A stretch of 64,000 bases of DNA from Halanaeroarchaeum sulfurireducens (GTDB lineage: Archaea > Halobacteriota > Halobacteria > Halobacteriales > Halobacteriaceae), in contig NZ_CP008874.1 in the NCBI RefSeq assembly GCF_001011115.1, forward strand, positions 1,750,440 through 1,814,439, given 5' to 3'. Positions 1 to 64,000 of this stretch are shown piece after piece. A model generated the notes under the pieces. It was given only the letters and a program-made list of their open reading frames with translations. It was not told where the DNA came from and searched no databases. The stretch's first letter is position 1. Every line of letters starts with the position of its first letter. A program made the position numbers and the translations under genes.

Positions 1-889
1 CCCCGCGCTCGTCGTCCCGGGTCGGGAGCTTGCACGCGAACGCACACAGCGAACACGACCCAGTCTTGTACTTCTTCTCGGCGATCCGCGCGCCGTTGAT
101 GCGATCGGCCGACTCGAAGGAGCGGTCTCGGAAGTACCGCGTCGGATAGCCCGCCATCTCGTTGGTGAGATCCACCAGGCTCGCCGTCCCCTGTTCTTTC
201 ATGATGCTGTCGCTGGTGGCGGCGTCGCGATGGACGTCGGTCTGGACGTCGGAGACCTCGATATCCGGACGGGAGTCGCCGTCGAAGCTGACCGCCTTGA
301 CGTTCTTCGAGCCCATGACCGCGCCGAGACCGCCGCGACCGAACGCCCGGCTCTCACTCGTCATGACGGCCGCAAATCTGACCCGATTCTCGCCCGCCGG
401 CCCCACGATCGCGAGCTGGTCCGCGCCGAGGTCGTGCTCCCGGTCCATGTACGCTGTCGTCTCGTCAACGCGGGCCTCCCGCAGCGAGGGCACCGGCTCG
501 AAGCTGACGCCCTCGTCGGTGACGTGGATCGCGAGGAGGTCGTCGCTCTGGCCGGTGATCTGTACCGCCGCGTACCCGGTGTCCGCGAAGTGCCGGGACA
601 TGTACCCGCCCGCGTTCGACGAGAGCAGGCCATCGGTCAGCGGGGAGACGCCAGTGAGGTTCATCCGACCGGTGAAACTCATCTGCGAGATCTGGAGCGG
701 CCCGGTCGTGAAGAACAGACTGTTCGCGTCGCCAAACGGGTCGACGTCGAAGGGTATCCGCTCGTGAGCGAGACGCGTCCCCACGCCTCGCCCTCCGACG
801 TACGTTTCGAGAACGTCGTCGATCGGTTCGACTGACGTTTCTCGCGCGCCGACGTCGATCGTTAGCAGGTCCCCCGTCGCGTGGAGCAT
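1..889 (-). CDS. Aldehyde ferredoxin oxidoreductase (AOR) family, N-terminal 296 residues; runs off the left edge
   Basis: The predicted protein starts at the ATG complementary to 887-889 and stays open to base 1. It has the AOR N-terminal fold signature: a GGRGVGTRLA loop, a segment reading FTTGPL with SFTGRMNLTGVSPLT, and a MGSKNVKAV segment. The CSLCAFAC motif near the window edge supplies the first three cysteine ligands (CxxCxxxC) of the [4Fe-4S] cluster. Family members are tungsten-pterin enzymes that oxidise aldehydes to acids and reduce ferredoxin. The C-terminal domain lies outside the window, so the substrate subclass cannot be judged. A TATA-like element about 25 nt upstream suggests a leaderless transcript. 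Confidence 0.9.
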   Translation of the reverse strand, partial: MLHATGDLLTIDVGARETSVEPIDDVLETYVGGRGVGTRLAHERIPFDVDPFGDANSLFFTTGPLQISQMSFTGRMNLTGVSPLTDGLLSSNAGGYMSRHFADTGYAAVQITGQSDDLLAIHVTDEGVSFEPVPSLREARVDETTAYMDREHDLGADQLAIVGPAGENRVRFAAVMTSESRAFGRGGLGAVMGSKNVKAVSFDGDSRPDIEVSDVQTDVHRDAATSDSIMKEQGTASLVDLTNEMAGYPTRYFRDRSFESADRINGARIAEKKYKTGSCSLCAFACKLPTRDDERG

Positions 890-910
890 GGTACAAATTG
901 GCCCATCGTG

Positions 911-920
911 TCGAATAAAG
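911..920 (-). promoter_or_regulatory. TATA-like promoter element for the AOR gene
   Basis: Read on the minus strand, CTTTATTCGA lies 22-31 nt upstream of the AOR start codon. That is the spacing expected for a leaderless archaeal promoter. From here to the lipoprotein stop at 1185 I see no gene. Confidence 0.45.
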
Positions 921-1184
921 GTTACCGAGCAATCGCTTTCGGGTCGTGTTTGCCAGACGCTAATCGGCCGGACCGCCCTAATCGACCGTCGAAGGCCGCC
1001 GGAACTCTCGACGCGGAATTTATCCGAGCGATCGTGACATTCCCCTCTTCGTTCACGACGGGATTCACGCGGCCCCAGTGTCTCCGTTCACGCCGACTCG
1101 TCCACCTGTACTCGATCGGCCACGGCTCCCGCTACCGCTCTGTGGATGGTCGGTCGGGGCCTGCCGTAGTGCCCGACCACCGTG

Positions 1185-1680
1185 TCACGGGGGTAGCTCG
1201 AACGAGGCACCACGCTCGACGTCGCCCGTGTGGAACAGTAGTCCGTCGTCGAACAGCAGGCGCGACGGGGCCGTGGCCTCCTTCGCGATGAACGTTAGCG
1301 TGGGTCCCTCGTCCCGGCGCTTCAACGCGATGTAGACGTCGTTGGTGGGTTCGTGCCCCGACAGGGGGACGACGCGGCCCTCTTCGACCTCGAAGCTGCG
1401 GGACGGCTCGTCCTCAGGTGGCTTATCGTCGTAGCTGTCGATCCAGTCGGCGAATACGGCGATATAGACGGGGCGCTCCAGTCCCTCGACCGTGGCGCCG
1501 TCGGTCAACCGCTCTCGGTAGAACCAGGCGTTGCTCACGGGTGCGCTGTCGTCCTGGGTCTCGAAGACGATCCTGTCGGCGTACGGCGGAGCATCCGGTT
1601 TTCCGGACTGCGAGCCGAGACATCCCGAGAAGACCGACGCCGACCGCCGCGCTCGAGGTGACGAACGTCCTTCGTTCCAT
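1185..1680 (-). pseudogene. Tat-dependent lipoprotein of unknown function, reading frame broken near the lipobox
   Basis: Two frames must be joined. The first starts at the ATG ending at 1680 and encodes a twin-arginine signal (MERRTFVTSSAAVGVGLL). The second supplies GCLGSQSGKPDAPPYADRIV and the rest of the protein to a TGA at 1185-1187. Restoring one TC in the CTTCTC run near 1628 gives an LSGC lipobox, typical of haloarchaeal lipoproteins exported by Tat and anchored through lipidated cysteine. The mature part, about 145 residues, is acidic and contains no family I recognise. The defect may be a sequencing deletion or a real mutation. As written, the first frame reads on for about 100 residues without a lipobox. 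Confidence 0.6.
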
Positions 1681-1853
1681 GTGAAATGTTCGGGCACTAG
1701 TAACTTGAAACGAGCCAGGCGTTGCCACCGCGTGGGAATGATATAGTGGTATTTGTGCGAAAGGAGTCGCCCGCGTTCGTTCACGTCATCTCACAACGGT
1801 ATTGGATGGAACGCTGGCCTCGGCACTCGCTACCTGTCTTCTATCCACGGCCG

Positions 1854-2207
1854 TTAGAGGTATTCAGTGAGTTTGACCACTGCTCGATCGAGTGGATCCT
1901 TACAAACTCTACAAACGTAGTCGGTCATCAGTGTGGGTTTGAGTGAGGCAACGGCGTGTGGAACGATCGAACTATTCCGTGGAGCCGTTCGATGACGGTA
2001 GTCGTCCTCGTCGAGTGGAATTCGCTCGTCGTACCACGTCCGGGTCGTTAGACCCATCACCACGTACTGCTGTTTGTCGAAGGGATGTGATTCGTTGTTG
2101 ACGATCACCCACGGACGAGTTACGTCATCGTGCGGATTGAACGGGTCTGGGGCCAAGAGGACGTGCCCACGCTTTAGATCGTCGAATGGTGGTACTGGTC
2201 GGGTCAC
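1854..2207 (-). CDS. PemK/MazF-like toxin
   Basis: This 117-residue protein contains the MazF-like opening DDLKRGHVLLAPDPFN, followed by TRPWVIVNNESHPF and YVVMGLTT, which match the beta-barrel core of the PemK/MazF/Kid family. Those proteins are usually mRNA-cleaving endoribonucleases. I chose the GTG at 2205-2207, which overlaps the upstream antitoxin stop in a GTGA arrangement. A longer frame exists upstream but would run deep inside the antitoxin gene. The overlap implies translational coupling in a toxin-antitoxin operon with 2204-2554. Two cysteines near the C terminus (CRVC) are unusual for MazF and may bind metal. The fold assignment is by motif only. Confidence 0.7.
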   Translation of the reverse strand: MTRPVPPFDDLKRGHVLLAPDPFNPHDDVTRPWVIVNNESHPFDKQQYVVMGLTTRTWYDERIPLDEDDYRHRTAPRNSSIVPHAVASLKPTLMTDYVCRVCKDPLDRAVVKLTEYL

Positions 2208-2554
2208 ACGCGAGTCTCCTCGTCGTTTTGGGCCGCCGTCAGCCACTCTTCTCGGCTCTCCGACCCGAGGGTATCCTCGAGGAACTGCGACGTTGAGCTG
2301 AACATCTTTGCATCACGGACCTTCTCGAGGTCGCCAATCGCCCAGTACGGTTCGCGGTGGCGGACCAGTCCCCGCTCTTCGAGTCGATTCAAAACCGGAT
2401 GGATCGAGTTCTCGTTGATGTCAGTCGCCTCTGCGATCTCGATGGCCTTGTACGCCGTGTCCTGATTACGCGCCAAGAACCGGACTACCCGTTCAGCGTT
2501 CGTTTCACCCTTCTCCGGGCCACGCGATTCGAACTCGTCGATGCTGATCGGCAC
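2204..2554 (-). CDS. Winged-helix (MarR-like) DNA-binding protein, probable antitoxin of the MazF-like module
   Basis: The 116-residue protein starts at a GTG (complement of 2552-2554). Residues 18-70 form a winged helix: AERVVRFLARNQDTAYKAIE, then EATDINENSIHPVLNRLEE as the recognition region, and GLVRHREPYWAIG as the wing. The C-terminal 45 residues are acidic and probably contact the toxin. It precedes the MazF-like gene with a 4-nt overlap. In such modules the first product usually both represses the operon and neutralises the toxin. Haloarchaea commonly pair an HTH protein of this kind with a PemK/MazF toxin. The function is inferred from family and order. Confidence 0.65.
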   Translation of the reverse strand: MPISIDEFESRGPEKGETNAERVVRFLARNQDTAYKAIEIAEATDINENSIHPVLNRLEERGLVRHREPYWAIGDLEKVRDAKMFSSTSQFLEDTLGSESREEWLTAAQNDEETRV

Positions 2555-2696
2555 ACTGTGGTAGTTGGGTGCGATTGTTGATAAATGTATGTCTGTATGT
2601 TTGTACTGTATCGCGCACCGAAACTAGCCGCGGCCCTGCTAGTGAACTGACTGGGCCACTGGACATCGGGCCACAATTAGACCTATATAGCGACGT

Positions 2697-2730
2697 CTTC
2701 TACCGTCAAAAATAGCGGCCTCGGCACTCA
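2697..2730. repeat. 34-bp direct repeat, left copy
   Basis: The sequence from CTTCTACCGTCAAAAATAG to ACTCA recurs at 3616-3649 with 32 of 34 positions identical. The two copies flank the PIN-domain toxin-antitoxin module. Confidence 0.85.
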
Positions 2731-2790
2731 CGACTCACAATCTATCCATAGTGAATGTGTTTAGCGCGTCTATAGCGCCCGCTCGTTCCG

Positions 2791-3259
2791 TTACTGCTCG
2801 TCCAACATCCGGATGCCGCGCTCCACGACCGCTTCGGTCACGAAGAGACTCGTCTCACGCTGGAGTGCTCGCATGAGTGACGCCGCCTCGTCTCTATCCA
2901 GCAATCCGCGGCCGTAACCGAGCGCGATGACGCCGATAGAGCCGTGCACTTCGACGCCCGCGTCTGACGCTGTCCGCCGAGCGGCGAGGTCGTCGGTTAG
3001 AAGAACGATTCCTCGCTCTTCAGCGACCGCAATTGCGGCGCGTTCTCCAGCGTCCAGTACTTCAGCTCCGACTCGGCTTTCATCGGATTCGACGAGTTCG
3101 TACGAGAGGTCGGGCAAACTGTCCGGAACACCGCCGGCCTCGACTTCCTCGTAAACCGTCTCTGGAACAAGTAGTGGGTCGAACGTCGCGAGCAGTTCGA
3201 GCGAAACGGTTTCGGCGAGGTGAACGAGCGGTCCAGTCCGAGACGGCGGCGAGCGTCAC
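2791..3259 (-). pseudogene. PIN-domain toxin (DUF3368-like), frame broken near its start
   Basis: The downstream frame gives a PIN-like protein: GPLVHLAETVSLELLATF, then VPETVYEEVEAGG, then the acidic core GERAAIAVAEERGIVLLTDD. This matches VapC-type nucleases that cut RNA at acidic active sites. The natural start is the GTG at 3257-3259, which overlaps the antitoxin stop (GTGA) and encodes VTLAAVSD. After GAC at about 3236 the frame is lost. Restoring one AC (GACACTGG) gives AVSDTGPLVHLAE, which fits the family's conserved first aspartate region. As written the toxin would not be made, unless from a TTG at 3115-3117 that removes part of the domain. Confidence 0.65.
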
Positions 3260-3507
3260 GCGTTCAGGCCCCAGTCGACGTCTTCCCCGACTGCCTCTCG
3301 CTCTCGGTCCGCCCGCTCGACTTTTACACGTCCGACGCGCTCTATGGCCTCCTCGCGATCGAGTTCGCCGTCGAGGTACCGCGCGAGAACGAGATCCTCC
3401 CACAGGTCTTCGAGACCGCGTTCGAGAGCCCGCTCGAAGACCTCGGACTCGGGGAATCCACGAGTCTCAGCGATTTCTCGAACCCGGTCGGAGATTTCGG
3501 CGGCCAT
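3256..3507 (-). CDS. Small antitoxin (UPF0175/ribbon-helix-helix-like)
   Basis: The 83-residue acidic, mostly helical protein begins AAEISDRVREIAETRGF and contains SEVFERALERGLEDLWEDLV, followed by DREEAIERVGRVKVERADRE. This resembles the small UPF0175-type or ribbon-helix-helix antitoxins that precede DUF3368-like PIN toxins in archaea. Its stop overlaps the GTG of the PIN gene by four bases, which implies coupling. The PIN gene is frame-broken here, so this antitoxin may be an orphan. The family name is tentative. Confidence 0.6.
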   Translation of the reverse strand: MAAEISDRVREIAETRGFPESEVFERALERGLEDLWEDLVLARYLDGELDREEAIERVGRVKVERADREREAVGEDVDWGLNA

Positions 3508-3615
3508 ACAATGTGATTGCTCGGCAACGTTCTTAAATCCGTGTCTGCCTGGATGGCGAGAATGTGACCGGGGCCTATGTCAACCGTGACCACGCCCAGA
3601 TATCCCTAGAGGTGC

Positions 3616-3649
3616 CTTCTACCGTCAAAAATAGGGGCCTCGGTACTCA
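3616..3649. repeat. 34-bp direct repeat, right copy
   Basis: This is the second copy of the repeat at 2697-2730, in the same orientation with two mismatches. It lies between the antitoxin promoter region and the 3' end of the FAH gene. The centre-to-centre distance of 919 bp matches the size of the toxin module plus its flanks. Confidence 0.85.
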
Positions 3650-3753
3650 TAGGGCTCCTCACTGCCGGGTGCCGAGTCCGGCTCGGAACGGGTGGATCGT
3701 CATCGGCCATCCGACACTCGGTGGCGGTCGCACAAACCGATTTCCCCCGCGAG

Positions 3754-4479
3754 TCACTCGCCGGGAGCGGCGACCCCGTTGCGCAGCGTGCCCACGCCCT
3801 CGTAGGTGATCTCGACGGTGTCACCGGGTTCGATGGTCCCCGGGTTGGCGGGGCTGCCGAAGGCGATCACGTCACCGGGTTCGAGGGTGAACCGCTCGGA
3901 GAGAAACGAGACGACCTCGTGGGGATCGAAGAGCATCTGATCGGTGGTGGCCTCCTGGCGGCGCTCACCGTTCACGTCGGTGTGCATGTCGATGCCGTGG
4001 GGGTCGACGTCGGTCTCGATCCACGGACCGAGCGGGGCCGAGCCGTCGAAGGCCTTCCTGGCGGTTCGGCCCGGCTGATCCAGGGCATCCACGTCGTTCA
4101 TGATGGTGTATCCCCGGACGATCCGAGGGACGTCCCCTGGGGCGACATCTTTCGCCCGTTCGTCGATCACGGCCGCGAGCTCCCCCGCATAGGTCACCTC
4201 CTCGGAGAACGTCGGGTAGGGGATGGGCGTCTCTGGAGGGTGGACGGCGGCGGGCGGTTTGATGAAGAAATCGGGTTCCTCGGGGCGGTCGTAGTCCATC
4301 TGGTCGAGCGTGGCGGCGTAGTTCCGGCCGACGCAGTACAGCGCGGTCGGCTCGGTCGGGGCGAGCAACTCCGCACTCCCCTCACAGATCTCGTAGGTCG
4401 CATCGTCGGTCCGGATCGTGCCGTCGTCGTACTCGCCGGTCACGACCCCGTCCTCGGTCCAGGCGCGTGCCAGTCGCAT
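3754..4479 (-). CDS. Fumarylacetoacetate hydrolase (FAH) family protein
   Basis: The 241-residue protein has the FAH C-terminal fold: YCVGRNYAATLDQM, then PDFFIKPPAAVHPPETPI, an acidic metal-ligand region around SEEVTYAGELAAVI, and the closing GDVIAFGSPANPG segment. Family members are Mg/Mn-dependent enzymes that cleave or decarboxylate beta-diketo acids such as acylpyruvates or 2-oxohept-3-ene-dioate derivatives. The length matches the single-domain class. The gene stands alone, divergent from the HTH regulator at 4581, so the context does not indicate a substrate. Confidence 0.85.
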   Translation of the reverse strand: MRLARAWTEDGVVTGEYDDGTIRTDDATYEICEGSAELLAPTEPTALYCVGRNYAATLDQMDYDRPEEPDFFIKPPAAVHPPETPIPYPTFSEEVTYAGELAAVIDERAKDVAPGDVPRIVRGYTIMNDVDALDQPGRTARKAFDGSAPLGPWIETDVDPHGIDMHTDVNGERRQEATTDQMLFDPHEVVSFLSERFTLEPGDVIAFGSPANPGTIEPGDTVEITYEGVGTLRNGVAAPGE

Positions 4480-4548
4480 TGGCGACGCGAGGAGGGCGAA
4501 TGGGCTATAGGTTTCGATGCGGTGTGAGCAGACAAAACCGGGTAGTAG

Positions 4549-4556
4549 TTTAAAGT
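4549..4556 (+). promoter_or_regulatory. TATA box for the HTH regulator gene
   Basis: TTTAAAGT lies 25-32 nt before the ATG at 4581. This supports a leaderless transcript and the choice of that start over the TTG at 4560. Confidence 0.6.
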
Positions 4557-4580
4557 AATTTGGCTCCCGAACCAGAGACG

Positions 4581-5360
4581 ATGGACAAGAGCGTCGAGGT
4601 GGCGAAATTCCTCGCTGATTCTCCCCACCGGATGCCGATTCTCAGAACCATCCGGGACCGAAACCGCCCCGCACGGGCCGACATCGTCGACCGGGTCGAC
4701 GCATCTCGGCGCACGGTCAAACGCGCACTCGACAGGTTTCACGAACGGGGATGGATCCTCCGGGAAAACGACGAGATCGTCCTCACGGTGGGCGGTGCGT
4801 TCGTCCTCGAGGCGTTCGAAGACTTCGCTGGCCCCGTCTTGATCGTCGAGGAACTCCGCCCCTTCGTCTCTCGGGTCCGAGCGGAGGACTGTCGGGCCGG
4901 CCCGGCGGAGTTCGAGAATACGACGATCATCGACACCGACACCAACAATCCCTTCGCGGCCGTCGAACACCTGCTCGATCAGTACCGGGAGGCGACCGAC
5001 CGCGCCCACGTCCTCCTCTCCTACGTCTCCAGAAATATCCTGAAGGAACTGCTCGAGACGGCCGGGAACGAAGAGCTCGATCTGGTCATCGTGGTCGACG
5101 AGAGCGTTCGGCGAGCCATCGAAACCACACCTGCGTATCGCGAACTGCTCGAACGGCACGGAGAGAACGCCACATTGCACAGGGTCGAGAAGACGTTCCC
5201 GTTATCGTGTGCCCTGATCGACGACACGGCGATGGTCTCCGTCACGAACGACGAGGGAGTCCCGACGGTCCTGCTCCAGTCATCGAATCGGGCATTCGTA
5301 TCGGTCATCGAACGCCGCATCCGCCAGGGATGCGAGCAGGCCCGACGCTTCTCAGTGTGA
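4581..5360 (+). CDS. Winged-helix transcriptional regulator, haloarchaeal (FilR1-like middle domain)
   Basis: The 259-residue protein has an N-terminal helix-turn-helix (residues 1-70: VAKFLADSPHRMPILRTIRD, then RADIVDRVDASRRTVKRALD). A long alpha/beta sensor domain follows, including the stretches FAAVEHLLDQYREATDRAHV and LDLVIVVDESVRRAIETTPA. The architecture is that of haloarchaeal ArsR-like regulators related to methanogen FilR1, whose effectors are mostly unknown. The gene is divergent from the FAH hydrolase, which makes that gene a possible target. That link is inference. Confidence 0.75.
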   Translation: MDKSVEVAKFLADSPHRMPILRTIRDRNRPARADIVDRVDASRRTVKRALDRFHERGWILRENDEIVLTVGGAFVLEAFEDFAGPVLIVEELRPFVSRVRAEDCRAGPAEFENTTIIDTDTNNPFAAVEHLLDQYREATDRAHVLLSYVSRNILKELLETAGNEELDLVIVVDESVRRAIETTPAYRELLERHGENATLHRVEKTFPLSCALIDDTAMVSVTNDEGVPTVLLQSSNRAFVSVIERRIRQGCEQARRFSV

Positions 5361-5675
5361 CGGGAACGATTTGCGCAGCCGATGATTCGCGCGTCGGATG
5401 TTCATCATCTCGTGTGGGCCCACCAGCCTGGCCCCCACCCCGTGTCCATTCCGTCACCACCTGTCGCGGTACCGTCGAGATGACTTGAATAGGGGCGAGG
5501 GTATGGTATGTATCGAGGGGAATGGGGACAGATCGTCCCGCACCCCTCGCCCGCCACGTTCGCCGTCCGGTTCAACGCCACTGGCCGTGGCCCGTCGGGG
5601 ACATGGGGGAGGGGTCCCGACGACATCCGGTTTCGAAGTGGTGCACTCTTATTCGTCGACCGTGGTATGCAGCAT

Positions 5676-6653
5676 ATGGAAGAGGACTCACGCGAGAACG
5701 TGGTACCGGGGTCCGAGGAGGCCCTGGACACCGCCGACGTCCGCGGCTACGACTTTCGCGGCGCGTTCGACCTCGAGGAGATGCTCTCGACGTACGAGAC
5801 GACAGGGTTCCAGGCGACCCACCTTGCGGAGGCGATCGACATCATCCGAGAGATGCGCGATGCGGACGCGACCGTCTACCTCACGCTCACCTCGAACATC
5901 GTCTCGTCGGGGCTTCGGGAGACCGTCGCGGCCCTCGTCCGGGAGGGCTACGTCGACGTGCTCATCACCACCTCCGGATCGATCACCGAGGACGTCATCA
6001 AGTCGGCCAAACCGTTCAAGATGGGCGAATGGGACGTTGACGAGGGCGAAATGCGCGAGCGGGGCATCAATCGCCTCGGCAACATCTTCGTGCCCTCCGA
6101 CCGCTACGTCTGGCTCGAATCCTACCTCAACGACTTCTTCCCCGATTTCTTCGCCGACGATCCGATCCGGACGCCCACGGAGTTCTCCCGCGAACTCGGA
6201 AAGACCCTCGACGACGAGGACTCGGTTCTCAAACAGGCCGCGGACAACGACGTGCCCGTCTTCTGTCCGGCCCTCACGGACGCCGAGGTCGGAAACTTCC
6301 TCTACTACTACAATCAGCAGGCCGACCAGGACGTCGGCATCGAGATCCTCCAGGACTACGAGACGCTCATCGAGAGGGGGATGCTCGCCGAGGAAACGGG
6401 CCTCATCGTCCTCGGCGGCGGCGTGCCGAAACACCACGCCATCATGACGAACCTCTTTCGCGGTGGCGCGGATTACGCGGTGTACGTCTCGACCGGCATG
6501 GAGGGCGACGGGTCGCTATCGGGTGCACCGCCCGACGAGGCCGTTTCGTGGGGGAAGATCAAAGACGAAGATTCGACGAACTACACCCAGATCCAGGCCG
6601 AGGCGACCCTGGTCGTCCCCCTGCTGGTCGCCGCCGGTTTCGAGTTGTACTGA
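5676..6653 (+). CDS. dys: Deoxyhypusine synthase (archaeal)
   Basis: The 325-residue protein has the deoxyhypusine synthase core. TLTSNIVSSG and TTSGSITEDVIKS belong to the NAD-binding part, and LGGGVPKHHAIMTNLFRGGA carries the catalytic lysine (K252), followed by YAVYVSTGMEGDGSLSGA. The enzyme transfers an aminobutyl group (or its agmatine-derived equivalent in haloarchaea) to the conserved lysine of aIF5A. I chose the ATG at 5676; an ATG at 5667 adds three residues, and a longer upstream frame lacks family similarity. The aIF5A and agmatinase genes lie 1-3 kb downstream on the other strand, placing the hypusine pathway in one island. Confidence 0.93.
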   Translation: MEEDSRENVVPGSEEALDTADVRGYDFRGAFDLEEMLSTYETTGFQATHLAEAIDIIREMRDADATVYLTLTSNIVSSGLRETVAALVREGYVDVLITTSGSITEDVIKSAKPFKMGEWDVDEGEMRERGINRLGNIFVPSDRYVWLESYLNDFFPDFFADDPIRTPTEFSRELGKTLDDEDSVLKQAADNDVPVFCPALTDAEVGNFLYYYNQQADQDVGIEILQDYETLIERGMLAEETGLIVLGGGVPKHHAIMTNLFRGGADYAVYVSTGMEGDGSLSGAPPDEAVSWGKIKDEDSTNYTQIQAEATLVVPLLVAAGFELY

Positions 6654-6656
6654 CGT

Positions 6657-7433
6657 TTACAGGCCGGTCGGGGCGTCGATGAAAGTGGTTTCGAGGCCCC
6701 AGTTCTCGAGGACCGTCGCCAGCGCCCGCACGCCGAACGTTTCCGTGGCGTAGTGACCCCCGAGAAAGACCGTGACCGCCGACTCGCGAGCCTGATGGTA
6801 GAGCTGGCCCTTTCCCTCCCCGGTGACGAACGCGTCCACCCCCGCATCGACTGCCTCGTCGAACCAGTCGGCACCGCTTCCGGTGACGATGGCCACGTCT
6901 TCGATGGGTTCTGGCCCGAAATCGAGTACCTGCACGCCCTCGCCGCCGTGATCGAGGGCCTCCTCGAGAGTCCGGTGGACCGCCTCGGTCGATCGGGGGG
7001 TCGAAAGACGGCCGCGTTGCCCGATGGATTCGCCCCCGAGCGCACCGAAGGGCTCGCGTCCGGAGAGCGAAAGGAGGTCGGCGAGACCGGCCGCGTTGCC
7101 GTGATCCGGATGCGCGTCCAGGGGCAGGTGTGAGACGTACAGCCCGAGGTCGGCCTCCAGCAGTCGGGCGAGTCGGGCGTGGTGGCGACCGGTGACGCGC
7201 TCGATGCCGTCCCAGGAGAGGCCGTGGTGAACGACCATGAGATCTGCCCCCCAGTCGACGGCCGACTCGATGGTTTCGACGGCGGCGTCCACCGAGAACG
7301 CGACTCGCGTTACGGAATCGTCGTGTCGATCGACCTGAAGCCCGTTTTCGCTGGCGTCCAGATCCGCGAAGTCCTCGGTTCGCAGCGACTCGTCCAGCCG
7401 GGAGACGAGATCGGAGAGGTCCATATCCAGCAT
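6657..7433 (-). CDS. Nif3-like dinuclear metal-centre hexameric protein (GTP cyclohydrolase I type 2 / DUF34 family)
   Basis: The 258-residue protein has the Nif3 motifs: an ENGLQV opening, VVHHGLSWDGIERVTGRHHA carrying metal-ligand histidines, YVSHLPLDAHPDHGN, and the C-terminal FVTGEGKGQLYHQARES and LGGHYATETFG with the second histidine/glutamate set. Members form ring-shaped hexamers with two metals per subunit. Their physiological role is unsettled despite the database name. The gene is convergent with deoxyhypusine synthase, four bases apart. The start is uncertain among ATGs at 7424, 7433 and 7451; the tandem repeat at 7457 lies just upstream. Confidence 0.87.
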   Translation of the reverse strand: MLDMDLSDLVSRLDESLRTEDFADLDASENGLQVDRHDDSVTRVAFSVDAAVETIESAVDWGADLMVVHHGLSWDGIERVTGRHHARLARLLEADLGLYVSHLPLDAHPDHGNAAGLADLLSLSGREPFGALGGESIGQRGRLSTPRSTEAVHRTLEEALDHGGEGVQVLDFGPEPIEDVAIVTGSGADWFDEAVDAGVDAFVTGEGKGQLYHQARESAVTVFLGGHYATETFGVRALATVLENWGLETTFIDAPTGL

Positions 7434-7456
7434 GGCGTCGGCAGTCCCCATAATGG

Positions 7457-7564
7457 GCGGGGAAGATTTCCGACGACGGAGAGCGGAGACGAGCGGGGAA
7501 GATCTCCGACGACGGAGAGCGGAGACGAACGGGAGAGATTTCCGACGACGGAAAACTGGAGAGG
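7457..7564. repeat. 36-bp tandem repeat, three copies
   Basis: Units at 7457-7492, 7493-7528 and 7529-7564 share a period of 36 bases. Units one and two differ by a single T/C change; unit three is more diverged. The array fills the space between the agmatinase stop and the Nif3-like start, so it forms the 5' region of the Nif3-like gene. It is a multiple of three in length but does not appear to be coding. Confidence 0.85.
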
Positions 7565-7566
7565 GA

Positions 7567-8370
7567 TTATCGACGGTCGGCGTGTTCGTAGACGAACGTA
7601 CGGAGGAGTTTCGCGGCCAGCGAGGGGGCCTGGCCGTCGTCGCGGTCGTTGACCTCCACCACGTCGAAGCCGGTGGCGTACGGCGCGACCCGGCGAACCA
7701 CGTCTCGCATCTCACGGGGCGTCAGACCGAACGGTTCCATCGTTCCGGTGCCTGGAGCGAACCCCGGATCGGCACCGTCGATGTCGACGCTGAGGTAGAC
7801 CGCTTCGTCGTCGAAGGCCGGTTCCCAGTCCCCGACGGCCTCGGGAGCGACGACGGTGACGTCCGGTTCGGCCGCCCGCTGCCACTCCGCCTCGCTTCCC
7901 GCGCGCGCACCGAGTATCACCGCCCGGTCGGCAGTCTCCAGGGCGTGATGGGTGACGGTCGCGTGGCTCAACTCGTTGCCGGCGTACTCCGTTCGGAGGT
8001 CCAGGTGAGCGTCGAGGGTGACGAAAACGTCCGGCTCGACTGCCGTCACTCCCGCGAGAGAGACGGTGTGCTCTCCCCCGAGGACGAGCGGAACGGCACC
8101 CTCCCGGCGGACGTCCGAGAGCAAACCTGAGACGTACTCGAGGTACTCCTCGGCGTCGTCCCAGGCGTGGACGTCGCCGTGGTCGTGAACGTCAAGATCG
8201 GTGAAAGACTGCCCCGACCGTCGGTCGAAATCGTCGAAGGGTTCCGCGAATGTGCGAATTCGGTCGGGCCCGAATCGGGTGCCGGGCTGGAACGTCGTCG
8301 AGACGTCGAGTGGCGCGCCGACCACCACGTACTCGGCCGCGTCGCGGTCGGTGTTCGCGCCGGGAAACAT
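7567..8370 (-). CDS. speB: Agmatinase-family ureohydrolase, probably acting in hypusine synthesis
   Basis: The 267-residue protein has the ureohydrolase metal motifs: GGEHTVS (the common form is GGDHS), TLDAHLDLR and SVDIDGADPGFAPGTGTMEP. Together they bind two Mn ions for hydrolysis of the guanidino group. It ends one base from the aIF5A gene, so the pair is probably co-transcribed. Published work on Haloferax volcanii, as I recall it, shows that the homologous agmatinase cleaves aminopropyl-agmatine attached to or destined for aIF5A, because haloarchaea lack spermidine. The neighbourhood here is consistent with that role. Confidence 0.88.
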   Translation of the reverse strand: MFPGANTDRDAAEYVVVGAPLDVSTTFQPGTRFGPDRIRTFAEPFDDFDRRSGQSFTDLDVHDHGDVHAWDDAEEYLEYVSGLLSDVRREGAVPLVLGGEHTVSLAGVTAVEPDVFVTLDAHLDLRTEYAGNELSHATVTHHALETADRAVILGARAGSEAEWQRAAEPDVTVVAPEAVGDWEPAFDDEAVYLSVDIDGADPGFAPGTGTMEPFGLTPREMRDVVRRVAPYATGFDVVEVNDRDDGQAPSLAAKLLRTFVYEHADRR

Positions 8371-8371
8371 T

Positions 8372-8749
8372 TCAACCCACGATCTTTCGCTGCCCCTCGT
8401 ACTCGAGGTACTCGATCTCGTCGTCGGGTGAGAGCGAGACGTCCTCGGGAACCCGCATCGTGAACGTCTCGTAGGTGTCGAGGTCCATGATCTGGGCGTC
8501 GTCGCCCTCGACGCTGACGACCTGGCCGCCCTTGCGCTCGATCATCGGGACCCAGATCTTGGCGTCGACCGGCTGTGAGAGCGAGCGCTTTTTCTCGTCG
8601 AAGACGCCCGTACCCTCGATGCGAGCTTTCGCGCTGCCGTGTTTACCCGGTTTCGCCGTACTATATGCGGTGATCTCGCAGGGCACGCCATCCATCATCA
8701 CGTAATTTCCTTCCTGGAGGTCACGAACTTCCTGCTGGTCTTTCGGCAT
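8372..8749 (-). CDS. eif5A: Translation initiation factor aIF5A (hypusine-containing)
   Basis: The 125-residue protein has the N-terminal SH3-like domain with the hypusination loop [10 protein letters not shown]; the modified lysine is K36. An OB-fold domain follows ([20 protein letters not shown], then [12 protein letters not shown]). aIF5A promotes peptide-bond formation and termination at stalled ribosomes. It is upstream of the agmatinase-family gene on the same strand with a single-base gap. The deoxyhypusine synthase that modifies K36 is encoded nearby at 5676-6653. Confidence 0.96.
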
Positions 8750-8811
8750 ACCGGCGGATTCTCGTTTGCCGGCAATAAACTGTTTGGAACGTTTCGGTGG
8801 CCGGTTCGGGA

Positions 8812-9882
8812 CTATCCGGTGCGGGCCAGAAAGGCGTCGAGTCGGGAGAGCCCCTCCTTCAGTTCGGGAGTGGGGAGGCCGAAACCGATCCGGAAGTAGC
8901 CGTCGAAGCCGAACACCGCTCCCGGCGCGAGTACGACCGATTCCGCCTCGACGAACTGCCGACAGAACGCCCTGGATCCCGCGAACTCGTCGGGGACCGT
9001 CACGAACCCGTTCACACCCACGGGATCGTGCCAATCGATCCCGTGGGACGACAGGAAGTCGCGGACGATCCCACGGTTGCGATCCGCGAGGGCGCGATTT
9101 TCCGACAGGATGTCGCGCTCCTGCTCGCCGAGGGCCTGGGCGGCCACGTGCTGTCCCAGTTTCGTCGGCGAGATGGTGGTATAGTCCTTCCACTCCCACG
9201 CCCGGTCGACGACGGCCTCGTCCCCGACGAGCCAGCCGAATCTGGCTCCGGCGAGCCCGTAGGCTTTCGTCAGGCTCGACGTGCTGAGTCCCCACTCGCC
9301 GAGCGACGCCGCTGGCGGGTTGGGCTCCTCGGCGAGGAGTCGGTACACCTCGTCGACGAGCAGGTACGACTCGTTGTCCGCGGCGATATCGTACAGGGCC
9401 TCGACGGTCTCCGGAGAGTGATACCGGCCTGTCGGATTGTTCGGGTTGTTGAGCACGACGACTTGCGTCTTCGGGCGGATCGCCTCGGCGACGGCGTCCA
9501 CGTCGAGTGTCCACTCCGGCGGCTCGAGGGAGACACGGGTGACGTCCGCGATGGCATCGGGGACTGCGTGGAGGGCCTGGTACGTCGGTGTGACGACGAC
9601 CGCGTGGTCGCCCGCGTCGAGGAGGGCCTGAAACGCGAGAAAATTTGCTTCCTGGGTGCCGACGGTGAACAGGACCTCCTCGGCGCCGCGGTCGTACCGG
9701 TCGCCGACGGTGGCCCGTAGCTCGGGGTCGCCGTTCGTAGGGATGACGTACCCGAGCGTGCCCGGGTCGAGATCGAAGCGCTCGGCCTCGAGGCTGCGGA
9801 TTCCGGACTCGGCCAGCATGAGGTCCGCTTCGTGTTCGTACTCGGCGAACCAGCGTTCGAGTTCGAAGGGAGCGATGTCCAT
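8812..9882 (-). CDS. Class I/II aminotransferase (PLP-dependent)
   Basis: The 356-residue protein has the fold-type I pattern: [15 protein letters not shown] near the middle, [10 protein letters not shown] carrying the PLP-binding aspartate, and [16 protein letters not shown] with the Schiff-base lysine. The C-terminal arginine that binds the substrate carboxylate is probably in YFRIGFG. The start is the ATG complementary to 9880-9882. Substrate specificity cannot be assigned. It lies between the aIF5A and UbiB-like genes, all on the minus strand, but the gaps do not indicate a tight operon. Confidence 0.85.
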
Positions 9883-9914
9883 GTCCCCACGACGGGCGCG
9901 CTCGTCAAAAATAC

Positions 9915-11582
9915 CTACTCGCGGTGGCGCCGTCGCTGGTCGAGATACCGTTCGGTGACCTTGGGCGCCGTTCGGATTCCCCGGCGCTCGCGGAACGATC
10001 GCCACAGCAGGACGACCAATGCCATCGTCGCCACGCCGGCGACGCCCGCCGCCAGCATCTCTGCGGCCACGTACAACACCGTGGTGGAGACGATGCCAGC
10101 CGCGGTCAGCGCGCCGTAGACCACGCGACGGGCCAACCGATCCAGCACGCCGTCGTCGTCCTCGATGCCCGCCCGGACGTAGACGTTATCGCGTTCGAGG
10201 CGATCGAGCGACCGATCCAGTTTCGGGGGGATGTCGACGGCGGCCCGTGCCGCCTCCCGAACGTCCTCGCCGGCCCCTTCCAGGTACGCCTGGATCGATT
10301 CCTCGCGGTAGCCGCGCTCGGTGAGGAAATGCGAGGCGACGGCGATGAAGTCGAAGTCGGAATCGAGGGTGAGACAGACGCCCTCGACGACGGTAGCCAC
10401 GCGCATCACAAGCGCGAGGTTCGAGGGCAGGCGGAGCGGAAACTCGTAGATGGTGTCCTCGACCTGGCCGATGATCTGCTGGACGCGCCAGGTCTCGATG
10501 TCCTCACCCCGGGCGTCCTGAATGGCCACGTCGAGCACCGCCGACATCGTCGCCCGGTCGGCGTCGGGAGAGAGTGTACCCATCTCGATCAGGATGTCGA
10601 GAATCTCGTCGATGTCGCGGCTGGCGACCGCGATGTAGAAATCGATGATTTTCTCCTGGAGGAACTCATCGACCCGGCCGCTCATCCCGAAGTCGTAGAA
10701 GACGACGGTACCGTCTCCTTTGACGGCGAGGTTGCCGGGGTGGGGGTCGGCCTGATACACCCCGTCCTGAGTGATCATCTTCAGGTAGGTCCGGGTCACC
10801 CGTTCGGCGACCTGTTCCCGGTCGACGCCCCGCTCGTCGAGTTCGTCGACGTCGGTGATCTTCGTTCCCCCGATGTACTCCATCGTGAGCACACGCGGAC
10901 CCGAGTGCGAATCCACGACGGCGGGGATCGCAATCTTCGGATCGTCGGTGAAGTTGCCCCGAATCTCCTCGAGCATCGACGCCTCGCGCTCGTAGTCCAT
11001 CTCCTCGCGAATGGTCTTCGAGAACTCGTCGGCGAGGTTTCCGAGGGAGAACGCGCGAGCGTCGTCCACGAAGTAGATGACGAGCGGCAGCGTCCATCTG
11101 ATCACGGTCAGGTCGGTCTCGACGAGGTCCTCGATACCGGGTCGCCGTACCTTCACGGCCACGTCTTGGCCGTCGGCACGAGCGCGGTACACCTGGCCCA
11201 GGCTCGCTCCGCTGATCGCCTCCGTGTCGAATTCCTCGAAGGACTCCTCGACGGAGCCGAGTTCGTCCTCGACGACAGTCCGTGCCTCCTCCCAGGGGGC
11301 CGGGGGAACGTCATCCTGCAGCTGCGTGAGAACGTCGATGTACTCGGGTGGGAGCGCGTCAGGCCGGGTCGAGAGCAACTGGCCGAGTTTGATGAACGTC
11401 GGACCGAGCGTCAACAGTGAATCGAGCAGTGCCTCCGCCCGCTCGACCCGCATCTCTGCTGTGACGTTCCGGGACCGACCGAAGAAGAAAAACCGATATC
11501 TATCGCGGAGATAGCTCAAGACGAGCGGCAAGAACTGGCGGGCGACGACGAAGAACCGGTAGTAGGCTTTGACGGCGACCAC
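9915..11582 (-). CDS. ABC1/AarF/UbiB-family atypical kinase-like membrane protein
   Basis: The 555-residue protein has the ABC1 signature KLGQLLSTRPDALPPEY, the alanine-rich ISGASLGQVYRA loop, an invariant lysine in DVAVKVRRPG, and the catalytic DPHPGNLAV and VFYDFGMSG segments. Two hydrophobic C-terminal helices (around ALTAAGIVSTTVLYVAAEML) suggest membrane anchoring. Relatives act as ATPases needed for quinone synthesis or lipid handling. I chose the GTG at 11580-11582, five bases past the Hsp20 stop, because the protein then begins with a basic-aromatic stretch (VVAVKAYYRFFVVARQFLPL). A longer frame would overlap the Hsp20 gene. Confidence 0.88.
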   Translation of the reverse strand: MVAVKAYYRFFVVARQFLPLVLSYLRDRYRFFFFGRSRNVTAEMRVERAEALLDSLLTLGPTFIKLGQLLSTRPDALPPEYIDVLTQLQDDVPPAPWEEARTVVEDELGSVEESFEEFDTEAISGASLGQVYRARADGQDVAVKVRRPGIEDLVETDLTVIRWTLPLVIYFVDDARAFSLGNLADEFSKTIREEMDYEREASMLEEIRGNFTDDPKIAIPAVVDSHSGPRVLTMEYIGGTKITDVDELDERGVDREQVAERVTRTYLKMITQDGVYQADPHPGNLAVKGDGTVVFYDFGMSGRVDEFLQEKIIDFYIAVASRDIDEILDILIEMGTLSPDADRATMSAVLDVAIQDARGEDIETWRVQQIIGQVEDTIYEFPLRLPSNLALVMRVATVVEGVCLTLDSDFDFIAVASHFLTERGYREESIQAYLEGAGEDVREAARAAVDIPPKLDRSLDRLERDNVYVRAGIEDDDGVLDRLARRVVYGALTAAGIVSTTVLYVAAEMLAAGVAGVATMALVVLLWRSFRERRGIRTAPKVTERYLDQRRRHRE

Positions 11583-11586
11583 GCGT

Positions 11587-11937
11587 CTACTCCTCGATTG
11601 GAACCTGGGTCGCTGCTTCCGAGACTTTCGGGATCGTGATCTCCAGGACCCCGGAGTCGAGGCGTGCCGTCGCCTGGTTCCCGACAGCGTCGGGGGGCAC
11701 GGGAACGTCGACGTCGAGAAAGAGCGCACGCCCCTCCTCCCGGAACCAGAAGTCCTCCGGGACGTCTTTTTGCCGGCGGGCCTCGATGGAGAGCCGAGCG
11801 CCCGTGGCGGTCACCTGGATGCCGTCCCGCGTCACGCCTGGAAAGTCGAAGATCAACAGGTAGGCTTCGTCCGATTCCAGCACGTCCGCGAAGACGGCCT
11901 CCGGTAACGAAACGAGCGCGTCACTGAGTCCGGACAT
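11587..11937 (-). CDS. Small heat-shock protein, Hsp20/alpha-crystallin family
   Basis: The 116-residue protein has an alpha-crystallin domain: AYLLIFDFPGV, then TATGARLSIEARRQ, and the terminal ARLDSGVLEITIPKV, which contains the conserved G-V-L motif. The short C-terminal tail includes VPIEE. Such proteins are oligomeric ATP-independent holdases. The UbiB-like gene begins five bases downstream, suggesting co-transcription. The N-terminal arm is short, as is common in haloarchaeal members. Confidence 0.88.
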   Translation of the reverse strand: MSGLSDALVSLPEAVFADVLESDEAYLLIFDFPGVTRDGIQVTATGARLSIEARRQKDVPEDFWFREEGRALFLDVDVPVPPDAVGNQATARLDSGVLEITIPKVSEAATQVPIEE

Positions 11938-12200
11938 ACCAGTTCGTACGTCGTGTAGGGCGAAAAAGGCGGTGGTCGGTCCACCTCCGATGCGCCATTC
12001 CCCCTTCCCACACGGAATGGCCCCGTCTCCAGGGGGCGGAACCGTCAGTTACGTCGACCACGACCCCGTGTGAGCCATCGCCCAGTCGTGGCAGCTGGAC
12101 GAGGCCCGATCAACCGGGTCGGGTCGACGGTTTCTCCAATTCACCCGACGGTAATGAAGGGGTGCAACCGTTACACGCAGTTATCGGCGGTTTAGCCGAA
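11938..12200. other. Intergenic region without a recognised gene
   Basis: This 263-bp stretch separates the Hsp20 promoter from the HAD hydrolase stop. The only structure seen is a duplicated decamer (AGCCGAATTA twice) that reaches into the end of the HAD gene. I find no tRNA, small ORF or strong hairpin. Confidence 0.5.
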
Positions 12201-12887
12201 TTAAGCCGAATTATACGCCCTCGGCGGACAGATGCCTCGGTCGGTGCCCCCGTTCGTCCACAGGGTATCGAACGATCGGACCCGGTGATCACCGAGCACG
12301 CAGTGGCCGCGACGGTCGGGGCCGTGGCGCTCGACGTGAATCCCGTCGAGACCCGCGTTCCACGCGGCGCCGATGTCGGTCGCGCCGTCCCCCGCGAGTA
12401 CGCCCCGGGACGTGGCGGGGTCGACGTCGAGGAGATCGAGGGTCAGTTCGACGGGCGCGGGGTCGGGTTTCCAGCCCACCTCGTCAGAACACGAGACCAC
12501 GACGTCGAACCAGTCCCCGATGTCGAGTGCGTCGATGACGGGGCCGGCGAGAAACGGCTGGGAATGCGTGACAACGCCGACGGGAACCTCGAGGTCGGCC
12601 ACGAACGTGGCGTCGTCGTGGAGGTAAGTGGCTGCCGCTCGTGTCTCCGGATCCCCGTTCGCGTGGAACGTCGACCAGAACGTCTCGGGATCCACACCCC
12701 ATCGGTGCAGGTGGCCGTTACGCGTGCCACCCAGACCGTGCCAGAGGACCGCCGCCTCACGGTCGGAAAACGACCGGCCCATTTGATCGCCCACCCGATC
12801 GAAGACCTCGCGAACGTACGACCACTCCGTGTCGACGAGCGTGCCGTCGAGGTCGAGTAACCAGACGTCGTACGAACCGGGATCCAT
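12201..12887 (-). CDS. HAD-superfamily hydrolase (phosphoglycolate phosphatase-like)
   Basis: The 228-residue protein has the HAD motifs in order: DVWLLDLDGTLVDTEW (motif I, two catalytic aspartates), VGVVTHSQPF (motif II serine or threonine region), WKPDPAPVELT (motif III lysine) and AGDGATDIGAAWNAG (motif IV). An alpha-helical cap lies between motifs I and II. It is likely to be a soluble phosphatase acting on a small phosphorylated metabolite, which the sequence does not reveal. The start is the ATG complementary to 12885-12887; an upstream GTG/ATG would add a poorly conserved leader. Confidence 0.83.
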   Translation of the reverse strand: MDPGSYDVWLLDLDGTLVDTEWSYVREVFDRVGDQMGRSFSDREAAVLWHGLGGTRNGHLHRWGVDPETFWSTFHANGDPETRAAATYLHDDATFVADLEVPVGVVTHSQPFLAGPVIDALDIGDWFDVVVSCSDEVGWKPDPAPVELTLDLLDVDPATSRGVLAGDGATDIGAAWNAGLDGIHVERHGPDRRGHCVLGDHRVRSFDTLWTNGGTDRGICPPRAYNSA

Positions 12888-12935
12888 CAGGGTAACGCAT
12901 AGGCGAGCGGGAGCCAAGAGCGTTTGGGGCCCACG

Positions 12936-13301
12936 TTACCGAACCTCGATGGTGCTCCCGAGGTACTTGTTCAGAACCGCGTCGACGGACTCGGCATTGA
13001 ACGCGGAGAGGTCTGAGGCGATGGCGTCACGAAGTTCCGCGAGGTACTCCTCGTCCGTCTCGAAGGCCCGGTAGTCGACGGAAAGCACCGTGACCCCGAG
13101 CGCATCCCGAGTGAGGTCCCGAAAGTAGTCTCGGTCGGCGATCGCTCCCCGCCAGAGATTGTCCCGGAAAAACCGCCATCCAGGCTCGCCCGGCTCGTCG
13201 GCCTCGCGCATCATTCGCGTCTCGAAGGTGTCCGGTTCGAGCGACACCCCACTGGTCGGTTCGAGTCGAAACGTGACCGCGAAGACGTACCGCGCCCACA
13301 T
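12936..13301 (-). CDS. LWR-salt protein (haloarchaeal family of unknown function)
   Basis: The 121-residue protein starts MWARYVFAVTFRLEP and contains GWRFFRDNLWRGAIADRDYF, which carries the Leu-Trp-Arg that names this haloarchaeal family. The C terminus is acidic and predicted helical. No catalytic motif is visible. It sits between the HAD hydrolase and hemA on the same strand, 92 bases from hemA. Confidence 0.82.
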   Translation of the reverse strand: MWARYVFAVTFRLEPTSGVSLEPDTFETRMMREADEPGEPGWRFFRDNLWRGAIADRDYFRDLTRDALGVTVLSVDYRAFETDEEYLAELRDAIASDLSAFNAESVDAVLNKYLGSTIEVR

Positions 13302-13393
13302 CAGTCCGCCTCCCAGGCCAGTGCGGTCAGTGTCGGGGCATCGCGACGGTGTACCATATCGGAACTCCGTCTGCCAGCACGAAAAGCGTGGGC

Positions 13394-14722
13394 CTAGTCG
13401 TCGGACTCGCCGGTGGTGGATCGGGCCGGCGAATCCTCGGTCGCGAACTCGGAGATCAGTTCGGTGTGGAGGGATTGCTCGCCGTCGAACTCCGGATCGA
13501 ACAGCCGGATGGCCGTCGCGATGGTCGACCAGTCGTCCTCCGCTGCAGCATCGCGGAGCGCCCGCGTGGGCGCGGCGAGTAATTGGGAGACGAGCGAATC
13601 CGCGAACGCGTCGATTACCTCGCGCTGCTCGTCGGTCAGCGATCCCCTGGCTTCGAGTTTCGAGAGCGCCATCTCCATCTCTCGGCTTTTGATCCGGTCG
13701 GCGCTGTCGTACATCGCCCCGATGACCTCGTCCGCACGCTTTCGTTTGAACTGCTCGATCAGGCGGTCGAATTCCTCGTCGATGATCTCCCGGACCGCCT
13801 CCGCGGCGGCTGCCCGCTGGGATCTGGTTTGCTGGGTCACCTCCTCCAGGTCGTCGAGGTTCCGGACGGTGACGTTCGGAAGGTCGTCCGCGTTGGGGGC
13901 AATGTCCCGTGGCTGCCCCAGGTCCATGCAGTACACCTGGTCCGCGCCGGCGAGCATGTCCGTTTCGACCACTGGCGTTCGAGCCCCCGTCGCCGTCACG
14001 AGCACGTCCGTTTCGGGGAGGTGCCCGTCGAGGTCGTCGAGACCGAGGACCGTGGCGTCGACCTCGTGAACGTCGACGATTTCCCGGGCGCGGTCGGGTG
14101 TGCGGTTGGCCACGTATAGCTCCCCGACGTCGCTGCTGTCGAGAGAGACGGTCGAGAGGGTTCCCATCTCGCCGATACCGACCACCGTGGCGGTCGCACC
14201 CGACAGTCCGTGTTCTGTATCCGCCAGCCGCACGGCCGCCGACCCGAGCGAGACGACGCCGTCGTTGATGCTCGTCTCCGTCCGGGCCCGCTCTCCCACG
14301 CGAATGGCCTTGAGAATCGCCTCGTCCAGAATGGGTCCGAGGGTCCCGGCCGTCGTGGCGTTGTCGTAGGCGTCCCGGACCTGCCCGATGATCTGATCCT
14401 CGCCCACGATAACCGATTCGAGGCCGGCAGCGACGCGCATGAGATGGCGGATGCTCTCCTCGTGGTCCATGACGTGAGCCTCCTCGGGACCGAATCCGGC
14501 GTCGCCCAGGGCCGCCCGACCGGATTCGGCCGAGGCTGTGACGACGTATGCCTCGACCCTGTGACACGTCTGAAGGGCGAAGGCTTCCCTGACGGCCGAC
14601 TGCGTCCGGAGTTCGGCGAGGAGGTCGCGTTCAGTCTCCCGCCTGACCGCTTCCAGATCGCAGACGTTTGCGTCCTCGTGGCTCACTCTCGCCCCGGTCA
14701 CGAGCGTCGCGTGTCGGTTCAC
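13394..14722 (-). CDS. hemA: Glutamyl-tRNA reductase
   Basis: The 442-residue protein has the HemA catalytic region ALQTCHRVEAYVV, where the active-site cysteine usually sits in TCNRxE. It also has IRHLMRVAAGLESVIVGEDQ, the NADPH domain AAVRLADTEHGLSGATATVV with VVGIGEMG, and a C-terminal dimerisation helix region. It reduces glutamyl-tRNA to glutamate-1-semialdehyde, the first step of haem and cobamide synthesis. The start is a GTG; another GTG seven codons in is possible. The usual haloarchaeal partner, precorrin-2 dehydrogenase, is not adjacent here. Confidence 0.93.
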   Translation of the reverse strand: MNRHATLVTGARVSHEDANVCDLEAVRRETERDLLAELRTQSAVREAFALQTCHRVEAYVVTASAESGRAALGDAGFGPEEAHVMDHEESIRHLMRVAAGLESVIVGEDQIIGQVRDAYDNATTAGTLGPILDEAILKAIRVGERARTETSINDGVVSLGSAAVRLADTEHGLSGATATVVGIGEMGTLSTVSLDSSDVGELYVANRTPDRAREIVDVHEVDATVLGLDDLDGHLPETDVLVTATGARTPVVETDMLAGADQVYCMDLGQPRDIAPNADDLPNVTVRNLDDLEEVTQQTRSQRAAAAEAVREIIDEEFDRLIEQFKRKRADEVIGAMYDSADRIKSREMEMALSKLEARGSLTDEQREVIDAFADSLVSQLLAAPTRALRDAAAEDDWSTIATAIRLFDPEFDGEQSLHTELISEFATEDSPARSTTGESDD

Positions 14723-14843
14723 GGTGTGATCGACCTACCCGGTTTTCTCACGATTCGATTTGAACGTTCTTACTGACACACGTAAAATCTTCCGAACGGC
14801 ACCACGATGGGCGACGGGTTCGATCGAGCGGGGGCGAGGACGT

Positions 14844-15251
14844 TCAGACGGAGTACCCGTCTTCGGTGACCGGGACGGCATCGAACCCGAGATCCTCGAT
14901 GGCGTCGACCACCGCGTCCTGCTCGTCCGTGGCCTCCCAGTAAAAGACCAGATCGAAGGTGCCATCGCGCAGGAGTTGCTGACACTCCCACACGAACTCG
15001 TCGTCGCTCAGTCGCCGACCCTGGAACTGGCCGGCGGCAAAGCGGGAGTCGTCGTCGCCGGCGTAAATGTAAGCGTCCTCGTCGGCGACGACCTCGGCGA
15101 TCGCCTCGCCGATCCGGCGGGTTGCGTCGTCCATCGCCGGCTCCTCGGACTGGGGAAAATCCGTGTGGACGACTACCCCCTGCAACGTGATGTCCCCCGG
15201 TTCGAGCAACGCTACCGCCTCCGCGTACAGATCGTCGTCCGCATCGGTCAT
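14844..15251 (-). CDS. DUF5778 family protein (haloarchaeal)
   Basis: The 135-residue acidic protein begins MTDADDDLYAEAVALLEPGD and contains the well-conserved stretch SDDEFVWECQQLLRDGTFDL. This fits the haloarchaeal DUF5778 family of unknown function. An ATG 24 bases upstream (15273-15275) is an alternative start. The gene is divergent from the cis-prenyltransferase gene at 15359, so the two share a promoter region of about 100 bases. Confidence 0.72.
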   Translation of the reverse strand: MTDADDDLYAEAVALLEPGDITLQGVVVHTDFPQSEEPAMDDATRRIGEAIAEVVADEDAYIYAGDDDSRFAAGQFQGRRLSDDEFVWECQQLLRDGTFDLVFYWEATDEQDAVVDAIEDLGFDAVPVTEDGYSV

Positions 15252-15358
15252 GAACCAGGCTACACTCCGGGTCATTTTACCAGCTCCGGTCGATGCAGCG
15301 ACCACCCACTCCCCGAAGAGGGGAACACTCTTGTCAGCGAGACGCGTGCTTTGAACCG

Positions 15359-16267
15359 ATGCGGGAATGGCTCCGAGCACAGTTCAGATCCGTCTACGAG
15401 CGGGTCCTTCGCCGTGAGATATCGGGAGCGCCGTCCCACGTCGCCGTCATTCAGGACGGGAACCGCCGATACGCCCGCGAGCGGGGAGACGACACGGCGA
15501 CCGGACACCGTGTCGGCGCGGAGACGACCGAACGCGTCCTCGACTGGTGTGCGGAACTCGGGGTCGACGAACTCACGCTGTATGCCTTCTCGACGGAGAA
15601 CTTCAACCGACCACCGGACGAACGCGAACACCTCTTCGATCTGATCGAGGAGAAGCTCTATCAGTTCGCGGACGCCGACCGGGTCCACGAGGAGCGGGTC
15701 CGCGTCCGTGCCATCGGCGACACGGATCGCCTCCCCGAGCGGGTCCAGCAGGCCATCGACTACGCCGAAGCCCAGACAGCCGGGTACGACGCCCTCACCC
15801 TCAACGTGGCCGTCGCCTACGGGGGGCGGGCGGAGTTGCTCCAGGCGGCTCGCGAGATCGGGTCCGCCGTCGACCGCGGGGATCTCGACCCGGCGGACGT
15901 GACCGCCGAAACGGTGGAGGCGCGGCTCTACGATGGCGCGGTCCGCGACGTCGACCTCATCGTCCGAACCGGGGGCGACGAACGGACGAGCAACTTCCTC
16001 CCCTGGCACGCCAATGGCAACGAGGCCGCCGCCTTCTTCTGTACGCCCTACTGGCCCGAATTCTCGAAAATCGATTTCCTGCGGGCGATCCGGACCTACG
16101 AGGCGAGGGAGGTGTCGTGGCGGCGGACGCGTGCGAAGCGCGCGCTGGCGCTCGTTCGGGCACTCGGTGGGGAGGTCAAGGAAGCGCGACGCGTACTCGA
16201 TCGGTTCAGGGACTATCTCCCGGACGCCGTCGAGGACGAGCCGACCGAACAGCAACCGGCGGATTGA
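15359..16267 (+). CDS. uppS: Polyprenyl diphosphate synthase (cis-prenyltransferase), catalytically intact
   Basis: The 302-residue protein carries all cis-prenyltransferase motifs. HVAVIQDGNRRYARERG holds the catalytic aspartate (D33) and the diphosphate-binding residues. LTLYAFSTENFNRPPDE is the TENW-like motif. The C-terminal DLIVRTGGDERTSNFLPWHA and PYWPEFSKIDF carry the RxG and WPEF-type residues. It condenses isopentenyl diphosphates to make the long polyprenyl carrier for glycan transfer (dolichyl or undecaprenyl class). Its stop is two bases from that of a second, degenerate family member transcribed toward it. Confidence 0.93.
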   Translation: MREWLRAQFRSVYERVLRREISGAPSHVAVIQDGNRRYARERGDDTATGHRVGAETTERVLDWCAELGVDELTLYAFSTENFNRPPDEREHLFDLIEEKLYQFADADRVHEERVRVRAIGDTDRLPERVQQAIDYAEAQTAGYDALTLNVAVAYGGRAELLQAAREIGSAVDRGDLDPADVTAETVEARLYDGAVRDVDLIVRTGGDERTSNFLPWHANGNEAAAFFCTPYWPEFSKIDFLRAIRTYEAREVSWRRTRAKRALALVRALGGEVKEARRVLDRFRDYLPDAVEDEPTEQQPAD

Positions 16268-16269
16268 CC

Positions 16270-16878
16270 TCACCGACCAAACCGCCGCTGACGGTTCTCG
16301 TACTCCTGGACGGCCCTGATGTAATCGCGTTCCCGAAAGTCCCGCCAGTTGACGTCCGTGAAGTAGAGTTCCGAGTAGACCGACTGCCAGATCATGAAAT
16401 CCGAGAGGCGCTCCTCGCCGGTCTTGATGACGAGGTCGGGCTCCTCGCCGAAAACGAGGCGCTCTTCGATATCGCTCTCGTCGACGGCCGCAGGATCGAG
16501 CGCGCCGGCGTCGACGTCCTCGGCGATCCGGCGAACGGCCGTCGCGAACTCGTGTTTGCCACCGAGGCCGAGGCTGATCCGAATCGGCTCCTCCGCGGGC
16601 TCGGTATCGGATGGCCCACGGATGGCCACCGGACGGGGGAACGACAGCCCGGCGAGTTCACGTTCGAGCGTGTCCACGACCGTCTCGTCCAGCACGCTCA
16701 CGTAGATCGTGACCCGCTCTGCGCCGTACTCGAACGCCCAGGCGACGAACCGCTCGAGGGTCTCGTACGCCCCCTGTTCCAGCAGGTCGCGTTCGGTGAT
16801 GATGAGAGCGACGTGTTCGGGCGGGTCGCCAGCGGTGCGGCGGAGCCGAATGGCGAGGTACCGTTCGTACAGTCCCAC
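16270..16878 (-). CDS. cis-prenyltransferase homologue lacking the catalytic motif (NgBR/Nus1-like subunit candidate)
   Basis: The 202-residue protein aligns with the C-terminal half of UppS: DLVIKTGEERLSDFMIWQSV and YSELYFTDVNWRDF match the RTGGE-RxSNF and ElyF-type motifs. In the first motif, however, the usual HVAxIxDGNxRxA reads HVALIITERDLLEQGA. The catalytic aspartate position is threonine (about residue 28) and the diphosphate loop is lost. The GTG at 16876-16878 is the likely start. This pattern resembles the non-catalytic NgBR/Nus1 subunit of eukaryotic heteromeric enzymes, so it may partner the intact UppS encoded next to it. That partnership is inference. Confidence 0.8.
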   Translation of the reverse strand: MGLYERYLAIRLRRTAGDPPEHVALIITERDLLEQGAYETLERFVAWAFEYGAERVTIYVSVLDETVVDTLERELAGLSFPRPVAIRGPSDTEPAEEPIRISLGLGGKHEFATAVRRIAEDVDAGALDPAAVDESDIEERLVFGEEPDLVIKTGEERLSDFMIWQSVYSELYFTDVNWRDFRERDYIRAVQEYENRQRRFGR

Positions 16879-16990
16879 GGTACCGGGTGCGTTCCCCGAA
16901 CCCCTAAAGCGACCGGAACGCGTCGATCCGCCCCGCTCTCGCGGTCCGGGTTCGGGACCCTTAAGTGTCGTACCGAAAAATCGGTCGTAC

Positions 16991-18298
16991 GTGAATCGCC
17001 CGCTACGCCGAACGGCGGCGTTCTCGCTCGTCTCGCTGCTGTCACTCGCTGCCGGGGTGTTCGAGGAGTTCGCAGCCGTGCCGTTCGTCGTCGTGGCCAT
17101 CGGCGCCGCGTTTCTCTCCGAGGGCGGACTGTTCGACGTCTTCGCCACTCGCCGCGATCGTGGAGAGGAGACGCTCTACACACTCATCGCGTTCGGTCTC
17201 ACGGGCGCCGGTCTCGGCATCCTGGTCCCCACGTTCGACCTCCCGGTTCCGGTGTTCGCCGCGACGATGCTCTCCGTCGGCTTCGGGGATCTGGGTCGGC
17301 GGCTCGTCCTCGCGGTGCGCGAGTCGACCGTCGCCGGCGTCGGGGGATACGTCACCGTCGGCGGCACCGCCGCGTTCGCCGGTCAGGTCCTCACAGAGTT
17401 CCTTCAGGGGGTCCTCTCGCCGGGTGCGTTCCCCGAGTTCCTCTTCGTGGCGTCGAGCGCCGCGTTGCTCGGGGCCCTGTTCCGCTCGGTGTTCACTGGG
17501 CGGGAGGACCCGCTGGCACTGATGACCATCGCGCTGTCCCTGTGGCTGTTCGCGGACCTGGCCGTGGCCGTAAGCTGGGAGCGGATCGTCGTCGCCCTGG
17601 CCATCGCCGCGCTCTTCGGATACGTCTCCTTCGCGCTGGAAACGGCCTCGGTTCCCGGCATGCTCACCGGTGTCTTCCTTTCGCTGCTCGCCGTCGTGCT
17701 GGGGGGGTATAGCTGGTTCGCCGTCCTCATCGCCTTTTTCGCCATCGGCGCCCTCTCCACGAAATACCGCTACGATGAGAAACTCGAACGGGGCGTCGCT
17801 GAACCCAACAAAGGGGCACGGGGGACCGGCAACGTCCTCGGAAACTCCCTGGCAGCACTCGTGGCGCTCCTGCTGTTTGCGGCCCACGCCCGATTGCCGT
17901 TGCCGAGCGAAGCGTTCGCCCTCGCATTTGCCGGCAGCGTCGCCACTGCACTCGCGGATACGCTCTCAAGCGAAGTTGGTGGCCTCTACGATAACCCGCG
18001 TCTCGTCACCACCTTGCGGCCGGTTGAACCGGGGACCGACGGAGCGATCACCTGGCAGGGGGAGGTCGCCGGTCTCGCGGGGGCGGCAATCATCGCGGCG
18101 ATGACCGTCGTCCTGTTCGACTACTCTCCGGTGTTCGGGCTGGTCGTGGTCGCGGCCGGGTTCGTCGGTATGACGGCCGACAGCCTGGCCGGTGCGACAA
18201 TCGAGGGGGCGATCGTCACCAACCAGGTCGTGAACTTCATCGCGACGACGGTCGGCGGCGTCGCCGGTGGCCTCCTCTATCTTCTCGCGTTCGCCTGA
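16991..18298 (+). CDS. DUF92 (TMEM19/VTE6-like) integral membrane protein
   Basis: The 435-residue protein begins at a GTG and has about ten hydrophobic segments. The DUF92 signature occupies the C-terminal half: ALSTKYRYDEKLERGVAEPN, GARGTGNVLGNSLAAL, SVATALADTLSSEVGG and TADSLAGATIEGAIVTNQVVN. Plant VTE6, a phytyl-phosphate kinase, belongs to this family. Archaeal members are unassigned. The gene is 112 bases from, and divergent to, the cis-prenyltransferase homologue, which favours a role in isoprenyl-phosphate metabolism. The N-terminal half contains an extra membrane domain not seen in short members. Confidence 0.8.
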   Translation: MNRPLRRTAAFSLVSLLSLAAGVFEEFAAVPFVVVAIGAAFLSEGGLFDVFATRRDRGEETLYTLIAFGLTGAGLGILVPTFDLPVPVFAATMLSVGFGDLGRRLVLAVRESTVAGVGGYVTVGGTAAFAGQVLTEFLQGVLSPGAFPEFLFVASSAALLGALFRSVFTGREDPLALMTIALSLWLFADLAVAVSWERIVVALAIAALFGYVSFALETASVPGMLTGVFLSLLAVVLGGYSWFAVLIAFFAIGALSTKYRYDEKLERGVAEPNKGARGTGNVLGNSLAALVALLLFAAHARLPLPSEAFALAFAGSVATALADTLSSEVGGLYDNPRLVTTLRPVEPGTDGAITWQGEVAGLAGAAIIAAMTVVLFDYSPVFGLVVVAAGFVGMTADSLAGATIEGAIVTNQVVNFIATTVGGVAGGLLYLLAFA

Positions 18299-18313
18299 GA
18301 CGGGGTCGTCCCC

Positions 18314-18393
18314 GATCCGGCGTTGTCGTTACGAGGAAATGATCCGGCGGTGCCATTGCGAGGAAATGGTCGGCAGTACCGCTACGAAGAGAT
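18314..18393. repeat. 27-bp tandem repeat running into the 3' end of dnaG
   Basis: Units at 18314-18340 and 18341-18367 match at most positions (GATCCGGCG...ACGAGGAAAT). A third, diverged unit at 18368-18393 includes the dnaG stop codon at 18382-18384. The array lies between the convergent DUF92 and dnaG genes and could have arisen by duplication of the dnaG tail. Confidence 0.7.
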
Positions 18394-19707
18394 ATCCTCA
18401 CGAGTCCGGACGCGCACGCTCGTCGGCTGTTTGACGAACGTTCCACGGTCGGTGCCCACGATCTCGGCAACGCCGCGCTGGGCGGCGAGGTCGACGAGCC
18501 GCTGGGTGACCTCGCCGTCCAATACCACAACGTGCGGGACGGTCTCCGCATCGCAGAGCGTCTCGAAGCCGTCCGCCGATGATGCCTCCTCGATGACGAC
18601 CATGGACTCGTCCAGGAGTCGAGTGCGATCCGAGCCGACGACCGCGGCCACGTGGTCCGCGAGTGTCTCACCGACGGCCATTGGTTGTGCGGTCCCAGCC
18701 CCGCTCGCAGGTGGGTCCCCCTCCGACGAACTACCGGCAGCCTGTGCACCTCCCGATGCATTTTCGGCGGCCGTCGTGGGAGTTTCCGAGGCGACATCTC
18801 CAGAGTTCCTCTCTGCGGCGACATCCCCGCTGTTCCGTGCCGACACGTCGACCGGCGAGGCGTGCGTCGTACTCCCGTCGGTGATCGCGGCTTCGGCGTC
18901 GGAGCCCTCGTACGTTTCGGCCGGTTCCTTGTTCCGGAGAGCGACGTCCACCTCGGACCGGGAGAGGTCTTCGACGGACTTGTCATCCGGTGCGACGGCG
19001 ACGTAATCGAGGTCGCCGACCTGGGCGAGTTCGCGCCGGATCAAATCGCCGCCGCGGTCCCCGTCGAGAAACGCCGTGACCGTCTTGTCGATGGTGAGGT
19101 CGGCCACCGCCTCGGGGACGTTCGTTCCCTCGACGGCGATTGCGTTCTTGACACCGTACTTCAACAGGGTGAGAACGTCGGACCGCCCCTCGACGACGAT
19201 GATGGCGTCGCTCGTCTCGACGTTCGGCCCGGCGGGATACCCGGCGTACTCCGTGATATCTTCGACGCGGATGCTCTCTCGCACCTCGTCGAGGATGGCG
19301 TCGCTGTCCATGACGCCCTCGTCGAACGCCGTCGCGAGGAGTTCCTTCGCGCGATCGACGACACCCCGTCGTTTGGCCGCCCGAACGTCCTCGATACGCC
19401 CGACCTCGACCGCGGCATGGGACGGCCCGATGCGCTCGATGGCCTCCAGGGCCGCCGCGAGCGTCGCCGTCTCCACCCGGTCGAGGCTGCTGGCGATGGT
19501 GATCTCACCGACGGACTGACCGCTCTCGTGGTGGACCTCGACGTCGATGCGCCCCAGCTTCGAGGATTGCTGGAGGCCGCGGATGTCGAGGTCGTCCCCG
19601 AGCAGGCCCTCCGTCTGACCGAAGACCGCGCCGACAACGTCGCTCCGTTCGACGACGCCATCGGCGAGGAAATCGGCGTGAATCAGATATTTCGCCGTGT
19701 CCTCCAT
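18382..19707 (-). CDS. dnaG: Archaeal DnaG (TOPRIM-domain primase/exosome-associated protein)
   Basis: The 441-residue protein starts MEDTAKYLIHADFLADGVVE, as archaeal DnaG proteins do. The TOPRIM domain is IIVVEGRSDVLTLLKYGVKN with the catalytic glutamate, followed by TVTAFLDGDRGGDLI with the DxD pair. A low-complexity Ser/Ala/Gly/Asp linker (about residues 275-345) separates TOPRIM from a C-terminal domain that ends VKQPTSVRVRTREDIS. The protein synthesises RNA primers in vitro and binds the archaeal exosome. The linker contains a near-repeat, NSGDVAAER then NSGDVASET. Confidence 0.94.
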   Translation of the reverse strand: MEDTAKYLIHADFLADGVVERSDVVGAVFGQTEGLLGDDLDIRGLQQSSKLGRIDVEVHHESGQSVGEITIASSLDRVETATLAAALEAIERIGPSHAAVEVGRIEDVRAAKRRGVVDRAKELLATAFDEGVMDSDAILDEVRESIRVEDITEYAGYPAGPNVETSDAIIVVEGRSDVLTLLKYGVKNAIAVEGTNVPEAVADLTIDKTVTAFLDGDRGGDLIRRELAQVGDLDYVAVAPDDKSVEDLSRSEVDVALRNKEPAETYEGSDAEAAITDGSTTHASPVDVSARNSGDVAAERNSGDVASETPTTAAENASGGAQAAGSSSEGDPPASGAGTAQPMAVGETLADHVAAVVGSDRTRLLDESMVVIEEASSADGFETLCDAETVPHVVVLDGEVTQRLVDLAAQRGVAEIVGTDRGTFVKQPTSVRVRTREDISS

Positions 19708-19822
19708 CGTCAGCTATCGGTGTATCCTAGGGCGTGGACCCGGGAAATAGCTGTCGTCACCGTCACCGATGGTCGACCGGCCGATCGGCGTCGCGGAAGG
19801 CTGTCGAAGCGGAATCGTTGCC

Positions 19823-19856
19823 ATATTGCAATATCGAAGACCATATCTCTTCGATA
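19823..19856. promoter_or_regulatory. Two adjacent palindromes, candidate operators upstream of the DUF3311/SSS operon
   Basis: ATATTGCAATAT (19823-19834) is a perfect 12-bp palindrome. It overlaps by three bases the inverted repeat TATCGAAGA...TCTTCGATA (19832-19840 and 19848-19856, 7-nt spacer). Both lie upstream of the TATA element at 19881, between dnaG and the divergent transporter operon, where an activator or repressor site would be expected. Confidence 0.55.
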
Positions 19857-19880
19857 GGCAAGTTTGAACTCGAACAGCAA

Positions 19881-19889
19881 GTATTATTT
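19881..19889 (+). promoter_or_regulatory. TATA-like element for the DUF3311/SSS operon
   Basis: GTATTATTT lies 27-35 nt before the ATG at 19916. An imperfect context follows, with ATCCTGA (19891-19897) and TCAGGAT (19911-19917) forming a third inverted repeat that spans the expected transcription start and the start codon. Confidence 0.5.
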
Positions 19890-19915
19890 GATCCTGAACG
19901 ATAGTTCCGATCAGG

Positions 19916-20164
19916 ATGGACCTTCGCACGTTGGCATGGGTCGCGGTCTTCGCCCTGCTGCCGGCGCTGGCGATCCCCTGGTTCCTCTGGGGATCGAGCC
20001 GGGTGTTCGCCGGACTTCCCGTCTGGCTCTGGTGGCACATCGGCTGGATGGTACTGGCCGCCGTCGTGTTCCGTGCGTTCACACGCCGCGCCTGGGGGCT
20101 CGGAATTACAACCGACCGTTCGAGTGACGGCACCGCCGGCCGATCGGGAGGTGAAAAGCCGTGA
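19916..20164 (+). CDS. DUF3311 small membrane protein, partner of an SSS transporter
   Basis: The 82-residue protein has two membrane helices (WVAVFALLPALAIPWFLWG and WWHIGWMVLAAVVF) and a hydrophilic tail. DUF3311 proteins are almost always encoded immediately before a sodium:solute symporter and are thought to be a small accessory subunit. Its TGA overlaps the GTG of the transporter gene (GTGA), which implies translational coupling. The short 5' region fits a leaderless mRNA. Confidence 0.82.
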   Translation: MDLRTLAWVAVFALLPALAIPWFLWGSSRVFAGLPVWLWWHIGWMVLAAVVFRAFTRRAWGLGITTDRSSDGTAGRSGGEKP

Positions 20165-21690
20165 GCGCCGCCCTCCAGATGGGGATCATCGTCGGGTACC
20201 TGCTGGTCGCACTCGGTGTCGGTCTCGTCGCGTACCGCGTCACCGAGCGCACCGCCGAGGACTACTATCTCGCGAGTCGGACGTTCGGGACCGTGGTTCT
20301 CCTCTTCACCGTCTTCGCGACACTGCTGTCCGCGTTCACCTTCTTCGGCGGCCCGGACAACGCCTACGCGCTTGGCCCGGAGTGGATCCTCGTCATGGGG
20401 TTGATGGACGGAATCATCTTCGCACTGTTGTGGTACGTGGTCGGCTACAAACAGTGGCTGCTTGGCCAGCGGAACGGATACATCACCCTCGGCGAGATGC
20501 TCGGGGACCGCTTTGCCTCGCGGCGACTCAGAGGGCTGATCGCCGCCGTCTCCCTGTTCTGGCTGTTCCCGTACGTGATGCTCCAGCAGATCGGGGCGGG
20601 CGCCGCCATCGCCGGACTGACCGGCGACGCGGTCCCGTTCTGGGTCGGCGCGTCGCTCATCACCACCTTCATGATCATCTACGTGGTCCTGGCCGGGATC
20701 AGGGGGATCGCCTGGACGGACACGCTCCAGGGGATGTTCATGCTCTCGATGGTATGGTTGGCACTCGCCTGGGTCCTGCTATCGGTCGACGGCGGCATCA
20801 CCACGATCAATGCCGGCCTCCAGGCGAACGCGCCGGAGTTCTTCGCGCTCGGTGGGGGCGCCTACACGCCGCAGTTCATGCTCACCTTCGCGATCTCCAT
20901 CGCGTTCGGCGTGGCCATGTTCCCCCAGATCAATCAGCGGTTTTTCGCCGCCTCCTCGGAGACCGTTCTCAAGCGGTCCTTTGCCCTCTGGCCCGTTCTC
21001 GTGCTCGTGCTCTTCGTCCCCGCGTTCCTGCTCGGGACGTGGGCCGCGGGCCTCGGGATCGAGGCGAACGTCGCCGCCGGCGAGAGCGTCCTCCCCATCG
21101 TGCTGGCCGAGTACACGCCGACGTGGTTCGCCGCACTGGTGATCGCCGGCGCCATCGCCGCGATGATGTCCTCCTCGGATTCGATGTTGCTGTCGGGTTC
21201 GTCGTATTTCACCCGGGACATCTACCGACCGTTCGTCAACGAACGGCTCTCGCCGCGGGCCGAGGATCGCCTGGGGCGAATCGGCGTCGTCGTCTTCGCC
21301 GTCGCCGCGCTCCTCACGAGTATCTGGGCGGAAGCCGGCGGTATCGGCGCCGCCACCGTGGGCTCGCTCCTGATCGACATCGGCGACCTCGCCTTCAGCG
21401 GGTTCGCCCAGCTGACCGGGCCGGTGCTTCTCGCGCTGTACTGGCGGGGCACCACCAGGGCAGGGATGTACGCGGGCGTGCTCGTCCCCCAGGTGGTGTA
21501 CATCGCGTTCAACTTCCTCCCCGAAACCCTCGTCGGCGGCGTCCCGCTCTTCGCGGAGTCCTACTTTGGGTGGGGCCTATCGCTTTACGCCATGCTGCTC
21601 GGACTCGCAATTACGATAGCCGTCTCGATCGTCACCGCCAGGGCACCGGGAGAGAAACCAGATCTCACCTTCGACCTGGAATCGGAGTGA
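20161..21690 (+). CDS. Sodium:solute symporter (SSS family)
   Basis: The 509-residue protein begins at a GTG overlapping the DUF3311 stop. It has about thirteen hydrophobic segments in the LeuT-fold order of SSS transporters. Family-like stretches include TERTAEDYYLASRTFGTVVL near the N terminus, the TLLSAFTFFGGP helix and AAMMSSSDSMLLSGSSYFTR, which corresponds to the sodium-site serine-rich helix. It would import an organic solute with sodium. Relatives carry pantothenate, proline, acetate or nucleosides, and specificity cannot be read from the sequence. The inverted repeats upstream suggest substrate-dependent control. Confidence 0.9.
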   Translation: MSAALQMGIIVGYLLVALGVGLVAYRVTERTAEDYYLASRTFGTVVLLFTVFATLLSAFTFFGGPDNAYALGPEWILVMGLMDGIIFALLWYVVGYKQWLLGQRNGYITLGEMLGDRFASRRLRGLIAAVSLFWLFPYVMLQQIGAGAAIAGLTGDAVPFWVGASLITTFMIIYVVLAGIRGIAWTDTLQGMFMLSMVWLALAWVLLSVDGGITTINAGLQANAPEFFALGGGAYTPQFMLTFAISIAFGVAMFPQINQRFFAASSETVLKRSFALWPVLVLVLFVPAFLLGTWAAGLGIEANVAAGESVLPIVLAEYTPTWFAALVIAGAIAAMMSSSDSMLLSGSSYFTRDIYRPFVNERLSPRAEDRLGRIGVVVFAVAALLTSIWAEAGGIGAATVGSLLIDIGDLAFSGFAQLTGPVLLALYWRGTTRAGMYAGVLVPQVVYIAFNFLPETLVGGVPLFAESYFGWGLSLYAMLLGLAITIAVSIVTARAPGEKPDLTFDLESE

Positions 21691-21722
21691 CCGAACCGGC
21701 CATCGGATAGGATTCATCGACG

Positions 21723-22631
21723 ATGCAAACACACATCATTCCCGTCGGCTTCGACTACGATCGACTGATCGTCCCCCTCGTTCGCGACCACGTTCAGGTC
21801 GACCGCGTCGTGTTGCTCCAGGGCGCGGTCGGAAGCGAGGCGAACGTCGAGTACTCCGAACGTATCGCCCGGAAACTCGAGGCGGACTTCCGCAACCTGC
21901 TCGGTGCGAGTACCGAGCGCATGACCATCGAGGACGTCTACGACTACGACACCGCCTTCGTGCGAGCCTTTCGACGGATCGAAACCGAACTGGACGAGGG
22001 CAACGAGGTGTGGGTCAACGTCTCCGCGATGCCGCGAACGGTGAGTTTCGCGTTCGCGACGGCCGCCCACTCCGTGATGGTCGAACGGGAGGACGACCGC
22101 GACCGCATTCACACCTACTACACGGCCCCGGAGAAGTATCTCGAGACCGAACTCGCCGAGGAGGTTCGCGAAGAGATCGCGCTCCTCGAAGAGGTACTGG
22201 ACCGGACGGACGACGACGGAACGGTGGCCGTCGACGTCGACGAAATTGACGATCGGTTACAGGCCGCCCGGGACCTCCTGACGGAGTTCGACGAGCGTGG
22301 CACGACCATCGGCGCGAAGTGCATCGACGACAGCCACGTCCTCGAACTCCCCGTGGCCTCGTTCTCCAACGTCAAACCCTTCGAGGAACTCATCCTCTTC
22401 ACGCTCGGCGAACACGGCGAGTTCGAGAGCATCTCTGACCTCGCGGAGACGCTCGCGGCGGACCTCGGCGAGGAGTACACCGACAGCTTCCGCTCGAAGG
22501 TCATCTACAACGTCGATCGGCTGGGGCCCGGAGGTATCGGCTACGTGGACCGCGAGGAACACGGCAAATCCTATCGTATCAGCCTCTCACGCATCGGTGA
22601 GCTCTGGGTCCGTTCCCACGGTGGCACGTGA
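21723..22631 (+). CDS. DUF6293/HFX_2341-family protein: CARF-like sensor plus winged helix
   Basis: The 302-residue protein opens with a Rossmann-like segment, MQTHIIPVGFDYDRLIVPLV, followed by VDRVVLLQGAVG and NEVWVNVSAMPRTVSFAFAT. That arrangement resembles CARF domains that bind nucleotide ligands. The C-terminal third (EELILFTLGEHGEFESISDL through RIGELWVRSHGGT) is a winged helix. The family is common in haloarchaea and annotated as a transcriptional regulator. There is no CRISPR locus in the window. It begins 32 bases after the transporter stop and could be co-transcribed with it. Confidence 0.72.
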   Translation: MQTHIIPVGFDYDRLIVPLVRDHVQVDRVVLLQGAVGSEANVEYSERIARKLEADFRNLLGASTERMTIEDVYDYDTAFVRAFRRIETELDEGNEVWVNVSAMPRTVSFAFATAAHSVMVEREDDRDRIHTYYTAPEKYLETELAEEVREEIALLEEVLDRTDDDGTVAVDVDEIDDRLQAARDLLTEFDERGTTIGAKCIDDSHVLELPVASFSNVKPFEELILFTLGEHGEFESISDLAETLAADLGEEYTDSFRSKVIYNVDRLGPGGIGYVDREEHGKSYRISLSRIGELWVRSHGGT

Positions 22632-22632
22632 G

Positions 22633-23301
22633 TCAGCGCTCGACTCCTTCGAGTCGTTTCACGCGCGTCGCCAGCGCGAGGAACGTCGCGCCCACGGTCA
22701 GCACGACGGCCCACGCGGCGGCCAGGTCGTGGGCGTAGAGGGAGTGGTCCGGAACGCCGGCCACGAACTCGGCCCGGATGTACGTGTGGTGCAGGTCCCC
22801 GAAGAGCGGGACGAAATAGTCGACGACGTCGTTCAACAGGTACCAGCCCACCGCGACCGCCACCGCCCGCACCGAGAACGTGGCGTAGCGGTGGATGAGG
22901 AAGGCTTCCAGCGCCATCGCGAGGTGGCTCCAGATGAGGAACTGGTAGAGCCAGAGGTCGACACTCCCCTGTCCGTTGATGACGACCTGGACGAACGGCG
23001 TCCACAGGCCGAGTTTGAGGAGGCCCACGAAGGCGAGCGCGTGCAGCCAGTCGACGTCCCAGTCGAGTTTGAACGCTATCAGCGAGAGGGCGATGAACAG
23101 GGTCGCAAGCGGGCTGTCCGGGACGAACGGCAGGGCGAGCGGGTTCGTGGCCGCGAACTGGGCCCGATAGTACCAGAACCCGAACGCCGTCCCGGCGAGG
23201 TTGACGGCCGCGATCAGCCACGCCAGCCGCAACCCCAGATCTTCGAGCGGTTTCGGGAGGGGCGCGACGTACCACGGTAACGGGTCACGCTCCGGGAGCA
23301 T
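22633..23301 (-). CDS. DUF1405 integral membrane protein
   Basis: The 222-residue protein has six or seven hydrophobic segments, including LGLRLAWLIAAVNLAGTAFG, LATLFIALSLIAFKLDWDVD and AVAVAVGWYLLNDVVDYFVP. The tryptophan- and histidine-containing loops (LIWSHLAMALEAFLIHRYA) fit DUF1405, a family found in Bacillus and haloarchaea with no known function. It is transcribed convergently with the DUF6293 gene, with two bases between the stop codons. Confidence 0.8.
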   Translation of the reverse strand: MLPERDPLPWYVAPLPKPLEDLGLRLAWLIAAVNLAGTAFGFWYYRAQFAATNPLALPFVPDSPLATLFIALSLIAFKLDWDVDWLHALAFVGLLKLGLWTPFVQVVINGQGSVDLWLYQFLIWSHLAMALEAFLIHRYATFSVRAVAVAVGWYLLNDVVDYFVPLFGDLHHTYIRAEFVAGVPDHSLYAHDLAAAWAVVLTVGATFLALATRVKRLEGVER

Positions 23302-23464
23302 ACCCCGACTAACGACGCCGGGGGGCAAAAGCCGTACTGGTCCCGACCTGACGGGCCACTGGTGCCATCAGGGTAGAGGAGGAAGACCAGGACAACCGTT
23401 GGCCGGGTGAACGCGGCGGAATGGGACCGGGCCGGCCAAGGGTTGGGTCGCCAGCCATGGACAC

Positions 23465-23473
23465 ATTTATATG
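23465..23473 (+). promoter_or_regulatory. TATA box for leuA
   Basis: ATTTATATG lies 26-34 nt before the ATG at 23499, the normal archaeal spacing for a nearly leaderless mRNA. It supports 23499 as the native leuA start even though that frame is interrupted. Confidence 0.6.
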
Positions 23474-23498
23474 TGAGGGGGCATTGAAATCTGGTACG

Positions 23499-24726
23499 AT
23501 GTCGCACGACGACATGCCCGGGGCAACCACGGGCGATCGAGTTCTTCCAGGGCACGTTAGCTCAGCGTAGCGAGTTCGAAACGGTCCGTATTTTCGATAC
23601 GACACTACGTGACGGCGAACAGACGCCGCGGACGTCATTCGATTACGACGACAAGCGCGAAATAGCTGCAGTACTGGACGAGATGGGGACCCACGTCATC
23701 GAGGCGGGGTTCCCGGCGAACGGCGAGGCCGAGTTCGAAGCCGTCCGGGACATCGCCGAGTCGACGAACACGGCAGTCGCCGGACTGGCGCGCGTCGTCG
23801 ACTCCGACGTCGAGGCAGCCATCGACTCGGGCGTCGACATGGTACACGTCTTCGCGAGTACCAGCGACGTCCAGATCGAGGACTCCATGCACGCGACGCG
23901 CGAGCAGGTCCTCGAACGGTCCATCTCGGCGGTCGAACGGGTGGCGGAGGCCGGGGCCGACGTGATGTTCTCCCCGATGGACGCGACCCGGACCGACCAC
24001 GACTACCTGGCGGAGGTCGTCGAGGCGGTCGACGAGGCAGGCACGGACTGGATCAACATCCCGGACACGACCGGTGTCGCGAGTCCGTCTCGGTACGCCG
24101 AAATGGTGTCGTTCGTCGACGAACGCGCCGACGCACGCATCGACGTCCACACCCACGACGACTTCGGCATGGCCACCGCGAACGCCATCGCGGGAATCGA
24201 GGCCGGCGCGGATCAGGTCCAGGTGTCGGTCAACGGTATCGGCGAACGGGCGGGCAACGCGGCCTACGAGGAGGTCGTCATGGCCGCCGAGACCCTCTAC
24301 GGCGCGGACACGGGCATCGACACCACCCAGATCTCCGAGCTCTCCGCGACCATCGAGGCGAAAAGCGACGTTCCGGTCCCGGTCAACAAGCCCATCGTCG
24401 GTGACAACGCCTTCGCCCACGAAAGCGGCATTCACGCCGCAGGCGTCATCGAGAACTCCGACACCTTCGAGCCGGGCGTCATGACCCCCGAAATGGTCGG
24501 TGCCGAGCGCAGCCTGGTCCTCGGCAAACACACCGGAACCCACGCCGTCAGGGAGCATCTGGAGGACGCGGGCTACGATCCATCGAAGGAAGAAGTCCGA
24601 GACGTGACCCGCCAGGTCAAGGATTACGCCGTCGAGAAACGACGAGTCACGGCCCGGGACCTCCACCGATTCGCCGCCGATGTCGGCGTCGAAAAGGCAT
24701 CGGAGAGTTCCGAGGTTCGCACCTGA
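23499..24726 (+). pseudogene. leuA: 2-isopropylmalate synthase / citramalate synthase family, with an N-terminal frameshift
   Basis: From 23530 on, one frame encodes IEFFQGTLAQRSEFETVRIF and DTTLRDGEQTPRTSF, then a complete HMGL-like TIM barrel with VDVHTHDDFGMATANAI (metal-binding histidines), QVSVNGIGERAGNAAYEEVV and NAFAHESGIHAAGV. These are the marks of LeuA-type enzymes, which condense acetyl-CoA with 2-oxoisovalerate. The frame has no ATG, GTG or TTG between a stop at 23485 and the middle of the barrel. The promoter-supported ATG at 23499 (MSHDDMPGATTG) is in another frame. Adding GC in the GGGCGATC run near 23530 joins them as TTGAIEFFQ. The C-terminal regulatory domain is short or absent. 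Confidence 0.82.
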
Positions 24727-24950
24727 TGCCGGCCACGTGGGGGCGGTGTCGTACCACAACAATTAAGCTCTCCCACGGATCAGATATCGAGTACGATGCG
24801 ATCGAACGCCGTCCGCACGGGTTCGCGGCTTCCGAGCGGTGCGGTCGTCGGCATTCGAACGCGTATTGTAGGGGCCTAACGCCCCTCACAATTACACCTT
24901 CTCCACGCGGTTTACACAGTAATCCCCAGCCGACCGGCACGCACTAGAGC
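24727..24950. other. leuA-ilvB intergenic region with a promoter and a hairpin
   Basis: The 224-bp gap contains ACAATTAAG at about 24760 as a possible TATA element and the strong hairpin at 24870-24886. This long leader, directly before an otherwise overlapping operon, is where regulation of the ilv-leu genes is most likely. Confidence 0.5.
24870..24886. promoter_or_regulatory. GC-rich hairpin in the ilvB leader
   Basis: AGGGGC (24870-24875) and GCCCCT (24881-24886) pair perfectly around a CTAAC loop. It lies 64 bases before the ilvB start and after the leuA stop, so it could act as a terminator or an mRNA-leader structure. No U-run follows directly. Confidence 0.45.
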
Positions 24951-26768
24951 ATGGAAGGAATTCATCCAGACAACGATTCAGAATCGATGACAGAGCAACA
25001 CGCACAACAACGAAACGAGGAACAGTCCTCCGAAACCGAGGGACAGTCCCCCGAAACTGAAGAGGTCACCGACCAGATCGACGTTCAGAACGGCGCCGAT
25101 TCGGTCATCGCCGCTCTCGAAACGGCAGGCGTCAATACGACGTTCGGCATCCAGGGCGGAGCCATCATGCCCGTCTTCGACGCCCTGTACCACTCCAATA
25201 TCACCCACATCTCGATGTCACACGAACAGGGGGCCGCCCACGCGGCGGACGCCTACGGCATCGTCTCTGGGAAGCCGGGCGTGGCCATGGCGACCTCGGG
25301 CCCCGGTGCAACGAATCTCGTGACGGGGATCGCCGACGCGAGCATGGACTCGGACCCGATCATCGCGCTGACCGGCCAGGTGACCAGCGACATGGTCGGC
25401 AACGATGCCTTCCAGGAGACGGACACCATCGGCATCACCGCTCCCATCACCAAGGGCAATTACTTCGCGACCGACGCCGACACGGTCGGCGAGGACGTCA
25501 GCGAGGCCTTCGGTCTCGCCCAGGAGGGACGACAGGGACCCACGGTCGTCGACCTCCCGAAGGACGTCACGCAGGGTGACACCGACGCCGAGCCGGTCGA
25601 GCCACGGGCACCGGCGACCCACGACGTGCCCACCGCCGAGGCAGATCAAGAGACAGTCGACGCTGCCGCCGAGGCGATCGCCAACGCGAACAAACCCGTC
25701 ATCCTGTCGGGTGGCGGCGTCGTCAAGGGCGATGCGAGCGAGGAGATTCGGTCCTTCGCCATCGAACACGGCATCCCGGTCGTCACGACCATGCCGGGAC
25801 TCGGCAGCTTCCCCGAGGACCACGACCTTTCACTGGGCATGGGCGGCATGCACGGCACCGGCACCGCCAACATGGCCTTGACCCACGCCGACCTCCTCCT
25901 TGGCGTCGGCACGCGGTTCGACGATCGGCTGACCGGCGACGTCAAGACGTTCGCGCCAGGAGCGGAGATCATCCACGTGGACATCGATCCGGCGGAGATC
26001 TCGAAGAACATCCGCGCGGATTACCCACTCGCCGGCGACGCCGCGACCGTGATGCAGCAGATCGACGCTGCGACGACCGAGTCGCCCGACGCCGCCGACT
26101 GGCGCGAGCAGACCGACGAGTGGAAACGGCAGTATCCAATGGAGTACGACGCGCCCGAAGACCGGCCCGTCAAACCGCAGTTCGTCGTCGAGGCCCTCGA
26201 CGAGGCCACGCCGGACGACACCATCGTCGCGACCGGCGTCGGCCAGCACCAGATGTGGGCGGCGCAGTACTGGACCTACCGTGAACCACGGACCTGGGTC
26301 TCCTCGAACGGTCTGGGAACGATGGGGTACGGCGTCCCCGCCGCGATCGGCGCGAAGGTCGCCGCCCCCGACACCGAGGTCGTTGCGTTCGAGGGGGACG
26401 GTTCCTTCCTCATGACCGGCCAGGAGATCTCCGTGGCCGTCCGGGAGGAACTCGACATCACCGTCGCCATCCTGAACAACGAGTACGTGGGCATGATCCG
26501 CCAATGGCAGGACGCGTTCTACGAGGAGCGCCGCTACCAGAGCGAGTGGTCCTGGACCCCCGACTTCGCCAAGTTGGCGGAGGCCTACGGCGCACAGGGA
26601 CTCACCGCGATGTCCTACGAAGAGGTCCCTGAGGCCATCGAGGCCGCTCTGGAATACGACGGTCCCTCGGTCATCGACTTCCACATCGACCCCGAAGAGG
26701 ACGTCTATCCGATGGTTCCAAGCGGTGGCGCAAACGATCAATTCGCCCTCGAGGAGGATCACCTGTAA
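24951..26768 (+). CDS. ilvB: Acetolactate synthase, large (catalytic) subunit
   Basis: The 605-residue protein has the ThDP-enzyme order. The N-terminal PYR domain contains FGIQGGAIMPVFDALY and SMSHEQGAAHAADAYG, with the catalytic glutamate. A central FAD-binding domain includes LPKDVTQGDTDAEPVE onward. The C-terminal PP domain has AFEGDGSFLMTGQEI and ILNNEYVGMIRQWQ, the GDG...NN ThDP/Mg motif. It joins two pyruvates, or pyruvate with 2-oxobutyrate, in branched-chain amino-acid synthesis. The first 45 residues form an acidic, Gln/Glu-rich leader; an ATG 36 bases further in is an alternative start. It heads the ilv-leu operon. Confidence 0.95.
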   Translation: MEGIHPDNDSESMTEQHAQQRNEEQSSETEGQSPETEEVTDQIDVQNGADSVIAALETAGVNTTFGIQGGAIMPVFDALYHSNITHISMSHEQGAAHAADAYGIVSGKPGVAMATSGPGATNLVTGIADASMDSDPIIALTGQVTSDMVGNDAFQETDTIGITAPITKGNYFATDADTVGEDVSEAFGLAQEGRQGPTVVDLPKDVTQGDTDAEPVEPRAPATHDVPTAEADQETVDAAAEAIANANKPVILSGGGVVKGDASEEIRSFAIEHGIPVVTTMPGLGSFPEDHDLSLGMGGMHGTGTANMALTHADLLLGVGTRFDDRLTGDVKTFAPGAEIIHVDIDPAEISKNIRADYPLAGDAATVMQQIDAATTESPDAADWREQTDEWKRQYPMEYDAPEDRPVKPQFVVEALDEATPDDTIVATGVGQHQMWAAQYWTYREPRTWVSSNGLGTMGYGVPAAIGAKVAAPDTEVVAFEGDGSFLMTGQEISVAVREELDITVAILNNEYVGMIRQWQDAFYEERRYQSEWSWTPDFAKLAEAYGAQGLTAMSYEEVPEAIEAALEYDGPSVIDFHIDPEEDVYPMVPSGGANDQFALEEDHL

Positions 26769-27355
26769 TGACGGGTGAAATGCACGGCCCCTCCCCCGAG
26801 GAACGGCCAACGGTCGAGGGCAAGCGTAACGCACAGGGAATCCGCATCGACCCCGAGGCCGTCGCGGAGCCGGAGCCACGACGGGTCGTCATCTCGGCGC
26901 TCGTGGATCACGAGCCGGGCGTGCTGGCGAAGGTCTCCGGGCTGTTCGCCCGCCGCCAGTTCAACATCGAGAGTCTCACCGTCGGCCCGACGTCGAATCC
27001 CGAACTGGCCCGGATGACGATCGTTGCCGAGGAACCCACACCGGGCATCGAGCAGGTCAAACGCCAGCTCAGAAAGGAGGTCGCGACACACTCGGTCCGC
27101 GAGGTCGAGGGCGCGATCGAGCGCGAACTGGCGCTCATCAAGGTCAGGGGCGACGATCCCGCCGGTGTGGCGGCCGTCGCCCAGATGTACGGCGGCGAAG
27201 CGGTCCAGACCGGGGCCGAAGTCGTCACTGTCGAACTGACCGGAACGGAAGAACAGATCGACGAAGCGATCGAGGCATTCCAACGATTCGGCGTGCGTGA
27301 GGTGGACCGAACGGGCACCGCCGCACTCACCGCCGGCAGCGAACCTACAGCATGA
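26768..27355 (+). CDS. ilvN: Acetolactate synthase, small (regulatory) subunit
   Basis: The 195-residue protein contains the ACT domain [20 protein letters not shown] with [16 protein letters not shown], followed by the second ALS small-subunit domain ([20 protein letters not shown]). It activates the catalytic subunit and confers feedback inhibition, usually by valine. Its ATG overlaps the ilvB stop (TAATG). The N-terminal 40 residues before the ACT domain are hydrophilic and longer than in most bacterial IlvN. Confidence 0.94.
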
Positions 27356-28395
27356 CTGACGACGCATTTACCCAACCGGTATATCACGAGGAGGACGTGG
27401 ACAGCGCGCACATCGACGAGAAGACCGTCGCCGTACTCGGCTACGGCAGCCAGGGCCACGCCCACGCGCAGAACCTCGCGGAGAGCGGGGTCGACGTGGT
27501 CGTCGGCCTCCGGGAGGATTCCTCCTCGCGCGCGGCAGCCTCGGAGGACGGCCTCCGGGTCGAAACACCCGCGGAGGCGGCCGCCGAGGCTGACGTCATC
27601 TCGATGCTGGTCCCAGACACGGTGCAGCCCGCGATCTACGACGAGATCGAACCGCACCTGGCAGCCGGCGACACCCTCCAGTTCGCCCACGGGTTCAACA
27701 TTCACTACGGTCAGATCGAACCCCCCGAGGACGTCGACGTGACGATGGTGGCTCCGAAGAGCCCGGGCCACCTGGTCCGGCGCAACTACGTCGCCGGCGA
27801 GGGGACGCCGGCGCTGTTGGCGGTCTACCAGGACGCAACGGGCGAGGCCACCGACGAGGCGCTGGCGTACGCACAGGGCATCGGGTGTGCCCGCGCGGGC
27901 GTCATCGAGACGACCTTCCGGGAGGAGACGGAGTCCGACCTCTTCGGCGAGCAGGCCGTGCTCTGTGGCGGCGTGACGAGCCTGGTGAAGACGGGGTACG
28001 AAACCCTCGTCGACAACGGATACAGTCCCGAGATGGCCTACTTCGAGGTCCTCAACGAGCTCAAACTCATCGTGGACCTGATGTACGAGGGAGGTCTCGA
28101 GGAGATGTGGAATTCCGTCTCTGACACCGCGGAGTACGGCGGTCTCACCCAGGGCGACGTCATCGTCGACGAGCAGGTCCGCGAGAACATGGAGGAGACC
28201 CTCGAGGCGGTCCAGAACGGCGAGTTCGCGCGCGAATGGATCGCGGAGAACCAGGCCGGCCGTCCCGCCTACCGACAGCAGCGTCAGGCCGAACTGGACC
28301 ACGACATCGAGGACGTGGGCGCCCGCCTGCGAGACCTCTTCGCCTGGGCCGACGAGGACCAGGACGAACCGACGGAGGTACCCGCCGATGACTGA
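27352..28395 (+). CDS. ilvC: Ketol-acid reductoisomerase (class I)
   Basis: The 347-residue protein has the nucleotide-binding loop [20 protein letters not shown], followed by [12 protein letters not shown], whose residues set cofactor preference. The knotted helical C-terminal domain carries the metal-binding glutamates ([20 protein letters not shown] and [18 protein letters not shown]). It isomerises and reduces acetolactate to dihydroxyisovalerate. The length fits the class I (short) enzyme. The ATG overlaps the ilvN stop (ATGA). A small ORF begins inside its last codons. Confidence 0.96.
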
Positions 28396-28474
28396 CCCGA
28401 CGGCCTCAGTGACGCCGGGCTGTCGCGGCGCGAATCGAACCCACGACCGACGCGTAGGGGCCACCGACCGATGA
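28388..28474 (+). CDS. 28-residue small ORF coupled to ilvC and leuC
   Basis: The ATG at 28388 overlaps the last eight bases of ilvC, and the TGA at 28472-28474 overlaps the leuC start (ATGA). The peptide is [20 protein letters not shown] followed by RRVGATDR: basic, with one cysteine. Without it, an otherwise fully overlapped operon would have a 75-base gap, which argues that it is translated. I recall a small gene at the same place in Haloferax, but I cannot verify identity. A caution: GANRTHD-like peptides also arise from antisense reading of tRNA T-arms, but no tRNA fold fits here. Confidence 0.6.
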
Positions 28475-29889
28475 GCGACGGGACGCTATACGACAAGGTG
28501 TGGGACCGGCATCGGGTAACCGAACTCCCCACGGGCCAGGACCAGCTATTCGTGGGTCACCACCTGATCCACGAGGTGACCAGCCCCCAGGCGTTCGGAA
28601 TGGTGAACGAACGCGACCTCGACGTCGCGTTCCCCGAACGGACCTACGCCACCGTAGACCACATCATCCCGACCGAGGATCGGACCCGACCGTTCGACGA
28701 CGGCGCCGCGGAGGAAATGCTCGAGGCCCTGGAGCTCAACGTCCAGCGCGCCGGCATCGACTTCGCGGATCCGGAGAGCGGCGACCAGGGGATCGTCCAC
28801 GTCGTCGGGCCAGAGCAGGGGCTCACCCAGCCCGGCATGACGGTCGTCTGTGGCGACAGCCACACCGCTACGCACGGCGCGTTCGGTGCGATCGCCTTCG
28901 GCATCGGGACGAGCCAGATCCGCGACGTCCTCGCGACCGGCTCGATCGCGATGGAACGCCAGGACGTCCGCAGAGTCGAGGTCACCGGCGAACTCGACCC
29001 GGCCGTCTCGGCCAAGGACGTGGTGTTGACCATCATCCGCGAACTGGGCACCGACGGCGGCGTCGGCTACGTCTACGAGTACGGCGGAAGCGCCGTCGAG
29101 GACATGCCAATGCACGAGCGAATGACACTCTGTAACATGTCCATCGAAGGGGGCGCCCGCGCCGGCTACGTCAACCCGGACGAGACGACCTACGACTACC
29201 TGGAGGGAAGAGACGCGGTTCCCGACGGCGAGAAATTCGAGGAACTCACGGCCTACTGGGAGTCCATCAGCTCCGATTCGGACGCCACCTACGACGACGT
29301 GGTAACCATCGACGGATCGGCCATCGAGCCGACGGTCACCTGGGGCACGACGCCGGGGCAGGCCGTCGGCGTCACGGAGGAGATCCCCGACCCATCGGAT
29401 CTGCCGGAGGACAAGCGCGGGTCCGCGAAGCAGGCCATGGAACACATGAACGTCGAACCCGGCGACACCATGGAGGGGTATCCCATCGACGTGGCCTTCA
29501 TCGGCTCCTGTACGAACGGGCGGTTGCCGGACCTCCGCGCAGCCGCGGACGTCCTCGAGGGGAACGAACTCCACGAGGACGTTCGGGGCCTCGCCGTCCC
29601 GGGCAGCCAGCGCGTCAAAGTCGCCGCAGAGGCCGAGGGACTCGACGAGGTGTTCCGCGACGCCGGCTTCGAGTGGCGCGAGGCGGGGTGCTCGATGTGT
29701 CTCGGCATGAACGACGACCAGCTGGTCGGCGATGAGGTGTCCGCCTCGTCGTCGAACCGCAACTTCGTGGGTCGACAGGGCAGTCCGGAGGGCAAAACGG
29801 TCCTCATGAGCCCGCGGATGGTCGCGGCCGCCGGGATCGCCGGCGAAGTGACTGACGTCCGGACGCTCGAGGAGGTGATGCGAGCATGA
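28471..29889 (+). CDS. leuC: 3-isopropylmalate dehydratase, large subunit
   Basis: The 472-residue aconitase-family protein includes [14 protein letters not shown] and [14 protein letters not shown], which supply the three cysteine ligands of the [4Fe-4S] cluster, and [20 protein letters not shown] in the active-site region. With LeuD it converts 2-isopropylmalate to 3-isopropylmalate. The start overlaps the small ORF and the stop overlaps leuD. The starts and stops on both sides leave no room for separate promoters. Confidence 0.96.
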
Positions 29890-30518
29890 GCGACGAGCAG
29901 CCCGCCGAACGCATCGAATCGGTGTCCGGCAGCGGCGTCCCCGTTCGCGGGAACGACATCGACACCGACCAGATCATCCCGGCGCGGTTCATGAAGGTGA
30001 TCACCTTCGACGGACTCGGCGAGTACGCGTTCAACGATCTGCGGTATGATGATACCGGCGAGCCGACCGATCACCCGTTCAACGACGAGCGGTTCCAGGG
30101 TGCCTCGATCCTCGTGGTCAACAGCAACTTCGGGAGTGGCTCCTCCCGCGAGCACGCCCCGCAGGCGCTCCAGCGGTGGGGTATCGACGCCATCGTCGGA
30201 GAATCCTTCGCCGAGATCTTCGCGGGCAACTGCCTGGCCCTGGGCATGCCGACGGTCACCGCCGACCAAGAGACCGTCGAAACGCTCCAGGACTGGGTCG
30301 AGGCCAACCCCGACGACGAGATCACTGTCGACGTCGCCAACGCGACCGTGACCTACGACGAAACCACGGTCGACGTCTCCATCGGAGACTCCCAGCAACA
30401 GGCCCTCGTCGAGGGAGTCTGGGACACGACGGCCGTAATGCGGCACAACCTCGAGCAAGTCCGTGAAACGGCGCGTGCCCTTCCGTACGTCAGCGAGTCG
30501 GAGGTGCCGAGCCAATGA
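29886..30518 (+). CDS. leuD: 3-isopropylmalate dehydratase, small subunit
   Basis: The 210-residue protein is the swivelling aconitase domain: [20 protein letters not shown] at the N terminus and [20 protein letters not shown], the substrate-binding SSREHA loop. The C-terminal 25 residues are an extension relative to short LeuD proteins. It forms a heterodimer with LeuC. Overlaps with leuC and leuB are of the ATGA type. Confidence 0.95.
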
Positions 30519-31498
30519 CCGAAGACATCGTCGTCATCCCGGGTGACGGCATCGGACAGGAGGTCATCCCGGCTGCCGTCTCCGTCCTCGAAACGCTCGA
30601 CGTCGATCTTTCGTTTACCGAGGCCGAGGCGGGCGACCACGTGGCCGCTGCCGGCGGCGATCCGCTGCCGGCGGAGACGCACGAACTGGCCGCGAACGCG
30701 GACGCCACGCTGTTCGGAGCCGCCGGTGAGAGCGCAGCCGACGTCATCCTCCCGCTCCGGGCCGCCGTCGACTCGTTCGTCAACGTGCGGCCGGCCCGGA
30801 CCTACCCGGGCATCGAAGCGGTTCGTCCCGAGACTGATATCGTCTTCTTGCGGGAGAACACGGAGGGCGTGTACGCCGGTCACGAGGACCGGCTCTCCGA
30901 GGACGTGAGCACGCTGACACGCGTGGTGACCGAGTCGGCCTCGCGACGGCTGGCCGAGTACGCGTGTGAGTACGTGACCGACCGCGACCTCGACGGTTTC
31001 ACGGTCGCCCACAAGGCGAACGTGATGCGGGAGACCGACGGCCGCTTTCGCGACGCCGTCTTCGATGTCGCCGAGGCGAATGGCGTCGAGACGGATGAGG
31101 TCCTCATGGACGCGCTGGCGATGCACCTCGCCCTGCGTCCGGAGGAGTACGACGTCGTCGTGACGCCCAATCTCGCCGGCGACGTGCTCTCCGACCTGGC
31201 GGCGGGCCTGGTTGGCGGGCTGGGACTGCTCCCGAGCGCGAACCTGGGGCCCGACCGTGGGCTCTTCGAACCCGTCCACGGGACCGCTCCCGACATCGCG
31301 GGCCAGGGAATTGCCAACCCGAGCGCCACGGTGCTCTCCGCGGCCATGATGCTAGAGCACCTCGGCTACGATTCGGCAGGCCAGCGCGTTCGAGACGCCG
31401 TCGAAACCGTCCTCGAAGAGGGGCCGCGAACGCCCGATCTGGGCGGTGAGGCGTCCACCGAGGACGTCACCGCGGCGCTCGTCGACGCGCTCGAATAG
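30515..31498 (+). CDS. leuB: 3-isopropylmalate dehydrogenase
   Basis: The 327-residue beta-decarboxylating dehydrogenase has the N-terminal [18 protein letters not shown], the substrate-binding [20 protein letters not shown] and [14 protein letters not shown] region, and the metal-binding [40 protein letters not shown] lies in the cofactor site. It oxidises 3-isopropylmalate to 2-oxoisocaproate, the last step specific to leucine. It ends the operon, and the next gene faces it. Confidence 0.94.
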
Positions 31499-31519
31499 CG
31501 CGACTCGGAGACGGTTCTT

Positions 31520-32395
31520 CTAGAAGATCGTCGCACCGCTGCCGATCGTGGACGTGAACGCACGCGAGTCGATTCCGTCCGCCTCGAAGGCGTCCAGCAT
31601 CGCGGCTGCCACGTCACGCTGGTCGCCACTGTGGGTGACGGCCAGAATGGCCGGACCGGCCCCCGAGACCGTCGCGCCGGTGGCGCCGGCCTCGCGTGCC
31701 GCCTCGACCGCCCGATCGTACCCCTGGATGAGATCGGCACGGGCGGGCGTCACCACGTCGTCTTCCATCCCCCGCCCGACGAGGTCGGGGTCGTCACGGT
31801 ACATGCCAGCTGTGAGCGTCGCCGCGCTCCCGACGGTTCGAACCATATCCTCGATGGTGATCGACTCGGGGACGACGTGGCGGGCATCCCGGGTGGAGAT
31901 GACGATGTCGGGCAGGACCGCCACGAGCGGGATCGACGCATCCACCGATTCGACGCCGTCCTCGCGGACGACGGTGAACCCGCCGAGGATGGCGGGCGCG
32001 ACGTTGTCAGCGTGGGCTGTGCCGGAGACCGCCGCTTCGCCCTCCGCGGCGACCTGTACCAGTTCGTGATCGGAGAGATTGCGGCCGTAGAGTTCGTTGA
32101 GCGCCACGGCAGTGGCGGCGGCGCTGGCGGCAGAGGAACCGAGACCGGAGGAGGGACGGACGCCCTTGTCGATGGAGATGGACGCCGGGGCGTCCAGCGC
32201 TGAGGCGACCACGCCCGCGGTGTTCTTTTCCGGATCGTTCGGGATGTACTCGCTCCCGACCCCCGTGACCTCGATCGACGTCTCGCGGGCGCGCTCGACC
32301 GTGACCACGTCCGCCGGCCGGTCGAAGGCGACGCCGAACACGTCGAATCCGCTCCCGAGGTTCGCACTCGTCGCCGGCGCCCGGACGGTTACCAT
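31520..32395 (-). CDS. thrB: Homoserine kinase (GHMP family)
   Basis: The 291-residue protein begins VTVRAPATSANLGSGFDVFG and carries the GHMP ATP-binding loop RPSSGLGSSAASAAATAVAL and the C-terminal GATVSGAGPAILAV. This pattern fits archaeal homoserine kinase, which phosphorylates homoserine toward threonine. Threonine feeds isoleucine synthesis, so proximity to the ilv-leu genes is sensible. The gene faces leuB, leaving 21 bases between stop codons. The start is the ATG complementary to 32393-32395. Confidence 0.9.
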   Translation of the reverse strand: MVTVRAPATSANLGSGFDVFGVAFDRPADVVTVERARETSIEVTGVGSEYIPNDPEKNTAGVVASALDAPASISIDKGVRPSSGLGSSAASAAATAVALNELYGRNLSDHELVQVAAEGEAAVSGTAHADNVAPAILGGFTVVREDGVESVDASIPLVAVLPDIVISTRDARHVVPESITIEDMVRTVGSAATLTAGMYRDDPDLVGRGMEDDVVTPARADLIQGYDRAVEAAREAGATGATVSGAGPAILAVTHSGDQRDVAAAMLDAFEADGIDSRAFTSTIGSGATIF

Positions 32396-32431
32396 GAGCG
32401 CGAGTAGCGGTGTCGGGGGCAAAAAGGGTAG

Positions 32432-34744
<2,313 letters not shown>

Positions 34745-34821
34745 GGAGATTCTCAGAACGGACGGTTCCGTCACCGGATTCGACCGAAACGGTAAACCGC
34801 CGCCGCCCCGGTTGTGCAGGC

Positions 34822-36129
34822 ATGATCGCGATCGTGGGCGGCGGTCTCGCCGGACTTGCCGCCGCCTACCGACTCCAGCGCCGGGGCGAGTCGGTGCACG
34901 TCTACGAGCGTGCGGAGACGGTCGGCGGACTCGCTGCGACCTACGAAACCGCCGGCGACCCGATCGAGAAGTACTACCACCACCTCTCGGCGACCGAGGA
35001 GACCATCGTCGACCTCATCGAGGAACTCGGCCTGGGTGATGACCTCCGCTGGCCGATCGGCGGCGACGCGTACTACGTCGACGGAGTGGTCCATCCCCTC
35101 GATACCGCCTGGGAAATCGCCGCGTATCCCCATCTGAGCCTCTACGACAAGTTCCGGCTGGGGATGCTCGTTCTCGGCGTCGACGTCCGTGGCGGGATCC
35201 CATCCCGTAGCAGCTACGAACGGCTGGAGGACTACGAGGACGTCCCCATCCGGGCGTTCGTCCTCGAACACACCACCAGGGGCGTCTACGAGCACTTCTT
35301 CGAGCCGCTACTCGATGCGAAATTCGGCTCCCGGAAGGACGACGTGAGCGCCGCCTGGCTACTGGGTCGGGTGCGGTTCCGCGGCGAACGCGATCTGCTC
35401 CGGGGTGAGCCCCTTGGGTACCTCGACGGCGGGTTCGGTCGGCTGACCGACGCGCTGGTGGACGCGATCGGCGACGAGAACGTCACGACGAACGCCAGCG
35501 TGACCGACGTCGAAACGGCGGAGGATGCAGTGACGGGGGTCGGCGTGGCGATCGACGGCGAACGACGGCGTGTCGATGCGGACGCCGTGGTCCTCGCGAC
35601 GATGCCCGACGTCCTCGAGGGGCTGACGGGCTATCAGTGTGCCATCGAGTTCCAGGGCACCGTCTGCTCGGTCGTGAGCCTCTCGGAATCGCTGACCGAC
35701 ACCTACTGGCTCAACATCGCCGACGAGGCCCCGTTCGGCGCGCTCATCGAGCACACGAACTACGTCGACGAGTCCCACTACGGCGGCGAACACCTCCTCT
35801 ACGTCCCGAAGTACGTCCAGTCGACCGACGACGAGGTCTGGCAAATGGACGACGAGGCCGTCGAGGCCCTGTGGCTCGACGGCATCGAGGCCCTCTTTCC
35901 CGACTTCGATCGGGCGTCGGTCAACTGGATACGGACGGCTCGCAACCCGAAGACCGCGCCGGTCTACGAGCGGGGATACCTCGAGACCGTCGTGCCCTAC
36001 GACCTGAGCGACGCCATGGCCGACGGAGTCTACTACGCCGGCATGGGGACCAGGGCCCAGTATCCCGAGCGCAGCCTCGACGGGGCCGTCGTGGCTGGCT
36101 TCACGGTGGCAGACCGCATCAGCGGGTGA
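34822..36129 (+). CDS. FAD-dependent oxidoreductase (protoporphyrinogen-oxidase/UGM-like amine oxidase superfamily)
   Basis: The 435-residue protein starts with the dinucleotide motif MIAIVGGGLAGLAAAYRLQR and the GG-doublet ETVGGLAATYE. The rest resembles NAD(P)-binding amine-oxidase-like proteins found in glycosylation or carotenoid clusters: DAYYVDGVVHPLDTAWEIAA, FFEPLLDAKFGSRKDDVSAA and a terminal GMGTRAQYPERSLDGAVVAG that contacts the flavin. The substrate is unknown. It follows the CDC48 gene by 77 bases but has no functional link that I can see. Confidence 0.82.
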   Translation: MIAIVGGGLAGLAAAYRLQRRGESVHVYERAETVGGLAATYETAGDPIEKYYHHLSATEETIVDLIEELGLGDDLRWPIGGDAYYVDGVVHPLDTAWEIAAYPHLSLYDKFRLGMLVLGVDVRGGIPSRSSYERLEDYEDVPIRAFVLEHTTRGVYEHFFEPLLDAKFGSRKDDVSAAWLLGRVRFRGERDLLRGEPLGYLDGGFGRLTDALVDAIGDENVTTNASVTDVETAEDAVTGVGVAIDGERRRVDADAVVLATMPDVLEGLTGYQCAIEFQGTVCSVVSLSESLTDTYWLNIADEAPFGALIEHTNYVDESHYGGEHLLYVPKYVQSTDDEVWQMDDEAVEALWLDGIEALFPDFDRASVNWIRTARNPKTAPVYERGYLETVVPYDLSDAMADGVYYAGMGTRAQYPERSLDGAVVAGFTVADRISG

Positions 36130-36263
36130 CGGGGGCATCGAGAGCAGACTGCGTAGCACGTCAGTTCCGGTCTGTCAACCCATCATCGCTCGAGGGGAAA
36201 ATGTGTCTGGCCCGACCCGAAAAGTGCCGACCGACGGCAGTTAGTTCCCTCGGTCAACCGCGA

Positions 36264-36818
36264 TCACACGAGTAGTTGAACGTCCGAGTCCGACATATTT
36301 CGGAGGGCATTGGCCGCCCCCACACCCGTCGTAACCCCGTCGATGAAGTCGTCCTCATCGTAGTCCATGAGGTCCATCGTCATCTGACAGGCCTGAAACT
36401 CGACGCCCACCGACAGCGCCCGCTCGATGAGTTCGGGCACGGTGTCGGTCCCGAGGTCGTCGATGCGGCGTTTCATCATCCACGTGGTCGCAGCGTCCAT
36501 CCCAGGGAGAACGGCGAGCAGATTCGGCATCGGCATCGCCGGGTTGCCCGCCGAGGACAGTTTCAGATTCTCGTGTTTCTCCTCGTGGAGCATGTCGAGC
36601 GCCCAGAAGGAGGCAAAGACCGTGACATTCCAGCCGAAGGCCCCGGCGATCGAACTCAGAATGAGCGTGGGATAGGCCATGTCGAGGGTTCCGTTGACGG
36701 CGACGATCGTCATCTTCGTGGTGTCGTCTTCGGTCTCGATCGTCACCTCGTCGACCCGCTCTTCGAGTTCTGCAATCTGGGTCTGAAGTTCTTCGACGGT
36801 CGGTTCCTCGTCGCTCAC
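36264..36818 (-). CDS. DsrE/DsrF-like (peroxiredoxin-like) protein
   Basis: The 184-residue protein starts at a GTG with an acidic coiled segment (TVEELQTQIAELEERVDEVT). The DsrE-like fold follows: MTIVAVNGTLDMAYPTLILS, GWNVTVFASFWALDMLHEEK, and VGVEFQACQMTMDLMDYDED with the conserved cysteine. Relatives handle sulfane sulfur in persulfide transfer and often accompany rhodanese or TusA genes, none of which is adjacent here. The membrane-like character of TLILSSIAGAFGWNV is normal for the family. Confidence 0.85.
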   Translation of the reverse strand: MSDEEPTVEELQTQIAELEERVDEVTIETEDDTTKMTIVAVNGTLDMAYPTLILSSIAGAFGWNVTVFASFWALDMLHEEKHENLKLSSAGNPAMPMPNLLAVLPGMDAATTWMMKRRIDDLGTDTVPELIERALSVGVEFQACQMTMDLMDYDEDDFIDGVTTGVGAANALRNMSDSDVQLLV

Positions 36819-37003
36819 GCTCGAACACCTCCACAGCAGGAAAAACGTCCAGCGATCTCCGAGTTCGCGATCGGTGCAACCGGTTCAGTGTGTGCCTGTA
36901 TCATTCCTGCAATCACCTGTGGTAAGCCGATACTGGACACGAGGTGCCGACGAGGTAAAAAGAAACGACCAGATTACTCATTCATGGGAGCGCCCACAAT
37001 TCC

Positions 37004-37170
37004 TTGACTTCCTCCCCGCGCTGAAGCGCGAGGATTCCTCCGTGGGTAATCCAGTCAGGCGATTACCCCGGCTGTGAACTTGCGGGTTCGCTGACGCTGG
37101 GTTGGTCAAGTGACCACGACTGTTCCCCAAAATCCGCGGGTGTCCACTCGTGGTCGTTCCACTGCCAGTA
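37004..37170 (-). ncRNA. Predicted omega RNA of the TnpB element (approximate limits)
   Basis: In IS605-group elements the guide RNA covers the 3' end of tnpB and the element end, and its guide is the adjacent host sequence. Here that would include the tnpB tail, the hairpin at 37014-37033 and the terminal TCAA. The guide would then be read from flanking bases just below 37004. The limits are inferred by analogy and not from a recognised start signal. Confidence 0.4.
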
Positions 37171-38463
37171 CGCCCCATCAGCGGGTGCGTCCCTGCCGCG
37201 TTCAGCAGACAGGCCAGCAGGCCGAGCCATCGGCCCAACTTCTGACTGCAAGATATTCCACGCCCCTGCAACATCCGCGTGCGCCTCCAGACCGCACGTG
37301 TCACATCGAAACGAATCACCGCTCCGAGTGACCGCATCACTCCCACACACCGGGCACTGACTACTCGACTCATACTCACCAGTCTCCAGTACAGTGATGC
37401 CGACATCACCGAGTGTGAGTGTGATCCGGTCAACGAGTTGGCGATGCGACCAGAACGCGTGCGTCTTTTCGTTCACATCGGTAGACCAGTGCGTCGAAAG
37501 TACGTCGGTCAAGTCACCGACGTACACCCTGTCTACGTTCCGTTCGAGGAGCCACTCGGCAACGTGCTTCACTGCAGCATCGCGGCTATGATCACGCTGT
37601 CGTGACCGCTCATCGTACACACGGTGGATCTGGTTGCTGGTGTACTGGTCGTCCGGGAGTTCCGATTGGAGTGTTGCGATTCGCTCCGAGTGCTGCTGGA
37701 ACAGGTCAAACTCAGGTCGTGCGTGGTAGACGGCGGTGTCACCGGTTTCAGTGACGACCCCTAGCGTGTTGTTTGCGCCGACGTCGATTGCTGCTGACTG
37801 CGTCGTGTTCTCGGGATCGAGTGTCTGAGTGAATGCATCCTGGCGCTGTTCTCTGAGGTTCTCTGACTGTATGCGGACAGGGTGCTGGACACGAAGCTGG
37901 TCAGTATGCTCATCGTAGATGAGTTCTAATCGACTGTCGTCGCCACGCCATTGTGGATCACCACGAACCTGGAGTGTCACGCGCTCGTTGTACGCGAAGT
38001 CGTACCGGTCTTCGAGGACGCCGCCGACCCCGAATTCAACTGTACTGCGTTGCTCGTTCCAGTCGAACGTATAGAGGTCGTTGCGGACGAGGCCGTGCAA
38101 CTCGTAGCCATCTTCACGGTTGCCCCAATAGCCGGGTGGTGACGGTTTCTCCGTCACAGTCTGATTCGACTCCTCACGGTATTGAGAGAGCAATTCGAAG
38201 TGGCTGCGCCAGGCCTCACTGTTTTTCCGGACGACTTGCTGGCACGTTGCTTTGCCAAGAAGCGGACCGTATTGTTCGTACAGGTCGGTGTATTCGGCAT
38301 CCCACACGTCACCATCTTCGTCGAAATATTGTTGACGGCGACGGTAGGTGATCTGGTTCCAGAGCGGGGCGTGTGCGGCCAGCCAGTCGAACAGACACTC
38401 CCGATACCGCTCACTGATCGGTTCAGCAGTGTACGTGTTCGTTCGTTGTGGCCGGTCGCTCAC
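37063..38463 (-). CDS. tnpB: TnpB, IS605 OrfB family RNA-guided nuclease homologue
   Basis: The 466-residue protein has the OrfB/TnpB organisation: an N-terminal nucleic-acid-binding part; RuvC-I at SAAIDVGANNTLGVV (first aspartate); the conserved helix VNEKTHAFWSHRQLVDRITL; a zinc finger CPVCGSDAVTRSGDSFRCDT with a second CxxC; and RuvC-III at AHADVAGAWNILQ (third aspartate). The RuvC-II position, usually a glutamate as in VxxEDL, reads RVYVGDLTDV here. Active nucleases need all three acids, so activity is uncertain. About 60 residues follow RuvC-III and overlap the predicted guide RNA. Confidence 0.88.
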   Translation of the reverse strand: MSDRPQRTNTYTAEPISERYRECLFDWLAAHAPLWNQITYRRRQQYFDEDGDVWDAEYTDLYEQYGPLLGKATCQQVVRKNSEAWRSHFELLSQYREESNQTVTEKPSPPGYWGNREDGYELHGLVRNDLYTFDWNEQRSTVEFGVGGVLEDRYDFAYNERVTLQVRGDPQWRGDDSRLELIYDEHTDQLRVQHPVRIQSENLREQRQDAFTQTLDPENTTQSAAIDVGANNTLGVVTETGDTAVYHARPEFDLFQQHSERIATLQSELPDDQYTSNQIHRVYDERSRQRDHSRDAAVKHVAEWLLERNVDRVYVGDLTDVLSTHWSTDVNEKTHAFWSHRQLVDRITLTLGDVGITVLETGEYESSSQCPVCGSDAVTRSGDSFRCDTCGLEAHADVAGAWNILQSEVGPMARPAGLSAERGRDAPADGAYWQWNDHEWTPADFGEQSWSLDQPSVSEPASSQPG

Positions 38464-38738
38464 ACGTCAAAATACAGTGTCTATTAGTATAAACGTATGG
38501 ATTGCAGGTGGTCTAAGTCTAGCGGTTTTCAATATATCATGTCGGCTTCATCCCCGCGCTAAAGCGCGAGGCTTTCTCCTTGATATTCCGTAACCGCTCG
38601 AACGGCCCCTGCCTGACACCAGATCCGAGGGGCGGGACTATTTCGAGCGGTGGTTCGTTCAGAGACGCCCCATGCGGCTCTCGAGGGCGTGTACACCATC
38701 GGGCCAACACTTACGGCAGTCGGGTCCGATTCGGCGGT

Positions 38739-38978
38739 ATGACACGGGAGATAACTCACGACGCCACCGAACCGAAGATGCTCGACGAGGAGGAGATCGA
38801 CGAGCGGGGGACCGTCGCCATCTGTATGTGCGGGCTCTCGGCGGACTACCCGTTCTGTGACGGGTCCCACGCCGCCACGGCCGACGAGGATTCCGACGTG
38901 CTGTACAAATACGAGGGGGACGACGACGAAAACCCGCGCCACGAGATCGCAGAGATCGTCTACGCCGAGGAAGACTAA
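38739..38978 (+). CDS. CDGSH-type iron-sulfur protein
   Basis: The 79-residue protein contains [16 protein letters not shown], an exact match to the CxCx(2)(S/T)x(3)PxCDG(S/A/T)H signature. The three cysteines and one histidine bind a redox-active or labile [2Fe-2S] cluster. The remainder is acidic, as expected in a halophile. The ATG at 38739 gives the family's usual single-domain length. It lies 80 bases before an FAD oxidoreductase gene on the same strand, a possible electron-transfer partner. Confidence 0.9.
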
Positions 38979-39058
38979 CCTGGACTCGCCGGTGGGTGCC
39001 CAACCAGCCGCCACCGAAGATAGCAATTCACTTTAGGGGTCACTCATATCATGAGGGT

Positions 39059-40315
39059 ATGAGCGAATCGTACGTAATCGTAGGTGACGGTGTCGCTGGC
39101 AGCTCCGCCGCGGAGACACTCAGGGAAGAGAACCCCGAGGCCGACATTACCGTCATTACGGACGAGGGAGAACCGCTGTACAACCGCATCTTGATCAAGG
39201 AGTTCGCCAAGGGCACGATGCCCGAGGACCCGGTCTTCATCCACGACGAAGAGTGGTACGAAGAGCGGGACATCGACCTCCGCCTGAACACCCTCGTGAC
39301 GAACGTTCGAGCCGACGACCACGAGGTCGTCACCCACGAAGACGAGGTCATTCCCTACGACGGACTGCTCGTCGCCACGGGCGGCACGCCGATTCAGGCC
39401 CCCGCCCCGAACAGCGACGCTAACGGGATCGACCACTTCTGGACCTTCCAGGACGCCCGTGACATCCGCGAGAACGCCGAAGAAGCCGACAACGCCGTCA
39501 TCGTCGGCGCCGGACTGCTCGGCATCGACCTCGCCGCCATCGTCGGCAAACACGACGTCGAGAACGCCCACTACATCATGCGGGGCAACCGCTGGTGGCG
39601 CTACGCGCTGAGCATCGAGGGCGCAGAGATCATGCACCAGGCGATGCGCGACCTCGGCGTCAATCTGGTCTTCGAGAGCGGGATCGACGAGTTCCGCGTC
39701 GACGACGACGGGTACATCAAAGAGACGGTCGACGCCAACGGCGAGGTCTACCCGACGGACTGGGCATCCGTGGCAATCGGCCTCAACTTCAACATCGAGT
39801 TGCTCCAGAACACGGACGTCACCCTCGACTGGGGTATTCACGTCGACGAGACGATGCGCACCGAAGAAGAGGACATCTACGCGGCAGGCGACGTGACCCA
39901 GTTCCACGATCAGGTCATCGGCGACACCGCCCAGAACGGTTCGTGGGGCTCCGCCCAGGAACAGGGTAAGCTCGCTGCCAAGAGCATGCTCGAGGACCAG
40001 GGCGGGGACGTTACCGCCGAGCCGTTCCGCTGGGTCTCCTCGTACTCCATCACCCACTTCGACTTCCCGTTCATCTCCTTCGGTCACGCGACCCGAGGCA
40101 CCGACCACGCCGAGCGCAAGTACGGCGAGCAGGAGTGGCGGCGGCTGGCCTTCGATGACGGCCAGCTCGTCGGTGGCGTCCTCATCGGCGATATGTCTCT
40201 GCAGTCGCAATTTAACAAGATCATCCTCTCGGAGGCCCAGGTGGCCGATCAGAAGGACGTCCTCCTCCAGCAGGACTTCGACCTCGACGAACTGGACGCG
40301 GACATCGAGGAGTAG
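39059..40315 (+). CDS. NAD(P)/FAD-dependent pyridine nucleotide-disulfide oxidoreductase
   Basis: The 418-residue protein begins SESYVIVGDGVAGSSAAETL (FAD-binding GxGxxG-like loop). It has the second Rossmann motif NAVIVGAGLLGIDLAAIVGK for NAD(P), an LLVATGGTPIQAP ATG motif and the flavin-closing EEEDIYAAGDVTQF segment. This is the NADH:rubredoxin/nitrite reductase large-subunit type of fold, without a recognisable redox-active disulfide. The C-terminal domain (HAERKYGEQEWRRLAFDDGQ) is typical of haloarchaeal members. The electron acceptor is unknown; the CDGSH protein upstream is a candidate. Confidence 0.87.
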   Translation: MSESYVIVGDGVAGSSAAETLREENPEADITVITDEGEPLYNRILIKEFAKGTMPEDPVFIHDEEWYEERDIDLRLNTLVTNVRADDHEVVTHEDEVIPYDGLLVATGGTPIQAPAPNSDANGIDHFWTFQDARDIRENAEEADNAVIVGAGLLGIDLAAIVGKHDVENAHYIMRGNRWWRYALSIEGAEIMHQAMRDLGVNLVFESGIDEFRVDDDGYIKETVDANGEVYPTDWASVAIGLNFNIELLQNTDVTLDWGIHVDETMRTEEEDIYAAGDVTQFHDQVIGDTAQNGSWGSAQEQGKLAAKSMLEDQGGDVTAEPFRWVSSYSITHFDFPFISFGHATRGTDHAERKYGEQEWRRLAFDDGQLVGGVLIGDMSLQSQFNKIILSEAQVADQKDVLLQQDFDLDELDADIEE

Positions 40316-40381
40316 TCGGCCCCGTTCTTCGGTCAGCGGACGACCGAAGCCGTTTTCCAGCGACCGAACCGATAGCCCTGC

Positions 40382-40789
40382 ATGAAGGATGCAGGCGGCA
40401 GCGAGGACATGACGCTCGCGTTCGAGCTGACCGCGCTCAGGTCGCTCGCGAATCCCAGTACCGTCTTCGCGAACACCCGCCAGTGGACCTCCTACACCGG
40501 AATCGTCTCAGAGGAGCCGACGCACGCCCTCACCAATTACGCACGCTCGCGACGCATCCGCCAGGACTTCTTCTCCGGGCCCGACGGCAAGGCAGGAACC
40601 CTCGAGAAGGTCAAATCACAGTTCGAATCGGAGCGGTACGTGTTCGTGGGGACCGACGAGGACGATCGGGAACTGGCCGAGTCGGTAGGCTGGGAGTATC
40701 TCGACGTACGCGAGGCGGCGGACGCGGCGGACTGGGAACTGAGGGACGAAGAGGCAGAGGCCGAATCAGGTCGCGAGGACTGGCCGTAG
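40382..40789 (+). CDS. DUF7124-like haloarchaeal protein
   Basis: The 135-residue protein contains MTLAFELTALRSLANPSTVF, ARQWTSYTGIVSEEPTHALT-like sequence and RIRQDFFSGPDGKAGTLEKV, a pattern I associate with the haloarchaeal DUF7124 family. It ends in an acidic tail with GREDWP. No catalytic or membrane feature is visible. The true start may be the second ATG (MTLAFEL), nine codons in. Confidence 0.65.
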   Translation: MKDAGGSEDMTLAFELTALRSLANPSTVFANTRQWTSYTGIVSEEPTHALTNYARSRRIRQDFFSGPDGKAGTLEKVKSQFESERYVFVGTDEDDRELAESVGWEYLDVREAADAADWELRDEEAEAESGREDWP

Positions 40790-40995
40790 CTAAAGTGGGA
40801 GACAGTGGAAGGGACATTTTTAGACTTCCCTTCCAGACAGGTCCCTCAAATATCAAAGAGATACCTGCGTGCTGAATTTAAGGCACGAATGTTGCAGATA
40901 GGGCCACCGTAATCGTATCCCGATCAGGGTGATGACGCCACCTCTCCCTACCAACAAACGCTTATCCACCTCAATCCCGTTAGTGAACCAAGCCC
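40790..40995. other. Intergenic region carrying an IS-end-like motif
   Basis: The stretch contains a 29-base motif at 40869-40897 (GTGCTGAAT...GTTGCAG) that recurs at 58576-58604 with 22 of 29 matches. It also holds the probable promoter (GCTTATCC near 40960) of the following zinc-ribbon gene. Confidence 0.45.
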
Positions 40996-41175
40996 ATGGG
41001 CATTTTCAACAAATTCGGCCGGCAGATCGAACAGTTCAAACAGAACGCAAAAGAGGCTGCCGAAGAGGCGGGTGATTATCAGTGCCAGGCATGTGATGCA
41101 CGGTTTCACACCGATTACGACGAGTGCCCGGAATGTGGGGCTCAGGAAGTTACGTCACTATCGAACTCCAAGTGA
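40996..41175 (+). CDS. 59-residue zinc-ribbon protein
   Basis: The ATG at 40996 opens MGIFNKFGRQIEQFKQNAKE, an amphipathic helical part. A CxxC...CxxC zinc ribbon follows (YQCQACDARFHTDYDECPEC). Small CPxCG-type zinc proteins are numerous in haloarchaea and are often linked to stress or biofilm phenotypes. This one is similar in size and layout. The amphipathic N-terminal helix may bind a partner or membrane. It stands alone with its own promoter. Confidence 0.75.
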   Translation: MGIFNKFGRQIEQFKQNAKEAAEEAGDYQCQACDARFHTDYDECPECGAQEVTSLSNSK

Positions 41176-41474
41176 GTGATACCCTACGGTACGTTCGAAA
41201 GCATACCTATCGCCCATCTCAGTCGTAAGAACCCGAATCGAATGCACTCACTGTGCTGAACTCAACGTCTATCTTTAGCAGCGATGTGTAGCCAATGTCA
41301 GTTTTCAATATAATTCCAGATGGTGCGGAAGGGTCAATTTATACTGTCCATCCCCATATAGGGGAAGAACGGCCCGCGACTCGCGAAGGTAGAACTGAGG
41401 GGAGATCCTCGGTTGTGGGAGCGGGGAGGGACGACCCGCGGCCCTTTTCACTACGGATCGGATACGACTGACCG
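41176..41474. other. Intergenic region without a recognised gene
   Basis: This roughly 300-bp region is AT-richer than its flanks, with a TCAATTTATACTG segment near 41332-41345 that could serve as a promoter. I find no tRNA or small ORF with a credible start in it. Confidence 0.4.
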
Positions 41475-42017
41475 ATGCCGCAGCCAGGCGTACCCGGAGC
41501 GGAGGAGGATTCGTCCGTCGAGTTGCCCTGCGGTCGGACGGTCCCGGTCTCCGATTTCCACCTCGGGATGCGCGAGTACGAGTGTGCGTGCGGGGAGACC
41601 CACGCCGTGGTCCTCGACCCCCACCCGCTCTCGCGATTTATCCCCGAAGACACAGTCGAGGTACTCAAGACGGCCATCGAAACGAGTCCGGACGACGAGT
41701 TCGAGGAGTTCGGTATCCCGTACCTCCTCGGCGCAGTCATCGACGAGCATCCCGACGAGATGATCGTCCACGACGCCTCTTCGAACGGCAGCGTCGGCTA
41801 CGCGATCCTCTGGGTCGCGCGCTTCGATAGCGAGGAACTCCACCGCCGGGTCGTCGAACTGGTCGTCACCCTGATGGAACACGCGCTCGCGCACGCCGAG
41901 GACGACGAGGCGATCGGGCAGTTCGAGTCCCAGCTCGCCGATTTCGACGTGGACGCGTTCGTCGAGGAGTACCGAGAGGTTAGAGACTTCGAGGACGAGT
42001 TCGACGAGCCGGTGTGA
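41475..42017 (+). CDS. DUF5815 family protein (haloarchaeal)
   Basis: The 180-residue acidic protein has a paired-cysteine segment, MREYECACGETHAVVLDPHP, followed by EFGIPYLLGAVIDEHPDEMI and VVELVVTLMEHALAHAEDDE. These match the haloarchaeal DUF5815 family, whose function is unknown. The CxC with the more N-terminal cysteine (ELPCGRT) could form a small metal site. It is upstream of the pab operon, 110 bases away, with no evident connection. Confidence 0.75.
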   Translation: MPQPGVPGAEEDSSVELPCGRTVPVSDFHLGMREYECACGETHAVVLDPHPLSRFIPEDTVEVLKTAIETSPDDEFEEFGIPYLLGAVIDEHPDEMIVHDASSNGSVGYAILWVARFDSEELHRRVVELVVTLMEHALAHAEDDEAIGQFESQLADFDVDAFVEEYREVRDFEDEFDEPV

Positions 42018-42126
42018 ACGGGCCCGGTCGCTGTGTCTCGGGGCTTTTCTTGGACGCGCTACCGGCCTAACGATTGTGGCGTACCGCACCCGAAGCCTCT
42101 TGCTTCAGTGACGACCAACCGATAGC

Positions 42127-43581
42127 ATGAACGACGTCACGATCGCCACGTCCCCGGAGGCCTTTCGCAAGGTCGCCACCGAGGTTCCCGACGGGACACG
42201 GGTACCGATCGTGGGCTCGGTCACGGTAGACCCCTGGATCGCGTATCGGCGCGCCAGGGGGACGAACCCCTCCTTTTATTTCGAAACGTCTGGAGGTGAG
42301 CCCGGCTGGGGCTATTTCGGTGTGGAACCAACCCGGTTCGTGAGTGTCGACGGGACGGGGGCTCTCGACACGGTCGAGACGCTGCTCGACCAAGAGCGGC
42401 TGGCCCGAGGTGAATGTGAGATCCCGTACCCCGGCGGGTTGTTCGGCTGGCTCTCCTACGATGTGGCGCTTGAACTCGAATCGTTGCCCGAACACACGGT
42501 GGACGATCGAGACCTCCCGAGGCTCCAGTTAGGAGTCTACGAGACGGTCGCCGCCTGGGAAACACCGGTAACCGACGACCCACAGCTACAGATCGTCACG
42601 TCGCCCACTATCGAAGGAGACATCGATACCGCCTTCGACGCCGGCGTCGCCCACATCGAGGGGCTCGCCGAAGCCGCGCTCCATGGTAGTGCGACCGTCG
42701 AAGAAACACCCGTGGACATCGAGCCCGTGGCGTTCGAAAGCCGGATCGACCGCGATCGGTATGAAGAGCGGATCGCTACCGTCAAACGCTACATCCGGGA
42801 GGGAGACACCTTCCAGGCGAACATCTCCCAGCGGCTCGAAGCACCGGCGGCGATCCATCCGGTCGAGGTCTTCGATGCGCTGAGGGTCTCGAATCCGGCT
42901 CCGTACTCCGGGTTGCTCGAGTTTCCTGGCATCGACCTCGTGAGTGCGAGTCCGGAGTTACTCCTGGAGCGGACGGGGGATCAGTTGGTGACCGAACCGA
43001 TCGCCGGCACACGTCCACGGGGGGCGACCGAGTCCGAAGACGAGGTGCTGGCGGACGATCTGAGCGATGACGAAAAGGAGCGTGCCGAACACGCGATGCT
43101 GGTCGATCTCGAACGAAACGACCTGGGAAAGGTTTCCGAGTATGGGTCGGTCAGCGTGGACGAGTACCGTCGGGTCGATCGCTACTCGGAGGTGATGCAC
43201 CTGGTTTCCACGGTTACGGGGACGCTCCGCCCAGATAGTACTCTCGTCGATGCCATCCGGGCGGTCTTCCCGGGCGGGACCATCACCGGCGCCCCGAAAC
43301 CACGAACGATGGAGATTATCGACCAGGCCGAGGAGACGAGGCGGGGGCCCTACACGGGGAGTATGACGGCCTTCGGCTTCGACGGACGGGCCACGCTCAA
43401 TATAATCATCCGCACGCTGGTCAGGGTCGAGGATCAGTACCATCTTCGTGTCGGCGGCGGAATCGTCCACGATTCGGTTCCCGACCGGGAATACGAGGAA
43501 ACTCTGGATAAGGCACGGGCACTCGTAAATGCGGTCGACGCCGCCCTGGCCGAAGAAGGGAACATGGGGGTCCAAGAGTGA
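42127..43581 (+). CDS. pabB: Aminodeoxychorismate synthase component I
   Basis: The 484-residue chorismate-binding enzyme has [34 protein letters not shown], the [11 protein letters not shown] loop, and [12 protein letters not shown] with the Mg-binding glutamates. It closes with [20 protein letters not shown] and [14 protein letters not shown]. TrpE and PabB look alike. I favour PabB because the next two genes encode a glutamine amidotransferase and a class IV aminotransferase-fold lyase, the standard p-aminobenzoate set. Its stop overlaps the pabA start. A short GAAGC/GCTTC hairpin lies in the leader near 42092. Confidence 0.88.
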
Positions 43582-44192
43582 CGACCGACACGTCCGACGG
43601 TGAGACGGGGATCGAGATCCTCGTCATCGACAACTACGACTCATTCGTCTACAACCTCGTCCAATACGCCGGCGAGTTTGCTACAGAGGTGTTCGTGCGA
43701 CGCAATGATGCCACCGATATCGACGAGATTCGTGCGCTGGATCCGGACGGAATCATCGTCTCACCGGGTCCGGGCCTCCCGACGGAGGCAGGTATCTCGA
43801 TGCCCATCTTCGAAGAACTCGCCTACCCGACCCTCGGAGTCTGTCTGGGACACCAGTCCCTCTGCTCGGTTCACGGCGCCCCCGTCGATAAAGCCCCGGA
43901 CGTCGTCCACGGGAAATCATCCGTGGTAACACACGATGGCAAGGGGGTATTCGAGGGATTGCCTACTACGTTCGAGGCAGGTCGATACCACTCACTCGGC
44001 GTCAAACGACACCATCTCCCCGAGGAACTCGAGGAGACGGTGTGGATGGACGACGAATCGGAGCTGGTGATGGGCGTCCGCCACCGAGAGCGGCCACACA
44101 TCGGTGTCCAGTTCCACCCAGAAAGTATCTTGACGGAGCCGGGAAAGGCTCTCATTCGCGCCTTCGTGGAGGATACATGCAGTACCACGTGA
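43578..44192 (+). CDS. pabA: Aminodeoxychorismate synthase component II (glutamine amidotransferase)
   Basis: The 204-residue class I amidotransferase has [20 protein letters not shown] at the N terminus, the nucleophile cysteine in [11 protein letters not shown] and the catalytic histidine/glutamate in [16 protein letters not shown]. It supplies ammonia from glutamine to PabB. It begins with a GTG four bases inside pabB and overlaps pabC by 16 bases, so all three proteins are likely to be made from one mRNA. TrpG would look almost identical. Confidence 0.88.
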
Positions 44193-45040
44193 ACGGCGAA
44201 CTGGTGCCCGACGACGACGCGACCGTCACCGTCGACGATCGGGGATTCCTGTACGGGGACGCCGCCTTCGAGACCGTGCGGGCCTACGATGGGACGCTCT
44301 TCGAATGGGAAGCTCATCTGGAACGCCTCCAGCACACCTGCTCGGCGTTGGGCATGCCCGACGCCGTCCCGACGAACCTCGAAGACCGCGTTTCCCAGAC
44401 GCTCGAAGCGAATGGCTTCGCCGACGCATACGTTCGCGTATCGATCACCCGGGGCGTCCAGCCAGGGAAGCTCACTCCGCAACCGGACGTCGAACCGACG
44501 GTGGTCATCATCGTCTCGGAGCTCCCCCGGTCTGGAATCGAGGGAAATCCCGTCTGGGACACACCCGCTGTCGTCGAGACCGTCGAGACTCGGAAGATCG
44601 ATGGGAAGGCAGTGCCATCGGATCTGAAAACCCACAACTATCTGAACGGGATACTCGCCAGGCTCGAACTCCGTACTGCGGAGGGAACGGTCCGCGCGGA
44701 CGAGGCCCTCCTGCTCGACAACGAAGGGTTCGTCACCGAGGGAACCACCAGCAACGTGTTTTTCGTCGACGGCGGGACCCTCCACACACCACACGAGGAA
44801 CCGATACTCCCGGGTGTCACCCGTCGCGTTGTGCTTGATCTCGCCAGGGAAGCGGGCATCACCGTCGAAACCGGTCGCTACCGACCGGAGCGCCTCCGAA
44901 ATGCCGAAGAGCTGTTTCTCACCAATACGACCGGCGAGCTGTGGCCAGTCGACCGTCTGGACGAACGCGAGGTCGGGAGTGGCGCCGTCACCGAACGATT
45001 GACAAAGGCATTCGACGAACGAATCGAGGAGTTCTATTGA
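44177..45040 (+). CDS. pabC: Aminodeoxychorismate lyase (class IV aminotransferase fold)
   Basis: The 287-residue protein has the fold-type IV PLP pattern: TVDDRGFLYGDAAFETVRAY, the Schiff-base lysine in PSDLKTHNYLNGILARLE, and the phosphate-cup segments GFVTEGTTSNVFFVDGG and PILPGVTRR. Related sequences include branched-chain aminotransferase and D-amino-acid transaminase. The 16-base overlap with pabA and the pabB neighbour favour the lyase that yields p-aminobenzoate and pyruvate, feeding folate-type cofactors in haloarchaea. Confidence 0.85.
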   Translation: MQYHVNGELVPDDDATVTVDDRGFLYGDAAFETVRAYDGTLFEWEAHLERLQHTCSALGMPDAVPTNLEDRVSQTLEANGFADAYVRVSITRGVQPGKLTPQPDVEPTVVIIVSELPRSGIEGNPVWDTPAVVETVETRKIDGKAVPSDLKTHNYLNGILARLELRTAEGTVRADEALLLDNEGFVTEGTTSNVFFVDGGTLHTPHEEPILPGVTRRVVLDLAREAGITVETGRYRPERLRNAEELFLTNTTGELWPVDRLDEREVGSGAVTERLTKAFDERIEEFY

Positions 45041-45127
45041 GCCAAGGATCGAGCCCTTTTGTGTCGGTGAACGAACCAACGGCCAGCCATCCGAACGTTC
45101 TTCTGAATACCGCCCCCGAAAAGGATC

Positions 45128-45373
45128 ATGGCCGACCTCGACGTCTCGGAGGGGTTCGACCTCCACGAACACCGGGAGTCGTTCAAGCTGCTCCGACAGG
45201 GGGCTGATTCCACACATCTGGAAAACCGCGAGGACCTCGAGTGTCCCGCCTGCGGAGCGGTCTTCGACCGGTTGTTCGTGACCGAACGCGAAACGGTGAC
45301 GTTCTCCAGTTCGCCAGAGGGACCGATCTGTCTGGTCCGGGCGCCGGACCAGCTGCTCGTACTCACGCACTGA
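45128..45373 (+). CDS. 81-residue haloarchaeal zinc-ribbon-like protein (DUF7385-like)
   Basis: The protein contains EGFDLHEHRESFKLLRQGAD, then a single CPACG motif (DLECPACGAVFDRLFV) and the C-terminal PICLVRAPDQLLVLTH. I associate this layout with the haloarchaeal DUF7385 group, sometimes labelled flagella cluster protein, but that label has no support from the neighbourhood here. One CxxC plus the later cysteine could bind zinc. It precedes carB by 90 bases. Confidence 0.6.
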   Translation: MADLDVSEGFDLHEHRESFKLLRQGADSTHLENREDLECPACGAVFDRLFVTERETVTFSSSPEGPICLVRAPDQLLVLTH

Positions 45374-45429
45374 GGGCGCTCGTTGCGAAATTCGAAATTC
45401 GGCTGCGATTCCTGTAACCTTTCGTCGGA

Positions 45430-45437
45430 CTTATTAC
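45430..45437 (+). promoter_or_regulatory. TATA-like element for carB
   Basis: CTTATTAC lies 26-33 nt before the ATG at 45463. This supports that start and a leaderless mRNA. It makes the ATG at 45439, which would lie upstream of the transcription start, unlikely. Confidence 0.55.
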
Positions 45438-45462
45438 GATGTGCGGATTGGACTCCGATAGA

Positions 45463-48400
45463 ATGTCTGACGAGCGGACCGTCCTCCTCATCGGTAGTGG
45501 CCCGATTCAGATCGGACAGGCAGCCGAGTTCGACTACTCCGGCGCGCAGGCCTGTCGAGCCCTGCAGGAGGAGGGGGCCCGAGTCGTCCTCGTCAACTCC
45601 AACCCGGCGACCATCATGACGGACCCGGAGATGGCCGACGAGGTCTACATCGAGCCCATCACGACGGAGGCCATCGCGGAGATCATCGCGACCGAACGCC
45701 CCGACGGTGTCATCGCCGGACTGGGGGGCCAGACGGGACTCAACGTCACCGCCGAACTGGCCGAACAGGGCGTCCTCGGGGAGTACGACGTCGAAATCAT
45801 GGGGACGCCCCTGGAGACGATCTACGCGACCGAGGATCGCGAACTGTTCCGCCAGCGGATGAAAGAACTGGGACAGCCGGTCGCGCGCTCGACGACCATC
45901 ACGCTGGACGACGAGGAGACGGTCGCCGATCTGACGTCCGAGAACGTGCGAAAGCGGGTCGAGAACGCCGTCGATTCAGTCGGTGGCCTTCCCGTCATCG
46001 CGCGGACCACCTACACGCTCGGCGGGTCGGGGTCGGGCATCGTCGACGAGATGGACGAACTGGTCGCCAGGGTCCACAAGGGCCTTCGGCTCTCCCGCAA
46101 CGACGAGGTCCTCGTCACCGAATCGATCTCTGGCTGGGTCGAACTCGAGTACGAGGTCATGCGCGACGCCGGCGACTCGACGGTCATCATCTGCAACATG
46201 GAGAACATCGACCCGATGGGCATCCACACCGGCGAGTCGACCGTCGTGACACCCAGTCAGGTCATCCCCGACGAAGGCCACCAGGAGATGCGCGACGCGG
46301 CCCTCGATGTCATTCGTGACCTGGGCATCGAAGGGGGCTGTAACATCCAGTTCGCCTGGCACGACGACGGAACGCCAGAGGGCGAGTACCGCGTCGTCGA
46401 GGTCAACCCCCGCGTGTCACGCTCCTCTGCGCTCGCCTCGAAAGCGACCGGATACCCCATCGCACGGGTCACCGCCAAGGTCGCGCTGGGCAAGCGCCTC
46501 CACGAGATCGAAAACGAGATCACCGGCGAGACGACCGCCGCCTTCGAACCGGCGATCGACTACGTGGTCACGAAGGTACCCCGCTGGCCCATCGACAAGT
46601 TCTCCGAGGTTGACTTCGAACTCTCCACGGCGATGAAGTCGACCGGCGAGGCGATGGCCATCGGCCGAACCTTCGAGGAGAGCCTGCTCAAGGCGCTTCG
46701 CTCCACCGAGTACGTCCCGTCGGTCGACTGGGACGAAACCGACGACGCCGAACTCGAATCGGAGTACCTCAAGCGGCCCACCCCGGATCGCCCCTACGCG
46801 ATCTTCGAGGCCTTCAATCGCGGATATACCGTCGAAGAGATCCGCAAATTAACCGAGATCCGCGAGTGGTATCTCGAACGATTCGAAAACGTCGCCGACG
46901 CGGCTGTCGCCGCGGCGGAGGGGGACCTCGAGACGCCCGCCGAGACCGGCTACACGAACGTCGAAATCGCGGAGATGGCCACGACGGGCGTACCCGACAC
47001 GAGCGCTCGCGGCGGTGTACGCGAGGGGTCGACCGATGCCTCGGCGGGCGAGCCGATCCCCGACGGCACGGGGACGGCGGTCACCGTCGACGACGTCGAG
47101 GCCGTCGCGCCCGACCGGACGTACAAGCAGGTCGATACCTGCGCCGGCGAGTTCGCCGCTTCGACGCCGTATTACTACTCCTCACGGTCGCCGGGCTCCA
47201 GCCACGACGAGGTGCAGGCCGACCGGGACGCCGATAGCGTGGTCATCGTCGGCGCCGGTCCCATCCGGATCGGCCAGGGCGTCGAGTTCGATTACTGCAC
47301 CGTCCACGCCGTGCGCGCACTCCGCGAAGACGGCATCGACGCCCACATCGTCAACAACAACCCCGAGACCGTCTCGACTGATTACGACACCTCCGACGGG
47401 CTCTTCTTCGAACCGATCACGGCCGAGGAGGTCGCCGACGCCATCGAGGCGACGAACGCCGACGGCGTAATGGTCCAGTTCGGGGGACAGACCTCCGTCA
47501 ACGTGGGCGAACCGCTCGAAGCGGAGATCGACCGGCGCGGCCTCGACTGCGAGCTCCTGGGCACCTCCGTGGACGCGATGGACCTGGCGGAGGACCGCGA
47601 CCGCTTCAATCAGCTCATGACCGAGAAGGGCATCGCCCAGCCCCGTGGCGGCACGGCAACGAGCGAGCGGGAGGCTCTCGATCTGGCCCACGACATCGGG
47701 TACCCGGTGCTCGTCCGTCCCAGCTACGTCCTCGGCGGGCGCGCGATGGACGTCGTTCATAGCGACGAGGAACTGGAACGGTACATCGAGGAGGCCGTTC
47801 GGGTGTCACCGGACAAGCCGATCCTCGTGGACGACTTCCTCGAGGGTGCAGCGGAGGTCGACGTCGACGCCGTCTCCGACGGCGAGGACGTGCTCATCGG
47901 CGGCATCATGGAACACGTGGAGACCGCCGGCGTCCACTCCGGCGACTCGGCTGTGGCTATCCCGCCCCAGACCCTGGGCCGCGACGTCAACCGCCGCATC
48001 CGGGAGGTCGTCGAGGACATCGCTGACGCGCTCGACACGGTGGGACTGTTGAACGTCCAGTTGGCGGTTCAGGACGACACCGTCTACGTGCTCGAGGCCA
48101 ACCCCCGTTCCTCACGGACCGTCCCGTTCGTCTCGAAAGCGACCGGGGTCCCGATCGCGAAGATCGCTGCGAAGGTGATGGCAGGCTCCTCGCTCGATGA
48201 CCTGGACGTGACCGAAACGGTCCCCGATTCGGTGAGCATCAAAGAGGTCGTCCTCCCCTTCGATCGCCTGCCCGGGTCGGACCCCCGGCTGGGCCCCGAG
48301 ATGAAATCCACGGGGGAAGTGATGGGGACGGCACAATCCTTCGGAAAGGCCTACCAGAAGGCCCAGATGGCTGTCAACAAGCCGATCCCGCTCGAGGGGA

Positions 48401-48735
48401 CCGCGCTCATCGATCTCTCCGCAGAGGAGTTCCCCGACCCGGAGAGCGAGGCGGGAGGGGAACTCATCGACGGCTTCGCGGAGCACTTCACGCTCATGGA
48501 TTTCTCCGATACGGAACGGTTCACCGAGGCCATCCGCAAAAAGGAGATTGATCTGATCGTCTCGCGGAAGGAGGAACCGTTACACGAGGCCGTCGAAGAG
48601 GAGATCACGTACTTCTCGACGTATCCTTCGGCGAGAGCCGCACTCTCGGCCATCGAATCGGCGGACGAGCCACTCGACATCGAATCCATCCAGCGGCGGA
48701 CGAAACGGGAAGAGTACTGGGGCCAGCCGAAGTGA
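45463..48735 (+). CDS. carB: Carbamoyl-phosphate synthase, large subunit
   Basis: The 1090-residue protein shows the internal duplication of CarB. The first half opens VLLIGSGPIQIGQAAEFDYS and the second VVIVGAGPIRIGQGVEFDYC. Each half has an ATP-grasp domain (VARTTYTLGGSGSGIVDEMD-type and LVRPSYVLGGRAMDVVHSDE loops). The C-terminal allosteric domain follows FGKAYQKAQMAVNKPIPLEG. The central linker around residues 510-555 is a Gly/Ala/Asp/Thr-rich insert typical of haloarchaea. With CarA it makes carbamoyl phosphate for pyrimidines and arginine. carA is 1.2 kb away on the opposite strand and not in an operon with carB. Confidence 0.96.
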   Translation: MSDERTVLLIGSGPIQIGQAAEFDYSGAQACRALQEEGARVVLVNSNPATIMTDPEMADEVYIEPITTEAIAEIIATERPDGVIAGLGGQTGLNVTAELAEQGVLGEYDVEIMGTPLETIYATEDRELFRQRMKELGQPVARSTTITLDDEETVADLTSENVRKRVENAVDSVGGLPVIARTTYTLGGSGSGIVDEMDELVARVHKGLRLSRNDEVLVTESISGWVELEYEVMRDAGDSTVIICNMENIDPMGIHTGESTVVTPSQVIPDEGHQEMRDAALDVIRDLGIEGGCNIQFAWHDDGTPEGEYRVVEVNPRVSRSSALASKATGYPIARVTAKVALGKRLHEIENEITGETTAAFEPAIDYVVTKVPRWPIDKFSEVDFELSTAMKSTGEAMAIGRTFEESLLKALRSTEYVPSVDWDETDDAELESEYLKRPTPDRPYAIFEAFNRGYTVEEIRKLTEIREWYLERFENVADAAVAAAEGDLETPAETGYTNVEIAEMATTGVPDTSARGGVREGSTDASAGEPIPDGTGTAVTVDDVEAVAPDRTYKQVDTCAGEFAASTPYYYSSRSPGSSHDEVQADRDADSVVIVGAGPIRIGQGVEFDYCTVHAVRALREDGIDAHIVNNNPETVSTDYDTSDGLFFEPITAEEVADAIEATNADGVMVQFGGQTSVNVGEPLEAEIDRRGLDCELLGTSVDAMDLAEDRDRFNQLMTEKGIAQPRGGTATSEREALDLAHDIGYPVLVRPSYVLGGRAMDVVHSDEELERYIEEAVRVSPDKPILVDDFLEGAAEVDVDAVSDGEDVLIGGIMEHVETAGVHSGDSAVAIPPQTLGRDVNRRIREVVEDIADALDTVGLLNVQLAVQDDTVYVLEANPRSSRTVPFVSKATGVPIAKIAAKVMAGSSLDDLDVTETVPDSVSIKEVVLPFDRLPGSDPRLGPEMKSTGEVMGTAQSFGKAYQKAQMAVNKPIPLEGTALIDLSAEEFPDPESEAGGELIDGFAEHFTLMDFSDTERFTEAIRKKEIDLIVSRKEEPLHEAVEEEITYFSTYPSARAALSAIESADEPLDIESIQRRTKREEYWGQPK

Positions 48736-48777
48736 GCCAGCCCTAGTTCTTTCATCGAGCGCCCCGGTCGGCAGGGT

Positions 48778-49341
48778 ATGGCACAATCGGCCTCCACGCA
48801 GGTCCGGGAGGCGTTTCCCGAACTGGATAGTATCGACGACACGGCCCTCCGCTCGGGCGTCATCGACGCGTGGACGACCGCGATGACCGAGACGGACGTC
48901 GACGACCTCGCGGCCGTGCCGTGGTTCCCACCGGTTCAACAGGACCTCGGTATCGAAGACGAGACGCTGATCGATCACGTTCGCGACGTGACGATCATGG
49001 CCGCTGACCTCGCAGCGACACTTCTCGAACGGCGAGCGACGACGGACCTCTCGATGGACACGGTTCTCGCCGGTGCCCTCGTGCACGACGTGAGCAAGCT
49101 TTACGAGTTCGACGGCAAGGAGGCCACCGAGATCGAGCGATATCTCGGCCACCCGCACTACGGCGTCCACGTCGTCGCGGCGGCGGACCTCCCGGCGACG
49201 GTCGGGCACGTCGTCCTGTCACACTCCGGTCGAACCAGTGTCGAACCGGCGACGCTCGAAGCCGAAATCGTTCGCAGGGCCGACGAGGTCGCCGCATCGG
49301 CCATCCGACTGGAGTCGCTCGACGATCTTAGAAACGGGTAA
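48778..49341 (+). CDS. HD-domain phosphohydrolase
   Basis: The 187-residue protein has IDHVRDVTIMAADLAATLLE, which supplies the first histidine, and the HD doublet in LAGALVHDVSKLYEFDGKEA. A further histidine-rich segment (YLGHPHYGVHVVAAADLPAT) and an ERRADE-like terminal helix (EIVRRADEVAASAIRLE) follow. HD proteins are metal-dependent phosphatases or nucleotidases; the substrate is unknown. The gene follows carB by 42 bases and faces the DUF1684 gene with no gap. Confidence 0.85.
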   Translation: MAQSASTQVREAFPELDSIDDTALRSGVIDAWTTAMTETDVDDLAAVPWFPPVQQDLGIEDETLIDHVRDVTIMAADLAATLLERRATTDLSMDTVLAGALVHDVSKLYEFDGKEATEIERYLGHPHYGVHVVAAADLPATVGHVVLSHSGRTSVEPATLEAEIVRRADEVAASAIRLESLDDLRNG

Positions 49342-49905
49342 TCAGTGTTCGTATCCCATCGTCTCGCCGGGGTAGGCCTTCTCGCCGGCCTCGATGCGAA
49401 CGTCGAGCCAGTTCTCCGTGGGAATGAGCGGGCATTCGTAGGCCTCGTTGTAGGCACAGGTGGGGTTGTAGGCCATGTTGAAATCGAGGACCCACGTGTC
49501 GCCTGAGACCTGGTCCTCGCCGTAGTGTAAATCGAGGTAACGACCCGCGCCGTAGGTCTCCTCGCCGTTCGTGTCGTCGCGGAAGGGGACCCAGAGGTAA
49601 TCCTCGTGAGGGTCGGCCTTGAAGGCCTGCAGGGTGACCGACTCACCGTCGACCTCGAAACGGAACTCCCCCCAGCGCAGGTACTCCCGCTGACTTCCCG
49701 TCGTGGTCTCTACGATGAGTTCCTCCTTGTCGTCGTGTTCGTGGAGGGGGAGTTCGTACCGCATGTCCTCGTCGATCGGGAAGTACTCCAGACCCGGGAA
49801 GTCCTCGCGTTCCTCGTCGGGGATCGGTGAGCGGGGATTGGTTCCGAAGTACTGCTCTTTCTGTTCGCGTTCCTGTCGAACCCGTTCGACGTAGTCACTC
49901 GCCAT
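49342..49905 (-). CDS. DUF1684 family protein
   Basis: The 187-residue protein contains the DUF1684 pattern: KEQYFGTNPRSPIPDEERED, LEYFPIDEDMRYELPL, LQAFKADPHEDYLWVPFRDD and NEETYGAGRYLDLHY. It closes with NMAYNPTCAYNEAYECPLIP, the conserved N-P-S/T-C-A-Y-N block. The family is widespread in bacteria and haloarchaea with no settled function. The start is the ATG complementary to 49903-49905. carA follows on the same strand upstream, 56 bases away. Confidence 0.85.
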   Translation of the reverse strand: MASDYVERVRQEREQKEQYFGTNPRSPIPDEEREDFPGLEYFPIDEDMRYELPLHEHDDKEELIVETTTGSQREYLRWGEFRFEVDGESVTLQAFKADPHEDYLWVPFRDDTNGEETYGAGRYLDLHYGEDQVSGDTWVLDFNMAYNPTCAYNEAYECPLIPTENWLDVRIEAGEKAYPGETMGYEH

Positions 49906-49961
49906 ATCCGACAGTGAGGCGTGGAGCGCCAAGAATGGTGAGGTATCGGCCAGCGCCGCAG

Positions 49962-51032
49962 TCACTCGGCGCGGGCGGGATGGTGGCCGTCCTCGGCCAT
50001 CGAGAGAACGTCGTCGAAAAAGTCGAGCGTGTCGTGGGGGCCGGGGTGGGCCTCCGGGTGGTACTGGCGCGTGATGATGTCGTGTTCGGCCGACTCCAGC
50101 CCTTCGGAGGTGTCGTCGTTGACGTTGAGTTGTGTGACCTCCATGTCGCCGGGATCGGCGACGCTGTACCCGTGGTTCTGGGTGGTCATCACGACCTTCT
50201 CGGAGCGAACGTCGATGACGGGCTGGTTCACCCCGCGATGGCCGAAGTCCATCTTCTCGGTCTCGCCGCCGACCGCCCGGGCAACGATCTGCTGGCCGAG
50301 ACAGATGCCGGCGATGGGAACGTCGTCGATCGACTCGACGACCAGCTCCTCGGTGGGCTCGAAGTTGGCGGGGTCGCCGGGTCCGTTGGAGACGAAGAGG
50401 AGATCGGGGTCGACGGCCTCGACGTCTTCGGTCGTCGCGTCGTAGGGGAGGACGTGGACGTCTGCGTCCCGCTCGTTGAGCGAGTCCACGATACTCCGTT
50501 TCGTCCCGCAGTCGATGAGCGCCGCGGTCAATGGATCGTCGGCACCGCTCGGATGAAACTCGGGTTCGTCGACGGTCACCCGGTCGCCGATATCGGTCAC
50601 GTCGCTCATGTGTGGACACTGCTCGAGCTGGGCTCTCGCCTTCTCCGGGGTCGCGTCCGGGCCGGCAGCGATGCCGCACTTCATCGCGCCGCGTTCGCGG
50701 ATGTCCAGGACCAGATCCCTGGTGTCGATCTCGTCGATCGCGGGGACGCCCTCCTCGGCCAGCCAGTCGGCGACGTCGTCGGTCAGTTCGCGAGCGACCA
50801 CCGCAGATGGGTGGACTCGGTCGGACTCGAATCGCTCTTCTCGGACGCCATAATTGCCGATGAGGGGGTACGCGAAGGTCAGCACCTGTGCCTCGTATGA
50901 GGGATCCGTCAGACTCTCCTCGTAGCCCGTGTACGGCGTGGTGAACACCAGCTCACCGTAGGCCTCGCCGGGCGCGCGGGAGCGAGCGGTCACCACCTCG
51001 CCAGTCTCGAGGGCTATATAGGCGTCCGTCAT
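49962..51032 (-). CDS. carA: Carbamoyl-phosphate synthase, small (glutaminase) subunit
   Basis: The 356-residue protein begins TDAYIALETGEVVTARSRAP and has PYTGYEESLTDPSYEAQVLT in the N-terminal domain. The class I amidotransferase domain carries the nucleophile cysteine in IAGICLGQQIVARAVGGETE, VMTTQNHGYSV, and the catalytic histidine/glutamate in ITRQYHPEAHPGPHDT. It delivers ammonia to CarB. The promoter region is shared with the divergent Lrp-type regulator and contains three operator half-sites. Confidence 0.95.
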   Translation of the reverse strand: MTDAYIALETGEVVTARSRAPGEAYGELVFTTPYTGYEESLTDPSYEAQVLTFAYPLIGNYGVREERFESDRVHPSAVVARELTDDVADWLAEEGVPAIDEIDTRDLVLDIRERGAMKCGIAAGPDATPEKARAQLEQCPHMSDVTDIGDRVTVDEPEFHPSGADDPLTAALIDCGTKRSIVDSLNERDADVHVLPYDATTEDVEAVDPDLLFVSNGPGDPANFEPTEELVVESIDDVPIAGICLGQQIVARAVGGETEKMDFGHRGVNQPVIDVRSEKVVMTTQNHGYSVADPGDMEVTQLNVNDDTSEGLESAEHDIITRQYHPEAHPGPHDTLDFFDDVLSMAEDGHHPARAE

Positions 51033-51073
51033 TATGAGATTCGAAGGTATGGATCGTACTAAAGGCTTGCTTT

Positions 51074-51099
51074 CGTAACGTTGTTACGATATTCGTAAC
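51074..51099. promoter_or_regulatory. Three alternating half-sites between carA and the Lrp gene
   Basis: CGTAAC (51074-51079), GTTACG (51083-51088) and CGTAAC (51094-51099) form two overlapping inverted repeats with 3- and 5-base spacers. The site is midway between the carA start (51032) and the regulator start (51130), where binding could control both. Lrp/AsnC proteins bind such palindromes as dimers or octamers, and autoregulation is common. Confidence 0.65.
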
Positions 51100-51129
51100 G
51101 CTTAGGCCACGGTAGTCCGTGGGTCCGCC

Positions 51130-51543
51130 ATGGACGACCTCGACCGGGAGATACTCGATTTCCTGCGGCGGGACGCCAGGCGGCCCTATACCGATATCGC
51201 CGACGAAATCGGCGTCTCCGAGGGGACCGTTCGCAACCGCGTCGATCGGCTGGTCGACGACGGCGTCATCGAGCGGTTCACCGTCTCTACACACACGGGG
51301 AACGTCAAGGCGATGATCGAGATTGGCGTCGCCGTCGACGTCAACACCGCCGCCATCGGTGAACGGATGACCGCCTGGGACGAGGTGGATTTCGTCTGGC
51401 AGGTCAGCGGCGAGGAGGACATCGTGGTCGTGGTGGACGCGGCGGACACCCAGCGGGTGAACGAACTCATCACGAAGGCCCGCGAGCAGGACGAGGTCGT
51501 GAGCACCAAGACCAGGCTGATCCTCGAGGAGACCCTCGGTTGA
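51130..51543 (+). CDS. Lrp/AsnC-family transcriptional regulator
   Basis: The 137-residue protein has the N-terminal helix-turn-helix (MDDLDREILDFLRRDARRPY, then ISDEIGVSEGTVRNRVDRLV-like sequence) and a C-terminal RAM/AsnC ligand domain (KAMIEIGVAVDVNTAAIGER to EEDIVVVVDAADTQRVNELI). It is likely to sense an amino acid or related effector. Its divergence from carA and the shared palindromes suggest that it regulates itself and carA, linking arginine or pyrimidine supply to amino-acid status. The effector is not deducible. Confidence 0.9.
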   Translation: MDDLDREILDFLRRDARRPYTDIADEIGVSEGTVRNRVDRLVDDGVIERFTVSTHTGNVKAMIEIGVAVDVNTAAIGERMTAWDEVDFVWQVSGEEDIVVVVDAADTQRVNELITKAREQDEVVSTKTRLILEETLG

Positions 51544-51602
51544 GCCGATCCCGACGCGGTCGGACCGGAGGATAAATTATCGCCGTTCACCTTGAAAGTG
51601 AT

Positions 51603-52205
51603 ATGTCCGAGCAATCCACCGCGGAACCCGGCCGCGACGACGAGACCGCGGAAAACGCCCGTCAAGACGTGATCGCGGTCGACGCCGACGACACCCGCGA
51701 GGGCACGGTCAATCGCCTCGACGCACACACGGGAGAGGGGGTTCGCCACCGCGCGTTCACCTGCATGCTTTTCGACGAGGAAGGTCGGGTGCTGCTCGCC
51801 CAGCGCGCCGCGCGCAAGCGGCTCTGGGACACCCACTGGGACGGGACAGTCGCCTCACATCCAGTGGCGGGGCAGACACAGGTCGAGGCGACCGAAGAAC
51901 GCCTCGAAGAGGAACTCGGCCTGACGCCCGACCAGTACGAGGGGCTGACGGTGACCGACCGCTTCGAGTACAAGCGTCACTATCTCGACGAAGGGGTCGA
52001 GTGGGAGGTCTGTTCGGTGCTGACCGCCACCGTCACCGATCTGGACTTCGATCCGGATCCCGAGGAGGTCGGCGGCACGCTGTGGGTCGACTACGAGGAC
52101 CTCTACGAGAACGGTCGGTATTACCGGCAGCTCCGGCTGTGCCCGTGGTTCGAGATCGCGATGCGCCGGGATCTGGACCCGTCGGTGGAGAAGGCGGACC
52201 GCTAA
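51603..52205 (+). CDS. idi: Isopentenyl-diphosphate delta-isomerase, type I
   Basis: The 200-residue NUDIX-fold protein contains HRAFTCMLFDEEGRVLLAQR, WDTHWDGTVASHPVAGQTQV, which carries family histidines, and the NUDIX box EATEERLEEELGLTPDQYEG. The catalytic cysteine position is less clear than in E. coli Idi. The region VEWEVCSVLTATVTDLDFDP supplies the acidic base segment. The enzyme interconverts IPP and DMAPP for archaeal lipid and carotenoid synthesis. About 35 acidic residues precede the domain. Confidence 0.88.
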   Translation: MSEQSTAEPGRDDETAENARQDVIAVDADDTREGTVNRLDAHTGEGVRHRAFTCMLFDEEGRVLLAQRAARKRLWDTHWDGTVASHPVAGQTQVEATEERLEEELGLTPDQYEGLTVTDRFEYKRHYLDEGVEWEVCSVLTATVTDLDFDPDPEEVGGTLWVDYEDLYENGRYYRQLRLCPWFEIAMRRDLDPSVEKADR

Positions 52206-52274
52206 GCGGGGCCCTCGCCAACGAGGAGATGTAGCCGCGAGAACGATGGTCGGCCCGCCGAAACCTGCCCCCGA

Positions 52275-52487
52275 TCAGGGGGTCTGGCGGTGTCGGAGCG
52301 CCGTCCAGACGCCAATGGCACCGAACAGCAGGGCTGGAACCATCGCGAGGGCGACGTAGACGCCGTATCCGGCCCGCATACCGGTTGTCAAATACCACAG
52401 CACCGCAGGGATACCGAGGAGGGCTACCACCACCAGGCCGACGATGAGCCAACCACGTGGGCCAGAGAGGGAACTCACGGTAGACAT
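52275..52487 (-). CDS. 70-residue membrane protein with two predicted helices
   Basis: The protein begins MSTVSSLSGPRGWLIVGLVV and has two hydrophobic spans (WLIVGLVVVALLGIPAVLWY and VYVALAMVPALLFGAIGVW) and a short basic tail. I do not recognise a family. Its ATG shares one base with the TGA of the small ORF at 52487-52660 (TGATG), so the two are probably translated from one mRNA. Confidence 0.6.
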   Translation of the reverse strand: MSTVSSLSGPRGWLIVGLVVVALLGIPAVLWYLTTGMRAGYGVYVALAMVPALLFGAIGVWTALRHRQTP

Positions 52488-52660
52488 CAGTATCCGCAAT
52501 CCGGCACGGTCGTCGTGCCGATGGTTTCGCGGTTCTCGATCATCACGTGCGTGGTGGGCGTCTCGCTCATCGGCAGGCCGTCCCTGATCCGGCCGTCGGC
52601 CCCGTTGAGCAACCGACCGCCGTCGGTGCCGTCCTGCCCCAAAAATTGTGCAGCCGTCAT
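52487..52660 (-). CDS. 57-residue small protein, coupled to the downstream membrane protein
   Basis: From the ATG complementary to 52658-52660 the frame reads MTAAQFLGQDGTDGGRLLNG and ends ENRETIGTTTVPDCGY at a TGA in 52487-52489. The composition is soluble and acidic with one cysteine three residues from the end. The next start codon overlaps the stop by one base, which supports translation. I recall no named family. An in-frame start inside (MSETPTTHVMIENRE) is an alternative. Confidence 0.6.
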   Translation of the reverse strand: MTAAQFLGQDGTDGGRLLNGADGRIRDGLPMSETPTTHVMIENRETIGTTTVPDCGY

Positions 52661-52745
52661 AGTTTCCCCCTCGTGAGAGAGCTACTAAACTGTGGGCCAT
52701 CCGACCGTCGTCGAAGCTTTAGGGATCCGGATGACAACTGTCAAT

Positions 52746-53351
52746 ATGGCCGATGACCAGCCCCACGGCGCCACGACCCCTGGCGACGAGGAAGACGCAA
52801 GCGACGACTCCAGCCCCGAAACGGACGCCACGCAACACGACCATCACGCTCACGACAAGACCGAACTGGGGGTCGGTATCGTGACGGTCACGAGTTCTCG
52901 ATCGCTCGACGCAGACCCCAGCGGCGACGCCATCGAGAGCGCACTGTCGGGGGCCGGCCACGGGGTCGTCACGCGGGAGCTCGTCCGCGATTCTCGCGAC
53001 GTCATTCAGTCGGTCGTCGACAACCTCGTGGGTCGGAGCGACGTCGATCTGGTCGTCACGACCGGCGGGACGGGCGTTTCGCCGGACGACGTGACGGTCG
53101 AGGCGGTGGGCCCGCTTTTCGAAAAGGACCTGCCTGGATTCGGCGAAGTCTTCCGATCGCTCTCATACGAGGAGATCGGAACGAAGGTCGTCGGAACGAG
53201 GACCACCGCCGGCATCGCGAACGGCGTCCCCGTCTTCGCGCTCCCCGGAAGCGAGAACGCCGTCACGCTCGCCACGGAGGAGATCATTCTCCCCGAGGCC
53301 AGCCACCTGGCCGGTCTCGCGACCCGCGGCCGCGAAGAAGACGAACACTGA
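52746..53351 (+). CDS. moaB: MoaB/MogA-family molybdenum cofactor protein
   Basis: The 201-residue protein has an acidic, histidine-containing N-terminal extension (about 45 residues, including [10 protein letters not shown]). The MPT-binding fold follows: [40 protein letters not shown] with the TTGGTG motif, and [20 protein letters not shown] with LPGSENAV. Family members adenylate molybdopterin before metal insertion. The AOR at the left end of the window is a user of the pterin cofactor, though too far away to be an operon partner. An ATG five codons upstream is an alternative start. Confidence 0.88.
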
Positions 53352-53412
53352 GAGCCGGTCACGGATCGGCAGGCATATACGTTGAGGCGTGGTACGATTG
53401 AGTGAAGTTATA

Positions 53413-53607
53413 ATGGCAACTGGCACGGTTTCGTTCTTCCATGATCGGAAGGGCTACGGTTTCATCGAAACGGACGATTCTGACGACGACGTGTTCTTCC
53501 ACATGGAGGATGTCGGCGGCCCGGACCTCGAAGAGGGCCAGGAAGTCGAATTCGACATTGGGCAGGGCGACAAGGGCCCGCGCGCCGAGAACCTCGAGCG
53601 CCTCTAA
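53413..53607 (+). CDS. Cold-shock domain protein
   Basis: The 64-residue protein is a single cold-shock domain: ATGTVSFFHDRKGYGFIETD with RNP1 (KGYGFI) and DDVFFHMEDVGGPDLEEGQE with RNP2 (VFFH), ending KGPRAENLERL. Such proteins bind single-stranded RNA or DNA as chaperones. The sequence is more acidic than bacterial CspA, as expected for a halophile. A TATA-like CATATACG sits near 53372. Confidence 0.93.
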   Translation: MATGTVSFFHDRKGYGFIETDDSDDDVFFHMEDVGGPDLEEGQEVEFDIGQGDKGPRAENLERL

Positions 53608-53751
53608 GGCGTACTCGTCAGCGAACCATCGGTCGGGCGCGTTCGGCCCACCGCCCCACCGTCACGATCGGGCCGCTTTATTTTACACAGACGAGCGGAT
53701 GCTCACTCCCGGGACCCAGGTTTAAAAGCGAGAGGAGACCCAGTCACTAGT

Positions 53752-54006
53752 ATGGCTCGACCGGGAGAACACGCCGCCGAAGCCCGTGGCCGGGCCGACG
53801 ACGCCCTAGAGATGGCTCTGGCGGATCGCGCGAACGATCCCCAGTGCGAGGCGTGTACCAGTCCGGCGGACTTCTTCCTCTACGAACCCGAACGCGTGGC
53901 GGCGTTCGTCTGCTGGGAGCACGTCAGCCCGGTCTCGGCCGTCGTATCGGAGGCGGAACCGATCGACAGGCCGCTCGCCGTCCCGCTCACCGAGGAGTTC
54001 GCCTGA
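53752..54006 (+). CDS. 84-residue haloarchaeal protein with a CxxC motif
   Basis: The protein contains ARGRADDALEMALADRANDP, then CEACTSPADFFLYEPERVAA and FVCWEHVSPVSAVV. The CEAC pair plus CWEH resembles a treble-clef or zinc-ribbon metal site with the histidine as fourth ligand. I do not know a function. It has its own upstream AT-rich segment and no operon partner. Confidence 0.6.
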   Translation: MARPGEHAAEARGRADDALEMALADRANDPQCEACTSPADFFLYEPERVAAFVCWEHVSPVSAVVSEAEPIDRPLAVPLTEEFA

Positions 54007-54067
54007 GGCCATACCCCACAGACCATCGGCCAGCCGTCCGGGTCCAAGAAGTGCAGAGTCGGGAGCG

Positions 54068-54397
54068 TCAGGGACGAAGCGATTCGACGAGTTCCTCGGC
54101 GACGACGTCGGTCCCCAGGAGGTCGGGGTCGACCGCCAGGTCGAGTTGGCCGCGGACGAACTCGGGCACCGATTGCGGCGTGTAAAAGACGATGCGGACG
54201 TCTGGGTTGCGGTCCTTCGCGACGGGGACAGCGGTGGCCTCGTCGGCGTCGGTGATGACGAGGAGGTCAGCGTCCGCGAGACCCGCGTCGTCGAGTGACT
54301 CGCCAGTCGCGAGTCCGTCGACGCGACGCGTGTCGACACCCTGGTCCGCGAGCGCCGTCTCGATGCCGCGGTCCGGGCCGACGATGAGTGCCTTCAT
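54068..54397 (-). CDS. DUF7126-like small Rossmann-type protein
   Basis: The 109-residue protein starts MKALIVGPDRGIETALADQG and continues DADLLVITDADEATAVPVAK, RIVFYTPQSVPEFVRGQLDL and DVVAEELVESL. This is one small alpha/beta domain resembling the NAD-binding part of TrkA-N proteins. Databases sometimes label haloarchaeal homologues CTP synthetase, but no synthetase motif is present. A 36-codon open frame on the opposite strand at 54425-54535 shows nothing recognisable. Confidence 0.6.
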   Translation of the reverse strand: MKALIVGPDRGIETALADQGVDTRRVDGLATGESLDDAGLADADLLVITDADEATAVPVAKDRNPDVRIVFYTPQSVPEFVRGQLDLAVDPDLLGTDVVAEELVESLRP

Positions 54398-54629
54398 GAG
54401 GGTGACTGGGAGGTGGGCAGATATGAATGTGGCGAGTGTAACCGTCGAGGCGTTGCGAGAGACGCCGGAACAACAGGCTCGTCTGATGGGCTTCGTCCCG
54501 GTTAGAGACGCTTTCCTCGACGAGCGGGACTGATGGAATCAGCCCCCTGGCACGCAGGCCTGGACGAGTTCGTCACCCAGCATAGTAGCTAACCTAAAAG
54601 GTCCTCGGACGGCAAGGAGAAACTATTCG

Positions 54630-56288
54630 ATGACCTCATCCGACAGCGAAGCGGAGCGGGGAGACCCTGACGAACCGAACGATTTCGAGGGCGACCAGGA
54701 CTCGTGTGACGTGCTGTGGGCGTTTCAGTCGATTTACGACGTGACTACGGACTCGACCCTCTCGTTCGAAGAGAAAATCGATCGGTTGCTGACGATCGGC
54801 GTCGATGCCATCGGACTACCGTACGGATTTCTCTCCCGGATTGCCGTCGACGACACGAAGGCTGAAGAGGGTGTCCAGGAGATTTACCGATCGCACGGTG
54901 ATCACGAACTGCTACAACCTGGCGAATCGGCCCCGCTTTCGGAAGCGTACTGTCGAAAGACCATACAGTCGGACGGGCTTTTGGCGATCCGAGACGCCGT
55001 CGAGGAAGGGTGGGAGGGTGATCCGGCCTACGAAACGTTCGATCTGGGAAGCTATATCGGCGGACGAGTCGACGTCAATGATGAACTCTATGGGACCTTT
55101 TGTTTCGCCGCGACGGAACCGAAAGAGCGCACGTTCACCGACGCAGAGCGGACCTTGGTACAGATCCTCTCGAAGTGGGCGAGTTACGAACTCGAGCAGG
55201 AACGGGCGAAACGAAACCTCGAAACCCAACGTGACGAACTCGAAAATGCCCAGGAACAACTTCGGCAGGTCATCGACCTCGTCCCCGACCTGATCTTCGC
55301 GAAAAACCGCGATGGGCAGTATCTATTGGCGAACGAAGCGACGGCAAACGCCTATGGGCGGACTCCCGAGGAGGTCGAAGGGTCGACCGAGGCCGACCTG
55401 ATACCGGATCGCAGTCAGTCCGAAGAGTTCCGGGAAGACGACATCGCGGTGATCGAATCCGGCGAGCCGAAATTCATTCCAGAAGAGGAGTTGACGACCG
55501 CCGATGGGGAGACCCGGATCCTTGAGACGACAAAGATACCGTTCGAGGTTGCGGGCAGCGGCGAGGATGCGGTCCTCGGATACGCCCGCGATATAACCGA
55601 CCTGAAAGAATACGAGCGAGAACTCGAAAACCAGCGGGACGACCTCGAAGTGTTGAGCCAGGTCGTGCGCCACGACATTCGCAACGACCTCCAACTCGTG
55701 CTTGCGTACACGGAGATGCTCAAGTCCTCTGTCGACGAGGAGGGCGAGCGGTATGTCGAACAGGTCCTCGAAGCCGCCCGCGACGCCGTCGATATCACCA
55801 CGACGGCACGGGAGGTCGCCGATATCATGCTCCAGTCCGAGGTCACAAAGCAGCCCAAGCAGCTCCGCCACGAGCTCGAAGAGGCCATCAACAGCGTCCG
55901 AGAGAGCAATCACCACGGCCTGATCACGGTTGACGGACCGCTACCGAACGTGGCGGTTCTGGCTGACGATATGCTAGAGTCCGTCTTTCGAAACTTGCTG
56001 AAAAACGCGATCATCCACAACGATAAGGAGATCCCCGAAGTGACCGTCGGTGCGACCAAAACGGAGGACACGGTGGTCGTGACCGTCGCGGATAACGGCC
56101 CCGGCATCCCCGACGACCGCAAAGAAAGTATCTTCGAGGAAGGAGAGATGGGATTGGAAAGCGACGGGACGGGGATCGGACTCTATCTGGTCGACAAACT
56201 CGTCGACCGCTACGGCGGTACGGTAACAGTCGAAGACAACGATCCCGTCGGTGCCGTCTTCGTCGTCGAGTTACCCATTGCCAAGTGA
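54630..56288 (+). CDS. Sensor histidine kinase (GAF-PAS-HisKA-HATPase)
   Basis: The 552-residue soluble kinase has a GAF domain (about residues 35-195; IDRLLTIGVDAIGLPYGFLS to FTDAERTLVQILSKWASYEL), a coiled linker and a PAS domain (about 215-330; VIDLVPDLIFAKNRDGQYLL). The HisKA helix has the phosphoacceptor H348 in VVRHDIRNDLQLV. The ATPase domain has FRNLLKNAIIHND (N box), VADNGPGIP (G1) and SDGTGIGLYLVDKL (G2). No membrane segment is present, so it senses a cytoplasmic signal. No response regulator is adjacent; the DUF7504 fusion gene faces it. Confidence 0.92.
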   Translation: MTSSDSEAERGDPDEPNDFEGDQDSCDVLWAFQSIYDVTTDSTLSFEEKIDRLLTIGVDAIGLPYGFLSRIAVDDTKAEEGVQEIYRSHGDHELLQPGESAPLSEAYCRKTIQSDGLLAIRDAVEEGWEGDPAYETFDLGSYIGGRVDVNDELYGTFCFAATEPKERTFTDAERTLVQILSKWASYELEQERAKRNLETQRDELENAQEQLRQVIDLVPDLIFAKNRDGQYLLANEATANAYGRTPEEVEGSTEADLIPDRSQSEEFREDDIAVIESGEPKFIPEEELTTADGETRILETTKIPFEVAGSGEDAVLGYARDITDLKEYERELENQRDDLEVLSQVVRHDIRNDLQLVLAYTEMLKSSVDEEGERYVEQVLEAARDAVDITTTAREVADIMLQSEVTKQPKQLRHELEEAINSVRESNHHGLITVDGPLPNVAVLADDMLESVFRNLLKNAIIHNDKEIPEVTVGATKTEDTVVVTVADNGPGIPDDRKESIFEEGEMGLESDGTGIGLYLVDKLVDRYGGTVTVEDNDPVGAVFVVELPIAK

Positions 56289-56362
56289 GATCGGCTCGTT
56301 CGAAATGCATCCCCTCTCACTCCCTCCCGTGCGCAACCGTGCGATTCGAGGCGCTGGACACG

Positions 56363-57484
56363 TCACCGAGAGGCGACGCTCGTGCGACCGGAGTACGTCG
56401 GATCGGCGATTCGGTACCATTGAAAGTCCACCTCGTCGGGGTTCCGACTGAAGACGTCCACGGAAGCGAACTGAGAGGTGGCGAACAGCTCGATCGCGCC
56501 CTGACGGCGGGCCTCGCTCTCCGAGATGAACGTAAGTTCGCCCTCGACGACGACGCTGGTCCATCGGTCCGGACGTTGGTAGTCGGTGACCACGAGCGAG
56601 ACCGGGGCGCCCTCGTTCACGCGGTCGCGTTTCTCGCTGCCCTCGAAGAGACCGAACTGCACGTACACCCTTCGCTCTGTCGAGTCGAAGCCGTACGACA
56701 TCGGGATCGCATACGGGCGCTCGCCTCCAAACGCGAGAGTCCCCAGTCCGTTCACTTCGAGAAACGCGTCGATCTCGTCGTCGGCCATCTGCCCTGCCGA
56801 GACGTCCGTAGTGGTGTCCGCGAACTCGTCCGTTAGCTCGCCGGCGGGGGCGTCACCGGGTTCCTCGTGGTCCACCTCGGCCGCGGCCGATGACTCCGGC
56901 TCCAGTGGCGAGTCGCCGGGTTCGACGGTCTGGGAAAAAAGCGACTGGAACGACGAGAGGGTGCGATCGTCGGTCGTCCCATCCCGAAGGTGCATATGGA
57001 CCCGCGCCCCCGCACCCTGAAGGGTTGCGAGTATCGTGTTCAAAAAGCGGTAGAGGAGCTCGGCGTCGTGATAGGGAAGCAGCGACTCGATCCCGCGGAG
57101 ACAGATCCTGACGTCCTCATCGGTCCGCTCCCAGCGCTGAAGGAGTTTGGAGAATGCGATGGAGATGCCGGTAAGATCCTCTGGGCTGACCCGGAAGCCG
57201 TACAACGTGGTCTCTCGGCCGACCTCGGAGAGCTCCGTGTCCCGCTCGCTCTGGGGAGTGAGCATGATGACCGCCGCCTCAGAGGGGTCGGCCGCCTGCT
57301 CCAGATGGTCGTTCATGGCCGCCTGCAGGGAGTCGAACGCGTGGGTGGAGGTAACCTGCACGACGCGATAGGGACCCTCGTCGCCGTCGAAGACGCGGGT
57401 GCAGATCGAAGAGTCGAGGCGATCGGATTCGAGATAGAGCGTCGGCCCGGCCGGGGCGTCCTCGCGATTGGGCGCGCCTGTCAT
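56363..57484 (-). CDS. DUF7504-like domain fused to a pyridoxamine 5'-phosphate oxidase-like flavin domain
   Basis: The 373-residue protein has an N-terminal haloarchaeal RecA-like/DUF7504 domain (residues 1-190): GPTLYLESDRLDSSICTRVF, LTGISIAFSKLLQRWERTDE and LLPYHDAELLYRFLNTILAT. An acidic, disordered linker follows (190-235). The C-terminal split-barrel resembles the pyridoxamine phosphate oxidase family (MADDEIDAFLEVNGLGTLAF, AIPMSYGFDSTERRVYVQFG and TSVVVEGELTFISESEARRQ), which usually binds FMN or F420. DUF7504 is associated with haloarchaeal signalling, and the gene ends 75 bases from the histidine kinase. The combined role is unknown. Confidence 0.7.
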   Translation of the reverse strand: MTGAPNREDAPAGPTLYLESDRLDSSICTRVFDGDEGPYRVVQVTSTHAFDSLQAAMNDHLEQAADPSEAAVIMLTPQSERDTELSEVGRETTLYGFRVSPEDLTGISIAFSKLLQRWERTDEDVRICLRGIESLLPYHDAELLYRFLNTILATLQGAGARVHMHLRDGTTDDRTLSSFQSLFSQTVEPGDSPLEPESSAAAEVDHEEPGDAPAGELTDEFADTTTDVSAGQMADDEIDAFLEVNGLGTLAFGGERPYAIPMSYGFDSTERRVYVQFGLFEGSEKRDRVNEGAPVSLVVTDYQRPDRWTSVVVEGELTFISESEARRQGAIELFATSQFASVDVFSRNPDEVDFQWYRIADPTYSGRTSVASR

Positions 57485-57700
57485 GGTGGGGTAATTCGTC
57501 CGACGACCATAGGGGTTTGGTCGGGCGTGGGTCCGGCACAGGCAAGTGAATCCTCGATTCGACGTGGACAGGGCCATCGTGAATCGGGGCCAAAAATCAC
57601 AGTAGAAGACAGTGATTGAGGTATTTCCGGATCTCGATTCCTAGGGAGTGCCTCAATGGTCTGGAAAATTCATGCGTGCTGAAAAGAAAGCGCATATCGG

Positions 57701-58117
57701 TCACAAGACAATTGTTTCTATCTCGTCAACCGCAGCAAAATCAGGGTCCCCAGAATAGAGCACCTCACAGTCGTCGTGGACGACAGCAGTTGCGGCGTGT
57801 ATCGCATCAGCGTATGATAGTTCCCGTTCACCAGGTTCGTAGTACTTGAAGCGAAGGTCGGCAGCGTACGCCGCAATGTCGTCGATTAGCGGCATACTCT
57901 CGATATGCTGGAAATCTCGAATCGCACGAACCGTTTCTTTCGCGGTTTCTCGATCTTCGACGATACGGACTCGATACGAGACTTCAGCGATGACCGTCGG
58001 CGCTATGAGTCCGCCTTCCCCAGCAGTATTCGCCCGTTCGATGAGCAATTTGGCTTCGTTTTCGTTGTCGCCACTGAAGACAAATTCGAGCCACACCCAC
58101 GAATCGAGAAAGATCAC
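57701..58117 (-). CDS. vapC: PIN-domain toxin VapC
   Basis: The 138-residue protein starts at a GTG overlapping the antitoxin stop (GTGA). It has the PIN acidic residues in order: [17 protein letters not shown] (first aspartate), [15 protein letters not shown] (glutamate), [16 protein letters not shown] (aspartate) and [12 protein letters not shown] (last aspartates). VapC toxins are Mg-dependent RNases that usually cut tRNA or rRNA. All four acidic positions are present, so activity is plausible. Confidence 0.85.
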
Positions 58118-58383
58118 GTATCGTCTCCATCGAGATGTGAACTCCACGCAGTTTTCGATTCTCGCTGCATTTTCTCGATGTCGATGTCCTTTTCGGCCAG
58201 TTTTTCTTTGACACTATGAAGTCGCTGTAGGGCAGGTTCCTTCGGTTGAACCCGAATTGTTCCGTCCTCTTCGATGATGAACTCGATTTCCGTCCCCTCG
58301 GTAAGTCCGAGTTCGTCCCGGATCCGTTTTGGGATGGTAACTTGCCCTTTGCTCGTGATCGTTGCGTTGTCTGTGACCGACAT
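58114..58383 (-). CDS. vapB: AbrB/SpoVT-type antitoxin VapB
   Basis: The 89-residue protein has the swapped-hairpin DNA-binding motif [20 protein letters not shown] with [21 protein letters not shown] helical C-terminal arm ([20 protein letters not shown]) should neutralise VapC. The four-base overlap with vapC implies coupled translation, and the DNA-binding domain implies autoregulation. Confidence 0.88.
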
Positions 58384-58827
58384 TCCTTACTTCATCTATA
58401 ACCTCCTTACTATTGAAATTGTGCATTACTTTCGCGCCACGGGACAGGCCATCTGCTGCAGCGATGCACTGAGCACACGGGTTCCAAACCCGACAGTCAC
58501 GCTTGCCTATGCTGTACGGAAGGGCGACGTTCATCACTCGTTTTTGGTTAGTGTTCGAATGGCTACAATAGAGCCGTGATGCATACAAGGCGCGAATGCA
58601 GCAGTGAAAGCAACTCATTATAAGTGACCTGGGCTACCAGGCCCCATGTATTCACGTGCTACCGGTGTACTCATCACGAGTGCCAATGGGGTGCACTCAT
58701 GATAGTGCCTGGGGAGGGCACTCATTTCCCATGATACGCGGCCGATATCGATAGCTATCGACACGAAGTCGTTGCACACCCGGTAGACTACCAGTCACTA
58801 TCGCCGGTGAACGTATCCCGCGGCGGG
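58384..58827. other. Intergenic region with repeats, no gene recognised
   Basis: The 444-bp region between vapB and the small ORF at 58828 is AT-richer than its flanks. It contains the IS-end-like motif at 58576-58604, a CCTGG/CCAGG hairpin near 58630, and the tandem repeat at 58665-58730. I see no protein-coding frame with a credible start. Confidence 0.5.
58665..58730. repeat. 26-bp tandem repeat with internal hairpins
   Basis: Units 58665-58690 and 58691-58716, and a partial third unit to 58730, share the frame GTG(T/C)ACTCAT...AGTGCC. Within them GAGTGC/GCACTC (58678-58683 and 58693-58698) and AGTGCC/GGCACT (58704-58709 and 58717-58722) are perfect inverted repeats. Transcribed, they would form two consecutive hairpins. 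Confidence 0.7.
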
Positions 58828-59028
58828 CTACTCATTCTCGTTCTGCTTCGCTAATTCAGTGATATGGATTTCCCAGTCGGGCATCGATGCCCCGTTGCGT
58901 ACGACCCATGACCCACGTGGATCAGTCTCATTTTCGCACGCGCTGACGACCAGTCCTTGGAGCGCTTTTTTGAAGTCTTCTTCCGTGGCGATCGCGTCAC
59001 CGTCAGGGGCGGTTGTATCGTTCGTCAT
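58828..59028 (-). CDS. 66-residue haloarchaeal protein of unknown function
   Basis: From the ATG complementary to 59026-59028 the protein contains AIATEEDFKKALQGLVVSAC and DPRGSWVVRNGASMPDWEIH, ending ITELAKQNENE. The layout resembles small HalOD1-like haloarchaeal proteins, but I cannot fix the family. It lies among regulatory and mobile sequences. Confidence 0.5.
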   Translation of the reverse strand: MTNDTTAPDGDAIATEEDFKKALQGLVVSACENETDPRGSWVVRNGASMPDWEIHITELAKQNENE

Positions 59029-59258
59029 GATGGGAGTAGGGGGTGCGGAATCGAACACAGAACGGGAATGGATATGGTTGGTCAACGAAATCGATAGATT
59101 TCGGTTCTTTCCCTGGTGTTCCAGCTCTCTGAGTGAATTCCTATGGATATATAGACGACCTGGATGGATAGTTCTATCGAAGAACCTGGTATGCCAGGTG
59201 TGATTGCCGATTTGGGCGCCTCCAAGCCTTTAACCCACAATGTCACATAGATTCTCAA

Positions 59259-59939
59259 ATGAGTGTTATCGCCGAATTATCACTACCGGCCGACGAGTTT
59301 CACTTAGGTCGGATCTTACGGGTGCAGGAAGGTACCCGAGTGATGTTGGAGTCGATCGTTCCAGTGGGGGACAAGTCGGTACCGTTCGTTCGTGTCTTCG
59401 AGGGACGTGACTCGTTCGAATCCGCCGTCAGTGAAGACTCAGCAGTCGAGGAAATCCGATTGATTTCGGAACACGATGAGGAACTCCTGTACGCTCTGGA
59501 TTGGGATATCACTCACGATGACTTCTTCGAGGGCGTCATCAAATACGATGGAACGGTAATGGCTGCTACCGGCAGCGAAACCAGGTGGGGATTCGAATTG
59601 CGGTTCGAAGAACATGAGGAACTGTCTGATTTTATGGAATTTTGTAAGGGTAATGGATTGAACGTCTCGGTGGACAGATTATACAATCCAACGAAGCCAG
59701 ATGCTGGCCCCTGGTACGGTCTCACTTCAGCACAGCGCACGGCCCTGACTCGAGCGGTCGAGGCGGGCTACTACTCGATTCCACGGCAGGCATCGACGAA
59801 CGACCTGGCGGCCGAGTTCGGGGTGACGGACCAAGCCGTGACCGAGCGGCTTCGCCGGGGGATTCAGAACCTCGTCTCTAGCACGCTCCACCTCTCTGAG
59901 GAAGGAGAGGAGGCTGAAACGGCCGAACAACGGCCATGA
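59259..59939 (+). CDS. HTH_10 (bacterio-opsin activator-like) transcriptional regulator
   Basis: The 226-residue protein has an N-terminal alpha/beta sensor region and the C-terminal HTH_10 domain. GLTSAQRTALTRAVEAGYYS, IPRQASTNDLAAEFGVTDQA and VTERLRRGIQNLVSSTLHLS match the Bat C-terminal signature. Such one-component regulators are abundant in haloarchaea. No bacterio-opsin or carotenoid gene is in the window, so the Bat name indicates only the DNA-binding family. A palindrome at 59998 lies just past its stop, before the next gene. Confidence 0.87.
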   Translation: MSVIAELSLPADEFHLGRILRVQEGTRVMLESIVPVGDKSVPFVRVFEGRDSFESAVSEDSAVEEIRLISEHDEELLYALDWDITHDDFFEGVIKYDGTVMAATGSETRWGFELRFEEHEELSDFMEFCKGNGLNVSVDRLYNPTKPDAGPWYGLTSAQRTALTRAVEAGYYSIPRQASTNDLAAEFGVTDQAVTERLRRGIQNLVSSTLHLSEEGEEAETAEQRP

Positions 59940-59997
59940 GGAGTCGGAGCTGTCACCCCCCACCCGGGCCATGAATCAGGGCGGGCCATACATCATA

Positions 59998-60011
59998 CTT
60001 GGTTGACCAAG
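59998..60011. promoter_or_regulatory. 14-bp inverted repeat upstream of the small membrane-protein gene
   Basis: CTTGGTTGACCAAG has 6-base arms with a two-base centre. It is 38 bases before the ATG at 60049. Its core GGTTGACCA resembles the GGTCGACCA palindrome at 60590-60603, before the UPF0339 gene. Confidence 0.45.
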
Positions 60012-60048
60012 CAGATATGGTATCCGCCCGCCCGGAGTTAATCGGCGT

Positions 60049-60276
60049 ATGAAGTCCCGAATTGTCCGTGGGCTGAGTCGAGCCAAATACGCCGCCGTCT
60101 TCGCTGCTGTCGGTGCCGGAATCGGCGGGTTGTTCGGCCGAAGTACGGCAAGCAGTGGGGCAGCGGCCGGGGCGCTCATCGGTGCCTCACTCGGCGAGCA
60201 GCGTTTTTCCGGCGATTCTATTTCAGAACGGGTCAAAGGAGAAGTCAACGAACGGGTTGCTCAAGTTTCTATGTAA
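60049..60276 (+). CDS. 75-residue glycine-zipper membrane protein
   Basis: The protein has a basic N terminus (MKSRIVRGLSRAKYAAVFAA) and a glycine-rich hydrophobic segment (VGAGIGGLFGRSTASSGAAA, then GALIGASLGE), typical of glycine-zipper peptides that pack in membranes. An acidic tail (DSISERVKGEVNERVAQVSM) follows. No family is recognised. It lies between the Bat-like regulator and the UPF0339 gene. Confidence 0.6.
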   Translation: MKSRIVRGLSRAKYAAVFAAVGAGIGGLFGRSTASSGAAAGALIGASLGEQRFSGDSISERVKGEVNERVAQVSM

Positions 60277-60589
60277 CGACGAAATCCGCCGATAGTTGGC
60301 CCAGCAGTAGGGACCAACACGGTTGGGCCAAACACTTTCCTCCGTATGTTCCATGCTAGTTGGCTCAGACTTTGAGCAAATTGGTATTATCCTTGCTGGT
60401 TTCACGGCCTCCGTCAACAACCTAGCCGATTTGTCGTCCTTCAGTGGAAACGCGGGAACTTCCGTATCCGCGTCGTTGTAGGTTCCACCAGGAGACCCGA
60501 ACAAACATGAATGTCATACACCTGTCATTCTACGACTGGGACACGGCTTTGCGTAACGGTCGATGATACGCCTGTAAATGTATAACAAA
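60277..60589. other. Intergenic region with one long inverted repeat
   Basis: This 313-bp stretch contains TTGGCCCA (60296-60303) and TGGGCCAA (60324-60331) as 8-base arms around a 20-base spacer, directly after the small membrane-protein gene; it could be a terminator structure. A TATA-like AATGTATAAC lies near 60577-60586. No ORF is convincing. Confidence 0.45.
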
Positions 60590-60603
60590 CATGGTCGACC
60601 ATG
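60590..60603. promoter_or_regulatory. Perfect 14-bp palindrome at the UPF0339 gene promoter
   Basis: CATGGTCGACCATG is fully self-complementary. It begins a few bases after a TATA-like element, so it covers the expected transcription start, a position where a bound repressor would block initiation. The last ATG at 60601 is a possible but less likely start codon. Confidence 0.5.
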
Positions 60604-60639
60604 CACATCGGATATCCGGTCACACCCCCTAATCCATTC

Positions 60640-62288
60640 ATGGCACAGTCAACCGCAGGCGGGCCACTGGCGTCGGTCTACGAGAGTCGCATCGGCGACG
60701 CGACCAACGCGAACGAGGTCATGGGCTACTGGGCGTTCCTAGCCGGTGTCATCGTCGGGTTCCTTGGACTCGTTTTCTACTACATGACTGTCCCGGCGAC
60801 AATGAGCCGCGGGGTCGGCTATGCGCTAGCGGCACTGGCACCACCGCTACTGATGGCCGGTGCCGTCTTGCGCTTCCCGCTCCGAAAGACCGCGACGACC
60901 CTCGTCAGCGTCGGGCTGGCACTGTCCATCGCCGCCATCGTCTGGTTCCTGTGGGTCTTCCCCGGCGGATGGTCACTGGCGACGGGGAACTCGGCCGTCA
61001 TCGTGACCTATATCGCCGGGCTCGCCATCCTCGGCGTCGCCGGGAGTGTCATTCCGCTGGCGACCGATCCCCCGACGCCGCCCTCGAGGCCGCGGAACAG
61101 CGGGCGGAAACCGCTGAAGAAGCCACTCGTACTGCGAGAGACGACGCTGCCGCGGCGAAGCGGGAGTCAGAAGCTGTTTCGGATGAGCGTGAGGAGGTCC
61201 TCCAAGCCGAAATCGATGAACTCCGAAGCGACCTCGCGAAGGCCGAATCCAAGAACAGGGAACTCGAGACCGAGGTTGACGAGCTCCAAGCTGGTCTCGC
61301 AGACACGGAGGCCGACGAGGCCGACCTGGCGGTTCTCCTGAACGAGCACCGTTCCAGCGAGTCCCAGTTCGAACTCTACGAGGACCGCGGTGGGTCGTGG
61401 CGCTGGCGGCTTCGTCACCAGGACGGTGGGATCATCGCGAGCAGCAGTGAAGGCCATGCCACGCACAACGACGCCCAGCGAGCCATGCAAGCGGTCCGGC
61501 GCGACGCCCATGGCGCGACCGTGCTCCACGTCGAAAGCGAGGAGGAGCTCCCCGAGGCGGGATCCAGTGCGGGGTTCGTCTTCGCCGACGAGATTGAGAG
61601 CCAGGCCACCTTCGAGCTCTACGAGGACGAGGGCGGCGAGTACCGCTGGCGGCTCCGTCACGATAACGGGAACATGATCGCCCACGGTGGGCAGGGCTAC
61701 GCCTCGCGTGACGGAGCGGAACACTCAGTTGAGCGCATCCGGGCGTCCGTCGGCCCGGCGGAGTACCTCCACGCGGATCCGACCGCCATTGAAGTCTACC
61801 GCGATGAGGCGAACGAGTGGCGCTGGCGGCTCCTCCATCGGAACGGCAACATCCTCGCGGGCAGCGGCGAAGGGTACGAGACCCGTGTCGATGTCCGGAC
61901 TGCCATCGACGCCATTCGCGAAGATATCGGGAACCTGGAGATCGAGGTGTACGAGGACGAGGCCGGCGAGTTCCGCTGGCGCGTCGACGGCGATCTCGAC
62001 CACGTCATCGCCGACAGCGGCGGGTACGAGTCCCGCGACGGAGCCCAGAAGGCCGTCGAACGGGTGCGGACGTTTATGCCTGAGGCCGATCTGATCGATG
62101 TCGGCGAGGCGGCGTTCGAGATCTACGTGGACGAGGGCGAGGAGCACCGCTGGCGGCTCCGCCACCGGAACGGGAACGTCCTCGCAAGCAGTGGCGAAGG
62201 GTATGCAAGCCGGACTGGCGTGTGGGATGGTATCGAGAGCGTGAAGCGCAACGCCCCTGACGCCGGATTCGAGGAGACTGATGACTGA
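60640..62288 (+). pseudogene. Membrane protein with five UPF0339/DUF1508 repeats; frame interrupted once
   Basis: The first frame encodes AQSTAGGPLASVYESRIGDA and four hydrophobic spans (60720-61070). At the CCCCC run near 61070 the frame is lost. One extra C joins ATDPP to DAALEAAEQRAETAEEATRT, a coiled coil of about 75 residues. Five repeats of about 55 residues follow, each with a core like FELYEDxGGEYRWRLRHxNG and a GYASRxGA turn. The fourth repeat lacks the usual RHxNGN. UPF0339 repeats occur in pairs in small proteins, and here they are on a membrane anchor. Haloarchaea carry homologues with this architecture, so I favour a sequence error over decay. Confidence 0.65.
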
Positions 62289-62409
62289 AGGGACGAGTCG
62301 CTAGGCTTCGTCCAGCCCTACTCGCCAGATTTGCGTGTAGAATCTCGCACGGCTATTGAATAGAATTGGTATGAAAGACTGTTGAGCCAACGATTCTGAT
62401 TAACATCCC

Positions 62410-63212
62410 ATGTTCCACGGCACACTCGTAAACGATCTCATTCCGAATCCCAGTGTGTACCTTCGGGTAGTTCGTTTCCTTGCCATACTCGTCATCGGTA
62501 TAGTATTGATTCGAGCAGTCCTCATCCCGGTGACCCGCAGGGTACTGCGGAAGCGAGAAGTTGGCACTGAAGCGATCAATTCCGTGCTGAGTCTCACCAG
62601 CGTCATTGGGTATTTTCTGAGTTTCACGATAGCGTTGCAAGCCGCAAATTTCGGCAGCATAGTGACGATACTCGGTGCGATGGCCGCAGCCTTTGTACTC
62701 GCTATGGGGTTTGGAATGCGAGATCAGATTTCAAACATCGTTGGCGGGTTGTTAATCTATGTTTCCAATCCGTTCATCGTGGGTGATTATATCAAATCCC
62801 AAACCGCCGAAGGTGTTGTCGAATCGATCAACCTTGTATCTACCACCCTGGCCGGAAGTTCAAGTCAAAAAATTGTGGTTCCGAATGCACAGTTAACGAC
62901 CGAAGAGTTGAAGAATTATACCAAAGACTCTCGGACGAAAGCGTCCATCCGGGTAACACTCCCCCTTGAACAGCTCGAGGAGGGGTTGATAGACTCAAAG
63001 ACATCGTTGACAAACGTTCAGAGGTGCTTGATGACCCCGCACCTGACATCTTCTATAGCGAAACGGACGGTGAGGTGTATGCTGAGCTGCATTTCTGGTT
63101 GGAAACCTCGGGAACCTCGAAGGAAATCAAGAGCGATATTCTCGAAGATTTCACTCGAGAGATGGTGGAAGCCGAACTTACCGACATAGCTATAGACGAC
63201 AATGACGGCTGA
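62410..63212 (+). pseudogene. MscS-family mechanosensitive channel; frame interrupted once
   Basis: The first frame encodes three membrane helices and the MscS core, including NFGSIVTILGAMAAAFVLAM, MGFGMRDQISNIVGGLLIYV (pore-helix region) and NPFIVGDYIKSQTAEGVVES with IVVPNAQLTTEELKNYT in the beta domain. After LPLEQLEEG at the GGGG run near 62985 it drifts. One extra G gives VDRLKDIVDKRSEVLDDPAP and a normal C-terminal domain ending TDIAIDDNDG. Small MscS channels release solutes on hypo-osmotic shock. The reconstructed length of about 267 residues matches the family. Confidence 0.7.
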
Positions 63213-63365
63213 ACTCGACTGGTCGGAAGTAACGATTTTGTTCACCTCGAATCCACCACCCCCAAGAGACGCATTTTAAGCCTGTCACGGTTCGAAATTC
63301 ATACAAGAATTAATAATTAACATTATTGTAGAATCAACCACGCGGATTCTTGATTACGGTTGGGC
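63213..63365. other. AT-rich intergenic region
   Basis: The 150 bases after the MscS gene are noticeably AT-rich (ATTAATAATTAACATTATTG at 63309-63328) and end at the inverted-repeat element. I see no gene. Confidence 0.5.
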
Positions 63366-63595
63366 GGCCTTGTTTAGACGGTGAATTTCGGAGGGTGCAG
63401 GGGATCTGACGCATTCTCCGGACTACTGAGCGGGCATATGTTGAGATCGGTCAGTCCGTTCAAGCCGCCCATTCAGCTAATCCGGTCGATTTGTGGCTGA
63501 TTTCGGCATTTCTGTCACCTCTTTTTGGCCCCTTCAGAGCGTCCATCCGAAAGAGAAGCACTCTACCGCCCGGTTTGAAGCGTCTAAACAAGGCC
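63366..63595. mobile_element. MITE-like element with 15-bp terminal inverted repeats
   Basis: GGCCTTGTTTAGACG at 63366-63380 and its exact reverse complement CGTCTAAACAAGGCC at 63581-63595 bound 230 bp. The interior has no transposase-length frame. A minus-strand ATG with an upstream purine-rich GAGGTGA opens a 10-codon frame only. The structure fits a non-autonomous derivative of a DNA transposon. No target duplication is obvious at the ends. Confidence 0.65.
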
Positions 63596-63602
63596 CGCGC
63601 CA

Positions 63603-63722
63603 TACATTCAGCAGACGATTCTCGAACTGTCTGAAATCAGCGACTCGAAGGTAGTTCCGAGAGTGGCCGACTCTCGGAAATGCACCCGTCAACGATCCTG
63701 GAGAATTCGCGTGCTGAATGTA
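63603..63722. repeat. 120-bp segment bounded by an 11-bp inverted repeat
   Basis: TACATTCAGCA (63603-63613) and TGCTGAATGTA (63712-63722) are exact reverse complements. Similarity continues imperfectly inward (both arms reach ATTCTC). It begins eight bases after the preceding MITE-like element and may be a second small element or one end pair of a degraded insertion sequence. Confidence 0.5.
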
Positions 63723-63889
63723 GACGTTGAGGGCACAGGAGAAAGGGGTGTTCACAATGCCTAACCCAGCTACGCAACCGCCGAATTCCCATTCCTCACC
63801 CCGGCAGCACACCTCAATCAGATGACCAACCTATCTGTCTCCACTCGGTCAGGTCGGCATTGAGCTCTCTACGACACCGTTTCTCCCGA

Positions 63890-64000
63890 TTATCCCCTCG
63901 ATTTCTCCCCTTCGTCCTTGGAATTCAGGTGCCGCGACGCCCGCTTCAAATTCGTCCCGATAGCTTTCGCTACCGACGCGTTCTTCACCTTGATTTTTCC
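63890..64000 (-). CDS. C-terminal 36 codons of a gene that runs off the right edge
   Basis: On the minus strand an open frame enters at base 64000 and ends at TAA (63890-63892). It reads GKIKVKNASVAKAIGTNLKR and ASRHLNSKDEGEKSRG. It is basic and hydrophilic, and no family is recognisable from this fragment. It may not be a real gene. Confidence 0.3.
   Translation of the reverse strand, partial: GKIKVKNASVAKAIGTNLKRASRHLNSKDEGEKSRG

Follow-up and report, generated by a model that had tools for sequence, protein, structure and literature searches.

A predicted two-chain cis-prenyltransferase and its conserved DUF92 neighbor in haloarchaea

Three adjacent genes of Halanaeroarchaeum sulfurireducens, found in a 64,000-nucleotide stretch of its genome (the window), very probably encode the two chains of a heteromeric cis-prenyltransferase, termed cPT1 and cPT2, and a DUF92 membrane protein that probably functions in the same lipid pathway. 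The heteromeric synthase itself is strongly supported by sequence comparisons. The active-site motifs are split between the two chains, cPT2 retains a cis-prenyltransferase fold, the chains co-occur almost universally, their genes keep a common arrangement, and both proteins group with a pair from Archaeoglobus fulgidus. We infer the physical interaction of the chains, their requirement for each other, the identity of the product and all activity of the DUF92 protein.

In the proposed mechanism, cPT1 would carry the Asp/DGN catalytic site and bind the allylic primer and IPP. The second chain, cPT2, has presumably lost catalysis and would complete the cPT1 site by reaching over the dimer interface with its C-terminal R-x-G tail, in the way that NgBR serves DHDDS. 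The expected product is a polyprenyl diphosphate, the precursor of dolichyl phosphate, which is the glycan carrier; AglB/STT3 is present in the source genome. The divergently transcribed DUF92 protein would take part in this pathway, its most likely role being that of a VTE6-like enzyme with a prenyl phosphate as substrate.

The cPT1-cPT2-DUF92 locus

The initial annotation had proposed three genes in this region, and we find the corresponding reading frames exactly there. The cPT1 gene (positions 15359 to 16267, forward strand) begins with ATG at 15359, ends with a stop codon at 16265-16267 and encodes 302 amino acids that match PF01255 with an E-value of 4e-71. The cPT2 gene lies on the reverse strand (16270 to 16878, stop codon at 16270-16272) and encodes 202 amino acids with a PF01255 match at 1e-27; its start is likely the GTG at 16878 (MGLYERYL...), as judged by the conserved N-terminus of orthologues. 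The DUF92 gene (16991 to 18298, forward strand) starts with GTG at 16991 and encodes a membrane protein of 435 amino acids belonging to the VTE6-type family (PF01940, 2e-55).

Only 2 bp (16268 to 16269) separate the stop codons of cPT1 and cPT2, which lie tail to tail, and this convergent order recurs across haloarchaea and at eight loci from outside the class. The divergent region between cPT2 and DUF92 spans 112 bp (16879 to 16990), presumably contains the promoters of both genes, and separates them in a head-to-head arrangement that is likewise conserved. Because the strands alternate in this manner, a single operon comprising all three genes was rejected. The trio is flanked by a DUF5778 gene (14844-15278, reverse strand), which is head to head with cPT1, and, beyond DUF92, by DnaG (18382-19707, reverse strand). 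A DUF5778 gene was found close to the pair in 47 of the 80 related loci compared, and its product is a possible further partner.

Profile searches of the source genome (2.2 Mb, 99.9% complete) detect cPT1 and cPT2 as its only PF01255 proteins, with no third member, and reveal no second DUF92 protein.

Division of the active site between two chains

The cPT1 protein scores 233 bits against TIGR00055, for which the cut-off is 109.6. Residues of both chains were compared by using the numbering of E. coli UppS, assigned by alignment. The catalytic Asp33-Gly34-Asn35 of cPT1 (15455 to 15463, forward strand) corresponds to E. coli D26-G27-N28, and the equivalents of D26, G27, N28, R30, S71, N74, R77, R194, R200 and S202 are invariant in 40 sampled cPT1 sequences. 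The equivalent of H43 is replaced by Y in 2 of 18 haloarchaeal cPT1 proteins. Thus, cPT1 has the intact Asp/DGN loop and substrate-binding residues of the catalytic chain in archaeal heteromeric cis-prenyltransferases. An RxG motif is absent from the canonical place in all 40 aligned cPT1 sequences, in which other residues occur there. Some R.G is present late in 5 of 69 cPT1 proteins, but farther out, in the C-terminal extension, and in the sampled rows it never aligns with the canonical position.

The cPT2 protein is a cis-prenyltransferase paralogue whose PF01255 match covers only the C-terminal half. At the positions of E. coli D26-G27-N28 it has T-E-R, and the alignment is gapped at R77 and adjoining loop positions. 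The TERDLLE segment that takes the place of the DGN catalytic loop (16777 to 16797, reverse strand) is exact in 77 of 81 haloarchaeal cPT2 sequences, and DGN is absent from every one of the 81. The motifs KTGEERLSDF and YSELYF are retained, and the protein ends in RRFG. Our alignment therefore agrees with the initial annotation, according to which the second homologue keeps its C-terminal motifs and has lost the catalytic aspartate and DGN loop. A further sign, which that annotation did not include, is the C-terminal RxG of cPT2 (R-F-G, 16276 to 16284, reverse strand), the motif that is missing at its usual place in cPT1. R.G is found in all 81 haloarchaeal cPT2 sequences and in all 26 from other classes. 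This combination, a catalytic chain without RxG and a partner that has it, is the one seen in archaeal heteromeric cis-prenyltransferases. With the DGN loop only on cPT1 and RxG only on cPT2, neither chain possesses a full canonical site on its own, whereas a heteromer of the two would possess one.

An AlphaFold2 model of cPT2 (pLDDT 83.5) has cis-prenyltransferases as its PDB fold matches (best E-value 4e-11), and those near the top include Bacillus subtilis UppS and human DHDDS. A profile built from cPT2 can be aligned end to end with human NUS1 (17-204; E-value 7e-4), whereas only its C-terminal half aligns with the catalytic chains among the PDB matches. Across haloarchaea, median identity to the window protein is 69% for cPT2, 67% for cPT1, 56% for DnaG and 49% for DUF92. 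More than 60 columns are invariant in 26 diverse cPT2 sequences, including residues of the replacement loop and RxG. The term "degenerate," which had been applied to cPT2, is thus appropriate for the lost catalytic loop, but the gene is not decaying, given that its product is better conserved than cPT1, DnaG and DUF92.

RxG contributes directly to known active sites. In homodimeric cis-prenyltransferases its arginine makes a water-mediated contact with Mg2+, and its glycine contacts the acceptor phosphate through the nitrogen (PMC8131916); in human DHDDS/NgBR the RxG tail of the inactive chain reaches over the interface and forms part of both substrate sites of the catalytic chain (PMC7573591). 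However, absence of RxG alone does not make a cis-prenyltransferase dependent on a partner, because Methanosarcina mazei MM_0014 is active as a homodimer without RxG and makes C25-40 products (PMC8131916). With this precedent, cPT1 might be a self-sufficient homodimer, and cPT2 a modulator or a protein with another function altogether, for example that of a polyprenyl-binding scaffold. We consider this improbable because RxG is strictly split between the chains in every sequence sampled, across several classes, because the chains co-occur almost universally, and because both group with the A. fulgidus pair, which is said to need both subunits. A functionless, decaying cPT2 would be consistent with the missing catalytic aspartate and loop, but the presence of the gene in every haloarchaeal genome surveyed, its conservation beyond that of DnaG and its many invariant columns leave this reading with almost no probability, and a pseudogene was ruled out on the same grounds of universal presence and conservation.

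The heteromeric reading is also consistent with phylogeny. In our tree, cPT1 proteins form one clade (support 98/95), and all cPT2 proteins lie across a branch with support of 98/100. One of the sampled genomes is, we presume, that of A. fulgidus, because its two PF01255 genes, at about 639 kb and 1,090 kb, are where AF0707 and AF1219 would be expected. Of this pair (L172, L173), the AF1219-like protein falls inside the cPT1 clade and the AF0707-like protein among cPT2, making both window chains orthologous in the tree to the pair that we take to be the A. fulgidus heteromer. Activity of the A. fulgidus enzyme reportedly requires both Af1219 and Af0707 (J Biochem 2022). The heteromeric synthase suggested in the initial annotation is thus supported by the motif split, the near-universal pair, the lack of a third PF01255 protein in the source genome and the position that each chain takes in the tree, alongside its A. 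fulgidus counterpart.

Distribution and conservation of the arrangement

Our survey of haloarchaea covered 146 genomes from 58 genera. Matches to cPT2 and DUF92 are present in all 146 genomes and to cPT1 in 145, the sole exception being a 120-contig assembly; most of the genomes have exactly two PF01255 matches. The trio occurs in one fixed order and orientation in 111 of the 146 genomes, and cPT2 and DUF92 are head-to-head neighbors in 125, as counted from gene positions transcribed by hand. Exceptions to the trio arrangement belong largely to one genus-level group, g8 (for example, G006, G027, G065, G097 and G133), in which the genes are scattered. The cPT2 match in several g8 genomes is broken into two pieces at around residue 100, a pattern suggestive of an insertion.

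A cPT2-type match is found in 117 of 119 genomes sampled across the phylum. Among 26 non-haloarchaeal cPT2 loci, many of which are too short to show neighbors, the complete trio has the same arrangement in five, cPT2 and DUF92 are head to head in five more, and cPT1 and cPT2 are tail to tail in a further three. Because the trio arrangement occurs outside the class, it predates the haloarchaea. Lack of conservation of this neighborhood had been named beforehand as evidence that would speak against the proposal; it is instead kept, both in most haloarchaea and in the five loci beyond them.

The three proteins also vary together. With DnaG distances removed, the partial rank correlation between cPT1 and cPT2 distances across 61 loci is 0.55, compared with a maximum of 0.135 in 300 permutations; because the permutations leave phylogeny in, this correlation serves as supporting evidence only. 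In the same loci, DUF92 distances correlate with those of cPT1 and cPT2 at 0.46 and 0.49, respectively, with DnaG removed, and the correlation between cPT1 and DnaG given DUF92 is near zero. Common ancestry and a common location account for part of both the linkage and the distance correlation, and the dispersed genes of g8, with their split cPT2 matches, also count against our explanation.

Candidate roles of the DUF92 protein

The DUF92 protein scores 188 bits against PF01940 (cut-off 27.5) and 176.9 bits against TIGR00297, which is below the cut-off of 205.85 for that family. Residues invariant in 27 DUF92 proteins include K264, R277, N281, N285, D323, S327, E328, D397, S398, N411 and N415. 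The motifs DT..SE.G, GT.G, [DE]S..GA and N..VN are common to DUF92 and a fragment of Arabidopsis VTE6 that itself matches PF01940 at 6e-31. An AlphaFold2 model of the DUF92 protein (pLDDT 92.8, pTM 0.90) has no fold match in the PDB with an E-value below 0.001, and no sequence match in the PDB was found. Flippase-like structures appear among the PDB matches without reaching significance (best E-value 0.11, TM about 0.2).

The approximately 200 N-terminal residues (16991-17590) form extra membrane helices that are absent from the 237-position TIGR00297 model, and this region is shorter in several non-haloarchaeal relatives. A VTE5-VTE6 fusion, which the long N-terminal half brought to mind, was rejected when five proteins showed no Pfam match above cut-off there. 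The two halves are not recognizable as a duplication (hhalign probability 0.4%).

A role in carrier-lipid metabolism is suggested by gene position and family resemblance. VTE6 uses CTP to convert phytyl phosphate to phytyl diphosphate (PMC5745509). The leading, unproven reading is that DUF92 is likewise a CTP-dependent prenyl-phosphate kinase that converts a monophosphate to a diphosphate, and so feeds primer or recycles chains; we regard this as falling just short of an even chance. PF01940 membership and the motifs in common with the plant VTE6 fragment argue for such an activity. The missed TIGR00297 cut-off argues against it, as does the fact that de novo carrier synthesis requires loss of phosphate and not gain. 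Also against it, the source genome has no VTE5/SEC59-type (PF01148) polyprenol kinase above cut-off; its sole PF01148 match is below cut-off and overlaps a frame read as CDP-archaeol synthase. A complete VTE5-VTE6 salvage route is therefore unlikely, although this leaves room for another type of alcohol kinase. Thus, of the earlier proposal of an isoprenyl-phosphate kinase, the family assignment and the conserved polar residues fit VTE6, the missing PF01148-type kinase does not, and the proposal is plausible at most.

Alternatively, DUF92 might act on the product of the synthase, by dephosphorylating polyprenyl diphosphate, by phosphotransfer or in some other lipid step. Its conserved neighbor is a synthase and not a salvage gene, as this reading would predict, but BacA and PAP2 proteins encoded in the source genome are already candidates for the phosphatase step, and the flippase-like matches lack significance, so we judge this alternative to be rather unlikely. 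The presence of BacA and PAP2 proteins likewise makes it unlikely that DUF92 is the only available phosphatase. The BacA/UppP homologue adjoins a weak STT3-like match, the second of its kind in the source genome (C1:867239-869121), and no BacA match was found in any of the named archaeal control genomes. A more general possibility, which we hold tentatively and with slightly less confidence than the kinase reading, is that DUF92 is a dedicated dolichyl-phosphate enzyme whose fold is not yet in the PDB, that became tied to the synthase before the classes of the phylum split and that acts on the product or the primer.

Comparison with known systems

To our knowledge, two-chain cis-prenyltransferases have been shown in eukaryotes and in just two archaea. 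The two-part design is therefore known already; the interest of the present case stems from its generality and from the ancient link to DUF92. Judging from the sequences surveyed, a two-subunit enzyme appears to be the rule in haloarchaea, and probably also in the phylum. The Haloferax volcanii glycosylation model allows a direct genetic test of this design. DUF92 is a concrete candidate for an unassigned step of archaeal carrier-lipid metabolism and, via VTE6, has a link to plant vitamin E synthesis. The window protein has the PF01940 domain and polar motifs in common with plant VTE6 and TIGR00297 but differs in its approximately 200 additional N-terminal membrane residues.

Bacterial homodimeric UppS has DGN and RxG in one chain, and shares its fold and catalytic residues with cPT1 but only its fold with cPT2. 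The human DHDDS/NgBR enzyme is more similar in its organization, with one catalytic and one inactive chain and RxG on the inactive chain only. In NgBR the DGN loop is likewise replaced by ITE-type residues, with ITEV where cPT2 has TERDLLE. The resemblance to NgBR/Nus1 noted in the initial annotation thus stands as an analogy, in that cPT2 also combines an inactive cis-prenyltransferase fold with a C-terminal RxG. It does not extend to the N-terminal membrane anchor of NgBR, which cPT2 lacks; cPT2 opens with a charged helix, MGLYERYLAIRLRR, and has approximately 20 residues ahead of the first strand of the fold. The yeast Rer2/Nus1 enzyme likewise pairs a catalytic with an inactive chain, but Nus1 lacks a canonical RxG (PMC7573591). 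The terminal branch of NgBR in our tree is very long (4.8) and unstable, and the bootstrap has not settled, so the tree does not discriminate between a single and a separate origin of the archaeal and eukaryotic splits. The authors of the A. fulgidus study reportedly favor convergence.

The closest counterparts are archaeal. M. mazei MM_0618/MM_1083 is a heteromeric cis-prenyltransferase that makes C45-50 products (PMC8131916), and a heteromeric enzyme of M. mazei is also the subject, by its title, of a 2019 report (cited in PMC10960109). Both this pair and Af1219/Af0707 consist, like the window pair, of an intact chain without RxG and an inactive chain with RxG. Gene organization differs, in that the two genes of the presumed A. 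fulgidus genome are approximately 450 kb apart, whereas those in the window are separated by 2 bp. Haloarchaeal cPT1 has a C-terminal extension of approximately 50 residues that the A. fulgidus chain lacks. It also keeps the equivalent of E. coli E213, which is lost in Archaeoglobus-like cPT1 (L171, L173, L175, L177, L179, L181, L183, L197 and L199) and kept in cPT2. Human DHDDS resembles the Archaeoglobus-like chains in this respect, because it also has no E213 equivalent.
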